A DNA stretch of 64,000 nucleotides from Marinomonas lutimaris. GTDB taxonomy: Bacteria; Pseudomonadota; Gammaproteobacteria; Pseudomonadales; Marinomonadaceae. The notes below the pieces were generated by a model. The model was not told the DNA's origin. It made no database searches and saw only the letters and a list, made by a program, of their open reading frames with translations. The position numbers and the translations under genes were made by a program. The stretch is taken from the NCBI RefSeq assembly GCF_019426345.1, contig NZ_JAHLLW010000006.1, forward strand, positions 62,001 through 126,000. Reading direction: 5' to 3'. Of the stretch, positions 1-64,000 are shown piece by piece; positions within the stretch are counted from its first letter, which is position 1, and each line of letters opens with the position of its first letter.

Positions 1-302
1 AGCCAATCCGCCAAGGCTTCTTCCAACGCTTGATGGGGAGCCAAATGACCACATACTAAGTGAGACGAACCACCACCAACACCATAAGCTTGAGCCGTAT
101 CATTTAGCGCTTTAATTAGCTTCGGATGATTGGCTAAACCTAGGTAATCGTTCGAGCAAAATGCCGTATAATCTTGAGACTGTATTTGAGTATGCGGAAT
201 TTGAGGACTATCTAGCGTAATGGTACGACGCATTAAGTCTTGTTGGCGGCGCTCTTCAAGCGCCGCCAACACCCAGTCCGGCGTATTAGACGCTGGCTTC
301 AT
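1..302 (-). CDS. bioF: 8-amino-7-oxononanoate synthase, N-terminal part (cut by window edge)
   Basis: PLP-dependent enzyme that condenses pimeloyl-ACP with alanine in biotin synthesis. Only about 100 N-terminal residues are inside the window. Translating the minus strand from the ATG at 302 gives a typical BioF start (residues beginning [19 protein letters not shown]), then the family motifs [10 protein letters not shown] and [14 protein letters not shown]. The start overlaps the 3' end of bioB by 17 bases, so the two are translationally coupled in one operon. The missing C-terminus is due to the window edge, not to decay. Confidence 0.93.
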
Positions 303-1395
303 AAAACAACTTAGACTCTTCTTGTTTTACTGCTTGCGCTGCAATAGCTTCAGCCACCGCTGCATCTGAATGCTCTTCACGCTTCTCTGGATTAATGCCC
401 AAATTAGCAAACAACGCCATGTCTTTATCGGCTTCTGGGTTGCCAGTAGTAAGCAGCTTTTCACCGTAGAAAATAGAGTTTGCACCCGCCATAAAACACA
501 AAGCTTGAGTTTGCTCATTCATGCCTTGGCGACCAGCAGACAATCGAACATGTGATTTAGGCATCAAAATACGCGCTACTGCAATCGTACGAATAAATTC
601 AAACGTATCTAGATCATCAACATTTTCTAACGGCGTTCCTTCCACCTTAACCAACATATTGATTGGCACACTTTCCGGATGTGGAGCCATTTGAGAAAGT
701 TGGCGCAACAAACCCACACGGTCTTTTTGCTCTTCCCCCATGCCCATAATACCGCCACAGCAAAGCTTGATTCCTGAATCACGAACACGAGACAGCGTGT
801 CTAAACGATCTTGATAAGTACGAGTGGTAATAATGCTGTCGTAGAACTCAGCAGAGGTATCTAGGTTGTGGTTGTAATAATCCAAACCTACATCTGATAA
901 ACGCTTTGCTTGATCATCATTTAACGAACCTAGCGTCACACAAGACTCTAAACCTAAAGACTTAACGCCCTTAATCATCTCTAGCACATAAGGGAAATCT
1001 TTCTCGGAAGGATGCTTCCATGCGGCGCCCATGCAAAAACGGCTTGCACCTTTTTCTTTTGCTAAAGCGGCTTCTTCAAGCACCTTCTGCACTTCCATTA
1101 ACTTTTCTTTTTCAAGTTCAGTATTGTAATGACCACTTTGCGGGCAGTACTTACAGTCTTCTGGACAAGCGCCAGTTTTGATCGATAAAAGCGTACTTAC
1201 CTGTACTTCATTTGGCGCAAAATTATCTCTATGGACAGTCTGAGCACGAAACATCAAATCCATAAAGGGCAAATCGAACAACGCTTTTATTTCTGCATGG
1301 GTCCAATCAAAACGCGGTGCGCTCACATTATTTGTAGGCAGAGCGCTTGCGGACATATTCGCTACAGACGTGTTTGTAGACATACTTAAAGACAT
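286..1395 (-). CDS. bioB: Biotin synthase (radical SAM)
   Basis: Inserts sulfur into dethiobiotin to make biotin, using one 4Fe-4S and one 2Fe-2S cluster. The radical-SAM motif is visible as [10 protein letters not shown] about 75 residues in, after the conserved [13 protein letters not shown] stretch. Length is 369 aa; the family is usually about 320-350, the extra being a low-complexity Ser/Ala/Asn-rich N-terminus of about 28 residues. The first ATG (1395) is preceded by GAGG five bases upstream and is kept; an ATG four codons in is also possible. First gene of the minus-strand bioB-bioF operon. Its promoter and a BirA-like operator lie across the start of the divergent comF. Confidence 0.97.
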
Positions 1396-1428
1396 AGTAT
1401 CCTCGATCCAGAAAAAATTAATGGAGCA

Positions 1429-1456
1429 ATACTAATGGACTGGAAGAAACTGTCAA
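1429..1456 (-). promoter_or_regulatory. Sigma70-type promoter for bioBF
   Basis: On the minus strand a perfect -35 TTGACA (1451-1456) is followed after 16 bases by TAGTAT (1429-1434). This puts the start of transcription about 27 bases before the bioB ATG. The -35 lies inside the divergent comF reading frame, because the two start codons are only 39 bases apart. Confidence 0.65.
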
Positions 1457-2181
1457 CCACAAAAATAACACAAGTTTACAAGAGTATATTTTTAGACCTA
1501 TGCTATATTTGCAATGCAAAAGCTCAAAACACACTTTGCAAATCCTGCCATGAAGGCTTTCCTGCCAACCTAAATCATTGTCAGCACTGCAAACGCCCAA
1601 CTCAAAAATCCAGCATTTTGTGCGGACAATGCCAAAGCAGCCAACCTGCCTATCAAGTATGTATCGCGCCCTATCGCTTTGAAGGAATCATAAAAACACT
1701 CATCCATAGCATTAAATTTAATCAAGGAACTCATTACATAAGACCACTCATTTACCTATTGAGCGAACACCTCATTGAGTCATATTCGTCTGAAAGCTGG
1801 CCAGAACAGATACTCTATGTACCCAGTCATCCAAGCCGAATCAAGGAGCGTGGATTTTGCCAAACAAAAGCCATGACAACCCAGCTAACGAGAAACCTTA
1901 AAGAGCTTCTGGGCGAAAAATGCCCAGCTATTCCTAAAAACAATCCACTAAGAAAAATTAAAAACACTAAAGCCCAACACTCACTAAGTCGAAAGGAGCG
2001 ATTAAAAAGCCCTCAAAGTAGCTATCAGCTTGATGGACCTATCGCCAAACATGTAGCCTTATTTGACGATGTAATGACGACAGGAAGCACGATAGAGAAC
2101 TGCACCAAACTGTTATTAAAAGCAGGCGCAGAACGAGTGGATGTTTGGGTGATTGCCCGAACGCCTGATAAAGAATATTAA
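1435..2181 (+). CDS. comF: ComF-family phosphoribosyltransferase-like protein
   Basis: ComF/GntX family protein, linked in other bacteria to DNA uptake and use of external DNA; its biochemical role is unsettled. 248 aa. The N-terminal third has paired CxxC motifs (CYIC, CKSC, CQHC, CGQC), typical of a zinc-binding segment. The C-terminal type I phosphoribosyltransferase fold carries the PRPP-loop sequence LFDDVMTTGSTI. The start at 1435 is supported by GGAG eight bases upstream. Divergent from bioB, a common arrangement in gammaproteobacteria; bioA follows 76 bases later on the same strand. Confidence 0.93.
   Translation: MDWKKLSTTKITQVYKSIFLDLCYICNAKAQNTLCKSCHEGFPANLNHCQHCKRPTQKSSILCGQCQSSQPAYQVCIAPYRFEGIIKTLIHSIKFNQGTHYIRPLIYLLSEHLIESYSSESWPEQILYVPSHPSRIKERGFCQTKAMTTQLTRNLKELLGEKCPAIPKNNPLRKIKNTKAQHSLSRKERLKSPQSSYQLDGPIAKHVALFDDVMTTGSTIENCTKLLLKAGAERVDVWVIARTPDKEY
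1450..1481 (-). promoter_or_regulatory. Putative BirA (biotin repressor) operator within comF
   Basis: Minus strand reads TTGTAAACT, 14 bases, GGTTGACAG. The known proteobacterial BirA site is TTGTAAACC, 14-16 bases, GGTTTACAA, so the half-sites match 8/9 and 7/9 with the expected spacing. The proximal half overlaps the bioB -35 box, as expected for repression by biotinyl-AMP-bound BirA. It sits inside codons 6-16 of comF. Function is inferred from pattern and position only. Confidence 0.65.
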
Positions 2182-2217
2182 TAATAAGAAAAAATATCAG
2201 CCTAGCCACAGAAGACA

Positions 2218-2245
2218 GCTTTGTTTACTATGCCGTCAACAAAGC
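2218..2245 (+). promoter_or_regulatory. Inverted repeat just upstream of bioA
   Basis: Arms GCTTTGTTTAC and GTCAACAAAGC (10 of 11 pairs) around a six-base loop, ending 12 bases before the bioA ATG. It could be an operator or an RNA hairpin near the ribosome binding site. It does not match the BirA consensus well enough to name a regulator. Confidence 0.4.
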
Positions 2246-2257
2246 AATGGTGACGTT

Positions 2258-3544
2258 ATGAAAACAGATCAAGAATACCTAGATTTAGACAAGCAACTCC
2301 TGTGGCACCCATACACGTCTATGAGCAAGCCCAGTCCACACTTCCTTGTTGAAAAAGCTTCGGGCTGCGAAATAACCCTCAGCGATGGACGCACACTAAT
2401 CGATGGTATGTCTTCTTGGTGGAGTGTTATCCACGGCTACAATCACCCAACCATGAATGCGGCTATCCAAGAACAATTATCACAATTTTCACATGTAATG
2501 TTTGGAGGGCTAACCCACAAACCCGCCATTGAACTCGCCGAAAAGCTCATCACAATTACTCCTACTGAGTTACAACGTGTTTTCTTCTCCGACTCAGGCT
2601 CAGTTTCTGTTGAAGTTGCCCTAAAAATGGCCATCCAATATTGGAATGCCCAAGGCAAACCTGACAAGCAATTTTTCGTCAGTCCAAAAAGCGGCTATCA
2701 CGGCGACACATTCGCAGCCATGTCAGTGTGTGACCCTGAAAACGGCATGCACAGCTTATTCACTGGCGCACTAACAAAGCAATTCTTCATCTCACCACCA
2801 CCAACTGGCTTGAACGCACCAATAAAAGCCGAATACCTTGACGAAGTTCGTAAGGTGTTTGAGGAAAACCACCAACGTATAGCAGGCTTCATTATCGAGC
2901 CCGTTGTACAAAATGCTGGCGGTATGCGTTTTTATAACCCGGAGTATTTAAATCTGATTCGAGCACTTTGCGATGAATTCGAGATACTCTTAATTTTCGA
3001 CGAAATTGCTACAGGTTTTGGTCGAACGGGCAAGCTTTTTGCCACAGATCATAGCAATATCTGCCCAGATATAATGTGCGTTGGCAAAGCCTTAACCGGC
3101 GGTTACATGACGCTGGCTGCCACTTTAACAAACGATAAAGTGGCACTTGGTATAAGTGACAATGGTGGCGTATTTATGCATGGGCCAACCTTCATGGGAA
3201 ACCCTCTCGCCTGCTCCGCCGCTAACGCAAGCTTATCTATTTTAAGTAAGTACAATATTCCAGAAAAAATCACCCAGCTAGAAACCTGGATGAAAGAAGC
3301 CCTAGAGCCATGTGGGCAGCTCGAACAAGTAAAAGAAGTCCGTTGCCTTGGCGGTATTGGTGTTGTTGAGTTAAAAAACGCGGTCAACTTACACGAAATA
3401 CAACCAAAACTCGTTGAACTAGGCGTATGGGTACGCCCTTTCGGTAAACTTATTTACTTGATGCCACCTTATGTAATCAGTAAAGAGCAAATTAATATTC
3501 TTGGTAAAGCCATTTATCAAGTCACTAGCGAACTCCCCAGCTAA
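2258..3544 (+). CDS. bioA: Adenosylmethionine-8-amino-7-oxononanoate aminotransferase
   Basis: PLP enzyme that moves the amino group of S-adenosylmethionine to KAPA, giving DAPA in biotin synthesis. 428 aa from the ATG at 2258 (MKTDQEYLDLDKQLLWHPYTSM), the expected length for BioA. The upstream in-frame extension from 2153 overlaps comF and has no homology-like sequence, so it is left out. Class III aminotransferase features: WHPYTSM at the N-terminus, LIFDEIATGFGRTG, and the PLP lysine in CVGKALTGGYMT. Followed by an intrinsic terminator. Confidence 0.97.
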   Translation: MKTDQEYLDLDKQLLWHPYTSMSKPSPHFLVEKASGCEITLSDGRTLIDGMSSWWSVIHGYNHPTMNAAIQEQLSQFSHVMFGGLTHKPAIELAEKLITITPTELQRVFFSDSGSVSVEVALKMAIQYWNAQGKPDKQFFVSPKSGYHGDTFAAMSVCDPENGMHSLFTGALTKQFFISPPPTGLNAPIKAEYLDEVRKVFEENHQRIAGFIIEPVVQNAGGMRFYNPEYLNLIRALCDEFEILLIFDEIATGFGRTGKLFATDHSNICPDIMCVGKALTGGYMTLAATLTNDKVALGISDNGGVFMHGPTFMGNPLACSAANASLSILSKYNIPEKITQLETWMKEALEPCGQLEQVKEVRCLGGIGVVELKNAVNLHEIQPKLVELGVWVRPFGKLIYLMPPYVISKEQINILGKAIYQVTSELPS

Positions 3545-3559
3545 ACCAAATATAAATAA

Positions 3560-3593
3560 AAAGGCCTTTGATAAATAACTATCAAAGGCCTTT
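3560..3593. terminator. Bidirectional intrinsic terminator between bioA and the chemoreceptor gene
   Basis: Perfect 14-base arms (AAAGGCCTTTGATA and its complement) around a six-base loop. The minus-strand side is followed by a T-rich run (TTTTTATTTAT), making it strongest for the chemoreceptor gene; bioA converges on it. Confidence 0.8.
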
Positions 3594-3624
3594 AAAATCA
3601 AACTATCAAAATCACATTATTCTT

Positions 3625-5187
3625 TTACTGCTTCATTCGCTCAGCAAGATTCCCCTGCTCGTAAGCCTCTTCTTCAATGTGACTAATATTTATTACGATG
3701 CTTTCTGCTTGTTCAATACTATGAATACTCAACTGATCAACATCATGCATCTTATCATTCAGGTCTCTAGCCACACCCGCCTGTTCTTCCGAGGAGACGT
3801 TAATCTGTGCAGTCATTTCAACAACGCGCTTTATAGCGGACTCTATATCACTCATTTTTTGAGCCACTTTATTCACACTATCAACACCCTCTTGCGCGAC
3901 TGCTGTGCCTTTATCGATTGTATTTGTGACGTCTAGAGTATTTCGCTTTAATTCTTCCGTCATGCTATTAATGTTTTGCGTAGCATTTTGAGTACGTATC
4001 GCCAACGCACGAACCTCATCAGCAACCACAGCAAAGCCACGACCTGCCTCACCCGCACGAGCAGACTCAATCGCCGCATTCAAGGCAAGCAAGTTAGTCT
4101 GCTCTGCAATGCCACTAATGGAATTCACCACCTCATTAATGCTATCACTGCGCTCTGCCAATATGGCCACTACTTTTTTAGCCTCAGAAATATCCTGATA
4201 AACCTGACGCATGGTCTCACCTGTTTGCTGAGCCAATAAACGGCTTTCACGGGACAAACCACCCACAGACTCAGTTGCCTCAACCGCTACATGAATGTGC
4301 TCTGCAACATGAGTTACGCTAGATAATAGTTGAGAGCTAGCAGCAACTACTTCCTGAAAGGTATTACGCTGTTTATTAAAGTTAGCCAGATTTGTCGTCA
4401 CACTTGCCTTCGCACCCGACGCTCTTTGACGAAGCTGCAAAGCACCTTCTTTTAGACGATACCGAAAGGTATTACCTGCAGCTTCTTGATGTATTTTGGC
4501 AAACTTAATGGCAGCCTTGATTCCAACGGTTTTACAGTATAAATACTGACCTATTGGATTATGTGCCTCGGACGATAAACCGGAGACAACAGAGTTCAAC
4601 GACTGAGCCTGATAATAAGCTAACCACATACCCAATAAAGCCAAAACAGGCCCAGCAATCTGCAATGCCAATACGTTAGATAATAAGCCAATAACAGCCA
4701 ATAAAATAAAGCAGGACATCAATGGCCAAGAAGCATTACTAAGATGCGCGGTTACTTTTGTCGTGGTTGGCAATAAAGCTTTCCCAGCATTAATACGATC
4801 ATAAATAGACTGAGCATGTTGAATTTCATCTCGGGTTGCCTTGCGGCGCACCGATTCATAACCAATCACTTTACTGCCGTCTAATAGCGGACTTACATGC
4901 GCACTCACCCAATAGTGATCCCCATTTTCACAGCGGTTTTTTACCAAGCCCATCCAACTCTTACCCTGTTTTAGATTGGCCCACATATCAGCAAAAACAG
5001 CTGGCGGCACATCAGGGTGGCGAATAACATTATGAGGTGCACCAATTAAAGCTTCACGCTTATAGCCGGCCACCTCACAAAAAACATCATTAACAAACGT
5101 AATGCGTCCCTTCACATCTGTACTGGAAACTAAAACATAGCTCTCAGGAAAATCATTTTCTTTATTTGTTACTGGCATCTTTCGCAT
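3625..5187 (-). CDS. PAS-domain methyl-accepting chemotaxis protein (Aer-like)
   Basis: Chemoreceptor sensing redox or another small ligand through an N-terminal PAS domain and signalling to CheA/CheW. About 520 aa. PAS domain roughly residues 10-125 ([35 protein letters not shown]), two close hydrophobic helices near 155-195 forming a membrane hairpin, then a long helical region with the highly conserved MCP tip ([31 protein letters not shown]). No periplasmic domain and no C-terminal NWETF pentapeptide. Start chosen at ATG 5187 ([12 protein letters not shown]), which has GAGAG upstream; a GTG at 5217 is possible. Monocistronic. Confidence 0.9.
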
Positions 5188-5272
5188 AAAAAGCTCTCGA
5201 TTATATTTATTTGCCACCTATCTTGTGGCTTCTTATTATTTGTAAAGATAACAAAAATACACCAATGAGGTG

Positions 5273-6649
5273 CTATTCGTCATCAAAATCTCGATATGCA
5301 TCCGGTGCTAAATCCTCAAAACGAGTATATTTACCCACAAATGCTAATCGACATGTACCAATCGGACCATTACGTTGCTTACCGATAATAATTTCCGCAA
5401 TTCCTTTATGTGGCGTATCTTCGTGATAAACCTCATCTCGATAGACAAAGGAAATAACGTCAGCATCCTGCTCGATCGCTCCAGATTCACGCAAATCGGA
5501 GTTAACCGGACGCTTGTTAGGTCGATTCTCCAAACTACGGTTAAGCTGAGAAAGCGCCACCATTGGGCATTCCATTTCTTTGGCTATGGCTTTTAGTGAT
5601 CGAGAGATTTCAGAGATTTCATTAGTACGACCTTCAGTGAAACCGGGGATCTGCATAAGCTGAAGGTAATCGACCATGATCATTGCAACGCCGCCGTGCT
5701 CACGAGCAATGCGTCGCACACGTGAACGCATTTCCGTCGGGCTGATACCACCGGTATCATCAATAAAAAGTTTGCGATCTTTGAGCATCTTAACTGCAGA
5801 CATTAATTTGTCCCAGTCCTCTTGAACCAGCTGCCCAGATCGCATTCGAGTCTGATCGATTCGACCAAGGGAAGACAGCATACGCATCATGAGTGATTCA
5901 GCAGGCATCTCCAAACTGAATACAATAACAGGCTTATCACTGATCATGGCGGCATTTTCCACCAAGTTCATCGCAAAGGTTGTTTTACCCATAGAAGGAC
6001 GACCCGCGACGATTATCAAATCAGAAGGTTGCAAACCTGCCGTCATTGCATCCAAATCAGTGAAACCAGTACTTAAGCCTGTGATAGCCCCATCTTGATG
6101 ATACAATTCATCAATTTTATCCACGGTAGCACTAAGAATATCAGCCGCAATTCGTGGCCCACCTTTTTTCTCTCCGCCTTCAGCGATTTGAAATATTTTT
6201 CGCTCAGCCTCATCTAATACTTCAGCAGCCGTCATGCCTTCTGGATGAAAAGCCCGTGCAGAAATATCGTTTGTTGTAGAAATAAGACGTCGTAAAATAG
6301 AACGCTCACGAACTATATCAGCATAGGAAGCGATGTTAGAGGCGCTTGGAGTTGCTTCGGCAACCTCAATTAAATACGCCATACCACCAATAGATTCTAG
6401 ATCGCCACGCTTATCTAATCGCTCACCAATGGTAACCACATCAATAGGCTCTGACTCATCAGCTAAGCGAGCAATAACAGTAAAAATTGCTTTATGCTCT
6501 GGACGATAAAAATCATCAGCAATAACAAGCTCGGACACCTTTTCCCAAGCCTGGGGGTCTAGCATCAATCCGCCAACAACTGAACGCTCAGCCTCAATGG
6601 AATACGGTGGTAATTTAATAGAAGCGACTTCAGAATCATTTAGTTGCAC
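5273..6649 (-). CDS. dnaB: Replicative DNA helicase DnaB
   Basis: Hexameric 5'-3' helicase that unwinds DNA ahead of the replication fork. 458 aa, normal length. N-terminal domain about 15-120 (PPYSIEAERSVVGGLMLD), RecA-like domain from about 180 with Walker A GRPSMGKTTFAMN, Walker B region VAMIMVDYLQLM and the DnaB signature RESGAIEQDADVISF. Last gene of the rpsF-rpsR-membrane gene-rplI-dnaB cluster on this strand, but a strong terminator separates it from rplI, so it probably also has its own promoter. Confidence 0.98.
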   Translation of the reverse strand: MQLNDSEVASIKLPPYSIEAERSVVGGLMLDPQAWEKVSELVIADDFYRPEHKAIFTVIARLADESEPIDVVTIGERLDKRGDLESIGGMAYLIEVAEATPSASNIASYADIVRERSILRRLISTTNDISARAFHPEGMTAAEVLDEAERKIFQIAEGGEKKGGPRIAADILSATVDKIDELYHQDGAITGLSTGFTDLDAMTAGLQPSDLIIVAGRPSMGKTTFAMNLVENAAMISDKPVIVFSLEMPAESLMMRMLSSLGRIDQTRMRSGQLVQEDWDKLMSAVKMLKDRKLFIDDTGGISPTEMRSRVRRIAREHGGVAMIMVDYLQLMQIPGFTEGRTNEISEISRSLKAIAKEMECPMVALSQLNRSLENRPNKRPVNSDLRESGAIEQDADVISFVYRDEVYHEDTPHKGIAEIIIGKQRNGPIGTCRLAFVGKYTRFEDLAPDAYRDFDDE

Positions 6650-6704
6650 GCAAAATACCCATACAAATACAGAAAAAATACAGAAAGATTAGCTTATCAC
6701 GCCA

Positions 6705-6740
6705 ACAAAAAAAGGGCATCTCGCAAAGCAAGATACCCTT
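6705..6740 (-). terminator. Intrinsic terminator after rplI
   Basis: Minus strand reads AAGGGTATCTTG, five-base loop, CGAGATGCCCTT, then seven T. The stem has two mismatched or wobble pairs. It would end most transcripts of the ribosomal-protein operon before dnaB. Confidence 0.8.
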
Positions 6741-6791
6741 CTCTTATTTAAGAAAGACTCACATCTTTCTTAAGCAATTTACCGAAGCAAA

Positions 6792-7235
6792 TTACTCAGC
6801 GATTACAGACAAAGTAACCGTTACAATAACTTCAGAGTGAAGTTGAACGTCTACTTCGAAAGAACCTGTGTGACGAATCGCGCCTTCTGGAAGACGGATT
6901 TCAGCTTTCTCTACTGCTACTTGCGTAGAAATAGCGTCAGCGATGTCACGAGTACCGATAGAACCGAAAAGCTTACCTTCATCACCAGCATTTGCAGCGA
7001 TAGTGAAAGTTTTGCCTTCTAGTGTTAGAGCACGAGCTTCAGCAGCAGCTTTACGCTCTGCAGCTTGCGCTTCAAGTTCAACACGGCGCTCTTCAAAGCT
7101 AGCCAAGTTAGCTTTAGTAGCCATTACAGCTTTTTTGTTCGGAATCAAAAAGTTACGAGCATAGCCTGGCTTAACAACTGCAACGTCACCAATACCGCCT
7201 AGCTTGTTTACTTTGTCGAGTAGAATAACTTCCAT
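6792..7235 (-). CDS. rplI: 50S ribosomal protein L9
   Basis: Large-subunit protein binding 23S rRNA. 147 aa from the ATG at 7235 ([13 protein letters not shown]), matching the family start. A GTG three codons earlier overlaps the AGAGG ribosome binding site and is rejected. Conserved [14 protein letters not shown] at the N-terminus, a long connecting helix near 45-75, and [18 protein letters not shown] in the C-terminal domain. Part of the rpsF-rpsR operon. Confidence 0.98.
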
Positions 7236-7257
7236 CTCGATCACCTCTAATTAATCA

Positions 7258-8118
7258 TTAGCTATCACTTGAGTTGGACGCCTTACCTTGTATTCTAGAA
7301 CGAATATCTACAAAGCTATCAATCACACAAAGTGCGACTAGAATGTTTGCAAAGTACACATTCAGGACAAAAAAACCTACAAGATAAAATGCGATCAGTC
7401 CAACAATCCCAATTTCTTTTTTTGCTAAAATACCATGCACTAGAGCGAGCCCCGGCAACACCAAAGCAGGCACAGCAGCTTGAGAAAGAATAATAAAGGA
7501 TCCGCCTAAGCTTTCACCTATTAAAATCATCCCCCCCAACACCAAACTAAACGCTACTGGTAGTCTTAACTGATGAAATTCAGTACGTAAACCGCCTGGA
7601 TTATAGAGTCCTGCTTGCCATTTTCTTGCCAAAAACAAAGAAATAATAGCAATGACCACTTGGAAGATGGATATAGCCATCACCGCTTGGTTAAAAATCA
7701 AGTTTCTATCAGGAACTTCAACACCTTCTTTCGTCAAAACACTCTGAACTAACGTTACTGCCAAATTCAAAATATCTGCCATCAAAAGAGGCTGAAGCAG
7801 TGTGCTAATAACCGCCAGAAAACTACCGACCAATAGCACCCAACTCCATGACATTGTTAATCTAAGTAAATAGCTCAACAACATCACATCAACTAACACC
7901 ATGAGTGCCGTTGCATCTCCTTGGAACATCCACAACACAAGTGCTGGTAGACAACCCCAAGCTAATACAGGTATTCCTTCTTTTACACCTTTACGAAGCA
8001 CCACCAACCCTAAGATTGCGGCCGCCAGCCAAAACATCATAGGAATTAGACCAAACACCATCACACCAATAATGGCATTTAAGCGTTTTTTCATTACCCA
8101 TTTAGCTAAACCACCCAT
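7258..8118 (-). CDS. Predicted polytopic membrane protein between rpsR and rplI
   Basis: 286 aa, almost entirely hydrophobic, with about eight to nine predicted membrane spans and a short polar C-terminal tail (QGKASNSSDS). A similar uncharacterised membrane gene occupies the same position between rpsR and rplI in pseudomonads; it resembles the YybS/DUF2232 group. Function unknown. Gaps to rpsR (21 bases) and rplI (22 bases) indicate co-transcription. The start MGGLAKWVMKKR is used; the internal ATG at MKKRLN is an alternative. Confidence 0.8.
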   Translation of the reverse strand: MGGLAKWVMKKRLNAIIGVMVFGLIPMMFWLAAAILGLVVLRKGVKEGIPVLAWGCLPALVLWMFQGDATALMVLVDVMLLSYLLRLTMSWSWVLLVGSFLAVISTLLQPLLMADILNLAVTLVQSVLTKEGVEVPDRNLIFNQAVMAISIFQVVIAIISLFLARKWQAGLYNPGGLRTEFHQLRLPVAFSLVLGGMILIGESLGGSFIILSQAAVPALVLPGLALVHGILAKKEIGIVGLIAFYLVGFFVLNVYFANILVALCVIDSFVDIRSRIQGKASNSSDS

Positions 8119-8139
8119 AAAAGCGCTTCTTTCAGCCTA

Positions 8140-8370
8140 TTAATTAAAGTGGCTGTCAGTGTAAGGAAGAATAGCAATGTAGCGAGCGCGTTTAATTGCA
8201 GTCGCTAGCTGACGCTGGTAACGAGCCTTAGTGCCAGTAATACGGCTAGGTACGATTTTACCAGTTTCAGTGATATAACCTTTCAGTGTGTCTAGATCTT
8301 TGTAATCGATCTCTTTAACGCCTTCTGCAGTAAAACGGCAGAACTTACGACGACGGAAAAAACGAGCCAT
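8140..8370 (-). CDS. rpsR: 30S ribosomal protein S18
   Basis: Small-subunit protein that pairs with S6 on the platform. 76 aa, the standard size: [13 protein letters not shown] at the start, [23 protein letters not shown] in the middle, and the basic [19 protein letters not shown] near the end. Lies 23 bases after rpsF. Confidence 0.98.
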
Positions 8371-8393
8371 GAGTGTCTCCTAATAAAAATAGA

Positions 8394-8798
8394 TTAATCT
8401 TCAGATTCTTCAGATACTTCGTCAGAATTGTCGTGGTTACGCTCTTCACGCTGAGGAGCAGAACGACGATCTTCACGACCTTCAGAAGCTTTAATAGGAG
8501 ATACGTCAGTTACCGCTTCTTTACGACGAATCACCAAGTTACGGATGATGGCATCGTTGTAGCGGAAAGTGTCGTTTAGTTCAGACAAAACACTGTCAGA
8601 ACACTCAATGTTCATAAGAACATAGTGTGCTTTGTGAATTTTGTTAATTGGGTAAGCTAGTTGACGACGACCCCAATCTTCTAGACGGTGAACTTGACCA
8701 CCATCTTCAGTGATTAGGTTAGTGTAACGCTCGACCATTGCTGGTACTTGCTCGCTTTGATCTGGGTGAACCAGAAAGACGATTTCATAATGACGCAT
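8394..8798 (-). CDS. rpsF: 30S ribosomal protein S6
   Basis: Small-subunit protein. 134 aa: [21 protein letters not shown] start, [21 protein letters not shown] core, and an acidic C-terminal tail rich in Glu/Asp (ending EVSEESED). In E. coli the tail is modified by RimK-added glutamates. First gene of the operon, with AAGGAGAG as ribosome binding site. Confidence 0.98.
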
Positions 8799-8818
8799 TT
8801 AAGCTCTCCTTATGGGTT

Positions 8819-8861
8819 CTTAGTCTCCACGCTCCCCCTGTTAAAAAAGCTGTGAGACAAG
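8819..8861 (-). promoter_or_regulatory. Stem in the rpsF leader
   Basis: The 5' leader can form CTTGTCTC/GAGACTAAG (eight pairs, one bulged A) closing a loop of about 25 bases, just before the rpsF ribosome binding site. Ribosomal S6:S18 is known to bind a leader motif in many bacteria, but the CCG loop typical of that motif is not visible here, so this is only a candidate autoregulatory site. Confidence 0.3.
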
Positions 8862-8885
8862 GAGTATTGATTTACAGGGACGCGC

Positions 8886-8914
8886 ATTATATGCACTAGT
8901 GGACAATAAGTAAA
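8886..8914 (-). promoter_or_regulatory. Promoter of the rpsF operon
   Basis: Minus strand: TTTACT (8909-8914), 17 bases, consensus TATAAT (8886-8891). This gives a leader of about 80 bases before rpsF. The remaining 150 bases up to the divergent outer membrane protein gene hold no convincing gene. Confidence 0.7.
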
Positions 8915-9064
8915 CGAAATCAACCAAAGTAATGCCAACCTAACCTCACTTATCCTAAACAAGTAAGAATACAGCCTATTTTCTGTTGGCAGTTTTACAG
9001 ATCCAGCTAAAGGCAATAGAATCAGTCTATTCATAATTCACTCGACCTCACGGATACGGACATC

Positions 9065-9790
9065 ATGAAAAAAGCATTCTTGGCATTACTATTGTTCTCC
9101 CCATTTGTCGCTCAAGCTGACGGTAGCATAGGCGTCATTGGCGCTGTATCAGAATCTGTATACAAAGAAACAGATAACCAAGCTAAATTCCTGCCCAACA
9201 TAGGTTATGAAGGAGAAAACTTTTTCCTTCAATTGCCTGAAGTTGGTTATCGCTTTTTACCAAAACAATCACCTCAAAACTTTTCCGTCGGCTTATCTTA
9301 CGAAAGCTCAAACTTTGACCCTGACGATTCGGATGATATAAACATTCAACAACTTGATGACAGAGATGACAGCATTATGGCTTTTGCGAGCTATAAAATT
9401 GGCCCTCTATCAACAAAATTGGCACAAGATATTAGCGGTGAACATGACGGCTACTATGCACAAATCGCTTTAGGGTATCCGCTTCCTGTTGGCGCATGGA
9501 AAGTCATACCATCCATATCTTATCGCTATATGGACAGCAAAATGAGCAATCACTTGTTCGGTGTTTCTCGAAGCGAATCTGCAAACACCGGTGGTACTAT
9601 TACTGCCTACGATTCAGGTGCAATTGCTCAAATCAGATATGGAATAAGAGGTATTTACCCACTTTCAGAAAGTGTAAATCTGATGCTAGGCATTAATCAC
9701 ACTAGGTTTGATAGTGAAATTTTAAAAAGCCCTATTGTAGAAGACAATACAATCACGTCTGTCTTAGCCGGTGTTATCTTTTCATTTTAA
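9065..9790 (+). CDS. MipA/OmpV family outer membrane protein
   Basis: Outer membrane beta-barrel of the MipA/OmpV family; members are implicated in scaffolding murein enzymes or in osmotic and antibiotic response, but the function of this one is not known. 241 aa. Signal peptide MKKAFLALLLFSPFVAQA with cleavage before DG. Alternating amphipathic beta-strands, a GYPLPVGAWKVIPSISYRYMD strand-turn region near 140-160, and a terminal Phe (VIFSF), typical for BAM-assembled barrels. Monocistronic. Confidence 0.8.
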   Translation: MKKAFLALLLFSPFVAQADGSIGVIGAVSESVYKETDNQAKFLPNIGYEGENFFLQLPEVGYRFLPKQSPQNFSVGLSYESSNFDPDDSDDINIQQLDDRDDSIMAFASYKIGPLSTKLAQDISGEHDGYYAQIALGYPLPVGAWKVIPSISYRYMDSKMSNHLFGVSRSESANTGGTITAYDSGAIAQIRYGIRGIYPLSESVNLMLGINHTRFDSEILKSPIVEDNTITSVLAGVIFSF

Positions 9791-9834
9791 AATATCACCT
9801 AACAGACAACCGAGCGCTTTCGGAATAAGAAATT

Positions 9835-10731
9835 ATGGATAAATGCTCCAATAACACCCAAGCCATGCTATTCGGACTTGGGGCCGTACTACTTTGGTCG
9901 ACTGTCGCCACAGCATTTTCTATATCACTTAAGCATTTCTCACCAACACAATTACTGCTTGTTGCTAATATCGTCTCATTAATATTTTTAACAACTTTAA
10001 TCGTATTTAAAGGTGAAGCAAAAAAACTCATTGGCTTTGCCAAACAATCATGGAAATCGTCTTTATTTTTTGGCGCGATCAATCCATTTCTTTATTACCT
10101 AATATTACTGCAAGCCTACAACACACTTCCAGCACAAGAAGCTCAAGCAATAAATTACACTTGGGCAATTATGCTTAGCTTTATGGCGGTTCCAATACTT
10201 AAACAACGACTAAAAAACGCGGACTATATCGCCGCCGCTGCCTGCTATTTTGGAGTACTCTATATATCTACTCGCGGCCAAATAGCATCACTGGAGTTTT
10301 CAAACGTCACAGGTGTTGCCTTCGCCCTTCTAAGCACTATCATTTGGGCTCTTTATTGGTTATTGAACACAAAAGACAAACGCCCCAGTTTAATCGGCCT
10401 AACGCTTAATTTTGCCTTTGCACTACCTTTAATCACTATATTTGCAGGCGTCACAGGTGAACTAAGCCATTGGGACAATAAAGGGCTGTGGGGCGCAATT
10501 TATATTGGTTTATTTGAAATGGGGCTAAGTTTTGTATTATGGAATAGAGCCTTAAAACTAACGACTAACGCTAGCCAAGTCGCGAACTTAATATTTCTAT
10601 CGCCATTACTATCTATTATTTGGCTTTCACAATTTACTGGTGAGCCTATATTAGGTTCCACACTTATTGGTTTAGCTTGTATTTTAGTTGGTTTATTTAT
10701 TCAAAACTGGGCAAAAAGAAAAAAACAATAA
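9835..10731 (+). CDS. EamA/DMT-superfamily transporter
   Basis: 298 aa integral membrane protein with about ten spans arranged as two EamA repeats, the drug/metabolite transporter fold. Motifs: FGLGAVLLWSTVATAF at the N-terminus and YIGLFEMGLSFVLWNRAL in the second repeat. Likely exports a small metabolite or amino acid; the substrate cannot be read from sequence. It is followed nine bases later by a second DMT gene on the same strand, so the pair is likely an operon and the products may act as neighbours. Confidence 0.85.
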   Translation: MDKCSNNTQAMLFGLGAVLLWSTVATAFSISLKHFSPTQLLLVANIVSLIFLTTLIVFKGEAKKLIGFAKQSWKSSLFFGAINPFLYYLILLQAYNTLPAQEAQAINYTWAIMLSFMAVPILKQRLKNADYIAAAACYFGVLYISTRGQIASLEFSNVTGVAFALLSTIIWALYWLLNTKDKRPSLIGLTLNFAFALPLITIFAGVTGELSHWDNKGLWGAIYIGLFEMGLSFVLWNRALKLTTNASQVANLIFLSPLLSIIWLSQFTGEPILGSTLIGLACILVGLFIQNWAKRKKQ

Positions 10732-10740
10732 GGACAATAC

Positions 10741-11634
10741 ATGCCAGCATTCATCTACCTATTAGCGCCTATTTTTTTCTGGTCAGGCAACTACATTTTA
10801 GGACGATTGACCGTTTCCAATGGAATTGACCCTTTTTCAATCTCTTTCTTACGCTGGAGCCTTGCCTGCCTAATCATTTTGCCTTTTGCTTATAAGAAGC
10901 TTTGGCAAGAACGAAGCATTATCGCCAAAAACTGGCCTTTACTTGTTCTTTTCGGCTGGCTTGGTATTTGTAATTACAACCTTTTCCTTTACATAGGACT
11001 GAGAACCACAACCGTCACCAATGCAGTATTACTTAATTCGATTATGCCTGTGATGATACTCATTACAGCTCGCCTACTGCTGGGAAACAAAACCTCTTGG
11101 TTACAAAATACCGGAATACTTATTTCGACCATCGGCGCCATAACCATTGTTAGTCGGGGCAGTTTAAATACTTTTTTACATCTCAGTTTTTCACAAGGCG
11201 ACTTATGGATTATTACCGCGGCTATAAGCTGGGCTATTTATTCAGTACTCATCGTAAAGCGCCCCAAAGAAATGTCTTTGATCGGTTTCTTTGCCTGCAC
11301 TGCAATTATAGGGACCTTGATTCAAGCACCTCTATTTTTACTATTTGGACACAGCCAACTAGCTGACTTCACAGCAAGTAACTGGGGAGCCATCGTCTAT
11401 ATGGGATTATTTGCTTCGATTGGGGCTTTTTTATGCTGGAATACTGGCGTACAAAAACTAGGCGCAGCCACCGCTGGACACTTCATACACCTACTACCAG
11501 TATTCAGCATTGGTCTATCGGTTATTTTCTTAGGTGAGCAATTACTTAGCTTTCACTATGCCGGCATCACACTTATCTTTTCCGGCATTTTTGTCGCAAC
11601 CGTATTAAACAAAAAACGTCAACAAACAGCCTAA
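10741..11634 (+). CDS. EamA/DMT-superfamily transporter
   Basis: 297 aa, about ten membrane spans, two EamA repeats (APIFFWSGNYILGR in repeat one, AAISWAIYSVLIVKRPKE at the start of repeat two, VYMGLFASIGAFLCWN near the end). Downstream partner of the preceding DMT gene. Its stop overlaps the end of the convergent third DMT gene by four bases. Substrate unknown. Confidence 0.85.
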   Translation: MPAFIYLLAPIFFWSGNYILGRLTVSNGIDPFSISFLRWSLACLIILPFAYKKLWQERSIIAKNWPLLVLFGWLGICNYNLFLYIGLRTTTVTNAVLLNSIMPVMILITARLLLGNKTSWLQNTGILISTIGAITIVSRGSLNTFLHLSFSQGDLWIITAAISWAIYSVLIVKRPKEMSLIGFFACTAIIGTLIQAPLFLLFGHSQLADFTASNWGAIVYMGLFASIGAFLCWNTGVQKLGAATAGHFIHLLPVFSIGLSVIFLGEQLLSFHYAGITLIFSGIFVATVLNKKRQQTA

Positions 11635-12494
11635 CCCCTATTTCGCGCCATTCGAGTACTGATCACAATGCTTGAAAAAATAAACAGCATTCCAAGAATG
11701 GCGTAAATATCAGGAACATGCCCCCAAACTACCCACCCCCAGAATCCACTAAACACAACACCAACATAACTAATCGGTGAAACAATACTGGCTGGCGCAT
11801 AGGTATAAGCCAAATTATAAAGATACATACCGACATATAAAGTGACAGTGACCACAGCCACCAGCGGCCATACCGCAACAGGCAAAATCAAAGAGTCTCC
11901 CTGCAGCAGCATCAACGGCAGAGACAATACTGTCGACACGAAAAAGTATACAAATAAAGTTTCTTGTCCAGATACTTGCTGAGAAAGCATACGAGTCGTC
12001 ACCATAGACAAGGCCAAGCCAATAGCGGAAATAAAGCCAACAATATGCCAAGGATTCAAATGATCAGGCGTAGGGTGAATAACAAATGCCACACCAATAA
12101 AACCAATTATAAGCGGTAACCAACGCGCCCTTGGAATCCTGATTTTATGCAGTATTAATACGATAAAAGGAACACACAATGGCGCGCAAGTTCGAAGCAA
12201 AGACGCCTCCACCAAAGGAATATGATTCAACGACCAGTAATAAAAAAGAAAACCAATGAAGCCACCAAAGCTGCGCAAAAAATGAATTTTCCATATTAAA
12301 AGCGGCCGTTTTTGCCAACGCCCTCGCATTTGAGGCAGGAGTATTAAGGCGCAAAATAAGCTCTGCCAGAAAACCAAGGTTGATACTGCGATCATGGTTT
12401 GAGCCTGCTTGGCTACCAATGCGGTGAGCGACATAACAAACGCATAAGCGATTGTCATCAAAATGCCTTTCTTCACTAACTCATGATCATCCAA
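11631..12494 (-). CDS. EamA/DMT-superfamily transporter
   Basis: 287 aa, about ten spans. N-terminal repeat includes FWQSLFCALILLPQ and LRSFGGFIGFLFYYWSL, which resemble the S-adenosylmethionine-type or YdcZ-like DMT permeases. Convergent with the two DMT genes on the other strand and distinct from them in sequence, so not a recent duplicate. Substrate unknown. Confidence 0.84.
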   Translation of the reverse strand: MDDHELVKKGILMTIAYAFVMSLTALVAKQAQTMIAVSTLVFWQSLFCALILLPQMRGRWQKRPLLIWKIHFLRSFGGFIGFLFYYWSLNHIPLVEASLLRTCAPLCVPFIVLILHKIRIPRARWLPLIIGFIGVAFVIHPTPDHLNPWHIVGFISAIGLALSMVTTRMLSQQVSGQETLFVYFFVSTVLSLPLMLLQGDSLILPVAVWPLVAVVTVTLYVGMYLYNLAYTYAPASIVSPISYVGVVFSGFWGWVVWGHVPDIYAILGMLFIFSSIVISTRMARNRG

Positions 12495-12600
12495 TGCAAG
12501 GTCACTCTTTTATATGAATAAAAACAGAAAGAATATTTAACCCAATCAAGCGACATTGTCGAGCGATTAGCTTTTCAGCACTAGACTTTCCCGCACTAGG

Positions 12601-13293
12601 CTAAACCACACCAAGATAACGAGAAAAAAGCGGATGAGGTTCGATTTGAGATAAGACAGACACAGGTTCATGAGCCGTAATACACCCCTGCTCAATCAAA
12701 ATAACACGCCCACCCACCAAGCTCGCTTCTTGTGGCAAATGCGATACCAATAGTGTGGTTAAGCCTAATTCTAAGGTGACTTCATTAACCAAGTAGAGCA
12801 TTTCTTCCCGTAAAGCAGGATCCAAAGCACTAAATGGCTCATCAAGTAATAGGATCGGCTTTTTTCGTACCAATGCCCGTGCAATGGCGACACGTTGTGC
12901 TTGTCCCCCAGACAAAGCCTGTGGATAGCGGTCTTTTTTATCAACAAGTTGCGTTTTTTCAAGCGCCCATTGAATTTTTGCTTTTTGCTCACTATTCAAA
13001 GAGAGAGAAGGAGATAATCCAATGGCAACATTTTGCCAAACCGTTAATTGCGGGAATAAGTTGTCACTTTGAAATAAGGTCGAAATGGGTCTTTCGTAAG
13101 CAGGCAAAGAAAGCAGAGACTCTTCGTTGAAAAAAAGCTCACCACGGCCAGCCAGAAAACCACCCAACAAATGTAAAAGTGTACTTTTTCCTTCGCCACT
13201 GCCACCAAGTAATGTGGTGACACCAGGGGAAATATCCACGCAATAATTCGCATGAAAGCTCTCCCAATCATATTGAAGGTCAATTTTTAACAC
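12601..13293 (-). CDS. thiQ: Thiamine ABC transporter ATP-binding protein
   Basis: Energises thiamine/TPP import. 230 aa. Walker A LLGGSGEGKSTLL (about 28-41), Q-loop LFQSDNLFPQL, signature LSGGQAQRVAIARAL, Walker B ILLLDEPFSALD and H-loop SHLPQEA are all present. Overlaps the end of thiP by 14 bases. Last gene of the riboswitch-controlled thiB-thiP-thiQ operon. Confidence 0.95.
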   Translation of the reverse strand: MLKIDLQYDWESFHANYCVDISPGVTTLLGGSGEGKSTLLHLLGGFLAGRGELFFNEESLLSLPAYERPISTLFQSDNLFPQLTVWQNVAIGLSPSLSLNSEQKAKIQWALEKTQLVDKKDRYPQALSGGQAQRVAIARALVRKKPILLLDEPFSALDPALREEMLYLVNEVTLELGLTTLLVSHLPQEASLVGGRVILIEQGCITAHEPVSVLSQIEPHPLFSRYLGVV

Positions 13294-14875
13294 GAACCAT
13301 TACTCCACCAATAAAGCGAGACGAACAATAAAACAAGATCAAGCACAGAGAGATTAATACCACAGCAACACAGGCGCCCTCTTCCAGCTGATAAGAGCCA
13401 ATCAATTGAAACAAATACAAGGGTAAAGACACCAAGCCCTGACTACCAAATAACGCAATCACGCCCATATCCCCCAAAGAAAGCAAAAGAGCATACCCAA
13501 AAGCTTGCGCTACACTTGATCTAATCAACGGCCACTCCAGACGCCATCGAGCCCAAGACTGAATACCTAAACTTAGATAAATATTTCGAAAACGCCGCTC
13601 TTGTTGATACATTACAGGCATCAAAGCTCTCAGTACAAAAGGTAGCGCCATAACCGCATTGACCCACACCACAATCCAATAACTCGACCGCAGCCCCCAG
13701 CCAAAATCACGTAAAGTCAAAAACAAACCTGTGGCAATCACCAAACCTGGCACCATTAAAATCATATTTCCCAGATGCTCGATTTTACTTGGTAAAAAAG
13801 CAAAATACTGACGTGCCATACAGAACCGCGCCAACACACCGAAACTGACACCAAGCAGCAAACTCACCAGCGCTGCAGGAACCGCAATTTTCAATGAAAC
13901 CAACACTGCACTCCATAGAGCAACAGACTGTAATGTATTTAAAAAAACTGGCGAAAAAATCGGATCAAAAATGGCTAAAAAAGGCGGAATAACCAATACA
14001 AACGCACAGAACAATGCCAAAAAATCTGCCGACTTAGCCCAGAATGAGTCTTTGATTATGTAGCTTTTTACCGCTAACAAACTCACATCTTGCCGATTAA
14101 CCGGTGCAATACGATACACAATGACCGCAAATAAAGTGCATATGGACACCTGAAGCAAAGCTAAAAAACTGGCTTTGTTGAGGTCAAAATCAAATCTAAG
14201 CGCCTGATAAATGGCCACTTCCAAGGTGCTATATTTTGGACCGCCACCTAAGCTTAACACCACAGCAAAGCTAGAGAAGCACAACATGAAAATTAGTACA
14301 AAGGCTCCAGGCAGAACCTTTTTCATGTAGTGCCATTCAATCCAACGAAAGGCCGCCCAACGAGAAAAACCTAACTGCGAAGCCTGACGCCACTGCCCTG
14401 ATGGAATTAAGTCATAACCTTGCAACAAAAGGCGTACGGCCAACGGCATATTAAAAAATACATGGGCAAGCAAGATACCCACCAAACCATACAAGGGAAC
14501 TTGCACCCCAAACAACTGATTCAGCCACCCGGTACGACCATAGACAACCACCAAGCCTAAAATCGCCACAATGGTTGGCACCACCATGGAAACTGAAAAC
14601 AATTGCAGTAAAGCAGATCGGCCATAAAACTGGCGATGAATAAGACAAGAAGCAACAGGAATAGCAATAAGTAAGCTAATACTACTGCTTAGCAGCGCTT
14701 GCCATAAGGAAAAACGAACAACCCGCCAAAGGTAAGGTTGTTGCAGGTAGCCAAGCCAAGAATGCAATTCGCTATAACGCAAAAGAGCCGCCAAGCTGGC
14801 AGCCCCCATTAATAGGAAAAAAACGACACCCAATAGCGCCGGCAACAATCTCTTTACTGTTCGAAAAGAAAGCAC
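13280..14875 (-). CDS. thiP: Thiamine ABC transporter permease
   Basis: Inner membrane permease for thiamine/TPP. 531 aa with about twelve spans in two halves, as is usual for the fused ThiP/FbpB type. Each half has a cytoplasmic EAA-like loop (ASQLGFSRWAAFRWIEW near 180-200 and SLGIQSWARWRLEWPLI near 450-470) that docks to ThiQ. Starts ten bases after the thiB stop. Confidence 0.94.
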   Translation of the reverse strand: MLSFRTVKRLLPALLGVVFFLLMGAASLAALLRYSELHSWLGYLQQPYLWRVVRFSLWQALLSSSISLLIAIPVASCLIHRQFYGRSALLQLFSVSMVVPTIVAILGLVVVYGRTGWLNQLFGVQVPLYGLVGILLAHVFFNMPLAVRLLLQGYDLIPSGQWRQASQLGFSRWAAFRWIEWHYMKKVLPGAFVLIFMLCFSSFAVVLSLGGGPKYSTLEVAIYQALRFDFDLNKASFLALLQVSICTLFAVIVYRIAPVNRQDVSLLAVKSYIIKDSFWAKSADFLALFCAFVLVIPPFLAIFDPIFSPVFLNTLQSVALWSAVLVSLKIAVPAALVSLLLGVSFGVLARFCMARQYFAFLPSKIEHLGNMILMVPGLVIATGLFLTLRDFGWGLRSSYWIVVWVNAVMALPFVLRALMPVMYQQERRFRNIYLSLGIQSWARWRLEWPLIRSSVAQAFGYALLLSLGDMGVIALFGSQGLVSLPLYLFQLIGSYQLEEGACVAVVLISLCLILFYCSSRFIGGVMVRVKN

Positions 14876-14885
14876 TTAACGCCTA

Positions 14886-15899
14886 TTATCGAGTCGTGGC
14901 ATTTAACCACTCATCAATCCAAGCTTTACGATGTTGCGCCACATCTTTTGCAGGCAAGACGAGACTCTTTGTTGGCTCTAAAGCGCTATCAAACGCCGCT
15001 GGTAATTTCTCATCTAGCTTGACTACTGGCAGCATCCAGTTGCCCGTTGCAACCGTTGACTGGAAACCAGGGTGCAGAATGAACTGCATAAACTGCTTCG
15101 CCAAAGCTGGATGAGGTGCATCTTTCATCATTGCAGCCACTTCAATTTGTGGATAAAGACCTTCACTGGCAGTGGCTGCTTTATACTTATTATCCCCTTC
15201 TGCAACAATATGGTAAGCAGGAGACGTGGTATAACTCAACACAACATCCGCTTCACCTTTCAAGAATAAACCATAGGCATCAGACCAACTTTTCGTTACT
15301 GTCACCGTATGAGAAGCTAGACTATCCCATGCATCAGCGGCGTTTTCACCGTAAACTGACTTCATCCATAACAACAAACCAAGTCCAGGTGTGCTTGTGC
15401 GAGGATCCTGATAAATAACACGCAAGTTTTGGTTATTTACTATATCTTTCAAACTGCTTGGTGGATTTTGAAGTGTTTCAGAGTTGTAAATAAAAGCAAA
15501 GTGACCTTGATCAAATGGTACAAAGGTTTTATCTGACCAACCGCCATCGATAATAACAGCCGAAGTATCAACAGCATGGTTCGCTAATAAGCCTGTCTGC
15601 TTTGCCGCTTCCATTAAGTTCAGATCTAACCCCAAAAGTACATCAGCTTGTGATGACTTACCTTCTAGCTGCGCACGAGACAAGATACCAACCGAAGAAT
15701 CCAGTGCAACAAAATTTACTTCGCAGGCGCACTCTTTTTCGAAATTAGCTTTTATCTTCGGCCCTGGGCCCCAATCGGATGCAAATGCGTCATAGGTATA
15801 TACATTCAGAGTATCCATGGCTAATGTGACAGGCGAAACAATGACGCCAAAACTAACAGCAGCCGCAGAAAAAAGAGAAGTTAACGAAAATGGTTTCAA
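14886..15899 (-). CDS. thiB: Thiamine-binding periplasmic protein
   Basis: Periplasmic receptor delivering thiamine, TMP or TPP to ThiPQ. From the TTG at 15899 the protein is about 337 aa and begins with a clean signal peptide (MKPFSLTSLFSAAAVSFGV, ending near VTLA) followed by the mature LNVYTYDAFASDWGPGP typical of ThiB. AGGAG lies seven bases before this TTG. A longer frame from another TTG at 15944 adds 15 residues ahead of the signal peptide without a ribosome binding site and is less likely. ThiB-type residues IYQDPRTSTPGLGLLLWMK are present. First gene after the TPP riboswitch. Confidence 0.93.
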   Translation of the reverse strand: MKPFSLTSLFSAAAVSFGVIVSPVTLAMDTLNVYTYDAFASDWGPGPKIKANFEKECACEVNFVALDSSVGILSRAQLEGKSSQADVLLGLDLNLMEAAKQTGLLANHAVDTSAVIIDGGWSDKTFVPFDQGHFAFIYNSETLQNPPSSLKDIVNNQNLRVIYQDPRTSTPGLGLLLWMKSVYGENAADAWDSLASHTVTVTKSWSDAYGLFLKGEADVVLSYTTSPAYHIVAEGDNKYKAATASEGLYPQIEVAAMMKDAPHPALAKQFMQFILHPGFQSTVATGNWMLPVVKLDEKLPAAFDSALEPTKSLVLPAKDVAQHRKAWIDEWLNATTR

Positions 15900-15904
15900 A
15901 GTGT

Positions 15905-15925
15905 CGCTCCTAAAATAAGTGAGCG
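15905..15925 (-). promoter_or_regulatory. Hairpin masking the thiB ribosome binding site
   Basis: Minus strand: CGCTC, 11-base loop, GAGCG. The second arm covers most of the AGGAG ribosome binding site for the TTG start at 15899. This fits translational control by the upstream TPP aptamer. No intrinsic terminator is visible between aptamer and gene. Confidence 0.5.
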
Positions 15926-15996
15926 GCGTACAGGGAAATGGCAAGAATTGTATTTGAGCTACTGTAAATATATCGGTAGTTCAACTTGCTATCTCG

Positions 15997-16089
15997 ATTC
16001 CTACGCCAGCATGATCTGGATCAGGTTCGGTGGGTTAGCAGACAATCTGCTTCTCAGCTCTAACATTTACTAAATGCTAAAGCACCCCA
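15997..16089 (-). ncRNA. TPP riboswitch (THI element)
   Basis: Minus strand carries the classic aptamer signatures in order: GGGGTGC, GCTGAGA, ACCC, GAACCTGATCCAGATCATGC and GCGTAGG. Lies about 100 bases before thiB and between waaA and the thi operon. Expected to switch off thiBPQ when TPP is plentiful. Confidence 0.96.
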
Positions 16090-16121
16090 TGAGATAATGT
16101 GCGCTTATTGTAAAGAGTCGA

Positions 16122-17348
16122 TCAACGGAAGTCTATTTCAGCAAGCACTCTAGTGACAGCACCTTGATTTTTTTCGGCAAAACGCAACGCCGTTTGACCA
16201 AGGCGGAAACGCTGAGATGATTGTCCAGCAAGGTCCATGACCACTTTTTCTAATTGCAATTCGTCTTGGCAACGAATGGCCCCATTCACCTGCAAAAGTT
16301 GCTCGGTAATATCCTGAAAATTAAAGGTGTATGGGCCAACCAAAATAGCCTTACCAAGTAACGCTGGCTCAATCGGGTTATGACCACCACGTTTAATCAA
16401 GCTACCACCCACAAAAGCCATATCAGAAGCTTGGTAGTAATTCATTAATTCACCCATAGAGTCGCCAATCACCACATCAAAATTAGTCCATTGATCAAGT
16501 GGCGCTTGGGTACGAAGAGCGACGCGCTCAAAAGACTTCATCGCTAAGGCTTTTACCACTTCAAAGCGTTCCGGATGACGAGGAACTAGTATCAACAATG
16601 CATCAGGGTATTTTTGCAACAGTGTCTTATGAACTCGCAACAGCATTTCATCTTCGCCTTGATGAGTACTTCCACCCACCCAGACAAATCGAGAACCTAA
16701 CTGTCTACGCCAATTAGCTTCAAACACCTCTGGCGGCACGGCAAGATCAAATTTAATACTTCCAGTTACCATTACCTTTTTTGCGCCTAACGCCTCAAAA
16801 CGCACTGCATCTGCTTGTGCATGAGCCAAAAAACAATCAGGTAAAGCAAATAAGGGTTTAGAAATAGTCGAAAACTTCTGATAGCGCTGAAAAGAACGCT
16901 CACTCAAACGTGCATTTACTACCTCAATACGCAGCCCTAACTTTTTAGCCTGTTGCAATAAGTTAGGCCAAAGCTCAGTCTCAACAATCAATAAATGCTT
17001 GCAAGTCAGTTTTTTTAGCGCCCTTTTAACACTTGAGGGCCAATCCATAGGTAAATATCTATGCTCGGCAAATGGGAAGGTTTTTACTACTTGTTCAGCA
17101 CCGGTGGGAGTCATGGTGGTGATTAATAAGCGATGTGTAGGGTATTTTTCACGCCACTGAAGCACCAATGGACGCACAGCAAGCACCTCACCTACAGACG
17201 CACAATGAATCCATAAATCAGCTTCAACAGAGGGCCAAAAACCAAACGCCTCTTTCGAACGATAATGCTGGTAGGTTTTCTTAAAACGCCGGATTTTCGA
17301 TAAAATCACCGGCGTCAATAAAACCAATAAAGAACGATACAACCACAT
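16122..17348 (-). CDS. waaA: 3-deoxy-D-manno-octulosonic acid (Kdo) transferase
   Basis: Inner membrane-bound GT30 enzyme that adds Kdo to lipid IVA, the first core step of LPS. 408 aa. N-terminal membrane anchor (MWLYRSLLVLLTPVI), glycine-rich acceptor region WIHCASVGEVLAVRPL near 45-60, and the C-terminal donor-binding part GHNPIEPALLGKAILVGP. Starts two bases after the msbA stop. Third gene of the hldE-msbA-waaA operon. Confidence 0.95.
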   Translation of the reverse strand: MWLYRSLLVLLTPVILSKIRRFKKTYQHYRSKEAFGFWPSVEADLWIHCASVGEVLAVRPLVLQWREKYPTHRLLITTMTPTGAEQVVKTFPFAEHRYLPMDWPSSVKRALKKLTCKHLLIVETELWPNLLQQAKKLGLRIEVVNARLSERSFQRYQKFSTISKPLFALPDCFLAHAQADAVRFEALGAKKVMVTGSIKFDLAVPPEVFEANWRRQLGSRFVWVGGSTHQGEDEMLLRVHKTLLQKYPDALLILVPRHPERFEVVKALAMKSFERVALRTQAPLDQWTNFDVVIGDSMGELMNYYQASDMAFVGGSLIKRGGHNPIEPALLGKAILVGPYTFNFQDITEQLLQVNGAIRCQDELQLEKVVMDLAGQSSQRFRLGQTALRFAEKNQGAVTRVLAEIDFR

Positions 17349-17350
17349 GA

Positions 17351-19141
17351 TTAATCGGCTATCTCACTAAATTGCTGATTATGGAGCTGCGCATAAGCAC
17401 CATTCATCGCTAACAACTCACGATGCGAGCCTTTTTCAATAATCTCACCGTGATCCACAACTGCAATAATATCGGCATTTTCAATGGTTGATAATCGATG
17501 GGCAATGGCAATGGTCGTACGGTTTTCCATTAAACCATCCAGAGCTGTCTGAATTGCTCGCTCTGATTCTGTATCCAATGCTGACGTTGCTTCATCTAAA
17601 ATCAAAATCGGTGCATTTTTCAAAATAGCTCGCGCTATCGCAATACGTTGACGCTGACCACCAGATAACAGCACACCATTTTCGCCAACCATAGTGTCTA
17701 AGCCATGATCAAGCTCTTGAATGAAGTCCCACGCATTTGCCGCTTTCGCGGCTTCAATAACCTCTTCTACACTGGTATCACGCAAATAGCCGTAGGCAAT
17801 ATTATCGCGGATCGTGCCATTAAAAAGTACAACTTGCTGGTTTACCAAAGCGATATTAGAACGCAGTTCAGTCAACTTATAATCATTGATACGAACACCA
17901 TCGATACTCAAGGAGCCATCATCGATGTCGTAAAAGCGAGGAATTAAGTTCGCTATCGTGGATTTACCGCTTCCAGAACGCCCCACTAAGGCTAAGGTTT
18001 TTCCTGCTGGCAAAGACAAATTAATATTTTTTAAGGTCTGTTTTTCAGCACCAGCGTATTTAAAGGACATATTATCCCACTCAATATTCCCCTTTAAGCT
18101 AGTGATAGACATCGTTCCTTTATCGATTTCTTCAGGTAAATCTAAGAAATCAAAAATACTGTAAGAAGCAGCTATGCCTTTTTGCAAAATACTGTTCACA
18201 TCAGTCAACTGGCGAATAGGCTTACCCAACATACCTGCAGCTGTTATAAAAGCAATAAAGTCACCGGGAGACATGTGAGCACTAATAGATGGACTTAAAG
18301 CAAACCAAATTAATGTCGCCATCATCAGCGCAAGAATGAACTGCACAATAGGCACATTAAGTGACTTAGTCATTTCCATTTTTAACTGAGAACGACGGTT
18401 TTCTGTCGCCGCTTTATGGAAACGTGCTATTTCATATTGGCTACCACCAAATATTTTAACTACTTCATGGCCTTTAATCGCTTCCGATGCCACATCAGTA
18501 ACACCACCCATCGCATTCTGAATTCGAGTACTCAATTTGCGAAACCGCTTTGATGCATAAGAAACAATCAAACCAATTAAAGGTACAACCACCAAAAATA
18601 ATAAAGATAGTCGCCAGTTCATGTAGATCATATAACCAAACAAACCAACAACAGTTAGACCTTCACGTAAAATAACACGTATCGCTTGAGTGATGGAGCC
18701 AATGACTTGCTCTGTATCGTAAGTCAACTTAGCTAATAGGCGTCCGGTAGGAATAGAGTGATAATAATCAGAAGGCAAAAGCACAAGCTTATTAAACATG
18801 CTGGTACGCAAATCAAAAACTACGTTATTGGCGACTTTGGCCATAAAATAGCTACCCAAGAAGGTACCTATTCCTCGAGCAATAAAAACCCCTAATATAG
18901 CCAAAGGTATTAACAAGCGGCTGTCTGAAATATTTCCCGCAGAAACGACATCAACAATATGCTTTAACAAAGCCGCTAAAGCTGGCTCCATCGCAGCATA
19001 AATTACATAACCTATGATACTAAGAAGCAAATACAACCAAGATGAGCGCACATAGCTCAAAAGGCGAAAATAGTTTTGCATACCTGAAACAGGAACTTTT
19101 GGAGCCGCAGTTTCGATTTCTATATTTTCTTTATCTTGCAT
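17351..19141 (-). CDS. msbA: Lipid A export ATP-binding/permease protein MsbA
   Basis: Homodimeric ABC flippase moving lipid A-core to the outer leaflet of the inner membrane. 596 aa: six membrane spans in the first 330 residues, then a nucleotide-binding domain with Walker A LVGRSGSGKSTIANL, signature LLSGGQRQRIAIARAIL, Walker B ILILDEATSALD and H-loop AHRLSTI. The ATG directly abuts the hldE stop, so translation is coupled. Operon partners are both LPS inner-core enzymes, which supports MsbA over a drug exporter. Confidence 0.96.
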   Translation of the reverse strand: MQDKENIEIETAAPKVPVSGMQNYFRLLSYVRSSWLYLLLSIIGYVIYAAMEPALAALLKHIVDVVSAGNISDSRLLIPLAILGVFIARGIGTFLGSYFMAKVANNVVFDLRTSMFNKLVLLPSDYYHSIPTGRLLAKLTYDTEQVIGSITQAIRVILREGLTVVGLFGYMIYMNWRLSLLFLVVVPLIGLIVSYASKRFRKLSTRIQNAMGGVTDVASEAIKGHEVVKIFGGSQYEIARFHKAATENRRSQLKMEMTKSLNVPIVQFILALMMATLIWFALSPSISAHMSPGDFIAFITAAGMLGKPIRQLTDVNSILQKGIAASYSIFDFLDLPEEIDKGTMSITSLKGNIEWDNMSFKYAGAEKQTLKNINLSLPAGKTLALVGRSGSGKSTIANLIPRFYDIDDGSLSIDGVRINDYKLTELRSNIALVNQQVVLFNGTIRDNIAYGYLRDTSVEEVIEAAKAANAWDFIQELDHGLDTMVGENGVLLSGGQRQRIAIARAILKNAPILILDEATSALDTESERAIQTALDGLMENRTTIAIAHRLSTIENADIIAVVDHGEIIEKGSHRELLAMNGAYAQLHNQQFSEIAD

Positions 19142-20569
19142 TTACAAATTCGCTTTTTCGATGATAGAGGTGGTTGAGTAACCATCAACAAAAGTCAACA
19201 CTTTGACTTCCCCTCCATGAGCTAAGACATGATCAGCACCAACAATTGTTTCTATGGTGTAATCCCCACCTTTAACCAAAACATCAGGCGTTAAAAATTC
19301 AATAATTTCTTTTGGTGTGTCTTCGTCAAACCAAGTCACCCAATCAATCGCTCCCACACCTTCAAGTACAGACATACGATGAATCAAGTTATTAATAGGG
19401 CGTTTTTCACCTTTAAGCCGTTTAACTGACGCATCAGTATTAACCGCTACAATTAAGCGGTCTCCTAGCGCTTTCGCCTGCTTCATATAGGCAATGTGTC
19501 CTGGATGAAGAATATCGAAACAACCATTTGTGAAAACAATCTTTTCACCATTCATTTGTGCCAGCTTAATTTGCTCAAGCAAATCTTCTGGAGAAAGCAC
19601 ACCAAAGTTTGTGCTGTGTGAACGCTGAAACATAATGGCATCTAGTCGCTCGGCACTAATAGATGCCGTACCCAGTTTTCCGACCACATAACCTGCCGCT
19701 TGATTGGCGTATTCAACCGCGTCAATAAAACGCTTACTCGTTACATAAACCGCAGTTAAAACCGCAACAACGGTATCGCCAGCACCGGTAACATCAAACA
19801 CTTCTTTGGCTGCTGTCGCTAATGAAAACGGTGGTTTATCGTCACTCAACAAAATCAAACCATCTTCACCACGAGTCACTAGCAAAGCTTTCCAGCCAAA
19901 TTGCTCGCGCAGAGCTTTAGCTTTCTCCTCCAATTCTTTCGTTGAACGGCATTTACCCACAATCATTTCGAATTCTAGAAGGTTCGGCTTAACTAAGGTC
20001 GCCCCTTGATAGATTGAGAAGTCATCACCTTTAGGGTCAACAAAACTTGGTACTTTCGCGATATTTGAGAGTTTTATTAATGTCTGAACATCTGCAAGAC
20101 AGCCTTTTGCATAATCAGAAAAAATGACGGCATCTGATTCGGGCAAACACTCTTCGACGACTTTTGCCAATGCTTCATTCTGAGAAAGACTGTCTTCACG
20201 CTCTTCAAAATCTAAGCGAATAAGCTGTTGATGACGACTCATCACGCGTAATTTGGTAATGGTTGGTAAGGTTTCTGAGCGAACAAACCGGCAAGTAACG
20301 CCCACCTCTTCTAAGCAACGAGTCAACACCTCGGCATTTTCGTCGTTACCGACCACACCAACTAGTGTTACAGAGACGCCCAATTTGGCTAAGCCAAGCG
20401 CAACGTTTGCCGCACCACCTGGACGATCTTCAATATTAGAAACCTTGACGACTTGAACAGGAGCTTCAGGAGAAATGCGTGAGGTGCCGCCATGCCAATA
20501 GCGATCTAACATAACATCCCCAACAACAAGGATGTGTTTATCTTTAAAATTTAGATACGAAGAGTTCAT
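19142..20569 (-). CDS. hldE: Bifunctional heptose-7-phosphate kinase / heptose-1-phosphate adenylyltransferase
   Basis: Makes ADP-D-glycero-beta-D-manno-heptose for the LPS inner core. About 475 aa from the ATG at 20569; a GTG ten codons upstream is possible, and neither has a strong ribosome binding site. N-terminal PfkB-type sugar kinase (VVGDVMLDRYWHGGTSRISPEAP; DVTGAGDTVVAVL near 260) and C-terminal nucleotidyltransferase (FTNGCFDILHPGHIAYM near 345, VNTDASVKRLKG). First gene of the operon with msbA and waaA. HldD, the next enzyme, is on the other strand 1.3 kb away. Confidence 0.95.
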   Translation of the reverse strand: MNSSYLNFKDKHILVVGDVMLDRYWHGGTSRISPEAPVQVVKVSNIEDRPGGAANVALGLAKLGVSVTLVGVVGNDENAEVLTRCLEEVGVTCRFVRSETLPTITKLRVMSRHQQLIRLDFEEREDSLSQNEALAKVVEECLPESDAVIFSDYAKGCLADVQTLIKLSNIAKVPSFVDPKGDDFSIYQGATLVKPNLLEFEMIVGKCRSTKELEEKAKALREQFGWKALLVTRGEDGLILLSDDKPPFSLATAAKEVFDVTGAGDTVVAVLTAVYVTSKRFIDAVEYANQAAGYVVGKLGTASISAERLDAIMFQRSHSTNFGVLSPEDLLEQIKLAQMNGEKIVFTNGCFDILHPGHIAYMKQAKALGDRLIVAVNTDASVKRLKGEKRPINNLIHRMSVLEGVGAIDWVTWFDEDTPKEIIEFLTPDVLVKGGDYTIETIVGADHVLAHGGEVKVLTFVDGYSTTSIIEKANL

Positions 20570-20665
20570 AGCCACATAATAATCGATTTTTAGAGGCACT
20601 CATCTTATCATACTCCCTCGCCAAGTTGGACATACCTAAAACATACGAAATAAGGCTTTTACACA

Positions 20666-21814
20666 ATGCTGAATTCCGCTCTATTATCTAGCCAATCGTT
20701 CTTATTTGATGAACTTTTAAACAATTGGTCTCGTTATGGTATCAACAAGGAAGATGGCCACAGTTACGAAAGCATGAAACATGACTGGAGCAACAACTCC
20801 CTTGGTCGTGTTCGTTTATTAACTCAATGCCGTCAGTTATATACTTTTAGTCATGCTTGCCAGATAAAAAATTTGCCTGAGTGGCAAGTAAAGCTAACGC
20901 CTCTTTTCGACTTTATCACGTCTCATTATTTTGTTGATGATCGCTGGATTTTTTCGTTAAACGACAACCTTTCTGTAAAAGATGGGCAATCTGATGCTTA
21001 CGCTCTCGCCTTTGTATTGCTCTCTTTTAGCTATTACCATCAGGTAACGAAGGATGATCGCGCTATTCTTTATATGAAAAAAACACACTTGTTTTTGTTG
21101 GAGAAGATGCAAGCAGAATCCGGCGGTTTTTATGAATCTTATCCAGTTGATAACACGCAAATTCGCCGCCAAAACCCACACATGCATTTGCTAGAAGGTT
21201 ATGTCGCCGCCTTCAAAGAAACCCATGATAACGATTATAAAGTGGCCATCCAGTCTCTACTTTCATTGGCACTCGAGCATTTTTACCACAAAGAAACAAA
21301 GACGCTACGTGAGTTTTTCAGTGCTGATTGGAGTCTTGACCCTAACACAGGCAATCAAGTAGAACCTGGACACCACTTCGAATGGGTCTGGTTGCTCTAC
21401 CAAGCAAATAAAATAATCCCTAATTCCGACTATACTGATTTAGCACAACAGCTATGGTTAACAGCAACTAGACATGGACTTGCAAACAATGGTGGCATTT
21501 ATAATCAAATAGACGGAGATAAAAAGCAGCCTATCGATAAAGAAAAGCGTATCTGGCCAATCACCGAATATATAAAAGCCATCACAGTGATGCCAATTGG
21601 TAAAGAAGAGAAAATAGACCGATTAGAGAAGGCTATCTATTTTATTCAGCAACACTATTTGCTACCGAATGGCCGTTGGAATGAGTATCTTAATGAAGAT
21701 AACTCGCCAAAGGACTTTCCGCTCCCCGGAACCAGCAGCTATCATATTTTTCTCGGTCTAACAGAAGTGATAGCATGGGCAAAAGCAAACAACGATTTTC
21801 AGGATTCTTTTTGA
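20666..21814 (+). CDS. AGE-family epimerase/isomerase
   Basis: Alpha/alpha-barrel protein of the N-acylglucosamine 2-epimerase family, which includes mannose and sulfoquinovose isomerases. 382 aa. Family active-site segments are visible: RRQNPHMHLLEG (about 168-178), EPGHHFEWVWLL (233-244) and RIWPITEYIKA near 300, with the His and Glu residues retained. It heads a plus-strand LPS core cluster (hldD follows 58 bases later), so a sugar-phosphate or free sugar used for core synthesis is a plausible substrate, but this is inference. Confidence 0.82.
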   Translation: MLNSALLSSQSFLFDELLNNWSRYGINKEDGHSYESMKHDWSNNSLGRVRLLTQCRQLYTFSHACQIKNLPEWQVKLTPLFDFITSHYFVDDRWIFSLNDNLSVKDGQSDAYALAFVLLSFSYYHQVTKDDRAILYMKKTHLFLLEKMQAESGGFYESYPVDNTQIRRQNPHMHLLEGYVAAFKETHDNDYKVAIQSLLSLALEHFYHKETKTLREFFSADWSLDPNTGNQVEPGHHFEWVWLLYQANKIIPNSDYTDLAQQLWLTATRHGLANNGGIYNQIDGDKKQPIDKEKRIWPITEYIKAITVMPIGKEEKIDRLEKAIYFIQQHYLLPNGRWNEYLNEDNSPKDFPLPGTSSYHIFLGLTEVIAWAKANNDFQDSF

Positions 21815-21872
21815 GTTTAGAGCTGACGTATTTAGAGCTAAACTTACAAAGACAAAATAGGACACATAAATT

Positions 21873-22820
21873 ATGTATATAGTAACAGGTGGTGCCGGAT
21901 TCATTGGCAGCAATATAATCAAAGCCTTAAACAACAAAGGTATCAAGAACATCCTTTTGGTAGACGATTTAACAGACGGAAAAAAATGTCTAAACCTGTC
22001 TGATCTTGATATTGCAGATTACATGGATATGTATGATTTTTTGGACGCTATCAAGAACGACACATTAAACATTAATCCTATTGCTGTTTTTCATGAAGGT
22101 GCTTGTTCAGCAACCACTGAATGGAACGGTAAATATGTCATGGACGTAAATTATCAATATTCAAAAGCTGTGTTAGATTTCTGTTTAAAACACGAAGCAC
22201 CATTTTCTTATGCATCTTCCGCCTCTGTTTATGGTTCCGGCCCCATTTTTCAAGAATCCCGTGAAAACGAAAAACCGCTTAACATGTACGCCTACTCAAA
22301 GTTTCAATTTGACCAATATATTCGAGCGGTTTTACCAAAAGCGAAAAGTCAAATTGTTGGCTTCCGCTATTTCAACGTATATGGGCCTCGTGAACAACAT
22401 AAAGGCAGCATGGCCAGTGTCGCATTTCACCTTCGTAATCAAGTACTTGCAGGGGAAAACCCAAAACTCTTTGGTGCATACGATGGTTACGAAGCAGGCG
22501 GTCAAAGCCGAGATTTCATCTATGTTGAAGATCTAGTTAATACCAAACTTTGGTTCCTAGAAAACCCAGAAAAATCAGGAATATTCAACCTAGGCACAGG
22601 TAAAGCAGAACCTTTCCGCACAATAGCTGAAACGGTCATTGCCCATTATGAAAAAGGCGAAATTGAATACATCCCTTTCCCTGAGCATTTAAAAGGCGCT
22701 TATCAAAGCTTTACTGAAGCGGACATCAGCAAGCTTCGCGAAGCTGGCTATGAAGGAAACTTCCGCGGACTAGCCCAAGGCGTTCAAGACTACCTAGGTT
22801 GGCTTGATACTAATGGCTAA
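21873..22820 (+). CDS. hldD: ADP-L-glycero-D-manno-heptose 6-epimerase
   Basis: Converts ADP-D,D-heptose to ADP-L,D-heptose for LPS core. 315 aa. Rossmann NAD(P) motif [15 protein letters not shown], the HldD-typical [20 protein letters not shown] and [20 protein letters not shown], and the catalytic YAYSKFQFD (YxxxK). Overlaps waaF by eight bases. Confidence 0.96.
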
Positions 22821-23817
22821 ATATTTAATTGTTGGGCCATCTTGGGTTGGCGATATGGTTATGGCTCAAAGCCTCTTCATTACTCTAAAGCAGCGTGATG
22901 AAGAGGCTGTCATAGATGTCATTGGTCCAAATTGGTCATTGCCTATTTTGGCCAGAATGCCACAAGTACGACGGGCTATTTCTCTCCCTACTGGCCATGG
23001 TGAATGGGGAATAAGCACACGTCGCAAACTAGGACATTCACTTCGCTCAGAGCATTATGATCATGCCATCGTGATGCCTCGCTCATGGAAATCAGCCTTG
23101 GTGCCCTTTTTTGCAAAGGTTCCGCATCGCGTTGGTTTTACTGGTGAACAGCGTTATATATTACTTAACGAACGTCGCAAGCTAGATAAAAATATTTTAA
23201 ATCAAACGGTAAAGCGTTTTACGTCTTTAGGGTTACCTAATGAACTAGCCTATCCACCAATGGATATTCCGTCTCCCGCTTTATCCGTTGATCCAGATAA
23301 TCAAAAAAGCCTTTTCAAACAATATAATTTATCGAATAGACCCGCTATCGCACTTATGGCTGGCGCAGAATTTGGCCCATCTAAACAATGGCCTATTGCT
23401 TATTTCCATGAACTGGCTAAAAGCGCTATTGAAGCGGGCTATCAAATCTGGGTATTGGGCGGACCAAAAGACCAAGACAACGGCGAAGAAATCACAAGTA
23501 ATCTTGGCGAATTTGCCGTAAATCTATGTGGAAAAACCCAATTAGTGGACGCAATAGATTTACTCGCAATAGCTGACAAAGCTGTCAGTAATGACTCTGG
23601 TTTAATGCACATTGCGGCAGCCGTCGGCACAGAAGTACATGGAATTTATGGCTCAACAAGCGAGTTATTTACGCCACCACTTACAGACAATAAAACCATT
23701 CATAACCTTCACCTTGAATGCTCCCCTTGCTTTAAACGGACTTGCCCGCTGGAGCACACTAACTGTCAGAATCAACTAACTCCTGACATGATTATAAGGA
23801 CTGTCATTACACAATGA
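22813..23817 (+). CDS. waaF: ADP-heptose:LPS heptosyltransferase II
   Basis: GT9 enzyme that adds the second heptose to the LPS inner core at the cytoplasmic face of the inner membrane. 334 aa from the ATG at 22813 ([22 protein letters not shown]); a TTG three codons upstream is less likely. Conserved [15 protein letters not shown] near 180 and [21 protein letters not shown] near 260. Overlaps hldD by eight bases and the next gene by four (ATGA). Confidence 0.95.
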
Positions 23818-24749
23818 ATCTTGCATTGCTCAGAAATAGACCACATTTTGGAGCTCAGATAACCAGTATTCCTGTGCTGTTTTATTTCTTCAATAACTAT
23901 GGCAATCAAGAGCCAATCACCCTTTTAGCTAAAAATGATGTGGCATGGATTTACAATCAACTCCCTTGGATAGAAGAATGCATCCACTCGAAAAATAAAT
24001 TCGAAGAACTCAAGAAGCTTAGACATTGCGATAACCTTCTCAATTTAAGACCGAGCGATCGCCTACCTATCATTTTTTATAAGCTCACCAAAAATGGTAG
24101 AGCTTTCGAATTAGTCAAAAATGATTTTCTTACCAACTTACTTTCTGAAAAACATAACATTTTATGCAAAAAAGAATATAGAGCTCTTGGCTATCTAAAA
24201 ATTTTCATAAAAGAAGAACACGCCTTATTAGAAGCTCTTGCCGCTCCATTTATCGCACTAGCAGAAGGCTCTAAACTCCACCTAGAAAAAGAAGAGTTTA
24301 GTGTACTTATTATGCCAGGCGGTGGTGCAGGAGAAATAAAGAAATGGGGAATTGAAAAGTTTCTTATTGCTGTCGAATCCATTACCAATGCAATAGGAAA
24401 AAAATACCACCTCCATATTTTATTAGGCCCTGATGAAAACAAAGAAATTCAATACGTAAAAGAGCTAAATTCTGAAAATTTATCTCTGCACGTAAACATC
24501 TGTCTTCACGATATTGCAAAGCTAGTGAATCACTGTGACCTAACGATCGCAAATGATTGTGGACCATCTCACGTTGCTCAGTGCTTACAAAAACCCTTTG
24601 TTGGCATCTTTAGAGAACCTAATACAGAGTGGTTTCTTAGTCATAAAAAATCGGGGACAATTTTCCCTAAAAAAGGTCATGACATCAAAACCATCACCAC
24701 AGAAACCGTAACCGAATACGCTATTAATTTATTGAAGAGCCAAGTATGA
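23814..24749 (+). CDS. GT9-family glycosyltransferase (heptosyltransferase-like)
   Basis: 311 aa. Reads as a diverged GT9/heptosyltransferase: C-terminal PGGGAGEIKKWGIEKF near 170 matches the donor-binding GxxxxxKxW region, and IANDCGPSHVAQCLQKPFVGIF near 245 matches the NDxGxxH motif. The N-terminal acceptor domain is weakly conserved, so the acceptor sugar cannot be assigned. Joined to waaF and the next GT2 gene by four-base ATGA overlaps, so it surely acts in the same LPS core pathway. Confidence 0.78.
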   Translation: MNLALLRNRPHFGAQITSIPVLFYFFNNYGNQEPITLLAKNDVAWIYNQLPWIEECIHSKNKFEELKKLRHCDNLLNLRPSDRLPIIFYKLTKNGRAFELVKNDFLTNLLSEKHNILCKKEYRALGYLKIFIKEEHALLEALAAPFIALAEGSKLHLEKEEFSVLIMPGGGAGEIKKWGIEKFLIAVESITNAIGKKYHLHILLGPDENKEIQYVKELNSENLSLHVNICLHDIAKLVNHCDLTIANDCGPSHVAQCLQKPFVGIFREPNTEWFLSHKKSGTIFPKKGHDIKTITTETVTEYAINLLKSQV

Positions 24750-25531
24750 AAATTTCAGGCAACATCATCACCCTAAATGAAGAAAAAAACATTGCTGCTT
24801 GTATAGAATCGATGCAAACCGTTTGCGATGAAATAATCGTGGTAGACTCAGGCAGCACTGACAGTACCATCGAAATTGCTAAAAGCTTAGGTGCAACCAT
24901 AGTCAATCAACCTTATTTAGGCGATGGTATTCAAAAAAATGTTGCTCTAAATCACACCCAAAATAAATGGGTTTTGAGCTTAGATGCCGATGAGCGTCTA
25001 ACATCAGAAATGACTCAAGCTATTCAGCAGCTGGATTTAGAGTCTACCAATATTGAAGGCTATTCATTTCGCCGACAGAATATGATTGGTAACCGCTGGA
25101 TAAAGCACTGCGGCTGGTATCCAGACCGTTGCATCCGCTTATACAATACAGACAAAACTCGTTTTGCTGATGTGAAGCAGCACGCCAGCGTGCAAACAAA
25201 AAATGTTAAAGATATTGACGCTGATATTATCCACTATTCTTTTAAGAATATCGGTGAACTGTTTGCTAAGCCCGGCCGAAACTTCAGCGGAAGAGCCGCT
25301 AAAATCATGTATGCAAAAGGCAAAAGAGCAAATTCTTTCTCTCCTTTTACACATGGTCTGAATGCTTTTATCCGTAAATACATTTTTCAAAGAGGTTTTA
25401 TGGGAGGTGTAGATGGAATGACAGTAGCACTAAGTTCAGCAGTCAACAGCTATCTAAAGTACGCTAAGCTTCTTGAATATCAACGTGACCCTAGCGTCAC
25501 AAAACAAGACGACTTTAAAAACATTTGGTAA
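24746..25531 (+). CDS. GT2 glycosyltransferase, WaaE/LgtF type
   Basis: 261 aa inverting GT-A transferase. N-terminus KISGNIITLNEEKNIAACIES, the nucleotide-binding VVDSGSTDSTIEIAKS, and the metal-binding LDADERLT near 75. This combination is typical of WaaE/KdtX/LgtF enzymes that add beta-1,4-glucose to heptose I of the core. The assignment to that specific reaction is inference from family and position. Lies between the GT9 and GT4 genes. Confidence 0.85.
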   Translation: MKISGNIITLNEEKNIAACIESMQTVCDEIIVVDSGSTDSTIEIAKSLGATIVNQPYLGDGIQKNVALNHTQNKWVLSLDADERLTSEMTQAIQQLDLESTNIEGYSFRRQNMIGNRWIKHCGWYPDRCIRLYNTDKTRFADVKQHASVQTKNVKDIDADIIHYSFKNIGELFAKPGRNFSGRAAKIMYAKGKRANSFSPFTHGLNAFIRKYIFQRGFMGGVDGMTVALSSAVNSYLKYAKLLEYQRDPSVTKQDDFKNIW

Positions 25532-25549
25532 CCAAACAGGCGATACACC

Positions 25550-26593
25550 TTGAGTAAAATGCTAACTGTACTTCATGTCAATCTCGCTAAAGGTTTCCGT
25601 GGTGGAGAAAGACAAACAGAACTTCTTATAAGAGCCCTAGCAAAGCACTTTAATACACGGCAGTTACTTGCATGTCGTGAAGAGTCTCCCCTTCGCACTA
25701 GACTTGCGGACGTGGAGAACCTCTCTTTTGTTACAGCAAACAACCAGCTATCGGGACATTATGCCGCACCTCATGCTGATATCGTCCATGCGCATGAAGC
25801 AAAGGCCGTTCACTGGGCTTATCTACACAAGCTCCTTAGAAATACACCCTATATTATTACTCGACGTGTTGATGCAATCGTAAAAGATAAATGGTTAAAC
25901 AAAAAAACCTACAACAATGCATCAGCATTGGTTGGTATTTCAACGATTATTGCGAATCAACTTCGCGATAAGCAATGGGGAGAGGTTTATCAAATTCCAA
26001 GCACTCTCGCTCACTTAGAAGTTGATCAAAAAGAAGGTGAAAGCTTTCGAAGTACTTTTCCAGGAAAAACGATTATTGGCCATGTAGGCGCATTAGTTGA
26101 TAAACATAAGGGACAAAAAGTTCTTATAGAAGCAGCAATATTGTTAGAAAAAAACCATCCGGATCTACATATCGTTTTTTTCGGTGATGGAGCAGACAAA
26201 GAAGAACTTGAATCTTTATCCAAAGGTATTAAAAACATCACATGGATGGGATTTAAGCCGAAGATTGGGGACTATTTACCTTACTTCGACCTCTTTGCCT
26301 TCCCTTCTAGAAATGAAGGTTTAGGCTCAACTTTATTAGATGTGATGGATGCAGGTGTACCTATCATTGCCTCTAATGTTGGCGGCATTCCAGATATTGT
26401 CATTGATAACGAGACAGGGTTACTTGTCGAACCAAATGACAGCTCTGCACTAGCTGATGCCATCATAAAACTTTCCAATGACAAAGCCCTTCAAATGAAA
26501 TTAATTGAGGGTGCCAAAAAACAAATCGAAAACTATACGCCACAAAAAATGGCAGAAAGATATTTATCACTCTATGAAAAAATAACGGCCTGA
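25550..26593 (+). CDS. GT4-family glycosyltransferase
   Basis: 347 aa retaining GT-B enzyme. N-terminal VLHVNLAKGFRGGERQTELL, C-terminal donor site GMLG-like HVGALVDKHKGQKVLIEA near 185 and the E(x7)E segment FPSRNEGLGSTLLDVMDAG near 255. Start taken at TTG 25550, with AGG nine bases upstream; the ATG three codons later (MLTVLHVN) is an equally reasonable choice. Last gene of the LPS core cluster; its stop codon lies inside a terminator hairpin. Confidence 0.85.
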   Translation: MSKMLTVLHVNLAKGFRGGERQTELLIRALAKHFNTRQLLACREESPLRTRLADVENLSFVTANNQLSGHYAAPHADIVHAHEAKAVHWAYLHKLLRNTPYIITRRVDAIVKDKWLNKKTYNNASALVGISTIIANQLRDKQWGEVYQIPSTLAHLEVDQKEGESFRSTFPGKTIIGHVGALVDKHKGQKVLIEAAILLEKNHPDLHIVFFGDGADKEELESLSKGIKNITWMGFKPKIGDYLPYFDLFAFPSRNEGLGSTLLDVMDAGVPIIASNVGGIPDIVIDNETGLLVEPNDSSALADAIIKLSNDKALQMKLIEGAKKQIENYTPQKMAERYLSLYEKITA

Positions 26594-26612
26594 GGGATAA
26601 CCTCAAGCCGTT
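26584..26612. terminator. Terminator between the GT4 gene and the YejM-like gene
   Basis: Stem AACGGC-C-TGAGG / CCTCA-A-GCCGTT with one mismatch and a five-base loop. It overlaps the last codons of the plus-strand GT4 gene. The minus-strand side is followed by TTATTTTTTC, so it mainly serves the YejM-like gene. Confidence 0.65.
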
Positions 26613-26649
26613 ACTCTCGAAGAACGGACGATACCAAACAGTGCGTTAA

Positions 26650-28473
26650 TTATTTCCTAAACCGACTCACACTATCCAGTGCATCTTTTAAAAATACATA
26701 ATTAGGCTCGGCACCTTTTTTCACCCGATTGGTTAAATCATAGATTTTATATTGTCCACTCGCCCCAACCTCTAAAATACTGTCATGAGTAATCAAGGCA
26801 TAACTAGCATAACTTGAAGACAACACCCAATCTCGTTCCTCACTTTCACCTAAAAGATCAATACCTACCGAATAAGTATCTAAGGAACTGGTAACGCCAA
26901 GATAGTTTTTCATTAACGTCGGAACAACATCTTCATGACTGGTTATAGAGCCTAAACCTTCTTTTAGCCTTCCAATATTAGGTCCAACCATAACAAATGG
27001 TACATGTGTTTGCGCTGGCGTAAAATTACTGTTGTGCCCCCAATAGTTTAGTTTATTGTCATTCAGTTCTTGCGCATGATCACCAGTTATAATTACAACC
27101 GTATTATCTGCATCTCCCGTTGTTTTTAACTCATTCAACACTTTTTTTGCTAAATCATCCACATAATGAACGCTTGTCTTATATCTATTCATAAACAATG
27201 TTGGATCTGTATCATTATTGAGAGTCAAGTAATTCACTTCACTTAGCATTGGCTCGTATTTTTTTCCGTAATCTTTCGGAAAATCGTAACCATGCGGAGC
27301 ATCATAGAAAAGAAATGAAAATGCAGGTTTAGATTTATCTCTGTGCTGATACCATTGCAACCAACCTTCCGTCAGCTTGCCATCTCTTTCAGCAGGTGAA
27401 CGCCCTTCTGACCTTAAACGCAAGTCATTCACTTTAGTAAAGACAGTTTGATTAAATTCAGGATCAGTCAACGAAGCCGAAGTAAAAATACCTAGCTGAT
27501 AGTCCAACGCCTGAAGGCGATCAATAAAAACAGGTGATTTTTGATTCGACAGTATGCTTTGCCAATATGTCCCTGGTAGACCATAAAAAAGACCAAAAAT
27601 CCCAGTACGAGTATTATTCCCAGTAGATATATGATTTTCAAAAGAAGCACCATTTTGAGCATAAGCCCACATGCTAGGAGTATTATCAGCATTAAAAGTA
27701 TCAAAACGCCATGAATCAACCACCAAAAACATGATATTCACGGGTTTATCAACAGCAACAGTATTAAGTCTTCCAATTGGATAATTAAGGTTACTAGCCA
27801 CTTTTAAAGACAATACTTTTTGCCGCTTCAGTGCCTCCTCATCAATCCAGCCGTATTGACGCATAAAATTATTTGCCGTCGCAGGCTGAAATAAAGGTAG
27901 ATAGCTTTTGCTTATTGTAACGGGTTGGTAAGCATTCGCAGCGGCCCATATATGAATAAAATTACTCGCAAAAAAACACAAGATAAACAAGCAGGCGAAA
28001 TATCTTTTTTTAATCCAAGTAGCAGATCTAGCACTTAGAAAGTTTAGTAGTGCATATTCAATTAAAAATATAGCCAAAAAACTAACAGCGGCAACAAACC
28101 AAGTAATAATAGAAAAATCAACCACATCACCGGATAACACTAATTTAAGAACAACTTCATTGATATGGAAGCGATATTGGGCGAACACAAAGGTATCAAT
28201 CAACAGCAAAAACAAGGATGCAGACGCTAAAAAACCAGCTACTAGATAAAAAAGTTTTCTAGGTAAAAAGACCAAAAAAAAGGCAAATAACCCCAATATT
28301 CCACCGAGTAACGCCATCTGCCCGATTAAGCTCGTGACAATAAAAGAAGCACCTAAGACATCAGCAGGAAACTCAGGCAAAAATAAAAAATATCTTATAG
28401 CCAAAAGAATAGAGAAAAGTATGTTTATTATTAGAAAATAACCAAAAACTGAACGTTTATTACCAAGAGCCAT
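26650..28473 (-). CDS. YejM/PbgA (LapC)-like inner membrane protein with sulfatase-fold domain
   Basis: 607 aa. Five hydrophobic spans in the first 180 residues, then a periplasmic alkaline-phosphatase-superfamily domain: NIMFLVVDSWRFDTF near 245, HISTGNNTRTGIFGLFYGLPG near 282, VIITGDHAQELND near 462 and FVMVGPNI. The GNNTxxGIFGLFYG block is characteristic of E. coli YejM/PbgA, which senses lipid A and tunes LpxC turnover through LapB. Placement beside the LPS core locus supports that role here. Whether it has enzymatic activity cannot be read from sequence. Confidence 0.85.
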   Translation of the reverse strand: MALGNKRSVFGYFLIINILFSILLAIRYFLFLPEFPADVLGASFIVTSLIGQMALLGGILGLFAFFLVFLPRKLFYLVAGFLASASLFLLLIDTFVFAQYRFHINEVVLKLVLSGDVVDFSIITWFVAAVSFLAIFLIEYALLNFLSARSATWIKKRYFACLFILCFFASNFIHIWAAANAYQPVTISKSYLPLFQPATANNFMRQYGWIDEEALKRQKVLSLKVASNLNYPIGRLNTVAVDKPVNIMFLVVDSWRFDTFNADNTPSMWAYAQNGASFENHISTGNNTRTGIFGLFYGLPGTYWQSILSNQKSPVFIDRLQALDYQLGIFTSASLTDPEFNQTVFTKVNDLRLRSEGRSPAERDGKLTEGWLQWYQHRDKSKPAFSFLFYDAPHGYDFPKDYGKKYEPMLSEVNYLTLNNDTDPTLFMNRYKTSVHYVDDLAKKVLNELKTTGDADNTVVIITGDHAQELNDNKLNYWGHNSNFTPAQTHVPFVMVGPNIGRLKEGLGSITSHEDVVPTLMKNYLGVTSSLDTYSVGIDLLGESEERDWVLSSSYASYALITHDSILEVGASGQYKIYDLTNRVKKGAEPNYVFLKDALDSVSRFRK

Positions 28474-28549
28474 GCTATAAAACCAAATAATTTTATTAAA
28501 AAATAAAAAAGCTAGTCTGTAATCAATCGCCTATAACAATTGAATTTTT

Positions 28550-28829
28550 CTAGACTTCATTTTTCATATCAAGTAGATCATCCATGACTCGGTTAGCTAC
28601 ATTACTCTGATATAGCTTCATAAATTACTAACGTATTGCAGTTATAAGAAATAATTTTTACTCAGCCAAGTGATTCTCAACCCGTCATCTTTAAATGAAA
28701 GTACGGCTTCTTATTAAGTATATAGACCCTCTAAGAGGCAATGTCCAAGGCGACGAGCTCATTACACTTTGCTATTAACGGAGTACTAGAAAACCCAACA
28801 TAGCCAGCTCCTAGCATAGCTATTTTCAT
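28550..28829 (-). pseudogene. ugd: Decayed remnant of UDP-glucose 6-dehydrogenase
   Basis: Reading the minus strand from the ATG at 28829 gives MKIAMLGAGYVGFSS, then NELVALDIAS, an in-frame TAG (28731-28733), then RVYILNKK in the same frame. This follows the N-terminus of Ugd (GxGYVG Rossmann loop, EVVALDI, RV..LN) across the stop. Frame is lost at a TGA (28677-28679). Further on, TLVIYEA followed after a frameshift by SNVANRVMDDLLDMK (ending at the TAG at 28550) resembles the Ugd C-terminus (VIIYEP, F-S-V--DL--FK). Most of the roughly 390 codons are missing. The N-terminal match is firm; the C-terminal match is tentative. The rest of the 525-base gap 28474-28998 shows no other gene. Confidence 0.7.
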
Positions 28830-28998
28830 TCAGATCACCTTTTGACTTTAAAGATAGAATTTACGCTCTAAAGAGGCTATTTTACAGTTTGCACCATAAT
28901 TAAAAACGCCAAAATGCGCTTTTTTCATTAATTACATCAAGAAATACAGCAAATCGAGAACACCACAGCTAATCTTAATAAAAAACAAGGAGTTCTAT

Positions 28999-29316
28999 AT
29001 GAAGTTTGAACTGGTAGATCGTCAAGGCTATATCCCTGATCTTAACTATGGAGAATCAGGACAAGAGCTTTCCTGCTTTATTCCCAGTGATTACCCTTTT
29101 CAGCAAGTCAGCTATGATAATGGCGAAGGCGAAGCCATCATAGACAAACACACTTGGCATTTTTTCTTCACACAAGAAGGCATAGGCATCAAATTAATGG
29201 ATGGTATTGTGACACTAAAAGAAGCGGAGCACTTCCTACTTGCAGTTAAATCACACATTTGGGGGGAGACACATCAACAAGTACAAATTTTCATAGCGGG
29301 TGCAACTCCGAAATAA
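28999..29316 (+). CDS. Small protein of unknown function
   Basis: 105 aa, acidic and soluble (starts MKFELVDRQGYIPDLNYG), with no signal peptide or membrane span and no motif I recognise. The start has AAGGAG eight bases upstream, and a terminator-like hairpin follows the stop, so it looks like a real single-gene unit. Flanked by the ugd remnant and the sulfurtransferase gene. Confidence 0.65.
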   Translation: MKFELVDRQGYIPDLNYGESGQELSCFIPSDYPFQQVSYDNGEGEAIIDKHTWHFFFTQEGIGIKLMDGIVTLKEAEHFLLAVKSHIWGETHQQVQIFIAGATPK

Positions 29317-29334
29317 CATGTGCCTTACTACGTC

Positions 29335-29363
29335 ACTTAGCCTCTATTAAAGAGGCTAAGTTT
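29335..29363 (+). terminator. Terminator after the 105-aa gene
   Basis: Perfect ten-pair stem CTTAGCCTCT / AGAGGCTAAG with a five-base loop, followed by only a short T run (TTT). It also sits at the 3' end of the convergent sulfurtransferase gene. Confidence 0.6.
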
Positions 29364-29393
29364 ATCGGCATGGATGGCACTAAAAAAACATTA

Positions 29394-30230
29394 TCACAAT
29401 GCAACCGCTCGCAGCATTCTTTTCGACCATTGACTCCACGACCCAACATAAACTTGCTTTGCTTCTATGCCTGCATAATTTAATGCCAAGACATTATGAC
29501 AAGCCGTCACACCGGATCCACAATAATATACATACGTATCACTACTACCGGATAACCAGTCTTGCCACTCTACATGCAATTGTTCCGCAGGTTTAAAACA
29601 AGCATCTGCATCTAAATTATCTGAAAATGGACGATTAATCGCCCCGGGAATATGCCCAGCAATAGGATCCATGGTTTCATTTTCACCATTAAAACGATCT
29701 GACGCTCTAGCATCCACCAGCTGAAATTGATTCGTCTCAAAGTTTTCAACTATCGCTTGCTCACTAATCGCCCAAGGAAATGAAACCTCAACTTTATTAG
29801 ATGACGCTTTTGCTATGACTGGAGTCAATGAAACATCTCTACCCTCTCTCAACCATGCAGGAAAGCCACCATTTAAAACACGTACATCAATATTTTGCTG
29901 GCTAAGCATCCACCAGGCGCGTGCGGCAATCGCCCCGCCCATATCGTCGTATACAACAACTTGAGTATTGAGATCTATTCCCCAAGCCTGTAATTTCTCT
30001 GAAAAAACGACTTCGTCCGGTAGAGGATGTCGACCAGTCAATTCCGTCTCTGGTGCTGCCAACTCATGATGAACATCCACAAAAATAGCGCCAGGAATAT
30101 GACCGTTATCGTATTCCGATTTACCTTTAGCATGATCGGTCAAATAGAACCGACAATCTAAAACAACCACATTCGGCTGCCCAAGCAATAGGGCCAGTTC
30201 ATTTGTATTAATCAGTGTTTTTAATAGCAC
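29394..30230 (-). CDS. sseA: 3-mercaptopyruvate sulfurtransferase
   Basis: Two-domain rhodanese fold enzyme transferring sulfur from 3-mercaptopyruvate or thiosulfate to thiol or cyanide acceptors. 278 aa. First (inactive) domain includes VVLDCRFYL and ARAWWMLS; second domain carries the active-site loop YCGSGVTACHN near 235, whose CG(S/K)GVTA form marks the mercaptopyruvate class. Divergent from tlyA with 121 bases between them. Confidence 0.9.
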   Translation of the reverse strand: MLLKTLINTNELALLLGQPNVVVLDCRFYLTDHAKGKSEYDNGHIPGAIFVDVHHELAAPETELTGRHPLPDEVVFSEKLQAWGIDLNTQVVVYDDMGGAIAARAWWMLSQQNIDVRVLNGGFPAWLREGRDVSLTPVIAKASSNKVEVSFPWAISEQAIVENFETNQFQLVDARASDRFNGENETMDPIAGHIPGAINRPFSDNLDADACFKPAEQLHVEWQDWLSGSSDTYVYYCGSGVTACHNVLALNYAGIEAKQVYVGSWSQWSKRMLRAVAL

Positions 30231-30351
30231 AGGCTTTCCTCAGACAATCGTCAGTGGTCATAAAACAGACCCTTTCTGTTTCTTTTAAATCTACTTTGAT
30301 TATTCATTTTTTGCTAACATTCGCGACAATTATCTTACTACTGAGTTTTCT

Positions 30352-31116
30352 ATGTTACGTATCGACCTAATTCTTACCGAGCAAGGCCTTGCTAAATCTC
30401 GCTCGCAAGCACAAATCTTTATCAGTGAAGGACGAGTCTCATACAAACAAAACGAAAAGTGGATAAAAGCCACCAAGCCTAGCATAAAACTGCCATCAGA
30501 CATTGAGCTGACCGTAACCTCAGACAAAGCCGACAAATACGTTTCCCGTGGTGCTTTGAAACTTGAAGGTGCTTTGTTACATACACAACTAAATATCGAA
30601 GGTTTCCTTGTATTAGATATCGGCCAATCTACCGGTGGCTTTAGTGATTGTGCAATTCAGCATGGCGCAGCGCATGTTGTCGGAGTTGAGGTAGGGCACG
30701 GACAACTAGACCCTAGCCTGCGTAATAATCACAATATAACCTGCCTAGAAGGAATTAATGCTCGAAACTTGAGTATTAACGATCTAAATGGACACTTTCC
30801 AGCAAACGGTTTTGATCTTGTCGTCATGGATGTTTCTTTTATATCGCAGACTAAAATTTTGCCTCAGCTACCAAATTTACTAAGTGAAGCAGGCCACCTG
30901 ATTACATTAGTAAAACCTCAATTTGAAGTAGGAAAAGAATTCATTGGCAAAGGTGGAATAGTAAAAGACAAGCAGCGTGTAAATCGGCTTGAGCAAGACA
31001 TAAAAGCCTTTGTCACTTCATTAGGATTCGAAGTGAAGTGCTATATAGAAAGCCCAATAAAAGGTGGTGACGGTAATCAAGAGTTTTTACTCTGGGCTAT
31101 TAAGGCAGAAGGTTAA
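30352..31116 (+). CDS. tlyA: TlyA-family rRNA 2'-O-methyltransferase / hemolysin-like protein
   Basis: 254 aa. N-terminal S4 RNA-binding domain (MLRIDLILTEQGLAKSRSQA), then an FtsJ-like Rossmann methyltransferase with SAM loop LDIGQSTGGFSD near 87, VVMDVSFIS near 160 and TLVKPQFEVG near 188, giving the K-D-K-E type residues. Characterised TlyA proteins methylate 16S and/or 23S rRNA. The annotation as hemolysin in databases is historical. Confidence 0.9.
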   Translation: MLRIDLILTEQGLAKSRSQAQIFISEGRVSYKQNEKWIKATKPSIKLPSDIELTVTSDKADKYVSRGALKLEGALLHTQLNIEGFLVLDIGQSTGGFSDCAIQHGAAHVVGVEVGHGQLDPSLRNNHNITCLEGINARNLSINDLNGHFPANGFDLVVMDVSFISQTKILPQLPNLLSEAGHLITLVKPQFEVGKEFIGKGGIVKDKQRVNRLEQDIKAFVTSLGFEVKCYIESPIKGGDGNQEFLLWAIKAEG

Positions 31117-31128
31117 AAGAGAAAGTTT

Positions 31129-32508
31129 TTAAATTATTTCATCATAACTGTGATTATTTGTAGGCAAGATTTCACGAGCCTCTTTCTCTTCCAGCTCTGT
31201 AATGTAGTTTCTAGCCATATAAAAACCCAAACAACCAAAGATAACGGATCCAACGGCTTGTCCGAAAAGTATCCCCTCTGCCCCCATAAAAAGAGAGAAA
31301 ATGGTAATCAGTGGCCATGTACCTAATGTTGCGCGACCAAAGTTCAACAAGGTGCTATTCAAGGGTTTACCAAGATTATTAAAAACAGCAATCGCAATAA
31401 ACAATAGACTCTGAAAGAAAAAGCTAAAAGACACAAAAGTAGCAAAAAACCGAATCAGATCTGCGCTTCCTTGAGAGGCATGAAATACTGATACCAGCCA
31501 ATCTTGCATTTGATAAAGGCAGAAGCACAAGACGAGGCAATAACCTAGAGCATAAACCACGGCACTACTGATCGCACTGTGCATTCTGTCAAAGCGCCCT
31601 GCCCCATAATTCTGGCCCAGTATAGGCCCAACAGCGCCAGATAAAGCAAATATTCCACCAAACACCACAGGAATAATTCGCCCAATAACGGCCACAGCCG
31701 CTACAGCATCATCGCCAAACGACGCTGTATGCTCCATCACAATAGCATTTGCTAACGGCGAGGACATATTCGTTAACATGGCAGGAATGGCGATCATGGA
31801 AATCGATTTAACGTCTTTGAAGAAGTCCATTAAATCAAATTCGCCAAGCATCTTATGGATATGAACCACGCCATAATACGACACAGCAACCATGGAAAAA
31901 CGCGCAATCAAAGAGGCTATGGCCGCGCCTTGCACGCCCAACCCGAAAGCGAAAATAAAAATAGGGTCCAATAGCGCATTGACCAAACCACCAACCATGG
32001 TGGCGTACATGGCACGACGGGCATCGCCTAGCGCTCGCATAATGCCAGAGCCAATCATGCCAATCATGACCGCAGGCATGCCGATGACCAAGATCTGCAG
32101 ATACCCTGTTGCTAAATCGAGTGTTCGCCCTGTGGCACCAATATACAAAAGGATATGAGGAATATTAGGCCATAAAAGCCAGACAACTCCGGTCGAAAAG
32201 AAAATACCAAACGCCAGCACATTGACTGCACGACGTTTAGCTAACTCGATCTGTCCTTCACCAACAGCTCTTGATACCAAAGCTGTTGCCGCAATAGAAA
32301 CAGCAATGCTCAAAGAGATGGTAAAAAACATGATGGTGCTAGCAAAACCTACAGCAGCTACCGCTTCCTTCTCGCCCAACATAGAAAGGAAAAGCATGTC
32401 GACCAAATCGACCAAAAACATGCACATTAGACCAAACGCACCGGTGGCTGACATGCTAACGACATGTTTAAAGGTTGAACCTTCTGTAAGCTTTCCCGGA
32501 CCAGGCAT
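31129..32508 (-). CDS. MATE-family efflux transporter
   Basis: 459 aa with about twelve membrane spans; cation-coupled multidrug or metabolite export across the inner membrane. Typical MATE features: long first helix region GLMCMFLVDLVDMLFLSMLG, ALVSRAVGEGQIELAKR near 80, GIMRALGDARRAMYATMVG near 165 and GPILGQNYGAGRFDR near 290. Convergent with tlyA. Substrate unknown. Confidence 0.9.
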   Translation of the reverse strand: MPGPGKLTEGSTFKHVVSMSATGAFGLMCMFLVDLVDMLFLSMLGEKEAVAAVGFASTIMFFTISLSIAVSIAATALVSRAVGEGQIELAKRRAVNVLAFGIFFSTGVVWLLWPNIPHILLYIGATGRTLDLATGYLQILVIGMPAVMIGMIGSGIMRALGDARRAMYATMVGGLVNALLDPIFIFAFGLGVQGAAIASLIARFSMVAVSYYGVVHIHKMLGEFDLMDFFKDVKSISMIAIPAMLTNMSSPLANAIVMEHTASFGDDAVAAVAVIGRIIPVVFGGIFALSGAVGPILGQNYGAGRFDRMHSAISSAVVYALGYCLVLCFCLYQMQDWLVSVFHASQGSADLIRFFATFVSFSFFFQSLLFIAIAVFNNLGKPLNSTLLNFGRATLGTWPLITIFSLFMGAEGILFGQAVGSVIFGCLGFYMARNYITELEEKEAREILPTNNHSYDEII

Positions 32509-32573
32509 TTGTTTCCCCTAAAAATGACGCATTGACCGCGCGACAATAAAACGCAAAAAAACGCGCCCAAAAA

Positions 32574-32605
32574 TAAAAAACCGGACAAGCAAGCACTTGT
32601 CCGGT
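32574..32605 (-). terminator. Intrinsic terminator after lon
   Basis: Minus strand: perfect ten-pair stem ACCGGACAAG / CTTGTCCGGT with a six-base loop, followed by a run of six T. Confidence 0.9.
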
Positions 32606-32658
32606 CAGGTATTTTCTCATGTATGACGATTTGAGAAAATGCTTACATTGTGGATAAC

Positions 32659-35097
32659 CTAATGAAGATCGTTATTTGATCGATTAAAAACGATTTTTTC
32701 AACATCGACAAAGCGTTCGGCAAAATGCACCGTCATCCCATCTTTGACAGATTCAGGCAATTCTTCAAAATCACGACGATTTGGCTCAGGTAAAATTACC
32801 TCACTAATTTTACTACGCTTAGCTGCGATTATTTTCTCGCGGATACCACCAACCGCTAAAACCTGACCGGTGAGCGTCAATTCCCCCGTCATAGCCAACC
32901 CACGTCGAACCGGCTCCCCTTTCGCTAAGGACAATAATGCCGTCGCCATGGAAATACCCGCGCTTGGCCCATCTTTTGGCGTAGCGCCTTCAGGAACATG
33001 CAAATGCACTAAACTTTTATCAAAGAATTCTGGATGTTTTTGATAACTCTTTGCATGAGAAAAAACGTAGGAATACGCGATCTCAGCAGACTCTTTCATT
33101 ACATCACCGAGTTTACCAGTGAGTTTTAAGCCACGTGTTAGTTCATGGACTTTATTGGCTTCAATTGGCAACGTCGCTCCGCCCATAGAAGTCCAAGCCA
33201 AGCCAGTCACCACACCAACGCCTTGTAATGTTTTCTCAGGTCGGAAATAAGGCATCCCCAATAACGTCTCTACGTCTTTCACACCAACATTGATGTGCTC
33301 TTTTTCGCCAGTCATTAACTCAACAACACTCTTGCGCAAGACTTTTTGCAATAGTTTATCTAAACCACGAACCCCTGCCTCACGAGCATAATGCTCAATA
33401 ATATGACGTAACGCAGCATCAGTGATATTCAGCTGTTTCTTCATCAACTTGTTTTTCTTTAGCAATTTAGGCCATAAATGCTGCTTAGCAATTGCTAGTT
33501 TTTCATCACCAATGTAACCAGACAACCGAATAACATCCATTCGATCTAACAAAGGCGCAGGGATCGTATCTAACTGATTTGCCGTACAAATAAACAACGC
33601 CTTAGATAGATCGATACGCATATCCAAATAGTGGTCGAGAAACTCAACGTTCTGTTCAGGGTCAAGTGCCTCCAATAAAGATGACGCTGGATCACCTTGG
33701 AAAGAAGAGCCAATTTTGTCGATCTCATCCAACATGATGACAGGATTTTCTACCTCGACATCTTTTAGTGCTTGAACGAATTTACCCGGCAAAGCGCCAA
33801 TATAGGTACGACGATGGCCTTTTATTTCGGCCTCATCTCGCATGCCGCCAAGACTAAAGCGATAGAACTTACGGTTTAGAGACTCCGCAATAGACTTACC
33901 AATGGACGTTTTACCAACCCCAGGAGGACCGACCAGCAGTAAAATGCTGCCGCCCATTTCGCCGCGGTGCGCACCCAAAGCTAAGAATTCAACAATGCGG
34001 TCTTTTATGTCGCCAAGACCTGCATGATGAGATTCCAGAACCTCACGGGCTAATTTAATATCCAAGTTATCTTTTGAGTGAACCCCCCATGGTAAAGACG
34101 TCGCCCAATCTAAATAATTACGCGTCACGCCGTACTCAGGAGAACCTGTTTCAAGAATACTCAGTTTATGAAGCTCTTCTTGAATTTTATCATTCACGGC
34201 TTTAGGTAAGGTTTTACCTTCTAAGCGAGCCTCGAATGTTTCGACATCAGAAGTGCGGTCATCTTTTGAAATACCCAGCTCTTTCTGGATGATTTTCAAT
34301 TGCTCTTTTAGGAAAAAGTCTCGCTGATGCTTACTTATTTTATCGTTCACTTCGGCGCTAATTTCATTCTGCAAGCGCGCAATTTCAAGCTCTTTTCTCA
34401 GCAAGGTAAGCGCTAAATGCATACGAGCATTTACCGGAATAGTAGCCAATACATCATACAAATCTTCCGAATCCGCAGAGGTAATAGATGCAGCAAAGTC
34501 TGCCAACAAGCCCGATTCATTAAATGAGAATCGACCTAGATACTGTCTTAAATCTTCGCTAAACAAAGGGTTTAAACGAATCAGTTGTTTAATCGCATCT
34601 AGAATGGCAATGGAATAAGCTTTCGACTCATCGTCATTAGACTTCACATCATTAATGTAACGAACGCGAGCCAAATAAGGCGCTTCTTCACTTAACCATT
34701 CTATCACTTCAAAACGCTTTACACCTTGAGCCAAAAAGGTCAACTTATCGTTTTGCTTCTCGGCTTTATGTACTCTTGCAACACAGCCAATTGAACGAAA
34801 TTCGTCAACTGAAGGTGCTTTTTTCGTTTTCTTGTCCGCATAAACTAGGCCAACAACCGCTTGAGGATGTTCTGCGATTCGCTCTAGCGTATCCTCCCAC
34901 TGCTCGGCATCAACCATAACGGGTTGAACCTGTGCTGGAAAAAATGGGCGGCTTGAAATAGGTAAGATAAACAACGTTTCAGGTAAAACATCATCAGGAA
35001 GAGCAAGACCTCTTGGGTCACTAATCACAACACCATCTTCTTCTGTTACTTCTACTTGGTCTTCTTGTGTATCTAAGTATTGTTCGTCATCACTCAT
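32659..35097 (-). CDS. lon: ATP-dependent Lon-type protease (AsrA-like)
   Basis: 812 aa soluble AAA+ serine protease. Acidic N-terminal extension (about 35 residues), LON substrate-binding domain about 40-240, AAA+ module with Walker A GPPGVGKTS near 380 and Walker B region VIMLDEIDKIG, and C-terminal protease with the Ser712 (PKDGPSAGI)/Lys755 (GGIREK) dyad. The N-terminus (LPDDVLPETLFILPISSRP) resembles P. aeruginosa AsrA more than E. coli Lon, so it may be a second Lon paralogue. No clear sigma32 promoter is visible upstream. Confidence 0.92.
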   Translation of the reverse strand: MSDDEQYLDTQEDQVEVTEEDGVVISDPRGLALPDDVLPETLFILPISSRPFFPAQVQPVMVDAEQWEDTLERIAEHPQAVVGLVYADKKTKKAPSVDEFRSIGCVARVHKAEKQNDKLTFLAQGVKRFEVIEWLSEEAPYLARVRYINDVKSNDDESKAYSIAILDAIKQLIRLNPLFSEDLRQYLGRFSFNESGLLADFAASITSADSEDLYDVLATIPVNARMHLALTLLRKELEIARLQNEISAEVNDKISKHQRDFFLKEQLKIIQKELGISKDDRTSDVETFEARLEGKTLPKAVNDKIQEELHKLSILETGSPEYGVTRNYLDWATSLPWGVHSKDNLDIKLAREVLESHHAGLGDIKDRIVEFLALGAHRGEMGGSILLLVGPPGVGKTSIGKSIAESLNRKFYRFSLGGMRDEAEIKGHRRTYIGALPGKFVQALKDVEVENPVIMLDEIDKIGSSFQGDPASSLLEALDPEQNVEFLDHYLDMRIDLSKALFICTANQLDTIPAPLLDRMDVIRLSGYIGDEKLAIAKQHLWPKLLKKNKLMKKQLNITDAALRHIIEHYAREAGVRGLDKLLQKVLRKSVVELMTGEKEHINVGVKDVETLLGMPYFRPEKTLQGVGVVTGLAWTSMGGATLPIEANKVHELTRGLKLTGKLGDVMKESAEIAYSYVFSHAKSYQKHPEFFDKSLVHLHVPEGATPKDGPSAGISMATALLSLAKGEPVRRGLAMTGELTLTGQVLAVGGIREKIIAAKRSKISEVILPEPNRRDFEELPESVKDGMTVHFAERFVDVEKIVFNRSNNDLH

Positions 35098-35279
35098 AAT
35101 AAACTTCTCAATAAATATGTATTTTTCGCTAGAAATGTCTATGACAATTTTTTATTGGCATTTTTCTATGGATACACCTTATGTAATGACGATATTGCCG
35201 AAAACAATACCATAGGCGACTTTCCCAAATGCTTACTCACTTCAAGAAACAAACTAACCCATAGGACAGGATTAGTTAT

Positions 35280-35307
35280 TTGGCCTATTCCGACTTAGTG
35301 TTATTAT
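35280..35307 (+). promoter_or_regulatory. Promoter upstream of upp
   Basis: TTGGCC (35280-35285), 16 bases, TATTAT (35302-35307), followed by a leader of about 65 bases before upp. The rest of the 282-base gap between lon and upp shows no gene. Confidence 0.5.
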
Positions 35308-35379
35308 AAGGACCATGATAAATGTAGAACTCGCTCAATTTCACACTCTCGACCCAGAGTTACAAAAAAGGAAAGGCTA

Positions 35380-36036
35380 ATGACCCGCGATGAACTCCTT
35401 AATGCTTACAACGATATATTTGTGATTAAACACCCTTTTGTTAAACACAAATTAACCAGTCTTCGCGATAAGAACACCAGTACCCGTGAATTTCGTATGT
35501 TAGTAGAAGAGCTAGGGACATTGATTGGCTACGAAGCTACGCGCGATCTAGAAACAACCGACGTTGAAATTGAAACACCTTTAGAAAAAGCCATGTGCCC
35601 AGTTCTAAAGGGCAAAAAGCTTTGTATTGTGACAATAATGAGAGCAGGTAATGGACTTGCAGAGGGCGTACTAAAATTGTCGCCTAGTGCACGTGTAGGT
35701 CACGTTGGCTTGTATCGCGACCCGGAAACAAAACAGCCTGTTGAATACTACCTAAAAATGCCACATTCAGTGAATGAACGTACCATTATTGTGGTTGACC
35801 CAATGCTAGCAACGGGCAACTCAGCTATTATGGCCATCGACAAAATGAAGGAAATGGGTGCAACAGATATTCGCTTCATCTGCCTATTTGCTGCGCCAGA
35901 AGGCATTGAAGCATTTAAAGAAGCACACCCAGACGTTGCCATGTACATTGGTTCAATTGACCGTGGTCTTGACGAGCACGCTTACATTCGTCCAGGTGTT
36001 GGCGATGCTGGCGACCGAATTTACGGCACGCGCTAA
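35380..36036 (+). CDS. upp: Uracil phosphoribosyltransferase
   Basis: Pyrimidine salvage: uracil plus PRPP to UMP. 218 aa, about ten longer than E. coli Upp because of an N-terminal [14 protein letters not shown] extension. Conserved [26 protein letters not shown] loop [13 protein letters not shown] and C-terminal uracil-binding [17 protein letters not shown]. Good intrinsic terminator downstream. Confidence 0.96.
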
Positions 36037-36054
36037 TCATTTACAAAGCAAATA

Positions 36055-36093
36055 AAAAGCCGTCTTTTAATTGCATAAAAAGGCGGCTTTTTT
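36055..36093 (+). terminator. Intrinsic terminator after upp
   Basis: Stem AAGCCGTCTTTT / AAAAGGCGGCTT (one G-T wobble) with a loop of about eight bases, followed by a T run. Confidence 0.85.
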
Positions 36094-36125
36094 GTTATTA
36101 AGAAGCGAGCAAAAAATTATAACTG

Positions 36126-36746
36126 TTAACTCTTAAGAGCCAAAAACGCACCAGCACTTGCCATGATGCCACCCGCCGTTTTATTCAATGTTTTCATAGA
36201 ACGCTCAGACTTCATGAAACGTCTTGCCTGAGAAGCGCCAATAGAAATCGCAGTCAAACCAAGTAACAACGCCACAAAAGTAAGAAGCGACGCAAACACT
36301 ATATCCATCGCACTTAAAACAGTTAAATCCATAAATGTCGGCAGAAAAGCGACATAAAAGAGTATAACTTTAGGGTTAGAAGCTGAAATCATAAAACCTT
36401 GGACAAAGCTTGCGATCTCATTATTCGCTTCTTGTAGATTATCACCCGAAGACATTGTTGAAACTGGCGACACCCACATTTTCCATCCCAAATAAATAAG
36501 GTAAGCGGCACCAGCATAACGTATGACAAGAAATACCTCTTCCCAAGCCGCTGCAATAGCCGCCAAACCGTAACATGCCATCACTAAATAAACGATATCA
36601 CTCATTACCATACCAAGGCTTAGAGAAAAACTCGCTCTCGCACCTCTAGAAATACTTCTTGCCAAAATCGCAAAAACCCCAGGGCCTGGAGTAATGCCAA
36701 AAATAAAAATAGCGAGAAAAAACGTAATTCCGCTTTCTAATGTCAT
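36126..36746 (-). CDS. LysE/RhtB-family amino acid exporter
   Basis: 206 aa with six membrane spans. N-terminal FLAIFIFGITPGPGVFAILARS carries the family GPG motif; FMISASNPKVILFYVAFLPTF near 115 is the second signature. Exports an amino acid or related metabolite; substrate not readable. Lies 18 bases after the TetR gene on the same strand, so likely co-transcribed and controlled by it. Confidence 0.88.
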   Translation of the reverse strand: MTLESGITFFLAIFIFGITPGPGVFAILARSISRGARASFSLSLGMVMSDIVYLVMACYGLAAIAAAWEEVFLVIRYAGAAYLIYLGWKMWVSPVSTMSSGDNLQEANNEIASFVQGFMISASNPKVILFYVAFLPTFMDLTVLSAMDIVFASLLTFVALLLGLTAISIGASQARRFMKSERSMKTLNKTAGGIMASAGAFLALKS

Positions 36747-36764
36747 GCCTAGCTCTCCATCAAT

Positions 36765-37439
36765 TTACAACGGTTGCTCAACAACACCGCAACCAGCTAA
36801 CACCATTCTAGTAATAAACTGCTTTGCTTCTTCATAGTCACTTTCTTCTAACTCATCTTTCTGCAGCATTATTTTAACTTGCGCATCAAAATCTGCGTAA
36901 GTCTGAGTCATCGCCCAAATACTAATAAATAGATGTTCTGTTGAAACAGGACGCATCAAGCCTTTATCCACCCAAACCTGAATGGTCGCCTTTTCACGAC
37001 TTAACTCAGTAACAAATAAACTTTTAAGATAATCTAAGACAAAAATTTCTTCGCCAATTAACGCCATTGCAAAAATCTTTGAGGCATTTTTATTAGTACG
37101 GGATTGATCTATTTTTTCACTAATGTAGCGCGTCAGGTTGTGCTTAGGCCCCTCTTCAACATTAAACTCGCTGACGGAATCTAACCAAAGACGAAGAATG
37201 CGCTCTAATACCGCTTCTAGAAGGTCTTTTTTAGAGCGATAGTAGTAATGAACATTGGCCTTTGGCAGACCAGCTTCATCAGCAATCATCTGAGTTGTGG
37301 TTTTAGCCAGACCTTGTCGTGCAAAAACACGCTCCGAGGTTTCTAAAATGAGCGTTTGGTTTTGAGCTCGGATATGCGCTTTCAACTGATCTTTTGGTCG
37401 TTTTACTTCGGTCAAGGGTGAAGCCTCGCTGATCAACAT
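36765..37439 (-). CDS. TetR-family regulator, RutR-like
   Basis: About 224 aa from the ATG at 37439; a longer frame from 37505 has a poorly placed ribosome binding site. N-terminal helix-turn-helix (QTLILETSERVFARQGLAKTT, ADEAGLPKANVHYYYRSKKDLLEAV) and a C-terminal domain resembling RutR (WLDSVSEF, FAMALIGEE, WAMTQTYADFDAQV). RutR senses pyrimidines; whether this protein does is unknown. Co-oriented with the LysE gene and preceded by a structured RNA region with dyad symmetries that could be its operators. Confidence 0.85.
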   Translation of the reverse strand: MLISEASPLTEVKRPKDQLKAHIRAQNQTLILETSERVFARQGLAKTTTQMIADEAGLPKANVHYYYRSKKDLLEAVLERILRLWLDSVSEFNVEEGPKHNLTRYISEKIDQSRTNKNASKIFAMALIGEEIFVLDYLKSLFVTELSREKATIQVWVDKGLMRPVSTEHLFISIWAMTQTYADFDAQVKIMLQKDELEESDYEEAKQFITRMVLAGCGVVEQPL

Positions 37440-37544
37440 GTTACTAAAGGGGGAATGTTTTTGTATTGTCTTACCATCCTGCGCAATATAGATGAAGGAT
37501 AACATCCTTTAGAATCGGCACGAAGAAATAAGAAAAATCGGCAT

Positions 37545-37568
37545 AAAAAAAGGGAGCCGAAGCTCCCC
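37545..37568 (-). terminator. UUCG-tetraloop intrinsic terminator
   Basis: Minus strand: GGGAGC, TTCG, GCTCCC, then seven T. The C(UUCG)G tetraloop is exceptionally stable. It faces tetR from upstream, so it either ends a small RNA or attenuates tetR-lysE. Confidence 0.9.
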
Positions 37569-37777
37569 ATTTCCCCTCGTAGCAGAGACGTTAATGACTA
37601 TAGGCATTCGTCATTAGGCTAACTGCTACACCACGTTGGCGCTGTAATTGAGACGCAAAACCAATAAAAATTCAGCGTACATCAATGTTCTTGATCGATG
37701 GCAATTACCATCGTTGGTTACTTGTACAGTAAACCGAAAAGACTCTACTAACTTCTAAGTATTAACACTTCTAGAAA

Positions 37778-37795
37778 TTGAATCAGATGATTCAA
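37778..37795. promoter_or_regulatory. 18-base dyad, operator candidate
   Basis: TTGAATCA-GA-TGATTCAA, perfect eight-base arms, lying about 38 bases downstream of the -10 box at 37833. Suitable size and position for a TetR-type dimer, but it may equally be a hairpin of the transcript. Confidence 0.4.
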
Positions 37796-37832
37796 ACAAA
37801 TAAATACAGTCTTTTATAAAATCTATATAAGG

Positions 37833-37860
37833 ATTATAGACAGCTGATTTTACAGTGCAA
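37833..37860 (-). promoter_or_regulatory. Promoter for the structured RNA/tetR leader
   Basis: Minus strand TTGCAC (37855-37860), 16 bases, consensus TATAAT (37833-37838). Confidence 0.5.
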
Positions 37861-37871
37861 TAGATGAGAGC

Positions 37872-37900
37872 AAAAAAACTGACCGATCGATCAGTTTTTT
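37872..37900 (-). terminator. Intrinsic terminator after the GGDEF gene
   Basis: Minus strand AAAAAACTGATCG/CGGTCAGTTTTTTT: a stem of about 13 pairs with a very short loop and a T run. The core CTGATCGATCGGTCAG also looks like a protein-binding palindrome, but position right after the stop at 37907 favours a terminator. Confidence 0.75.
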
Positions 37901-37906
37901 AAAGAT

Positions 37907-39061
37907 TTAGACGTTTTTTGGAGATGGAGATTTGGAAACGCGGTTCCTTCCTTTCTTTTTAGACTGATACAAGGCTTCATCCGCTCTCTTTAGGACTGAA
38001 TCTGGAGATTCACCAATAGTAGCAAAAGCCACACCAACACTGGCTGTAACATTCACCCCTATCTCTTGTTTCTTTTTAGGATCAAACACCTCAACCAAAG
38101 CGTCTTCGATACTTTCTCGAATCAATTCTAGGACACCTTCAACCTCAGTAAGGCACTTACCTCGAAACACAATAGTAAATTCTTCACCACCGAAACGAAA
38201 CGCCTTTCCTGGGCTCGAAAACTGCTTCAACTGAGAGGCAACACTTTTAAGCACTTTATCGCCCATGTCATGCCCATAAGTGTCGTTAAACTTTTTAAAA
38301 TGATCTACATCGACCATGGCAATTGCATAGTGCTTAGACAGTCCGACAAGCTGCTCATTCAAAGCACGCCTACCAGGTAATTTAGTCATATCATCTAAAT
38401 AAGCCATGCGATGACTTTCCATCAGCAAAAACCAAATCCACAATAAAAACTGTGCTGACAATAAAGCATCAAACTGATTACTTGAGGAAACAAAATGACT
38501 GATAATCAGTAAACTGACAATACTTATCAGACCGCTTGCTCGAAAGGTGTCACCGCTTAGCCACCAAGCCAGACCAATTGCCAAGGCACTGACAATCAAG
38601 ACACTCCACAATAAAACAGTCGACCAACTTACACTGCTACTTAAAAAAGCATAATCTAAAAAAGCAAAAGACACCCAGCTTCGTTCAATGGCATAACACC
38701 AGCAAAGTAGCATCAACACGAAGAGGATTCGATTAACCGCAAAACGATTAAAAAAACCTCGCTCAGGCACAAAGCCCAATAAAGCAATACAAAAACAAGA
38801 GACAACCAAATAAGCAGTCAATGATGCAGCTTGGTCTGAATCACCATAAAGCTTTGGAATCAAAAGTAGCAACACAAGGATTAACACTCGACCTTTATTA
38901 AAATGCCAAGCGAGTAAAATTGCGATACCAGCAAAAATAAGGGGAAGTAACGGTAACAGGCTAAACCACAAAGGTGGCAACAAGCCAACATACAAACTAG
39001 CATAAACACTCACTAGTAAAATGCAGCATGGAACTAACAGTGAACCTAAACGTTCAGACAT
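37907..39061 (-). CDS. Membrane-anchored diguanylate cyclase (GGDEF)
   Basis: 384 aa. About seven to eight hydrophobic spans in the first 210 residues, then a GGDEF domain (MTKLPGRRALNEQL near 225, MVDVDHFKKFNDTYGHDMGD, active site RFGGEEF near 302, ASVGVAF near 350) that makes cyclic di-GMP. The GGEEF form is active in known enzymes. The usual RxxD inhibitory site five residues upstream is absent (SPGK instead), so product inhibition by that route is unlikely. No EAL domain. Monocistronic. Confidence 0.92.
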   Translation of the reverse strand: MSERLGSLLVPCCILLVSVYASLYVGLLPPLWFSLLPLLPLIFAGIAILLAWHFNKGRVLILVLLLLIPKLYGDSDQAASLTAYLVVSCFCIALLGFVPERGFFNRFAVNRILFVLMLLCWCYAIERSWVSFAFLDYAFLSSSVSWSTVLLWSVLIVSALAIGLAWWLSGDTFRASGLISIVSLLIISHFVSSSNQFDALLSAQFLLWIWFLLMESHRMAYLDDMTKLPGRRALNEQLVGLSKHYAIAMVDVDHFKKFNDTYGHDMGDKVLKSVASQLKQFSSPGKAFRFGGEEFTIVFRGKCLTEVEGVLELIRESIEDALVEVFDPKKKQEIGVNVTASVGVAFATIGESPDSVLKRADEALYQSKKKGRNRVSKSPSPKNV

Positions 39062-39172
39062 AAAAATATCAAACCCATCGAATCATTCGATTAAATACGA
39101 CCAATATATTGCCCCGAAAACGATTCAATTTCATTAATAATAACGTGAATTCTAAACCAAAAGGAAAACACA

Positions 39173-40144
39173 ATGGGATTACTTGTAGATGGGCAGTGGA
39201 CCGATCAGTGGTATGACACCAAAGCGAACAACGGAAAATTTGTACGCAGCGAATCCGTGTTCAGAAACTGGATCTATCCCAAACACGAATACGATCAAAA
39301 CAACCCGAACCATTTCCCTGCTCAAACTGGCCGCTACCACCTGTACGTCTCTCTTGCCTGCCCTTGGGCACATCGCGCACTGATTTTTATTAAATTAAAA
39401 CAACTAGAAAACATCATTAGCATTAGCTGTGTTCATCCCGATATGCTTGATAATGGCTGGGAATTCAAGCAAGACGATAACTTTATAGATCCCAACATTA
39501 GTATAGGAGATCCATTACACCATTTTGATTTTGCCCATCAGCTTTATACCAAAGCCAAGCCAGATTACAGCGGCAGAGTCACTGTACCTATTCTATGGGA
39601 CAAAGAACGCCATACTATTGTCTCCAACGAATCTTCAGAAATCATCCGTATTTTTAATCGTGCATTTAATGAAATAACTCATAACAACTTAGATTTTTAT
39701 CCAAATGATAAAGCAGAAGAAATAGATCAACTAAATGAACGCATTTACAATACAGTCAATAATGGTGTCTACAAGTGCGGCTTTGCAACGACTCAAGAAG
39801 CTTACGAAGAGGCTCTAACGCCACTTTTCGATACTTTGGAGTTTTTAGAAGAAAGATTAACGACTCGCACTTATTTATTAGGAGAAGAGCAAACCGAAGC
39901 AGACTGGCGTCTTTTTACAACGCTCATTCGCTTTGACGCAGTCTACTTCGGGCACTTTAAATGTAATATGAAGCGTATTCTAGACTATCCAAACCTCAAC
40001 GTTTTTTTAAAGCGCCTGTACGACACTTCTAGTATTGCAAGCACAGTAAACCTACAACACATCAAACGACATTATTACTACAGCCACAAAACAATCAACC
40101 CAACTCAAGTGGTTCCAATAGGGCCCGCTAAATTATTTCCTTAA
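39173..40144 (+). CDS. Glutathionyl-hydroquinone reductase (YqjG/ECM4 family)
   Basis: Xi-class glutathione transferase that reduces glutathionyl-hydroquinones. 323 aa. Catalytic Cys in SLACPWAHRALIF near 63, conserved VTVPILWDKERHTIVSNESSEIIRIFN near 140, and the terminal YYYSHKTINPTQVVPIGP typical of the family. Preceded by a purine-rich ribosome binding site (AAAGGAAAACACA) and followed by a terminator. Confidence 0.93.
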   Translation: MGLLVDGQWTDQWYDTKANNGKFVRSESVFRNWIYPKHEYDQNNPNHFPAQTGRYHLYVSLACPWAHRALIFIKLKQLENIISISCVHPDMLDNGWEFKQDDNFIDPNISIGDPLHHFDFAHQLYTKAKPDYSGRVTVPILWDKERHTIVSNESSEIIRIFNRAFNEITHNNLDFYPNDKAEEIDQLNERIYNTVNNGVYKCGFATTQEAYEEALTPLFDTLEFLEERLTTRTYLLGEEQTEADWRLFTTLIRFDAVYFGHFKCNMKRILDYPNLNVFLKRLYDTSSIASTVNLQHIKRHYYYSHKTINPTQVVPIGPAKLFP

Positions 40145-40204
40145 ACATCAATTAAGTAAAAAAGGAATTAAGGCAAATTCAAGAAGCCTGAGTTAAAGTC
40201 TATT

Positions 40205-40243
40205 AAAGTGAGCTCTTTTTAAGGATAATGGGCTCACTTTTTT
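40205..40243 (+). terminator. Intrinsic terminator
   Basis: AAAGTGAGC / GCTCACTTT, nine pairs, loop of about 18 bases that can pair further, then TTTT. Lies 60 bases after the hydroquinone reductase gene. Confidence 0.65.
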
Positions 40244-40325
40244 ATCTGCGCACCCCTTTAGTTAGCTATTGCTTGCTTTGTAATGCTTACTGAAAAATAT
40301 AAATATTTGAGACTTGTGGCTATTT

Positions 40326-41192
40326 ATGGAAAAGAAAATACTCTGGACTATCTCTTTTGCACTAATATTTATTTTGTGGATAAAAGCTGGCCCATTTAAA
40401 AATGATATCGACGACATCATGGATGAGTCATCAGAAACAAGCTCCCAATACGATGAATCAGGTGAAGCGACATCAGACGAAAAGAACTACTTTAAATCAC
40501 ATCCGATTCAGAAAAACGCTCCTGACTTTTCTGCAATAGCAGATGTCAAAGAACGTAAAAAAGCCTTCTTTGATTACTTAACCCCTTTTATAAATGAAAA
40601 AAACAGTCTTATTTTAAAAGACCGTGAACGCTTGAACGCCCTGCTTGCTAGTAATAAAAAGCTATCAGCAAAAAACAAAAAATGGATTTCTACACTTCGT
40701 CAAAATCATAAGCTTAAAAAACTTGAGAGTTACACAAAAGACGACATAAAAGCATTACTTAATCGCATCGACATCATTCCAGCCTCACTGGTTTTAGCAC
40801 AATCTGCCAATGAATCTGCATGGGGAACATCTCGTTTCGCCACGCAAGGCAACAACTACTTTGGCCAATGGTGCTTTAGAAAAGGCTGTGGCTTAGTCCC
40901 AGAATCAAGAAACGAAGATGCCGATCATGAAGTGCGAAAATTCAATGATGCCCGCGAGTCTGTGTTTGCCTATATTGATAACCTAAACACTAATGCCGCT
41001 TACAAAAAACTCAGAGCCTCTCGTGCGCAGCTAAGAAAAGATAAACAAGTCGTCACTGGTCTTGCCCTTGTTCATGGTTTAGAACACTATTCAGAACGAG
41101 GCCAAGCCTACGTAGAAGAAATAGAAGGCTTAATCAATTACAACAAACTTTGGCGCTTTAATCGCTCTCAGCCAAAACCAGAGCAACCATAA
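40326..41192 (+). CDS. Bax-like glucosaminidase-domain protein
   Basis: 288 aa from the ATG at 40326 (MEKKILWTISFALIFILW), giving one N-terminal membrane anchor or uncleaved signal; a TTG four codons upstream is less likely. Acidic, Ser-rich linker near 30-60, then a glucosaminidase domain (IIPASLVLAQSANESAWGTSRFATQGNNYFGQWC near 160-195) with the catalytic Glu in SANESAWG. Probably cleaves peptidoglycan in the periplasm, as for E. coli Bax homologues. No SH3 or LysM domain. Confidence 0.85.
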   Translation: MEKKILWTISFALIFILWIKAGPFKNDIDDIMDESSETSSQYDESGEATSDEKNYFKSHPIQKNAPDFSAIADVKERKKAFFDYLTPFINEKNSLILKDRERLNALLASNKKLSAKNKKWISTLRQNHKLKKLESYTKDDIKALLNRIDIIPASLVLAQSANESAWGTSRFATQGNNYFGQWCFRKGCGLVPESRNEDADHEVRKFNDARESVFAYIDNLNTNAAYKKLRASRAQLRKDKQVVTGLALVHGLEHYSERGQAYVEEIEGLINYNKLWRFNRSQPKPEQP

Positions 41193-41342
41193 CCAATAAC
41201 AATATTCAAAGCTCAAAGAAGATAAAAATGTAATAAAATGCAATTTATTGTTACGAAATTACTTTATGTGGGGTGGCTAAGCGTTACCCCCTTCATTACA
41301 ATACCGTAATATTTCACCCACTCATCAAACGAGGAAATTCAA

Positions 41343-43259
41343 TTGGCCCGTTTACCTGTTATTGTTGGCTTTGGCGGAATCAATTCGGCTGGTCGTACCT
41401 CTTCACATCAAGCATATCGCCGAATTGTCTTTGATCTTCTTCCAAGCTCAATCCAGCAGGATGTTTTACTCGATCTTGCCACTATTACCAACATGGCCGA
41501 GCACAAAAATGGCCTTTGGTATACTAATGGTGGAGAAGCACTAGATGCCGCCGCACTTATTGACAGCATCGGAGAGTCTCTTCTTGCTCGCACCTTAATT
41601 CGTCGTATTCACCCTAGTTTATTTGATGTTGACCATGTGGTTTTACACAAATCCACAACACTACAGTCAAGTCACAGCGAAGAAAAACTCAGCTTTACTA
41701 TCAAAACACGCTCTCTTCCAAATGATCGCCCTACAAATTGGCAAGTAACAGAGCTTTCAGACACCCTAAGCGAAGTCGTTGTTGACGGTAATCTAGAAAC
41801 TTTTATAAAAGACACTCGCCCTCTTTCTGTAAAAGCTGCAGGACAACTACCCACTGGCTTTGATCCATCTAAGCTGTATCAAAGTCGAAATCATCCTCGC
41901 GGCCTACAAATGACTGTCTATGGTGCATCAGATGCTATTAAAAGTAGCGGCATTGATTGGGAAACCATTCGAAGCAAAGTCGCTCCAGATCAAATGGCGG
42001 TTTACGCTGCCAACTCAATTGGTCAAATGGACGACTTAGGATTTGGCGGTATGCTCAAATCCGCCCTAATGGGTAAACGCACAACATCGAAACATTTGCC
42101 TCTTGGTTATGCTCAAATGCCAGCAGACTTTGTAAATGCTTACATTTTAGGCAGCGTTGGCAATGTCGGTACTGCAATTGGTGCCTGTGCAACGTATTTT
42201 TTCAACCTAGAAAAAGCCATCGACGGCATTAAGAGTGGAAAATTTCGCGTGGCAATGGTTGGCGGCAGTGATGCTCCGATCACCCCCGAAATTATCGAAG
42301 GCTTCAGAACAATGGGTGCCTTAGCAGAAGATACCGCTCTGCTTGCTCTGGACGAGATAACAAATCAAGAAGAACCAGACCATACCCGCAGCTGCCGACC
42401 ATTTGCTCAGAACTGTGGTTTTACCATTGGAGAATCCAGTCAATGGACACTTCTGATGGATGATGAACTTGCCATTGAATTAGGCGCTGAAATATTTGGC
42501 GCTATCCCAGCGGTATTTTCACATGCAGATGGACATAAAAAATCCATTTCAGCGCCAGGTATTGGCAACTATTTAACCATGAGTAAAGCCATGGCTTACC
42601 TGCAAAATATCATAGGTAATGACGGCTTAACGCAGCGTACTTTCATTCAAGCACATGGTACCAGCACACCGCAAAACCGTATCACTGAATCTCACGTACT
42701 AAGCAAAGCGGCGACTAGCTTTGGTGCAACCGATATACCAGTTGTGGCAATGAAAGCTTTCCTAGGCCACTCTCAAGGTACTGCAGGTGGCGATCAGTTG
42801 CACTTATCTTTAGGCGTGTGGAAAGATGGCATTTTACCCGGTATCACAACATCCAATGCGGTTGCCGATGACGTTTATCAAGACGGCCTAAAATTCCAAC
42901 TCAAGCACGAGGTTTATGGAAAAGACCATTTTGATGCGGCATTATTAAACTCAAAAGGTTTTGGTGGAAATAACGCAACAGCTGTTTTGTTATCTCCAAT
43001 TCAAACCATGAAAATGCTAAACAAGCGCTACAGTGCAGAGCAAATGAGCGACTACCAAGCGAAAAACGCTGATGTTGTTGCTGCAGCTGAGGAATATAAT
43101 CAATCCGCTATTCGTGGTGAAACGCTTCCTATCTACAAATTTGGATTCAACGTATTAGGCGGTGAAGAGCTTAATATAACGGATCAAGAAATTCGTTTAC
43201 CTGGCTATGATATGCCTGTAAATCTAAACATAGAAAATGAGTTTAGCGATTTGAAATAA
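41343..43259 (+). CDS. fabY: Beta-ketoacyl-ACP synthase, FabY type
   Basis: 638 aa condensing enzyme, much longer than FabB/FabF (about 410) but the right size for P. aeruginosa FabY, which starts fatty acid synthesis by condensing acetyl-CoA with malonyl-ACP. Catalytic triad in order: Cys282 (IGACATYFF), His in IQAHGTSTPQN near 437 and His in KAFLGHSQGTAGG near 475. The N-terminal 190 residues are FabY-specific. Starts at TTG with GAGGA seven bases upstream. Single gene. Confidence 0.88.
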   Translation: MARLPVIVGFGGINSAGRTSSHQAYRRIVFDLLPSSIQQDVLLDLATITNMAEHKNGLWYTNGGEALDAAALIDSIGESLLARTLIRRIHPSLFDVDHVVLHKSTTLQSSHSEEKLSFTIKTRSLPNDRPTNWQVTELSDTLSEVVVDGNLETFIKDTRPLSVKAAGQLPTGFDPSKLYQSRNHPRGLQMTVYGASDAIKSSGIDWETIRSKVAPDQMAVYAANSIGQMDDLGFGGMLKSALMGKRTTSKHLPLGYAQMPADFVNAYILGSVGNVGTAIGACATYFFNLEKAIDGIKSGKFRVAMVGGSDAPITPEIIEGFRTMGALAEDTALLALDEITNQEEPDHTRSCRPFAQNCGFTIGESSQWTLLMDDELAIELGAEIFGAIPAVFSHADGHKKSISAPGIGNYLTMSKAMAYLQNIIGNDGLTQRTFIQAHGTSTPQNRITESHVLSKAATSFGATDIPVVAMKAFLGHSQGTAGGDQLHLSLGVWKDGILPGITTSNAVADDVYQDGLKFQLKHEVYGKDHFDAALLNSKGFGGNNATAVLLSPIQTMKMLNKRYSAEQMSDYQAKNADVVAAAEEYNQSAIRGETLPIYKFGFNVLGGEELNITDQEIRLPGYDMPVNLNIENEFSDLK

Positions 43260-43296
43260 CAAAAAGCTCAAATCTAAGATACTGGCCAATACACTA

Positions 43297-44193
43297 TCAA
43301 AATTTTGTATTGGCCAGTTTGTCTTGTAAAAAATCTAGTAACAATCGAGTCTTTCTAGACATTAGCTTGCGTTGTGGATAAATAGCATAAAAGCATATTT
43401 CGTAGCCCTTATACTTTGACAACAAGTTGATCAGCGCACCTGATTCAATGTGCTTTGCTACCAGAAAATCAGGTTGATAAATCACCCCCAAACCCGCCAA
43501 GGCAAACCGAGTTAAAGCACCACCATTATTCGCAGTAAAAGCGCCAGAAACCGAAACCGTTTGAGAAACACCGGCTTCGTCTATCAACGACCAACGATTT
43601 GGCACGAGCGCATTGCTATACAAAAGGCAGGAATGACTTTCTAGCTCTCCTATATGATGAAGTTCTCCATGCTGCAAAATGTAATCTGGCGACGCACAAA
43701 CAAACCCTTTGGAATAGCACAGAGGCCGAGCAACAAATTGATCTCCTCCTAAATCCCCTCCCCTAATCGCAATATCAACACCAGATTCCGTCATATCGAT
43801 ACGTTTATCACTAAAATCTATATCCAATTCGATTTGAGGATATAAACGACTAAAACTATCCAGTAAAGGCACAATGTGCGATAAACCAAAATCCATTGGC
43901 ACACTAATCCTCAGCAGCCCTTTTGGCTTTTGTGTCAAATCGCCAATTTCACTCTCAGCTTCCTCAATCGCATCAAGTATCGCTATGCAATGCTGATAAT
44001 ATTTACGACCAGCATGAGTGATACTGATGTTACGAGTATTACGCTGCAAGAGCTTAGTCCCTAACTCCTCTTCAATAGAGTTAATATAGCGTGTCACCAT
44101 AGGTCGAGAAATCCCTAAAGAGTCACTCGCTAATTTAAAGCTTTCTGCCTCATAAACACGGCAAAACACCTTCATCGCTTGCAGCTTATCCAT
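43297..44193 (-). CDS. LysR-family transcriptional regulator
   Basis: 298 aa. Winged helix-turn-helix at the N-terminus (MKVFCRVYEAESFKLASDSLGISRPMVTRYINSIEEELG) and periplasmic-binding-protein-like effector domain from about 90 (GLLRISVPMDFGLSHIVPLL). Divergent from yceI with 138 bases between starts, so yceI and the following membrane gene are plausible targets. Effector unknown. Confidence 0.93.
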   Translation of the reverse strand: MDKLQAMKVFCRVYEAESFKLASDSLGISRPMVTRYINSIEEELGTKLLQRNTRNISITHAGRKYYQHCIAILDAIEEAESEIGDLTQKPKGLLRISVPMDFGLSHIVPLLDSFSRLYPQIELDIDFSDKRIDMTESGVDIAIRGGDLGGDQFVARPLCYSKGFVCASPDYILQHGELHHIGELESHSCLLYSNALVPNRWSLIDEAGVSQTVSVSGAFTANNGGALTRFALAGLGVIYQPDFLVAKHIESGALINLLSKYKGYEICFYAIYPQRKLMSRKTRLLLDFLQDKLANTKF

Positions 44194-44331
44194 TCACTTC
44201 CCCAAAAAATAAAAAGTTCCCTTATTATCATTTCTTTTTAGTTAATATTGAATTGTTTTTAGCGCTGATTATTTATTAAAAAAAACAATCTACACTGTGC
44301 ACATCTTTGAATCTAGTAAAGGAATGTAAGA

Positions 44332-44871
44332 ATGAAAATAATTAGTATCAGTGCATTAATGCTTGTATCAAGCCTATCCATGGCAGCAGATTACAAAATT
44401 GATCCCGCCCATTCTGGTGTTGTATTTAAAGTAGGTCATTTGGGCGTTAGCACAACTGTTGGCCGCTTTAATGAATTCGAAGGTAATTTTGCATACGCCG
44501 AAGATGGAAAATCAGGTAACGCATCATTGACGATAAAAGCAGACAGTATCGATACCAATCACGATGCTCGTGATAAACACCTACGTAGCCCTGACTTTTT
44601 AGATGTTAAACAATTCCCAACACTGACCTTTAAAAGCACCAAATTTGAAGGAAACACCTTAACTGGTGATCTAACTCTACACGGCGTAACTAAGTCGGTT
44701 AGCTTTGATGTTAACAAGGTTGGAGAAGGGAAAGATCCTTGGGGTGGTTACCGTGCAGGTTTTGAAGCAAAAACCGTTATTCAGCGCAGTGATTTTGGCA
44801 TTAGCTACTTCATCCCAGGCGTAACAGATAAAACAGAAATTGAAGTTTATGTGGAAGGCATTCGCCAATAA
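44332..44871 (+). CDS. yceI: YceI-family periplasmic lipocalin-like protein
   Basis: 179 aa. Signal peptide MKIISISALMLVSSLSMA cleaved before ADYKID. YceI proteins are eight-strand barrels binding isoprenoid or fatty acyl chains. Motifs: DPAHSGVVFKVGHLGVSTTVGRF, the DTNHDARDKHLRSPDFLD loop and GDLTLHGVTKSV. Followed 33 bases later by a polytopic membrane gene, probably in one transcript. Confidence 0.92.
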   Translation: MKIISISALMLVSSLSMAADYKIDPAHSGVVFKVGHLGVSTTVGRFNEFEGNFAYAEDGKSGNASLTIKADSIDTNHDARDKHLRSPDFLDVKQFPTLTFKSTKFEGNTLTGDLTLHGVTKSVSFDVNKVGEGKDPWGGYRAGFEAKTVIQRSDFGISYFIPGVTDKTEIEVYVEGIRQ

Positions 44872-44904
44872 TCAATTCAGAAAAAAGCACCAAGGAAAGC
44901 GATC

Positions 44905-45780
44905 ATGTACGAAGAAGCCAGTAACTCTACTGTTTTAATGCTATTACATACGGCAGTTTACCCCTTTCTCGCCGCACTAATAGTCAGCATTGTTGCTGGA
45001 AAATTGTTACGCGCATCGTCTTATCTTGGTTACCTTGGCGGCTTTATTGTCGGACTCAGCCTGATCCATTCAGGCTTGAGTTTCCCACCAAAGCAAGCGA
45101 TAGACTATTACAGCATAACAGTATTAATTGGCATCGTTTCACTATTTAGCTTAGTCACTATTAAACAACCAGTAATTCGCAACAGTGCTGGTTTTATATT
45201 GTTTGGACTATCGTTTTATCTTCTACTCAACCCAGTATTAAAACACTCAGGCCCTATCATCAGCCTTAGTTGGGCAGCAAGCTGCGCATTCATCGTTCTG
45301 CTTTACCAACTGATACAACAAAAAATACAAAAAACAGCAGATCAAAAAGCACAGCCAGAACGCAGCATTTCTCCACTACTTTTACCAATAGGATTGATGG
45401 TCACTGCTGGCGCAGCTGCACCGGTTATATCAATTGGAGGAAGCTTATTAATAGGACAGCTATTAGGTGCTTTAGGTGCAGCGTTATTTGCCTATGTGAC
45501 TATTAGTTATTTTACTAAAACCACACAAAGCCAAACCAGTATCCCAGCTCTCCTAATACTAGGAGGATTAATTACACAAAGTCATGTTCTAGCAGACATT
45601 CCGTTAAACGTCATGCTAATGCTTGCTGCAAGCAGCTTTATAACGCCAATAGCCGTTGCTCTAGGCGGTCGATTAAGCAACAGACAAAGTATTTTCATTA
45701 TCATTGGCCAAATCGTAATCAGCATTTTAATAAGTGGATTAAGCTTATGGTTGGTTTGGCCGGAAAGTAGCCTGTATTAA
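44905..45780 (+). CDS. Polytopic membrane protein of unknown function
   Basis: 291 aa with about eight hydrophobic spans, internally two roughly similar halves separated by a polar stretch (IQQKIQKTADQKAQPERS near 140-155). No signature I recognise. Preceded by AAGGAAAG and close behind yceI, which suggests a shared job, possibly in envelope stress or lipid handling. Confidence 0.7.
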   Translation: MYEEASNSTVLMLLHTAVYPFLAALIVSIVAGKLLRASSYLGYLGGFIVGLSLIHSGLSFPPKQAIDYYSITVLIGIVSLFSLVTIKQPVIRNSAGFILFGLSFYLLLNPVLKHSGPIISLSWAASCAFIVLLYQLIQQKIQKTADQKAQPERSISPLLLPIGLMVTAGAAAPVISIGGSLLIGQLLGALGAALFAYVTISYFTKTTQSQTSIPALLILGGLITQSHVLADIPLNVMLMLAASSFITPIAVALGGRLSNRQSIFIIIGQIVISILISGLSLWLVWPESSLY

Positions 45781-45789
45781 TCAAAAACG

Positions 45790-46206
45790 CTAATCTTTGA
45801 AAATAGATCTAGAAGATTGCCATAGTGGTAAAATAACAGCCGCTATGGCACAGCTAGCAGCACCATATGACATCATATACAAGACATCAGATTCACTAAG
45901 ATGAAGGTGAATGAAGACAGAAACATAATTAGGAACAACAATAAATAACCATATCCCTATAACTATAAAGAAGCGACCAAAACCAGATAGCCCCTTTATT
46001 CTTAGCAATAACCAAGCCGTAAAATACAAATACACAAAAGAAGAAAATGCGAACAACAAAATCACACCAACGGAAGGTTGCTTCGCCATATCTACCAAAG
46101 CTGCACGCTCTAAAAGTGACACAGGTGCCGAAGCATACCAAGCCCCCCCAACAAGCATTTGAAAGATAAAAGCTAATACGACCGCTTTATGATTTATTTT
46201 GTACAC
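45790..46206 (-). CDS. Small membrane protein, DUF1761-like
   Basis: About 138 aa with four membrane spans. The first span FIFQMLVGGAWYASAP resembles the DUF1761 GxxWY signature. Function unknown. The nominal ATG at 46218 lies inside a perfect anti-16S match (GGAGGTGAT), so the real start is more likely the GTG at 46206 just after it. Convergent with the preceding membrane gene. Confidence 0.65.
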   Translation of the reverse strand: MYKINHKAVVLAFIFQMLVGGAWYASAPVSLLERAALVDMAKQPSVGVILLFAFSSFVYLYFTAWLLLRIKGLSGFGRFFIVIGIWLFIVVPNYVSVFIHLHLSESDVLYMMSYGAASCAIAAVILPLWQSSRSIFKD

Positions 46207-46250
46207 ATCACCTCCCATTCTACTTATTTATCTCAACCAAAAATTGGCAG

Positions 46251-47129
46251 CTAACTAGCTTGATATAATTCCTTAACTAAACTTCTTAATTTTGATCGCC
46301 ATGGCCGCTGTTTTATCCCAAAGTGATTAAATATCTTCCGACAAGATAATGATTGCCGCTGCATAACTAACGTTTCATGCACCTCTGGAAACGAATCACC
46401 AATTGCCTCGACTTCTACTTGCGCTTTAGGATCGAATTGACTGGAAGTCGCCAAAATAGCCTCAACCAATCGAATCCAACTAATTTCTTCAGCACAACAA
46501 TAATGGTAAACACCTTTATTTTGAGCACCGTAATGCCCTTGATTTACCATAGACAAAATCACTCGAACCAAATCAGACACTGGTGTAGGACTACCAATTA
46601 AGTCATCTTTATAAGCAAGATTAACGCCATCTTGAATCAAGCCTAGCGTCCTACAAACAAAGTCATCCCCTTTACCACTGAATAACCAACCCGTTCGTAG
46701 CACAATATTATTAGGGTTACTCAGCACAATAGACTCCGCCTCAATCAAAGCTTTTGCATAAGCCTCAGAACTATCTGGAACATCAATTTCAGCGTAAGGC
46801 ACATCTTTATTGCCAGAAAACACCCTAGCACTGCTAATCATGATTAATGTCGTGCTCGATTTTTCACTCAAATACCGTAAAGAGGACTGAAACTTTCCAT
46901 AATCATTTTGCAGCGCATAACGCAAGCTTAACGCATCAATAATAACGTCAAACTGCATGGCATCTAATTCAGCTCTTCTGCTAACATCCAGTAATAGCGA
47001 TTCATCAGGACACAACCATTCGAATTCGTCTTTGCCTTCAGAAAGCTGCAATAAAGACGAACCAACTTCAGTGCCACTTCCCAAAAGAAGAATACGAATA
47101 GGCGCGTTAATATCTTGTGTATTATTCAA
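46251..47129 (-). CDS. RmlD-like NAD(P)-binding protein, catalytic Lys missing
   Basis: 292 aa, short-chain reductase of the dTDP-4-dehydrorhamnose reductase (RmlD)/MAT2B group. Rossmann loop LLLGSGTEVGSSL near 14-26, STTLIMISSARVFSG near 92-106, VLRTGWLFSG near 145. The YxxxK pair is broken: Tyr124 is followed by Leu at 128 (EAYAKALIEAE). No rhamnose genes lie nearby. It overlaps tatD by four bases, so it is in a tatD operon. A non-enzymatic or altered role is possible. Confidence 0.75.
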   Translation of the reverse strand: MNNTQDINAPIRILLLGSGTEVGSSLLQLSEGKDEFEWLCPDESLLLDVSRRAELDAMQFDVIIDALSLRYALQNDYGKFQSSLRYLSEKSSTTLIMISSARVFSGNKDVPYAEIDVPDSSEAYAKALIEAESIVLSNPNNIVLRTGWLFSGKGDDFVCRTLGLIQDGVNLAYKDDLIGSPTPVSDLVRVILSMVNQGHYGAQNKGVYHYCCAEEISWIRLVEAILATSSQFDPKAQVEVEAIGDSFPEVHETLVMQRQSLSCRKIFNHFGIKQRPWRSKLRSLVKELYQAS

Positions 47130-47905
47130 AGTAAGTCCTCATTCCACCTTGGAAAAGTCCTCAGTAGATTATCATATGTCTGCTGTGCAATCTGCTCTAC
47201 ACTTTCCTCCCTTATCTGCGCCACACTCTGCGCAATAAGAGGAATAGAAAGAGGGGTATTATGTTGCCCTTGAAAACCATAAAGCGGCATATCAGGCGAA
47301 TCCGTTTCAAGCACAAATGCATTATCACTGAGCGATGCCAATACTCTATGCGCTTTTTGTGCTCTTGGATAAGTCACCGTACCACCAATCCCCAGCACAA
47401 AGCCAAGGTCCAAAAAACGTTTCGCTTGTTCAGAGCTGCCATTAAAAGCATGAACAACACCACCGCATTTAAAACCAACTTCCCGCAAATACTTAAACAC
47501 CAAATCATAACTTTTTCTGGCGTGTAAAATAACTGGTAATTTCAATGATTTAGCCACACTTAACTGACGAGTGAAAAACGCCACCTGTACTTTCATATCA
47601 ATAGCATTAGGCCAACAATCCAATCCTATCTCACCAACGGCAACCACACGAGGTGTATCACATTGCTCAGCAAGAAAATCGATTTGATCCAACGAAGCTT
47701 CCGACAAAAAATAAGGGTGTAAACCATAAGCAGCTCGCCACTCAGGATAACGCTTCATCAATATTTCCAACTTCGACCAGCTAGCAACAGTCGTCGCAGG
47801 CACCAAAAAACCCGCCACACCATTTTCCAAGCAGCGTGACATCAACGAATCGCGTTGCTCATCAAACACATCAAAATCTAAATGACAATGGCTATCAATA
47901 AACAT
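47126..47905 (-). CDS. TatD-family metal-dependent hydrolase
   Basis: 259 aa TIM-barrel phosphoesterase/DNase family. Metal ligands in FIDSHCHLDFDVFD at the N-terminus, VGEIGLDCWP near 92, PVILHARKSYD near 127, GGVVHAFNGS near 150 and ETDSPDMPLYG near 205. Family members act on DNA 3' ends or as D-aminoacyl-tRNA hydrolases. YjjV/YcfH-type subgroup cannot be decided by eye. Confidence 0.9.
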   Translation of the reverse strand: MFIDSHCHLDFDVFDEQRDSLMSRCLENGVAGFLVPATTVASWSKLEILMKRYPEWRAAYGLHPYFLSEASLDQIDFLAEQCDTPRVVAVGEIGLDCWPNAIDMKVQVAFFTRQLSVAKSLKLPVILHARKSYDLVFKYLREVGFKCGGVVHAFNGSSEQAKRFLDLGFVLGIGGTVTYPRAQKAHRVLASLSDNAFVLETDSPDMPLYGFQGQHNTPLSIPLIAQSVAQIREESVEQIAQQTYDNLLRTFPRWNEDLL

Positions 47906-47964
47906 ATAGAAGAGGTTACACGATTTAAAGGATGAAGTACTAGATTATAAAACATTCGAAAACA

Positions 47965-47995
47965 AAAAAGGCCGTACAAAATGCACGGCCTTTTT
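47965..47995 (-). terminator. Intrinsic terminator after pckA
   Basis: Minus strand AAAAAGGCCGT, nine-base loop, ACGGCCTTTTT, then more T. Confidence 0.9.
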
Positions 47996-48017
47996 AAGAA
48001 ACATAGTAAAAGTAAGC

Positions 48018-49574
48018 TTAAAGTGATGGGCCAGCCTTCACAATAGCATCAGACACTGTATCGAACTTCTTAAAGTTCTCAACGAATTGATTAATCAAAT
48101 TTTTCGCTTGAGCTTCATAAGCCGACTGATCTGACCATGTCTTACGAGGGTTCAATAAAACACTATCAACACCAGGAACTTGAGTCGGAACATCCAAGTT
48201 AACGTCAGACAAGTGCTCGGTTTCAGCATCAGCCAAAACACCAGATTGAATCGCAGAAATTACCGCACGAGTAGTAGGAATACTAAAACGCTTACCACCT
48301 TGACCATGAGCACCACCAGTCCAACCAGTATTAACCAGATAAACCTTGCTACCGAACTCCTCAATGCGCTTAATCAAAAGATCCGCGTACACATCAGCAG
48401 AACGAGGGAAGAAAGGCGCACCAAAACAAGTAGAGAAGGTTGATTTAATCCCCGTACCAGCGCCCATTTCTGTTGAACCAACAAGCGCTGTGTAACCACT
48501 TAAAAAGTGATAAGCCGCCGCTTCTTTCGTCAAGATAGAAACTGGAGGAAGAACACCTGTCAAATCACACGTTAAAAAGATAATGGCATTTGGCTCACCA
48601 GCTCGGTTGCCCGCTGCACGTTTTTCAATATGCTCACGAGGGTAACCAGCACGACCATTCTGAGTCAAAGACGTATCAGCATAATCAGCAACACGTGTTT
48701 CAGGATCTAGAACAACGTTTTCAACGATAGTACCAAATTTAATCGCATCCCAAATAATCGGCTCATTTTTTTGAGAAAGATCAATGGTTTTTGCGTAGCA
48801 GCCGCCTTCAATATTGAAAACGGTGTCTTTACCCCAACCATGTTCATCATCGCCAATCAAAAAGCGCTCAGGATCAGCAGACAAAGTTGTTTTACCCGTA
48901 CCTGACAATCCAAAAAACAAAGTCACATCGTCTTCTGTACCGACGTTGGCAGCACAATGCATTGGCAATACATCATGAGCAGGCAACAAATAGTTTTGTA
49001 CGGAGAACATGGCTTTTTTCATTTCACCAGCGTAACGCATACCTGCGATAAGCACTTTGCGCTCAGCAAAGTTCAGAATCACACAACCATCTGAATTGGT
49101 GCCATCACGCTCAGGCTCACAAACAAAGTTTGGCGCATTAAGAATCTGCCACTCACCTTTGCTTGATGGATTATATACATCAGGACGAATAAACAGGTTA
49201 CGACCAAATAATTGGTGCCAAGCTGTTTCAGTGCGCATAATCACTGGCAAATAATATTCATCTCCCGCACCGACATGAATGTTAGATACAAACGACTCTT
49301 GGCCATCAAGATACGCAGCAACTCGATCCCAAAGCGGAGCAAATTTTGCTTCAGGGAACGGGCGATTAACAGGGCCCCAATGAATGCTATCTTTACTGGA
49401 CGCTTCTTCAACGATGAAACGATCCATAGGAGATCGACCGGTACGAGCACCTGTTTCAACAACAAGCGCGCCGTTATCGGCAAGAACCCCTTCGCCATTC
49501 TGCAGGGCTTTTTCAACCAACTGCGGCGTAGTTAAATTTGTATGAATACTAGTTACGTCTGATGCGGAGTTCAT
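48018..49574 (-). CDS. pckA: Phosphoenolpyruvate carboxykinase (ATP)
   Basis: Makes PEP from oxaloacetate and ATP, the entry step of gluconeogenesis. 518 aa. Kinase loop [27 protein letters not shown] near 222-248, oxaloacetate-binding [12 protein letters not shown] near 47, and [12 protein letters not shown] near 380. A long 507-base upstream region contains a perfect 18-base palindrome about 100 bases before the start, suggesting regulation by carbon source. Confidence 0.97.
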
Positions 49575-50081
49575 GTTGCTAAATCCTCTGAACTATAAAG
49601 ATTGTCTGGTCATTTTTATTATTATGCGAAAGTTTTTTTCTGTAAAAAGCATAGTAACAAAACAATCTAAGAAAAAATATTGTTATAACAATATGTTATT
49701 TTATTACCATTTTGAAACTTTCCAAAAAATCCTAACCACATGAAAAATATAGAAATTACTTTAAATCAGTGTAATGAAACGAGAATCAACACCTAAGCAC
49801 AAGTGATCGACACTATTTTTTTTGTAGTTTTCTTTCTTTTTTGTAGTCTTTCTACTAAATAGAAACTTATTACCCACTCTAAGAACAACAAAAAACAACC
49901 AATGCAGCCCCGCAATTTTCTAAGAGAAAGCCACCTAAAATGTAAGGTTTCTATTAAAAAACATCAAAAAAACACAATTATTTGAATTTTTCTTGCCTCT
50001 AGTATGTCCTGAATCATAGCGCTTCATGGTAAGATTCTTTCTTCAATTTCCCCCAATTGTTCAAAAGGTTGATCGATATTT
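49575..50081. other. Divergent regulatory region between pckA and gnd
   Basis: No gene is visible. It is very AT-rich and holds a perfect palindrome at 49677-49694 and two adjacent 19-base units starting TTTTTTGTAGT at 49818-49836 and 49837-49855 (about 15 of 19 identical). The remainder shows no structure I can name. Confidence 0.5.
49677..49694. promoter_or_regulatory. Perfect 18-base palindrome upstream of pckA
   Basis: ATATTGTTA-TAACAATAT, no mismatches, 103 bases before the pckA start. Looks like a dimeric repressor operator (GntR- or LacI-like in style), but no regulator can be named. Confidence 0.5.
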
Positions 50082-51605
50082 ATGTTAAAAACGAATCAGA
50101 ACTGCAATATTGGATTTGTCGGCCTGGGTGTCATGGGTAAAAACTTGGCCTTAAATTTAGCTGACCATGGCTACCGAGTTGCAGGTTTTGATCTTGACGC
50201 ACATAAAGTTCAAGACGTTTTAGATACTGAAGCGGCAGAACGCCCAGATCCATCAGCAGAAGCTCGTATCATTGGCTGTTCAAACATAGAAGACATGCTT
50301 GCAAATTTAGTAAAGCCTCGCGTCATTGTTGTTTTGGTTCCTGCTGGAAGCCCTGTAGACGCCGTATGCAACAGCTTAATTGATGCTGGCCTAGAAGCAG
50401 ACGATATCGTAGTAGACTGCGGAAACAGTCAATGGACTGATACCATTCGCCGTGAAGCGGAATACAAAGAAAAATTCAAATTCTTTGGCACCGCTGTTTC
50501 TGGTGGTGAAGTGGGGGCGCGTTTTGGCCCATCTCTTATGCCTGGCGGCGACGCCGATTCTTGGAAATATCTACAACCAATGTGGGAAGCCGTAGCCGCT
50601 AAAGTAGACGAGAATGGCAAACCCATCGTTAGCAACACACCTGGCAAACCTGTAACTAAAGGCGAACCTTGTACTGCTTACCTTGGGCCAAATGGCGCAG
50701 GTCATTACGTGAAAATGGTTCATAACGGCATTGAATATGCTGACATGCAGCTTATTTGTGAAGCTTATCATCTACTACGTTCTTTGCTTGGTTACGAACC
50801 TGAAGAAATTGGTAAGTTATTTGAAAAATGGAACCAAGGTGTTTTAAACAGCTACCTTGTTGAAATTTCAGCTGACATTCTTCAGCAATACGACCACAAA
50901 ACAGGCGCTCCGCTAGTAGATATGATCCTAGACAGCGCAGGCCAAAAAGGCACTGGCCGCTGGACATCTATCAGCGCGACACAAATGGGTGTTCCTGCTG
51001 GCATTATCAGCGAATCCGTTTATGCTCGTGCCCTAAGCACACTAACAGGTGAACGAGAGCTTGCTGCAAGCAAACTTGTTGCAGATGTAGAAAGTGGCGA
51101 AATTGAAGCCGAAGAAGTAGAGAAAGCAATCGAAGAAGCGCTTTACTGTGCGAAAATTTGTGCTTACGCTCAAGGCTTCCAACTAATGCGCGCAGCTGAA
51201 AAAGAATACGATTGGAAATTTAACTTCAGTGACATCGCTAAAATCTGGCGCGGAGGCTGCATCATTCGAGCGTCTTTCCTACAAAAGATCGCTGATGCTT
51301 TTGTCGAAAACCCAGCGCTTGAAAACCTATTGCTAAGCGATTATTTCGCTGACGCCATGGCGAGCAAGCAAGCTGGTCTTCGCAAAGCTGTTGTCCTTGC
51401 AGCGCAATCAGGTATCCCAACGCCATCTTTCTTCTCGGCATTGGCTTACTTTGATGGCTACCGCTCTGAAGTTTTGCCTGCTAACTTGCTACAAGCGCAA
51501 CGCGACTACTTCGGCGCTCACACCTATGAACGCGTGGATGCAGAGCCAGGTCAGAAATTCCATACTTACTGGCAAGAAGAAGGTCGTCCAGAGCGTAAAG
51601 CTTAA
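50082..51605 (+). CDS. gnd: 6-phosphogluconate dehydrogenase (decarboxylating)
   Basis: Oxidises 6-phosphogluconate to ribulose-5-phosphate with NADP in the pentose phosphate pathway. 507 aa, longer than E. coli Gnd (468) through small insertions, for example near residues 45-60 and 185-200 (VSNTPGKPVTKGEP). NADP loop FVGLGVMGKNLALNLADHGY, substrate region GGEVGARFGPSLMPGG, catalytic HYVKMVHNGIEYADMQL and IWRGGCIIRASFL. Followed by a strong terminator. Confidence 0.96.
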   Translation: MLKTNQNCNIGFVGLGVMGKNLALNLADHGYRVAGFDLDAHKVQDVLDTEAAERPDPSAEARIIGCSNIEDMLANLVKPRVIVVLVPAGSPVDAVCNSLIDAGLEADDIVVDCGNSQWTDTIRREAEYKEKFKFFGTAVSGGEVGARFGPSLMPGGDADSWKYLQPMWEAVAAKVDENGKPIVSNTPGKPVTKGEPCTAYLGPNGAGHYVKMVHNGIEYADMQLICEAYHLLRSLLGYEPEEIGKLFEKWNQGVLNSYLVEISADILQQYDHKTGAPLVDMILDSAGQKGTGRWTSISATQMGVPAGIISESVYARALSTLTGERELAASKLVADVESGEIEAEEVEKAIEEALYCAKICAYAQGFQLMRAAEKEYDWKFNFSDIAKIWRGGCIIRASFLQKIADAFVENPALENLLLSDYFADAMASKQAGLRKAVVLAAQSGIPTPSFFSALAYFDGYRSEVLPANLLQAQRDYFGAHTYERVDAEPGQKFHTYWQEEGRPERKA

Positions 51606-51624
51606 GACCAACTTCTAGCTCAAA

Positions 51625-51659
51625 AAAAACGCTGACTTAGCAATAAGTCAGCGTTTTTT
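51625..51659 (+). terminator. Intrinsic terminator after gnd
   Basis: Perfect 11-pair stem ACGCTGACTTA / TAAGTCAGCGT with a GCAA tetraloop, followed by a T run; an A run precedes it, so it may also act on the convergent trmJ. Confidence 0.92.
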
Positions 51660-51717
51660 GTTTCAGTTTGGATGCTGACCCATGCTTTTAGCAAAGCACT
51701 GTCAAGCGAACTAGTCA

Positions 51718-52437
51718 TTACTTCATTTTCTTTTCCATCGAAGTCAACATACCTCTTAACATGCCCACTTCTTGCTGATCCAATCGCGAACGCTGAAACA
51801 AACGACGAAAACGTGTCATCACTTGCATTGGCATTTCAGGATCAAGAAACTCAGTCTGTACTAAGACTTTTTCCAAATGCTCAAGCAAGTAATCGATCTG
51901 CTCAACATTGGCCGCTGGCACATCCCATTTACTCGCAACCACTGGCGCATCTTTCATCAATAGAGTCTTCATGCGTAACTCATAGGCAATAACCTGTACT
52001 GCCGCACCCAAATTCAAGGAACTAAAGGTCTCAACAGAAGGAATATGCACATGATAATTACAGCGTTGTAGCTCTTCGTTGGTGAGTCCTCTGTCTTCAC
52101 GACCAAACACAAATGCCGTCACCAAGCCTTCATCAAACACCAAGTCTGCTGCTTGCCTTGGATCTACCAAAGGCCAAGGAATATTACGTTCACGAGCACT
52201 GGTGCCGATGACTAGCTGACAATCAGCCAAGGCTTCTTCTAAAGTATCTACAACAACGGCATTATCTAAAATATCCATCGCACCAGAAGCGCGACTCACC
52301 GCTTCATCACTAGGATATTGCTTAGGTGCAACAAGATACAGATCTGCTAGCCCCATATTTTTCATTGCACGAGCAGCACCACCAATATTTCCAGGGTGCG
52401 ATGTATTAACAAGGACAATTCTTACTTTATTTTGCAT
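51718..52437 (-). CDS. trmJ: tRNA (cytidine/uridine-32-2'-O)-methyltransferase
   Basis: SPOUT-fold enzyme methylating nucleotide 32 of the tRNA anticodon loop. 239 aa from the ATG at 52437 (MQNKVRIVLVNTSHPGNIG); five extra codons from a TTG are less likely. Trefoil-knot motifs: VFGREDRGLTNEELQRC near 107 and SLNLGAAVQVIAYELR near 140. Divergent from suhB, the usual neighbour of trmJ in gammaproteobacteria. Confidence 0.94.
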   Translation of the reverse strand: MQNKVRIVLVNTSHPGNIGGAARAMKNMGLADLYLVAPKQYPSDEAVSRASGAMDILDNAVVVDTLEEALADCQLVIGTSARERNIPWPLVDPRQAADLVFDEGLVTAFVFGREDRGLTNEELQRCNYHVHIPSVETFSSLNLGAAVQVIAYELRMKTLLMKDAPVVASKWDVPAANVEQIDYLLEHLEKVLVQTEFLDPEMPMQVMTRFRRLFQRSRLDQQEVGMLRGMLTSMEKKMK

Positions 52438-52735
52438 TTTATGAGGTACCAATAATAGCCGTCGGACAATGGCGCGTATCTTAACAGATATTTATCATAA
52501 AGCCGCAAGCCGATCAGTTTTTAACCAAAACTTCACTAGCAAAAAGCGCACTGTTACGATAGAATTCGCGCTCTTATTTAGGCACTCGGTTCTATTGTGC
52601 TCTTTGCTTAAGGTACTTACCTTTGCGAAGGCAATTGATAAAACGGAGAAGCCCGCTCTTTAACACTTTATTTGGCAACTTATCGTCTTATAGACGGTAT
52701 ATGCATTTTAATGACGGAATAATTGACGGTAAATT

Positions 52736-53524
52736 ATGCAACCTAGAATCAATGTCGCACTTAAAGCAGCTCGTGCCGCTGCAGAATATATTGTTCACTC
52801 GCAAGAAAAATTGCTTTTTGATAAAGAACAAGGTCAGTCCGCTGAACAAGTTTATCAAGCTGTTTGCTCTGGCGCAGAACGCAGCATTGTTTACCACCTA
52901 GAAAAAGCCTACCCAGCTGACACCATCACAACTCGCCTTCAAGGCACAGTTCAAAATGGCGAAGAAGGCGAATGGATCATTGATGCAATCCAAGGACAGC
53001 ACTTATTTTCACGTGGCCTAACGGGCAACGTTATTACTATGAGCTACCTAGTTGCCGGTAAAGTGGAGCACGCTCTTGTGCTAAACCCTCACACCAAAGA
53101 CGAGTTTTACGCTAGTAAAGGTCGTGGTGCCTACCTGAACAACTCTCGAATCCGTAGCAGCTCTGCACGTACATTAGAAAACGTGACTGTCGCAGCACAA
53201 TTCCCTGCAACTGATCGCTTGATGCCTTACCTATCTGGACAATTCGCTGTGCTCACTGAAATTGCAGAGCAAGGCGCTCGTGCTGTTATGCAAGACTGCC
53301 CAGCATTGATGCTTGCTAACGTTGCAGCTGGTCGTCTTGATGCAGCTTGGGGCATTAAACTTCAAGAATGGGAAATGCAAGCGCCGCTATTCATTGCAAA
53401 AGAAGCTGGTTGTTTATTCGCTGGTTTTGATGGCTCACCAAGCCTAGAAAAAGGCGATGTACTTTGCGCAGCACCACGTTTGTTTAAAGTATTGCTGCCA
53501 ACTCTAAACAAACACCTAAACTAA
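52736..53524 (+). CDS. suhB: SuhB homologue with degenerate inositol-phosphatase active site
   Basis: 262 aa, full length for SuhB and in the usual place beside trmJ. The fold-level sequence is kept (INVALKAARAAAEYIV, SKGRGAYLNN, VAAGRLDAAWGIKLQEW), but metal ligands of E. coli SuhB are replaced: Asp44 by Cys44, the Glu67-Glu68 pair by Arg67-Leu68, DPLDGT by DAIQGQ (83-88, second Asp to Gln), and WD by WE at 212-213. Only one of the core Asp residues remains. Phosphatase activity is therefore unlikely. E. coli SuhB also binds NusA and acts in rRNA antitermination without needing catalysis; that role may be what is kept. Confidence 0.88.
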   Translation: MQPRINVALKAARAAAEYIVHSQEKLLFDKEQGQSAEQVYQAVCSGAERSIVYHLEKAYPADTITTRLQGTVQNGEEGEWIIDAIQGQHLFSRGLTGNVITMSYLVAGKVEHALVLNPHTKDEFYASKGRGAYLNNSRIRSSSARTLENVTVAAQFPATDRLMPYLSGQFAVLTEIAEQGARAVMQDCPALMLANVAAGRLDAAWGIKLQEWEMQAPLFIAKEAGCLFAGFDGSPSLEKGDVLCAAPRLFKVLLPTLNKHLN

Positions 53525-53552
53525 AACTGAACTTTGGTTTAAGAACATAGAC

Positions 53553-53590
53553 AAAAAGGCTCTTTTCAGCGATGAAAAGAGCCTTTTTTT
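53553..53590 (+). terminator. Intrinsic terminator after suhB
   Basis: AAAAAGGCTCTTTTC, six-base loop, GAAAAGAGCCTTTTT, followed by more T. Confidence 0.92.
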
Positions 53591-53608
53591 ATGATAATTA
53601 TTTTCTAA

Positions 53609-54670
53609 TTAATGCTTATGATGACCATGTTCATGATGATGGTGATGTAAATCCTCTTCATCATGGTGATGGTGGTGGTCACTAGAGCCATCTTCACCCG
53701 GATAGAACAAACCTATATCTTGACGAATCTCATCTAACGTTGCTATCAGCTCTAAACTGTTCTGCCAGCTATGATTAGGACTTTGAATCAAACCTTCTTC
53801 AAGGCAGCGGTTCACTTCATCTACCTCAAACTGGTAGCCATTTCCGGGGAAATCAAACTCCACAGCGCGCTCTTTATTATCAGCGCTAACAACACGGCAG
53901 GATTTGGCTTTGAACCATTCTGAATCGATTTCAATATAACCTTTAGAACCAGATAACATGGCACGGTTCGGATTACACGAGATCAAAGACGCATCCAAAG
54001 AAGCAAGCTGTCCACTTTCCCAACCTAATAGAATTTGCTCGAACAGATCCACTTCCGTGTCGCCAATCACCGCTTGGTTCTGAACAAAGTCCGGCTTACC
54101 GAAAAACAATTGTGCTAAGAACACCGGATAAATCCCTACATCCAATAAAGCGCCGCCGCCAAGCTCAAGATTCATCAAACGATGATTAGGATCTGTAGGC
54201 CCAACAAAATTGAAACTTGCCTGAATGCTGTTCAGGTCGCCAATTTCACCTTCTTCAACCCACTCTACAACTTGCTCTATAACAGGATTAAAACGCGTCC
54301 ACATGGCTTCCATGACAAACACGTTATGCTCTAACGCTAAATCGTAAAGCTCCTTAGATTGCACCTCATTGATAGTGAAAGGCTTTTCACACAATACAGC
54401 CTTACCCGCCAAAATACAGGCTTTGGTAAGATCGTAATGAAATACATGAGGTGTCGCTATATAGATAACATCCACTTCATGACTATTAATCAGTGAAAAG
54501 TAATCAATAAAGGCCAATTCGATATCAAATTCGGCCGCAAATGCATCCGCTGATGCCTTATCACGAGAAGCAACCGCACGAAGTTCGCCCGCTTTGACAT
54601 GACAAAAATCACTGGCAAATAAATGCGCGATTTGACCTGTACCAATAATACCCCAGCGTACCTTCTTCAT
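53609..54670 (-). CDS. Gfo/Idh/MocA-family oxidoreductase with His-rich tail
   Basis: 353 aa. N-terminal NAD(P) Rossmann domain (VRWGIIGTGQIAHLFASDF), conserved VYIATPHVFHYDLTKACILAGKAVLCEKPF with the EKP motif near 97, and a C-terminal alpha/beta domain with GGGALLDVGIYPVF near 172, all close to the trans-dihydrodiol dehydrogenase subgroup. The last 25 residues are unusual: two runs of five His plus four more His among Asp/Glu/Gly, like the tails of metallochaperones. Ribosome binding site GGGGAG. Substrate unknown. Confidence 0.88.
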   Translation of the reverse strand: MKKVRWGIIGTGQIAHLFASDFCHVKAGELRAVASRDKASADAFAAEFDIELAFIDYFSLINSHEVDVIYIATPHVFHYDLTKACILAGKAVLCEKPFTINEVQSKELYDLALEHNVFVMEAMWTRFNPVIEQVVEWVEEGEIGDLNSIQASFNFVGPTDPNHRLMNLELGGGALLDVGIYPVFLAQLFFGKPDFVQNQAVIGDTEVDLFEQILLGWESGQLASLDASLISCNPNRAMLSGSKGYIEIDSEWFKAKSCRVVSADNKERAVEFDFPGNGYQFEVDEVNRCLEEGLIQSPNHSWQNSLELIATLDEIRQDIGLFYPGEDGSSDHHHHHDEEDLHHHHHEHGHHKH

Positions 54671-54755
54671 AGGATTCTCCCCATAGACTTAATCAAAGCA
54701 TTAACGCCAACAACTTATTAGTGTTAAAAATAGCGACACTAAAAAACGCACGTAA

Positions 54756-54895
54756 GAGACCTTTGCACGACGTTACGAGCGAAACCAAGACGAGGCAAAA
54801 ATAGACGAGAAAGCAGAGTTTATGAGTTATAAATGAGCATTTCGAGTCTGTTTTTAACAAAGTATTAGCAAGCACAGTAGTCGTGCAAATATCTC
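54756..54895. mobile_element. MITE-like element, about 140 bp
   Basis: Begins GAGACCTTTGCACGAC and ends GTCGTGCAAATATCTC: 16-base terminal inverted repeats matching at 14 positions. The interior has no ORF. The ends resemble those of IS5-group elements and of short non-autonomous elements common in marine gammaproteobacteria, but this is from memory of sequence style. A TAA triplet lies on each side, directly adjacent on the left and two bases away on the right, so a target duplication is unclear. Inserted 24 bases from the 3' end of yceH. Confidence 0.6.
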
Positions 54896-54918
54896 GCTAA
54901 GTTTGACGTCAAAGAAGA

Positions 54919-55575
54919 CTATAGTCCACTGGCATTTTCAAGTTCATGAATGCGTTCATTTAATTTTTCAACTTGCACTTCTAATTCTTTAACTTTGGCT
55001 TCAAGTTGTTGAGTGTATTCATCGCTTGTATCAGAAGAAAAGGAGACAGCTGGCCGCTCTGATTCTGTACAGAAGCATTCTTGATAGCGCTGCTCGCGCT
55101 TACCCGGCTCTCTTGGTAACAGGCAAACATAAGGGCCACCCGTTTTCGACTGCAGCGACTGCAAAGCTATTTCCACTTCGTCACGAGATTGGAAGCTATG
55201 CAAACGACCACTGCGTGAGCGAAGCTCTCCTGGCGTTTGAGCACCACGAACAAACATCAGGCAGATAATCGCCGTTTCCGCTGGCGACAATTGCAAATCG
55301 GAAAACTCCGTATTACAAAACCTGTGCTGATATTTACTGACTCGGCTATGAGATGCATTGATTTCAGTCACCAAGCCGCGAGCCACCAAAGCATCTACCG
55401 CGCCTTGCACCTCTATTTCAGACAGTTGAGTAACTGGCTCACGATTGGACTTTTGATTACAGGCATTTACGAGGGCATTCAAACTAAGAGGATATTGATC
55501 TGGCGTGGTAATCTCTTTTTCCATAAGACAACCAATAACACGCATTTCGATAAAATTTACTTCGTGATAACTCAT
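54919..55575 (-). CDS. yceH: YceH-family (DUF480) protein
   Basis: 218 aa, two winged-helix-like domains: FIEMRVIGCLMEKEITTPDQYPLSLNALVNACNQKSNREPV at the N-terminus and LSPAETAIICLMFVRGAQTPGELRSR near 97. C-terminal coiled coil near 188-215 (LEAKVKELEVQVEKLNERIHELE). Function not established; DNA or protein binding is likely from the fold. Ribosome binding site TAGGAAA. Confidence 0.9.
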   Translation of the reverse strand: MSYHEVNFIEMRVIGCLMEKEITTPDQYPLSLNALVNACNQKSNREPVTQLSEIEVQGAVDALVARGLVTEINASHSRVSKYQHRFCNTEFSDLQLSPAETAIICLMFVRGAQTPGELRSRSGRLHSFQSRDEVEIALQSLQSKTGGPYVCLLPREPGKREQRYQECFCTESERPAVSFSSDTSDEYTQQLEAKVKELEVQVEKLNERIHELENASGL

Positions 55576-55608
55576 AGTTTTTCCTAACTGCTTCTTCTTT
55601 ATTCGTCT

Positions 55609-56397
55609 TTAACGATGCTTTTTAAATAATGTAAAAGGCATCACCAATACTTCCTTTAACGATCTTGGTTGATACGTAACCGTATCAGGCAGTCCTATTT
55701 TTAAATGTTCATCTCCTTCTAAGGCAATATTTCTTTTTGTCTTAAAAAACGTATCCCAAATACTCAGGAAAAATCCGTAATTACTGTTCGCCTCGAGGCT
55801 CACTCTTGAATGATGTATGCGATGCATATCTGGAGTAACTACTAGCTTCTTAACCCATGCCTCGATATTAACAGGCAACCTTGCATTAGTATGGTTAAAC
55901 ATAGCGGATGCATTCAATAAAATATCAAACGCCAGCACGGCTTCCACTGGAATCCCCAATAACCAAACGGCTAAGGCCTTAATACAAAGAGACAATACAA
56001 TTTCGATGGGATGAAAACGCATCGCAGAACTCACATCCAATTCAGGATCAGAGTGATGAACGCGATGAATACACCACAAGAAAGGAACACGATGAAATAG
56101 CCGATGCTGCCAATAAATAAGGCAATCTAGCAATAGAACACTCAGTAGAAAAACAGCCCAAAAAGGCAAACCCAACACCCAAAAAAGACCAAAATCTGGG
56201 CTAAATAAAGCCACAGAAGATAGCAATAAAGGCTGAAAAACTCGAACGCTAACCGCACCGATGACTAACAAAAAAAGGTTATGACACCAACGTTGCCGCC
56301 ACTGCAAAAGAGCACCTCTTGGCCAATACCATTGCCAAAAAAGCAGCACACTAAAGACCAGAAAAAAAACACCCATACGGACAGTGAAATCTATCAT
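55609..56397 (-). CDS. Sterol desaturase / fatty acid hydroxylase family membrane protein
   Basis: 262 aa integral membrane di-iron enzyme family. About four spans. The eight-His cluster is readable: HRLFH near 117, HRVHH near 130, and HRIHHS near 196, plus a His in NHTNAR near 172. Likely hydroxylates or desaturates a lipid; substrate unknown (no hopanoid or sterol genes nearby). Confidence 0.9.
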   Translation of the reverse strand: MIDFTVRMGVFFLVFSVLLFWQWYWPRGALLQWRQRWCHNLFLLVIGAVSVRVFQPLLLSSVALFSPDFGLFWVLGLPFWAVFLLSVLLLDCLIYWQHRLFHRVPFLWCIHRVHHSDPELDVSSAMRFHPIEIVLSLCIKALAVWLLGIPVEAVLAFDILLNASAMFNHTNARLPVNIEAWVKKLVVTPDMHRIHHSRVSLEANSNYGFFLSIWDTFFKTKRNIALEGDEHLKIGLPDTVTYQPRSLKEVLVMPFTLFKKHR

Positions 56398-56456
56398 TTA
56401 GCAAATAGCCTAGGATAAAAAAACCTTAAATATCAAATAAAAAGCTGTAATAAAGC

Positions 56457-56849
56457 TTACTGAATAAGTACTGAAGGTTCTCGATGATTCAGTAAAAAAT
56501 GAACTTTTATCTGTCCAAAAAGTTCCGCTAATACATTAAGGTTGATCTCATCTAATCGGTGAATAATAAAACAATTATCCCCAAATTGAACATGAGGTAA
56601 ACGCTCAGCAAATGGGTAAAGTACGCTAAGATCCGAAAAATATACGCACAAATGATCTTCTCGTGCCGCCACACCATAAAGCCAACCAGCATTCTGCTGA
56701 AAGTAAGGAATGCCCAAACCGCCGACTAGCTCAGCCTCGGGGGCAATTAATTCCATCATTTGAATTATTTCCAGCAAATCTTCTCGAATCGCAGGAGAAG
56801 CTTGCTGGATATAGCGACTAACAAAATTACTCGATGCTAACGTCAACAT
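56457..56849 (-). CDS. DUF1801-like small protein
   Basis: 130 aa, soluble, resembling the YdhG/DUF1801 frataxin-like fold: IREDLLEIIQMMELIAPEAELV near 20-40, GIPYFQQNAGWLYGVAAREDHLCVYFSDL near 46-75. Function unknown. The match is by pattern only and moderate. Confidence 0.6.
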   Translation of the reverse strand: MLTLASSNFVSRYIQQASPAIREDLLEIIQMMELIAPEAELVGGLGIPYFQQNAGWLYGVAAREDHLCVYFSDLSVLYPFAERLPHVQFGDNCFIIHRLDEINLNVLAELFGQIKVHFLLNHREPSVLIQ

Positions 56850-56922
56850 AAGAACAGCTCCTGTAGATGCACTTTAACCTGAGCTCGATCTCACTTATTT
56901 GACTGTTTTAAAAGCAAATAAA

Positions 56923-58077
56923 TCACATAAATTTGTGTTTTATGAGTGCCTCTTCAATACGAGTCATCGCTTGGTCGAGAATGGATCGGGGACAACCAAA
57001 GTTTAGGCGAACATAGTTAGGATTACCAAAATCTTTACCATCGGAAACACCAACACCAGCATCAACAAAAAATTGATACGGATTATCGAGCGACAAAGCT
57101 GACGCATCTATCCACGCAAGATAAGTGGCCTCTAAATGCACCATTTTCAGAGGTGTCGAAGCCAATCGTTCAACCAACAAATCTCGGCTGCCTTTCAAAT
57201 ACACCAACAGCTCATCGTGCCACTCTTGACCTTCTTCATAAGCAGCAATAGCAGCAGTTAGACCTAACATATTGGGCGATGGAATTAAGCCTGCTCTTTC
57301 TTTGTTAAATGCTTGACGCAATTCAGCGTTTTCAATCACCGCGAAAGCATAACCCAAACCCGCAATGTTGAAGGTTTTACTTGGCGCCATTAAGGTAATG
57401 GTGCGATTCGCAGCGTCTTTATTCAAACTGGCAAAAGGCACGTGAGGCAAATCATCCAAGATCAAGTCGCAGTGAATTTCATCACTCACCACCAGCAAAT
57501 CGTATTTTTTTGCTAACGCGTGAATACTTAATAATTCCGCCTTGGTATAAACCGTCCCTCCTGGATTATGTGGATTACATAACAAAATCATCTTACTTTT
57601 AGGGTTGGCACAAGCCGCTTCAAATTGCACCATATCTGGCACCCAACGGCCATCATCAATGACCATATCCACATTTAATAAATCACGCTCCGATGTTAAT
57701 GGCGCTTTCGTTAAATGATAATAAACAGGGCCAGGTACAACGATGCCATCACCTGCATTTGAGAAAACACGAACACTCAAATGCAAAGCGCAAACTAGTC
57801 CAGGTAAATGAACTAAATGCGCGCTAGAAATATCCCAGCCATAACGAGTAGACAAATGTGTTTGAATGGCTTTTGATAAGGCTTTAGGCGTATGCGTGTA
57901 ACCATAAACGCCCTTTCCAACTCGTTGATTTAAAGCATCTTTAATGCAATCTGGCGAATCAAAATCCATGTCCGCCACCCACATAGGGATGACATTTTCA
58001 GGGTATTTTGACCACTTATCACTGCTCATATCCGATCTATCTATCAGGGTATCAAATACCGAAAAGCCGACATCCAT
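56923..58077 (-). CDS. PatB/MalY-type aminotransferase (putative cystathionine beta-lyase)
   Basis: 384 aa from the ATG at 58077 (MDVGFSVFDTLIDRSDMSSDKW), which has GGAG nine bases upstream. PLP fold type I: IPMWVADMDFDSP, NPHNPGG near 170, SDEIHCDLIL near 200 and the PLP lysine in APSKTFNIAGLG near 233. The WVADMDF start and SKTFN are diagnostic for the PatB/MalY C-S lyase group, acting on cystathionine or related thioethers. Confidence 0.9.
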   Translation of the reverse strand: MDVGFSVFDTLIDRSDMSSDKWSKYPENVIPMWVADMDFDSPDCIKDALNQRVGKGVYGYTHTPKALSKAIQTHLSTRYGWDISSAHLVHLPGLVCALHLSVRVFSNAGDGIVVPGPVYYHLTKAPLTSERDLLNVDMVIDDGRWVPDMVQFEAACANPKSKMILLCNPHNPGGTVYTKAELLSIHALAKKYDLLVVSDEIHCDLILDDLPHVPFASLNKDAANRTITLMAPSKTFNIAGLGYAFAVIENAELRQAFNKERAGLIPSPNMLGLTAAIAAYEEGQEWHDELLVYLKGSRDLLVERLASTPLKMVHLEATYLAWIDASALSLDNPYQFFVDAGVGVSDGKDFGNPNYVRLNFGCPRSILDQAMTRIEEALIKHKFM

Positions 58078-58343
58078 AAAATAGCACTCCAACCTTTAAT
58101 TTAGCTTTATAATTAACACTATCGCGCCTGAAAATTCCAGCCATAATAGCCAATAGGAAAAACGAAAAAGAGCAAGTTAAAATAGTACATTAAGTAAAAT
58201 ATGAGCACAAAAACACTCATTTCTTATCTTATACCGACAGAATACCTCTGAAAAAAAAGACAAAAAATTTTTAAAAACAAATTACCCCTTTAAAATCATA
58301 TAATTAGATTCTTTAGAGCACTAAGTTTCCTAATTGTCAAGGG

Positions 58344-58398
58344 TTGACCTAAATTACACAATCAGCCTAGTATAGTTTTCATTAAACGGCTGTTTAAT
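58344..58398 (+). promoter_or_regulatory. betI promoter and BetI-type operator
   Basis: TTGACC (58344-58349), 18 bases, TAGTAT (58368-58373). Immediately downstream is ATTAAAC-GGCT-GTTTAAT (58381-58398), a perfect seven-base inverted repeat covering the likely start of transcription and ending 15 bases before betI. BetI regulates its own gene in other bacteria through A/T-rich dyads of this kind. The rest of the 58078-58413 gap is AT-rich with no gene visible. Confidence 0.6.
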
Positions 58399-58413
58399 AA
58401 AAAAGGATCCAAA

Positions 58414-58995
58414 ATGCCAAAAGTTGGAATGCCCGAAATACGTAAACCTCAGCTCATCGAGGCCGCAATAAAGGCCATAGATAAATATGGTTTTGCGGGG
58501 GCAACAGTCAGTGTTATTGGTAAAAAAGCAGGCGTTTCTCCAGCCATCATCAACCATTACTTTGGTGGCAAGGATGGCTTGTATGAAGCAACGATGAGAA
58601 GCCTGATTCGTGAGTTTTTTGAAGGGTTATCCAAAGAAGTCATAAAAACGAAAAATAAATCAGCTAAAAATAAAGTAATGGCCATCGTAAAGGCCAGTTT
58701 TAGCCAGTCCCAAACACATCCCCAAGTCGTCAAAGCTTGGATGGGATTTTGGGCATCAGCCATGCACACGCCCTCTTTGTATCGATTGCAAAATGTCTAC
58801 TCTAAGCGCTTACAAACATCGCTTGTGTGTGTGTTAAAAGAAGAATTTGAAATTAGCAAAGCCCGCCGCATCGCCCTAACAGTTGCCGCACTGATTGACG
58901 GGATGTGGCTACGAGGCTCATTAGCCGGCGGCATAAATAAACAAGAATCAGCGGCTCAAATACAAGATTATTTGGATCTCGTGTTTAAAGAATAA
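58414..58995 (+). CDS. betI: TetR-family choline-responsive repressor BetI
   Basis: 193 aa. Closely follows BetI: MPKVGMPEIRKPQLIEAAIKAI, helix-turn-helix KKAGVSPAIINHYFGGKDGLYEATMR, and C-terminal ALIDGMWLRGSLAGG. BetI represses choline uptake and glycine betaine synthesis until choline binds. It precedes choXWV in the same direction. No betA/betB genes are in the window. Confidence 0.94.
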   Translation: MPKVGMPEIRKPQLIEAAIKAIDKYGFAGATVSVIGKKAGVSPAIINHYFGGKDGLYEATMRSLIREFFEGLSKEVIKTKNKSAKNKVMAIVKASFSQSQTHPQVVKAWMGFWASAMHTPSLYRLQNVYSKRLQTSLVCVLKEEFEISKARRIALTVAALIDGMWLRGSLAGGINKQESAAQIQDYLDLVFKE

Positions 58996-59084
58996 GCCTT
59001 AAACACGCTATCACACGGATTTTTTTCTTACATTTTTTAGGCAGTCTACAAAACAACACTGCCAACGTTTTAGGAGTTCACGGT

Positions 59085-59105
59085 CAGTGCCAGCACTCGG
59101 CACTG
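59085..59105 (+). promoter_or_regulatory. Hairpin in the choX leader
   Basis: CAGTGCC, seven-base loop, GGCACTG, between betI and choX, without a T run. It could protect or terminate processing of the betI-choX transcript or be an operator. No family recognised. Confidence 0.3.
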
Positions 59106-59149
59106 TATTCGCTCATTGATTTTGAGTTCAATAGAAAGAGGGTAAGGGT

Positions 59150-60085
59150 ATGTTAAATAAGGCAAAGAAGACCGCAATAGCCATTAGTATGGCAAGTGTT
59201 TCGGGACTCACCATGGCAGCAGATTGTTCAACAGTTCGCTTTTCAGATGTGGGTTGGACAGATATTACCGCCACCACAGCAGTAACCAGCGAGATCGTCG
59301 AAGGTCTAGGCTACAAAACCAAAACACAATTGTTATCTGTTCCTGTTACTTACACTTCGTTAGCAAATGGCGATATCGATGTTTTTCTAGGCAACTGGAT
59401 GCCAACCATGCAGGCAGACATTGAACCTTACCTAAAAGCAGGTACTGTTGAAGACCTTGGTGCAAACCTAGTCGGTGCCAAATACACTCTAGCCGTTAGC
59501 AAAGACGCTTTTGATGCTGGTGTAACGGACTTTTCCGATCTTGCCAAACACCGCAAAGAATTTTCTGGCCGCATTTACGGTATCGAACCTGGCAATGACG
59601 GCAATCGCATCATCCAAGACATGATTGATACTAACGCCTTTGATTTAGGCAATTTCCAACTAGTTGAATCCAGCGAAGCTGGCATGTTGTCTCAAGTTAG
59701 CCGAAATACCCGCCGCAACAAATGGATTGCCTTCCTAGGTTGGGCACCACACCCAATGAACGCCAACTTTGAAATGGAATACCTTTCTGGCGGAGATGAT
59801 TACTTTGGCCCTAACTACGGTGGTGCCGACGTACACACTAACGTCCGTAAAGGTTACATCCAAGCATGCCCTAACGTTGGCAAGCTCATCACAAACCTAA
59901 AATTCTCTTTACCGATGGAAAACCAAATAATGGGCGCCATTCTTGATGAAGGCAAAAAACCCAATATCGCAGCAAAAGAATGGTTAAAAGCGAACCCTGA
60001 AGTTCTTGATGCTTGGCTTAAAGGTGTAACCACTAAATCTGGTGATAACGGCCTAAGCGCGGTGAAATCACACCTAGGTCTTTAA
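59150..60085 (+). CDS. choX: Choline/betaine ABC transporter substrate-binding protein
   Basis: 311 aa periplasmic receptor of the OpuAC/ProX family. Signal peptide MLNKAKKTAIAISMASVSGLTMA. Mature part VRFSDVGWTDITATTAVTSEI, VFLGNWMPTMQADIEPYL and GWAPHPMN, whose Trp residues form the aromatic cage for the quaternary ammonium, as in ChoX. Upstream AGAGGG as ribosome binding site. First gene of choXWV. Confidence 0.94.
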   Translation: MLNKAKKTAIAISMASVSGLTMAADCSTVRFSDVGWTDITATTAVTSEIVEGLGYKTKTQLLSVPVTYTSLANGDIDVFLGNWMPTMQADIEPYLKAGTVEDLGANLVGAKYTLAVSKDAFDAGVTDFSDLAKHRKEFSGRIYGIEPGNDGNRIIQDMIDTNAFDLGNFQLVESSEAGMLSQVSRNTRRNKWIAFLGWAPHPMNANFEMEYLSGGDDYFGPNYGGADVHTNVRKGYIQACPNVGKLITNLKFSLPMENQIMGAILDEGKKPNIAAKEWLKANPEVLDAWLKGVTTKSGDNGLSAVKSHLGL

Positions 60086-60166
60086 TACATCACTTGCACA
60101 TCATAACGGCTCCCTTAACAACACACCGTTGAGGGAGCGTCATCGAACTATCGGGAGAACACATAT

Positions 60167-61012
60167 ATGAATTGGCTGACGGATAATAAAATCCCTCTTG
60201 GCGCTTGGATGGAAAACTTTGTCGATTGGCTGGTTACTGCGGCTTCCGGTTTTTTTGATCTAGTCTCTATAACGTTAGAAACCATGATAGTCACAATGGT
60301 CGACGCGATTGATTCGATTCATCCGCTTGCAGTTATTGCCATTATTTTAGTTGGCGTTTGGTTTCTTCATCGCAGCATTGGCCTGCTTATTTTTATAACC
60401 CTATCCTTACTACTGATTATTAATATGGGTTATTGGGTGGAAACTATCCAAACCCTAGTACTTGTCGTCTCGGCAACAGCAATAAGTGTATTAATTGGTG
60501 TTCCTATTGGCATTGCGGCCGCCCATCGGCCTTGGCTATACACCATGTTGCGTCCAATTTTGGATTTGATGCAGACGATTCCAACCTTTGTGTACCTTAT
60601 TCCAACACTCATTCTATTTGGTCTAGGTTACGTACCAGGCTTGATATCGACCATTATTTTTGCGATTGCCGCACCAATTCGCTTGACCTACTTAGGCGTC
60701 AGTAAAGTACCCAATGAGCTTATCGAAGCAGGCCTAGCCTTCGGTTGTACAAAATCAAAATTGCTATACAAAGTTGAACTGCCAGCTGCTATGCCAAACA
60801 TCATGGCTGGTGTCACTCAATGTATTATGTTGTCTTTATCCATGGTGGTTGTCGCAGCCTTGGTTGGAGCAGATGGCTTAGGGAAGCCGGTTATCAGAGC
60901 ATTGAACACGGTAAACATTTCCCAAGGGTTTGAAGCAGGTGTTGCCATTGTATTGGTTGCCATCATGCTAGACCGAATTTGTAAGTCGCCATCATCTAAG
61001 AACGCGGGGTAA
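60167..61012 (+). CDS. choW: Choline/betaine ABC transporter permease
   Basis: 281 aa, about six to seven membrane spans. ProW-type permease with TIPTFVYLIPTLILFGLGYVPG near 142 and the EAA loop PNELIEAGLAFGCTKSKLLYKVELPAAMPNI near 182-212. Starts 81 bases after choX and ends three bases before choV, so it is part of the same operon. Confidence 0.95.
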   Translation: MNWLTDNKIPLGAWMENFVDWLVTAASGFFDLVSITLETMIVTMVDAIDSIHPLAVIAIILVGVWFLHRSIGLLIFITLSLLLIINMGYWVETIQTLVLVVSATAISVLIGVPIGIAAAHRPWLYTMLRPILDLMQTIPTFVYLIPTLILFGLGYVPGLISTIIFAIAAPIRLTYLGVSKVPNELIEAGLAFGCTKSKLLYKVELPAAMPNIMAGVTQCIMLSLSMVVVAALVGADGLGKPVIRALNTVNISQGFEAGVAIVLVAIMLDRICKSPSSKNAG

Positions 61013-61015
61013 TTT

Positions 61016-62206
61016 ATGTCTGTTGTAACAATTGAAAACGTCGACATTGTCTTCGGTGACAATAAAGCAAAAACACTCCCTCTTATGGACAAAGGTCATA
61101 CTCGTGATCAAATCCTTGGTATGACTGGCGACGTAGTTGGTGTGCAGAACGCCAACATTGAAGTCAACGAAGGTGAAATCTGCGTATTAATGGGACTATC
61201 TGGATCTGGCAAATCTACCTTACTGCGCGCCGTCAACGGTTTGAATAAAATTGCCCGTGGCCGTTGCCTTGTAAGAGACGGAGACAAGATGGTCGATATG
61301 GCAAAATGCGACGACGCAACACTACGTCACATGCGTACTCGTCGCGTATCCATGGTATTCCAAAGCTTTGCTTTAATGCCTTGGTTAACCGTACTTGAAA
61401 ACGTCGCCTTTGGTTTAGAGATGCAGGGCATGCCAAAAGCCGAGCGTCTTAAAAAAGCACGCGAGCAGCTAAAAATGGTCAGCTTAGACAAATGGGCAAA
61501 CAAAAAACCAGACGAGCTGTCGGGTGGTATGCGCCAACGTGTAGGTTTGGCAAGAGCTTTTGCCATGGACACAGACGTTTTGCTAATGGACGAACCTTTC
61601 TCTGCGCTCGATCCATTAATCCGTTCACAACTTCAAGATGAACTGATCGAGCTGCAAAAACGCTTAAATAAGACCATTATTTTCGTTAGTCACGATTTAG
61701 ATGAAGCACTGAAGATCGGCACCAAGATTGCCATCATGGAATCCGCTAGAATCATTCAGGAAGACGCTCCTGAGCAAATCGTCCTAAATCCTGCTACTGA
61801 GTACGTAGAGAAGTTCGTTGCTCATACCAACCCTCTGAACGTGTTACGCGGTAGCTCGCTAATGACACCACTAACTGAATTGGCAGTACAAGACGAGCAT
61901 GTTGTTATCAATGAAGACATTAAAATGAAACTAGAAAACGGTAAACTGGTTTCTGTGCAAGGACCAAGAGGCGACATTCCAACGGCTCGCTGGACACCAG
62001 AAACCATCCTTGCCAACGTGCCAGATAATACCGTCTTTATCGTTCCAGCCAACATCGCCATGCGTGATGCCGTAGAGTTACGCTATCACTCCAACCATTT
62101 CATGGTATTAGAAGAAGCAGATCAATGCGTCGGCATTCTCAACGACCATAACTTTTACCATGCCCTACTAGGTAAGCACTTTGGACGCGAAGAAGCCGCG
62201 GCTTAG
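61016..62206 (+). CDS. choV: Choline/betaine ABC transporter ATP-binding protein
   Basis: 396 aa. ProV-type: Walker A LMGLSGSGKSTLLRAVNG near 58, Q-loop VFQSFALMPW, signature ELSGGMRQRVGLARAF, Walker B VLLMDEPFSALDPL, H-loop VSHDLDEAL. The region after about 280 is a regulatory C-terminal domain where ProV has CBS repeats (DNTVFIVPANIAMRDAVE). Powers ChoXW. Confidence 0.95.
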   Translation: MSVVTIENVDIVFGDNKAKTLPLMDKGHTRDQILGMTGDVVGVQNANIEVNEGEICVLMGLSGSGKSTLLRAVNGLNKIARGRCLVRDGDKMVDMAKCDDATLRHMRTRRVSMVFQSFALMPWLTVLENVAFGLEMQGMPKAERLKKAREQLKMVSLDKWANKKPDELSGGMRQRVGLARAFAMDTDVLLMDEPFSALDPLIRSQLQDELIELQKRLNKTIIFVSHDLDEALKIGTKIAIMESARIIQEDAPEQIVLNPATEYVEKFVAHTNPLNVLRGSSLMTPLTELAVQDEHVVINEDIKMKLENGKLVSVQGPRGDIPTARWTPETILANVPDNTVFIVPANIAMRDAVELRYHSNHFMVLEEADQCVGILNDHNFYHALLGKHFGREEAAA

Positions 62207-62267
62207 CGCTTTTCTCTAGATAAGACCAAATAAAGAAATAAGACCAATTTGAAATACAGATAAATAA

Positions 62268-62298
62268 AAAGGCCAGATGTTTAATCCATCTGGCCTTT
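62268..62298. terminator. Bidirectional terminator between choV and the convergent puuA
   Basis: Perfect 12-pair stem AAAGGCCAGATG / CATCTGGCCTTT with a seven-base loop. T-rich on both sides (plus strand TTTCTTGTTTT, minus strand TTTTTATTTA). Confidence 0.9.
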
Positions 62299-62330
62299 CT
62301 TGTTTTGACGCTGCTTTCACACCTAAATCA

Positions 62331-63668
62331 TCAAACGTTCAGCAACAAGTGCTCTCGTTCCCAAGAACTAATCACTCGGTTAAAGGTTTCAAATTCACTG
62401 CGTTTGACGCCCATGTAGGCTTTGACGAAATGTTCGCCCATGATGTCACAAAGCGGTTGGCATTCTTCCAAAAGACGCAAACCTTCTTCAAGAGTACGAG
62501 CGATTTCAACTTCTTCCGAAGGTGGCTTTTTACCTTCCACAGGTTCAGTAGGATGCAGTTTCTCTTTAATACCAAGATAACCACACGCCAATGTTGCAGC
62601 TATCCCTAAGTAAGGGTTGCAATCTGCACCCGGAAAACGATTTTCAATGCGCGTCGCCTCTGGTGGCGAAAACGGAATTCTTAGTCCTGCAGTACGGTTA
62701 TCAAATCCCCATTGCATATTGATTGGTGCCGCCATATCTGGAGAGAAACGACGGTAAGAATTGACGTTTGGGGCAAAAAAACTGATCGCACTTGGTGTGT
62801 ATTTTTGCAATCCACCCAAGTAGTTATAAAACAGTTCACTTGGGCTGCCGTTGTCATCAAACAAGTTTTTCCCTGTTTTGCTGTCCACCAAACTCTGGTG
62901 AATGTGCATCGCACTGCCCGGCTCATGTTGCATAGGTTTGGCCATAAACGTCGCGTACATACCATGCTTCATAGCCGCTTCACGCAAAGTACGTTTAAAG
63001 ACAAATACCTGATCGGCCAAATCTAACGGATCACCATGGATAAAGTTGATTTCCATCTGCGCCGCACCAGACTCATGGATCAAAGTATCCACATCCAAAC
63101 CCTGTGCTTCGCAATAGCTGTAAAGCGTATCAATCACTGGGTTGAACTCGTTCACTGCGTCTATGCTGTAAGAACGACGAGAAGTCTCTCGTTTGCCAGA
63201 GCGCCCTACTGCGGGTTTTAATTCATAATCTGGATCGGTGTTTGGATCAATCAAATAAAATTCTACTTCTGGGGCAATCACTGGTGTGATGCCTTCTTTC
63301 GCATACAGAGCAAGAATATTACGTAGAATCGTACGACTAGATAAAGGATGCAGCTGGCCGCTTTTATCATAACAATCATTGATGATTTGCGCCGTAGGTT
63401 CATCAGCCCAAGGCACTAATCGGAAGGTGTTCGGATCAGGGTGAAGCTCCATGTCTCGGTCGCTCGCATCCACCAACTCGTAGTGATTGTCAGCCCAATC
63501 ACCGGTGACACTTTGCACGAGAATAGTCTCTGGAATACGCCCGAACAATTCTGCCAAGAATTTATACGTTGGATAAAATTTACCACGAGCGTTGCCCGTC
63601 ATGTCTGCCAACGTTGACTCGACTTCCGTTATTGAATGTTCTTTCAAAAAAGCTTCAAACTCTGTCAT
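62331..63668 (-). CDS. puuA: Glutamine synthetase-family protein, gamma-glutamylputrescine synthetase
   Basis: 445 aa. Joins glutamate to putrescine or a related amine, first step of the Puu polyamine pathway. GS fold: N-terminal beta-grasp TLADMTGNARGKFYPTYKF, metal site APEVEFYLIDPNTDPDYE near 133, ESGAAQMEINF near 197, MQHEPGSAMHIHQSL near 243 and the glutamate-binding NRFPGADCNPYLG near 348. No adenylylation Tyr segment of GlnA is visible. Divergent from a gene that starts like the Puu oxidase. Confidence 0.88.
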   Translation of the reverse strand: MTEFEAFLKEHSITEVESTLADMTGNARGKFYPTYKFLAELFGRIPETILVQSVTGDWADNHYELVDASDRDMELHPDPNTFRLVPWADEPTAQIINDCYDKSGQLHPLSSRTILRNILALYAKEGITPVIAPEVEFYLIDPNTDPDYELKPAVGRSGKRETSRRSYSIDAVNEFNPVIDTLYSYCEAQGLDVDTLIHESGAAQMEINFIHGDPLDLADQVFVFKRTLREAAMKHGMYATFMAKPMQHEPGSAMHIHQSLVDSKTGKNLFDDNGSPSELFYNYLGGLQKYTPSAISFFAPNVNSYRRFSPDMAAPINMQWGFDNRTAGLRIPFSPPEATRIENRFPGADCNPYLGIAATLACGYLGIKEKLHPTEPVEGKKPPSEEVEIARTLEEGLRLLEECQPLCDIMGEHFVKAYMGVKRSEFETFNRVISSWEREHLLLNV

Positions 63669-63787
63669 AACCCACCTTGTGCCAACGAATTTCTTTATTA
63701 AAACGGCTAAAAAAATGCCTATTGCGGATACAGTCTATTTGTTTACTATGATCACTAAATTAATTGATAATTTGGCTTTGAACATAT

Positions 63788-63805
63788 TTTAGTTGATCGA
63801 CTAAA
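63788..63805. promoter_or_regulatory. Palindrome between puuA and the oxidase gene
   Basis: TTTAGT-T-GATC-G-ACTAAA: 16 of 18 positions symmetric, midway in the 229-base divergent gap. A likely regulator site for both genes; it does not resemble the E. coli PuuR box, so the regulator is unknown. Confidence 0.45.
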
Positions 63806-63897
63806 GCAACTGCTTTTGCCAGAATGGGCCAAAATAAAACCATCATCTAATTCGATACCAACCTTTCGTTGCTATCTGTTTTCAAAGGACTCACCAA

Positions 63898-64000
63898 GTG
63901 AATACTCACGAAGCATCCTACTACGCCGCAACAGCGAATATACAGACAGATTACCCAAACCTAACAGGCGAACAAGAAACCGATATCTGTATTATTGGTG
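63898..64000 (+). CDS. FAD-dependent amine oxidase, N-terminal part (cut by window edge)
   Basis: Only 34 codons are present, from a GTG at 63898. The sequence NTHEASYYAATANI, then ETDICIIG, matches the start of gamma-glutamylputrescine oxidase (PuuB/OrdL-like) just before its GxGxxG FAD loop. Divergence from puuA supports the assignment. The C-terminus lies outside the window. Confidence 0.8.
   Translation, partial: MNTHEASYYAATANIQTDYPNLTGEQETDICIIG

Follow-up and report, generated by a model that had tools for sequence, protein, structure and literature searches.

The suhB gene of the window (a 64,000-nucleotide stretch of the Marinomonas lutimaris genome) very probably encodes a pseudo-phosphatase that has been kept as a Nus factor, and this is the best explanation of the data presented here. 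Judged by its sequence, the protein should be without phosphate ester hydrolysis because nearly all of the Mg2+-binding and water-activating residues are gone. By analogy with E. coli SuhB, it most likely binds NusA and most likely plays a similar role in rRNA synthesis, and we infer that this role is the essential one.

The suhB locus and its altered active site

The features of the locus are given below.

51718 to 52452, minus strand: trmJ, a divergent gene used as the marker of the suhB locus
52655 to 52665, plus strand: boxA GCTCTTTAACA, a putative NusB/E site located 81 bp upstream of the suhB start (consensus match)
52681 to 52699, plus strand: hairpin in the interval between boxA and the suhB start, with an 8 bp stem and a 3 nt loop (stem search)
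52736 to 53524, plus strand: suhB orthologue, predicted to be catalytically dead (262 aa, ATG start)
53553 to 53588, no strand assigned: hairpin with a T-run in the interval between suhB and a convergent oxidoreductase-like gene, called as a minus-strand terminator by consensus match only

The head-to-head order of trmJ and suhB is identical in the window and in E. coli K-12, and trmJ adjoins SuhB in 95 of the 97 loci scanned, including all 79 with a dead site. The match to Pfam PF00459 spanned the whole protein and scored 83 bits, less than the 152-224 bits of five other PF00459 proteins in the same genome. Its score against NCBIfam NF008027 was 122.3 bits and did not reach the curated cut-off of 332 bits, which is a poor test in this order as it was exceeded in only 7 of the 194 order genomes; the best NF008027 match had E <= 1e-75 in 131 of the 194. 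When solved structures were ranked by sequence with phmmer, the Nus factor SuhB of P. aeruginosa came first (E 1.1e-43, the nearest solved sequence relative) and E. coli SuhB second. An AlphaFold2 model built on a 54-row alignment had a mean pLDDT of 94.5 and a pTM of 0.91, and P. aeruginosa SuhB structures were among its top Foldseek matches. Its top structural matches were a tie between E. coli SuhB 2qfl (Z 36.2, 257 residues, 2.3 A) and P. aeruginosa SuhB 8wip (Z 35.8). The gene is a true SuhB orthologue despite its low PF00459 score, because it and trmJ are arranged head to head, the solved structures nearest in sequence are SuhB proteins and its model matches SuhB. The sequence-only reading had placed a full-length gene at the trmJ-linked suhB locus, and this was confirmed by the locus, the length of 262 aa and the full-length PF00459 match.

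Downstream, the convergent neighbour (53609-54670, minus strand) resembles by eye an oxidoreductase of the Gfo/Idh/MocA type. Its C-terminal tail is very rich in His and acidic residues and is possibly metal-binding. The terminator scan that called the hairpin between the two genes gave 2 terminator-like sites compared to a shuffle mean of 1.3.

In a MAFFT alignment, E. coli residues D44, E67, E68, D87, T89, and D212 were replaced by C, R, L, Q, Q, and E, respectively, and P85 by A, while D84 and W211 were retained. In its own numbering, the window protein carries C44, R67, L68, D83, Q86, Q88, W212, and E213 as the counterparts of D44, E67, E68, D84, D87, T89, W211, and D212 (E. coli numbering is used from here on). 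We take the roles of these residues, as metal ligands or as the Asp/Thr pair, to be those of the human enzyme and of E. coli SuhB. The phmmer alignments paired the same site residues and were gapless around D44, E67/E68, the DPxDGT motif, and the W-D pair, so misalignment was ruled out. Both methods therefore bear out the earlier claim that Asp44, Glu67/Glu68, the second Asp of DPxDGT, and the Asp after Trp212 are changed, and the change of T89 is an addition to that list.

One full-length suhB orthologue, without stop codons and 68-100% identical, was found in 47 of the 48 genomes of the genus; the sole genome lacking it is 77% complete. All 47 orthologues have changed states at D44, E67, E68, D87, T89, and D212, and D84 is present in every one of them, so that 1/7 of the catalytic set (D44, E67, E68, D84, D87, T89, D212) is retained throughout. 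The position of P85 is occupied by A in 44 and by T in 3. The changes, whose fixation the sequence-only reading had proposed checking, are fixed across the genus. A sequencing error or pseudogene was ruled out by the agreement of 47/47 species and the lack of stops, and chance by the contrast between 47/47 changed sites and the intact sites of all 12 order outgroups in the MAFFT alignment.

A further difference was seen at position 184, where the 12 order outgroups have R and the genus members M, L, I, S, or T; it is also variable in other dead families. R184 is discussed for the E. coli SuhB dimer in one study (PMC6614801).

Paralogs, Nus partners, and the boxA region

The sequence-only reading had also suggested looking for an intact IMPase elsewhere in the genome. 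Five other PF00459 proteins are present, all with 7/7 catalytic residues, none with K/R at 248 or 251, and none with trmJ within 1.5 kb flanks, each having been scored as a matched stretch rather than as a whole protein. One of the five passed the CysQ cut-off and none passed the IMPase or HisN model cut-off. In three further members of the genus (G035, G037, and G042; 96-99% complete), the sole other PF00459 match was CysQ (244-257 bits, cut-off 228.8), and the search detected no further homologue of inositol monophosphatase; all three keep the dead SuhB.

The possibility of a second intact SuhB elsewhere was rejected: no NF008027 match in the 47 dead-family genomes surpassed E 7.6e-68, while E <= 1e-75 was reached in 131 of the 147 other genomes (a hand tally, for which part of the 47 SuhB genes were read). 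The 16 exceptions among the 147 were seven genomes of f15, two of f39/g78, G058, G098, G206, G227, and three without a match (families are labelled by code, f1 being that of the window's genus).

According to published work, changing K251 and L254 of E. coli SuhB jointly raised the Kd for NusA AR2 from 94 nM to 141 uM (PMC6614801). The window SuhB retains both of these residues, which are just two of the SuhB-NusA contacts, and the adjacent R248. Among 79 dead rows, K/R was found at 248 in 79 and at 251 in 79, and L/I/V/M at 254 in 78. K/R251 was present in 20 of the 23 complete-site SuhB rows and absent from 3. The 24 complete-site PF00459 paralogs, five from the window's genome and 19 from a 22-genome set, had K/R248 in 1 case and K/R251 in 3. 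The intact-SuhB and paralog groups were formed partly from the site and from trmJ, and the 23/23 complete sites are no test in themselves. As far as residues can tell, catalysis and the NusA dock dissociate in both directions, because dead rows keep the dock residues and complete-site paralogs are mostly without them; position 251 is an imperfect marker.

The partners of SuhB are in place. A NusA match reaching through AR2 was found in 50/50 genomes searched (split over two contigs in one), and AR2 identity to E. coli had a median of 55% in dead-SuhB genomes (n = 25) and 57% in intact ones (n = 15). NusB scored above its cut-off in 27/27 dead-SuhB genomes. Both proteins, NusA with its AR2, are encoded in the window's own genome.

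The boxA consensus GYTCTTTAANA is common upstream of suhB, and the Nus complex represses E. coli suhB through a 5' boxA, as stated in an earlier report (PMC5725501). We found the consensus upstream of suhB in 47/47 members of the genus, where it is the longest nearly invariant block of an otherwise very variable trmJ-suhB interval. It was also found in 5/5 members of f36 and 2/5 of f38. It was not found upstream of suhB in f37 (0/6), f20 (0/3), f6 (0/7), f7 (0/2), the dead members of f44 (0/4), or the intact members of the order (0/18). When up to one mismatch to the 11-mer was allowed, it was seen in 6/7 members of f6 and, among the named loci listed, in 4/21 with part-lost sites and 0/59 with intact ones. 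As a line of evidence, boxA is strong in just two groups, the window's genus and f36. In the window's genome the 11-mer, which also arises by chance, has 11 occurrences compared to 4 for the reversed control, and several of these lie inside long ORFs. Two stand 393 and 846 nt past a 16S 3' motif, at the position expected of the 16S-23S spacer (judged from the 16S gene). The dead suhB of this genus thus keeps the signature of a Nus factor that is itself under Nus control, and in several other dead families this signature is missing.

The 11-mer was also observed 71 bp upstream of the first nusB start in the window's genome (L289, G000:C3:12626-12636, minus strand; nusB identified by TIGR01951), such that suhB and nusB are both preceded by boxA in one genome. 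It precedes a like ORF in G039 (L312); in G019 there was no boxA hit before the nusB-like ORF among the 10 loci read. The boxA study states that its authors found no species in which two or more Nus genes are preceded by boxA (PMC5725501).

Between boxA and the suhB start, a stem scoring at least 9 and beginning 12-24 nt after boxA occurred in 20 of the 47 genus members, compared to 70 of 2350 shuffles. There are 36 distinct best stems among the 47: the sequence varies and the pairing is kept. RNAalifold reported no structure for the unadjusted alignment of the 5' region, perhaps since stems of different length are out of register, and whole-region folding energies were mostly ordinary (z from 0.0 to -2.5 for 12 sequences). 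As the stems differ in sequence yet pair, these data suggest selection on the structure. The hairpin is perhaps part of the boxA-mediated repression.

It could be speculated that rRNA transcription is not the main task of the dead protein, which would instead partner and regulate an active paralog of the IMPase family or sense a metabolite. SuhB forms dimers (PMC6614801), and many members of the genus have several PF00459 matches, including the five complete-site proteins of the window's genome. This is nevertheless unlikely, as the three genus members described above have CysQ alone beside their dead SuhB, and as the NusA-contact residues and, within the genus, boxA have been conserved.

Distribution, selection, and history of the loss

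SuhB profile scores are two-peaked across the order. SuhB-like genes were read in a set of 45 genomes, mostly chosen for weak SuhB scores, and in a set of 22 chosen likewise. The trmJ-linked SuhB was dead in 75/75 rows from seven families, since every row read outside the genus was dead in f6 (7), f7 (2), f20 (3), f36 (5), f37 (6), and f38 (5). In f44, 4 of 5 rows were dead; the 79 dead rows comprise 47 from the genus and 32 others. The loss reaches further than the sequence-only reading had envisaged. They keep 0 to 2 of the 7 catalytic residues, in a pattern that differs by family: T89 is kept in 0/79, D44 only in the four f44 rows, and D87 only in f7, f37, and 4/5 of f38. The loss of T89 is common to all dead rows and that of D44 to the seven families, which suggests that the water-activating pair was lost first and that the metal ligands then eroded family by family while the NusA dock was kept.

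Could the protein still be an enzyme, with a metal site reassembled from different residues and a remnant of phosphatase activity? D84 persists in 47/47 genus members, and D87 or D212 is retained in some of the dead families. On the other hand, the residues kept vary from family to family with a maximum of 2/7, and not one row has T89. Moreover, 14 positions are conserved at 95% or more in intact SuhB rows and at <45% in the dead families; six of these are catalytic and three more lie within 4 residues of D212. We regard residual catalysis as very improbable.

Constraint on the dead gene was assessed from dN/dS, as the sequence-only reading had proposed. The median for suhB in the genus was 0.040 (from the 198 of 1081 pairs whose dS was usable) and the value for trmJ 0.021 (40 of 1081 pairs). 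Given this value of 0.040, the dead suhB of the genus is under strong purifying selection. In f36 (0.30) and f6 (0.25), dN/dS of the dead gene was higher than that of intact SuhB (0.125), and in these two families constraint is weaker or change is faster than in intact SuhB. All values are Nei-Gojobori estimates with dS windows of 0.1-1.2 for the genus, outside of which most of its pairs fall, and 0.1-2.5 for the others. Simple decay of suhB into a pseudogene, to which the raised dN/dS of some dead families might point, is the least credible reading of all, as it is contradicted by the value of 0.04 in the genus, the lack of stops in 47/47 members, the full-length gene in each dead family read, the sharing of the loss across family-level splits, and the confident AlphaFold2 model (pLDDT 94.5).

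Part-lost sites were also found on named contigs. The best 80 loci listed comprised 21 with part-lost and 59 with intact sites; these loci were fetched with patterns taken from the dead rows, and 21/80 is not a frequency. Among the matches listed, the part-lost sites belong to Amphritea balenae, Neptuniibacter, Neptunomonas qingdaonensis, Marinobacterium arenosum, Nitrincola schmidtii, Pontibacterium granulatum, Oceanobacter kriegii, Balneatrix alpica, and Pokkaliibacter plantistimulans, among others; 19 of these 21 loci are assigned to the NCBI order Oceanospirillales and the other two have no order, while the 59 intact loci are mostly from Pseudomonadaceae (29) and Halieaceae (22). Identical SuhB stretches match f7 to an Oceanospirillaceae-labelled MAG and f37 to Balneatrix alpica and Nitrincola schmidtii.

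A species tree was built from NusA, InfB, RbfA, TruB, RpsO, and Pnp (41 rows, 2520 columns, LG+G4). The 22 rows of f1, f6, f7, f20, f36, f37, and f38 formed one clade with an SH-aLRT of 97; this clade includes the window's genus and several Oceanospirillales genera. Three dead f44 rows fell outside it, beside an intact f44 member. A single loss for all dead rows was rejected when the 25 rows were held together (p-AU 0.004). Under a mixture model with 31 of the 41 rows (10 dropped), support for the seven families was 79 and f36 was loosely placed, hence the loss near the root of the seven families was one event or possibly two.

Additional dead suhB genes linked to trmJ were found in f39/g78 (2 rows), f69, and f188, while an f39 genome of another genus is intact. 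K/R248 is absent from these rows (0/2, 0/1, and 0/1, respectively), as is K/R251 from that of f69, in regions where the alignment is loose. A dead row of f105 (L264 in G477, 1/7 site residues kept) has no trmJ in the flanks read and was set apart from both the intact-SuhB and the paralog groups. These four families are outside the species tree. The named gammaproteobacterial MAG AS21ysBPME_211 (L247) keeps 3/6 site residues. L247 and L264, which lie outside the main clade, are possible further independent losses, represented by one genome each.

A weak SuhB is unusual in the class, because in a class-wide sample an NF008027 match with E <= 1e-15 was found in 147 of 151 genomes and most were far stronger. 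In five small genomes of f15 (G061, G102, G134, G161, and G209), IMPase-family proteins are present and intact; the flanks read contain no trmJ, and K/R does not occupy both contact positions. The search detected no SuhB-like gene beside trmJ in these genomes, from which SuhB may have been lost. The f15 MAG G339 (L073) has an intact trmJ-linked SuhB.

Taken together, we consider it probable that SuhB has been converted repeatedly from a bifunctional enzyme and transcription factor into a dedicated, enzyme-dead Nus factor, near the root of the seven families (once, possibly twice), in f44, and in a few other gammaproteobacterial lineages, and that it has long been selected for rRNA transcription alone across a large group.

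Proposed role and comparison with known SuhB proteins

As a Nus factor, the dead SuhB would dock on NusA AR2 through its C-terminal helix (K251 and L254) and would stabilise NusB/NusE on boxA RNA within the elongation complex responsible for pre-rRNA synthesis and folding. Since the suhB mRNA carries boxA, the Nus complex probably represses suhB as it does in E. coli. The sequence-only reading held that a dead SuhB points to the NusA/rRNA role as the selected one, and this idea gains support from the fixation of the changes, a dN/dS of about 0.04, paralogs lacking the dock, the presence of NusA with AR2 and of NusB, and boxA. The most economical account is that the enzyme activity is dispensable in these lineages and that the protein was retained as a Nus factor.

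Until now, the basis for considering the phosphatase irrelevant to the rRNA role of SuhB was E. coli mutants, and in a search of the open-access literature no title or abstract start among the papers listed reported a natural, catalytically dead SuhB. The present data offer natural evidence from many species that the lasting job of SuhB is rRNA transcription rather than inositol chemistry. They also indicate that the two roles of this moonlighting protein can be separated by comparison alone, as the site decays while the dock and the fold, and in the genus boxA, stay. Natural catalysis-free SuhB proteins become available for structural work on the antitermination complex. In addition, a group of genes labelled by models as inositol monophosphatase is, to judge from the residues, almost certainly nothing of the kind.

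E. coli SuhB (b2533; 2qfl, 6ib8, 6tqn) is like the window protein in its trmJ locus, length, fold, R248, K251, and L254, and 5' boxA; the window model aligned with 2qfl at Z 36.2 and with the SuhB chain of the rrn antitermination complex 6tqn at Z 34.3. In contrast, E. coli SuhB is an active IMPase with a complete set of seven catalytic residues. Its boxA is at -28 compared to -81 in the window, where a hairpin follows boxA. P. aeruginosa SuhB (8wip, 8wdq, 9j90), one entry of which is titled with inositol-1-phosphate bound, likewise has catalytic residues that are absent from the window SuhB in the phmmer alignment. CysQ and the other PF00459 phosphatases of the same genome share the fold family and differ from the window SuhB in their 7/7 sites, the lack of K/R at 248 or 251, and the lack of trmJ.

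A parallel is offered by IMPase-defective E. coli suhB mutants, to which the cold-sensitive defect is reportedly not tied (PMC4807359). In these mutants catalysis is gone, as is predicted for the window SuhB, and they are described there as being without the null growth defect. The mutants are a laboratory product, whereas the window case is natural, affects a whole clade and involves most of the site. Our observations are an extension of the mutant finding from the laboratory to a natural and recurrent state.
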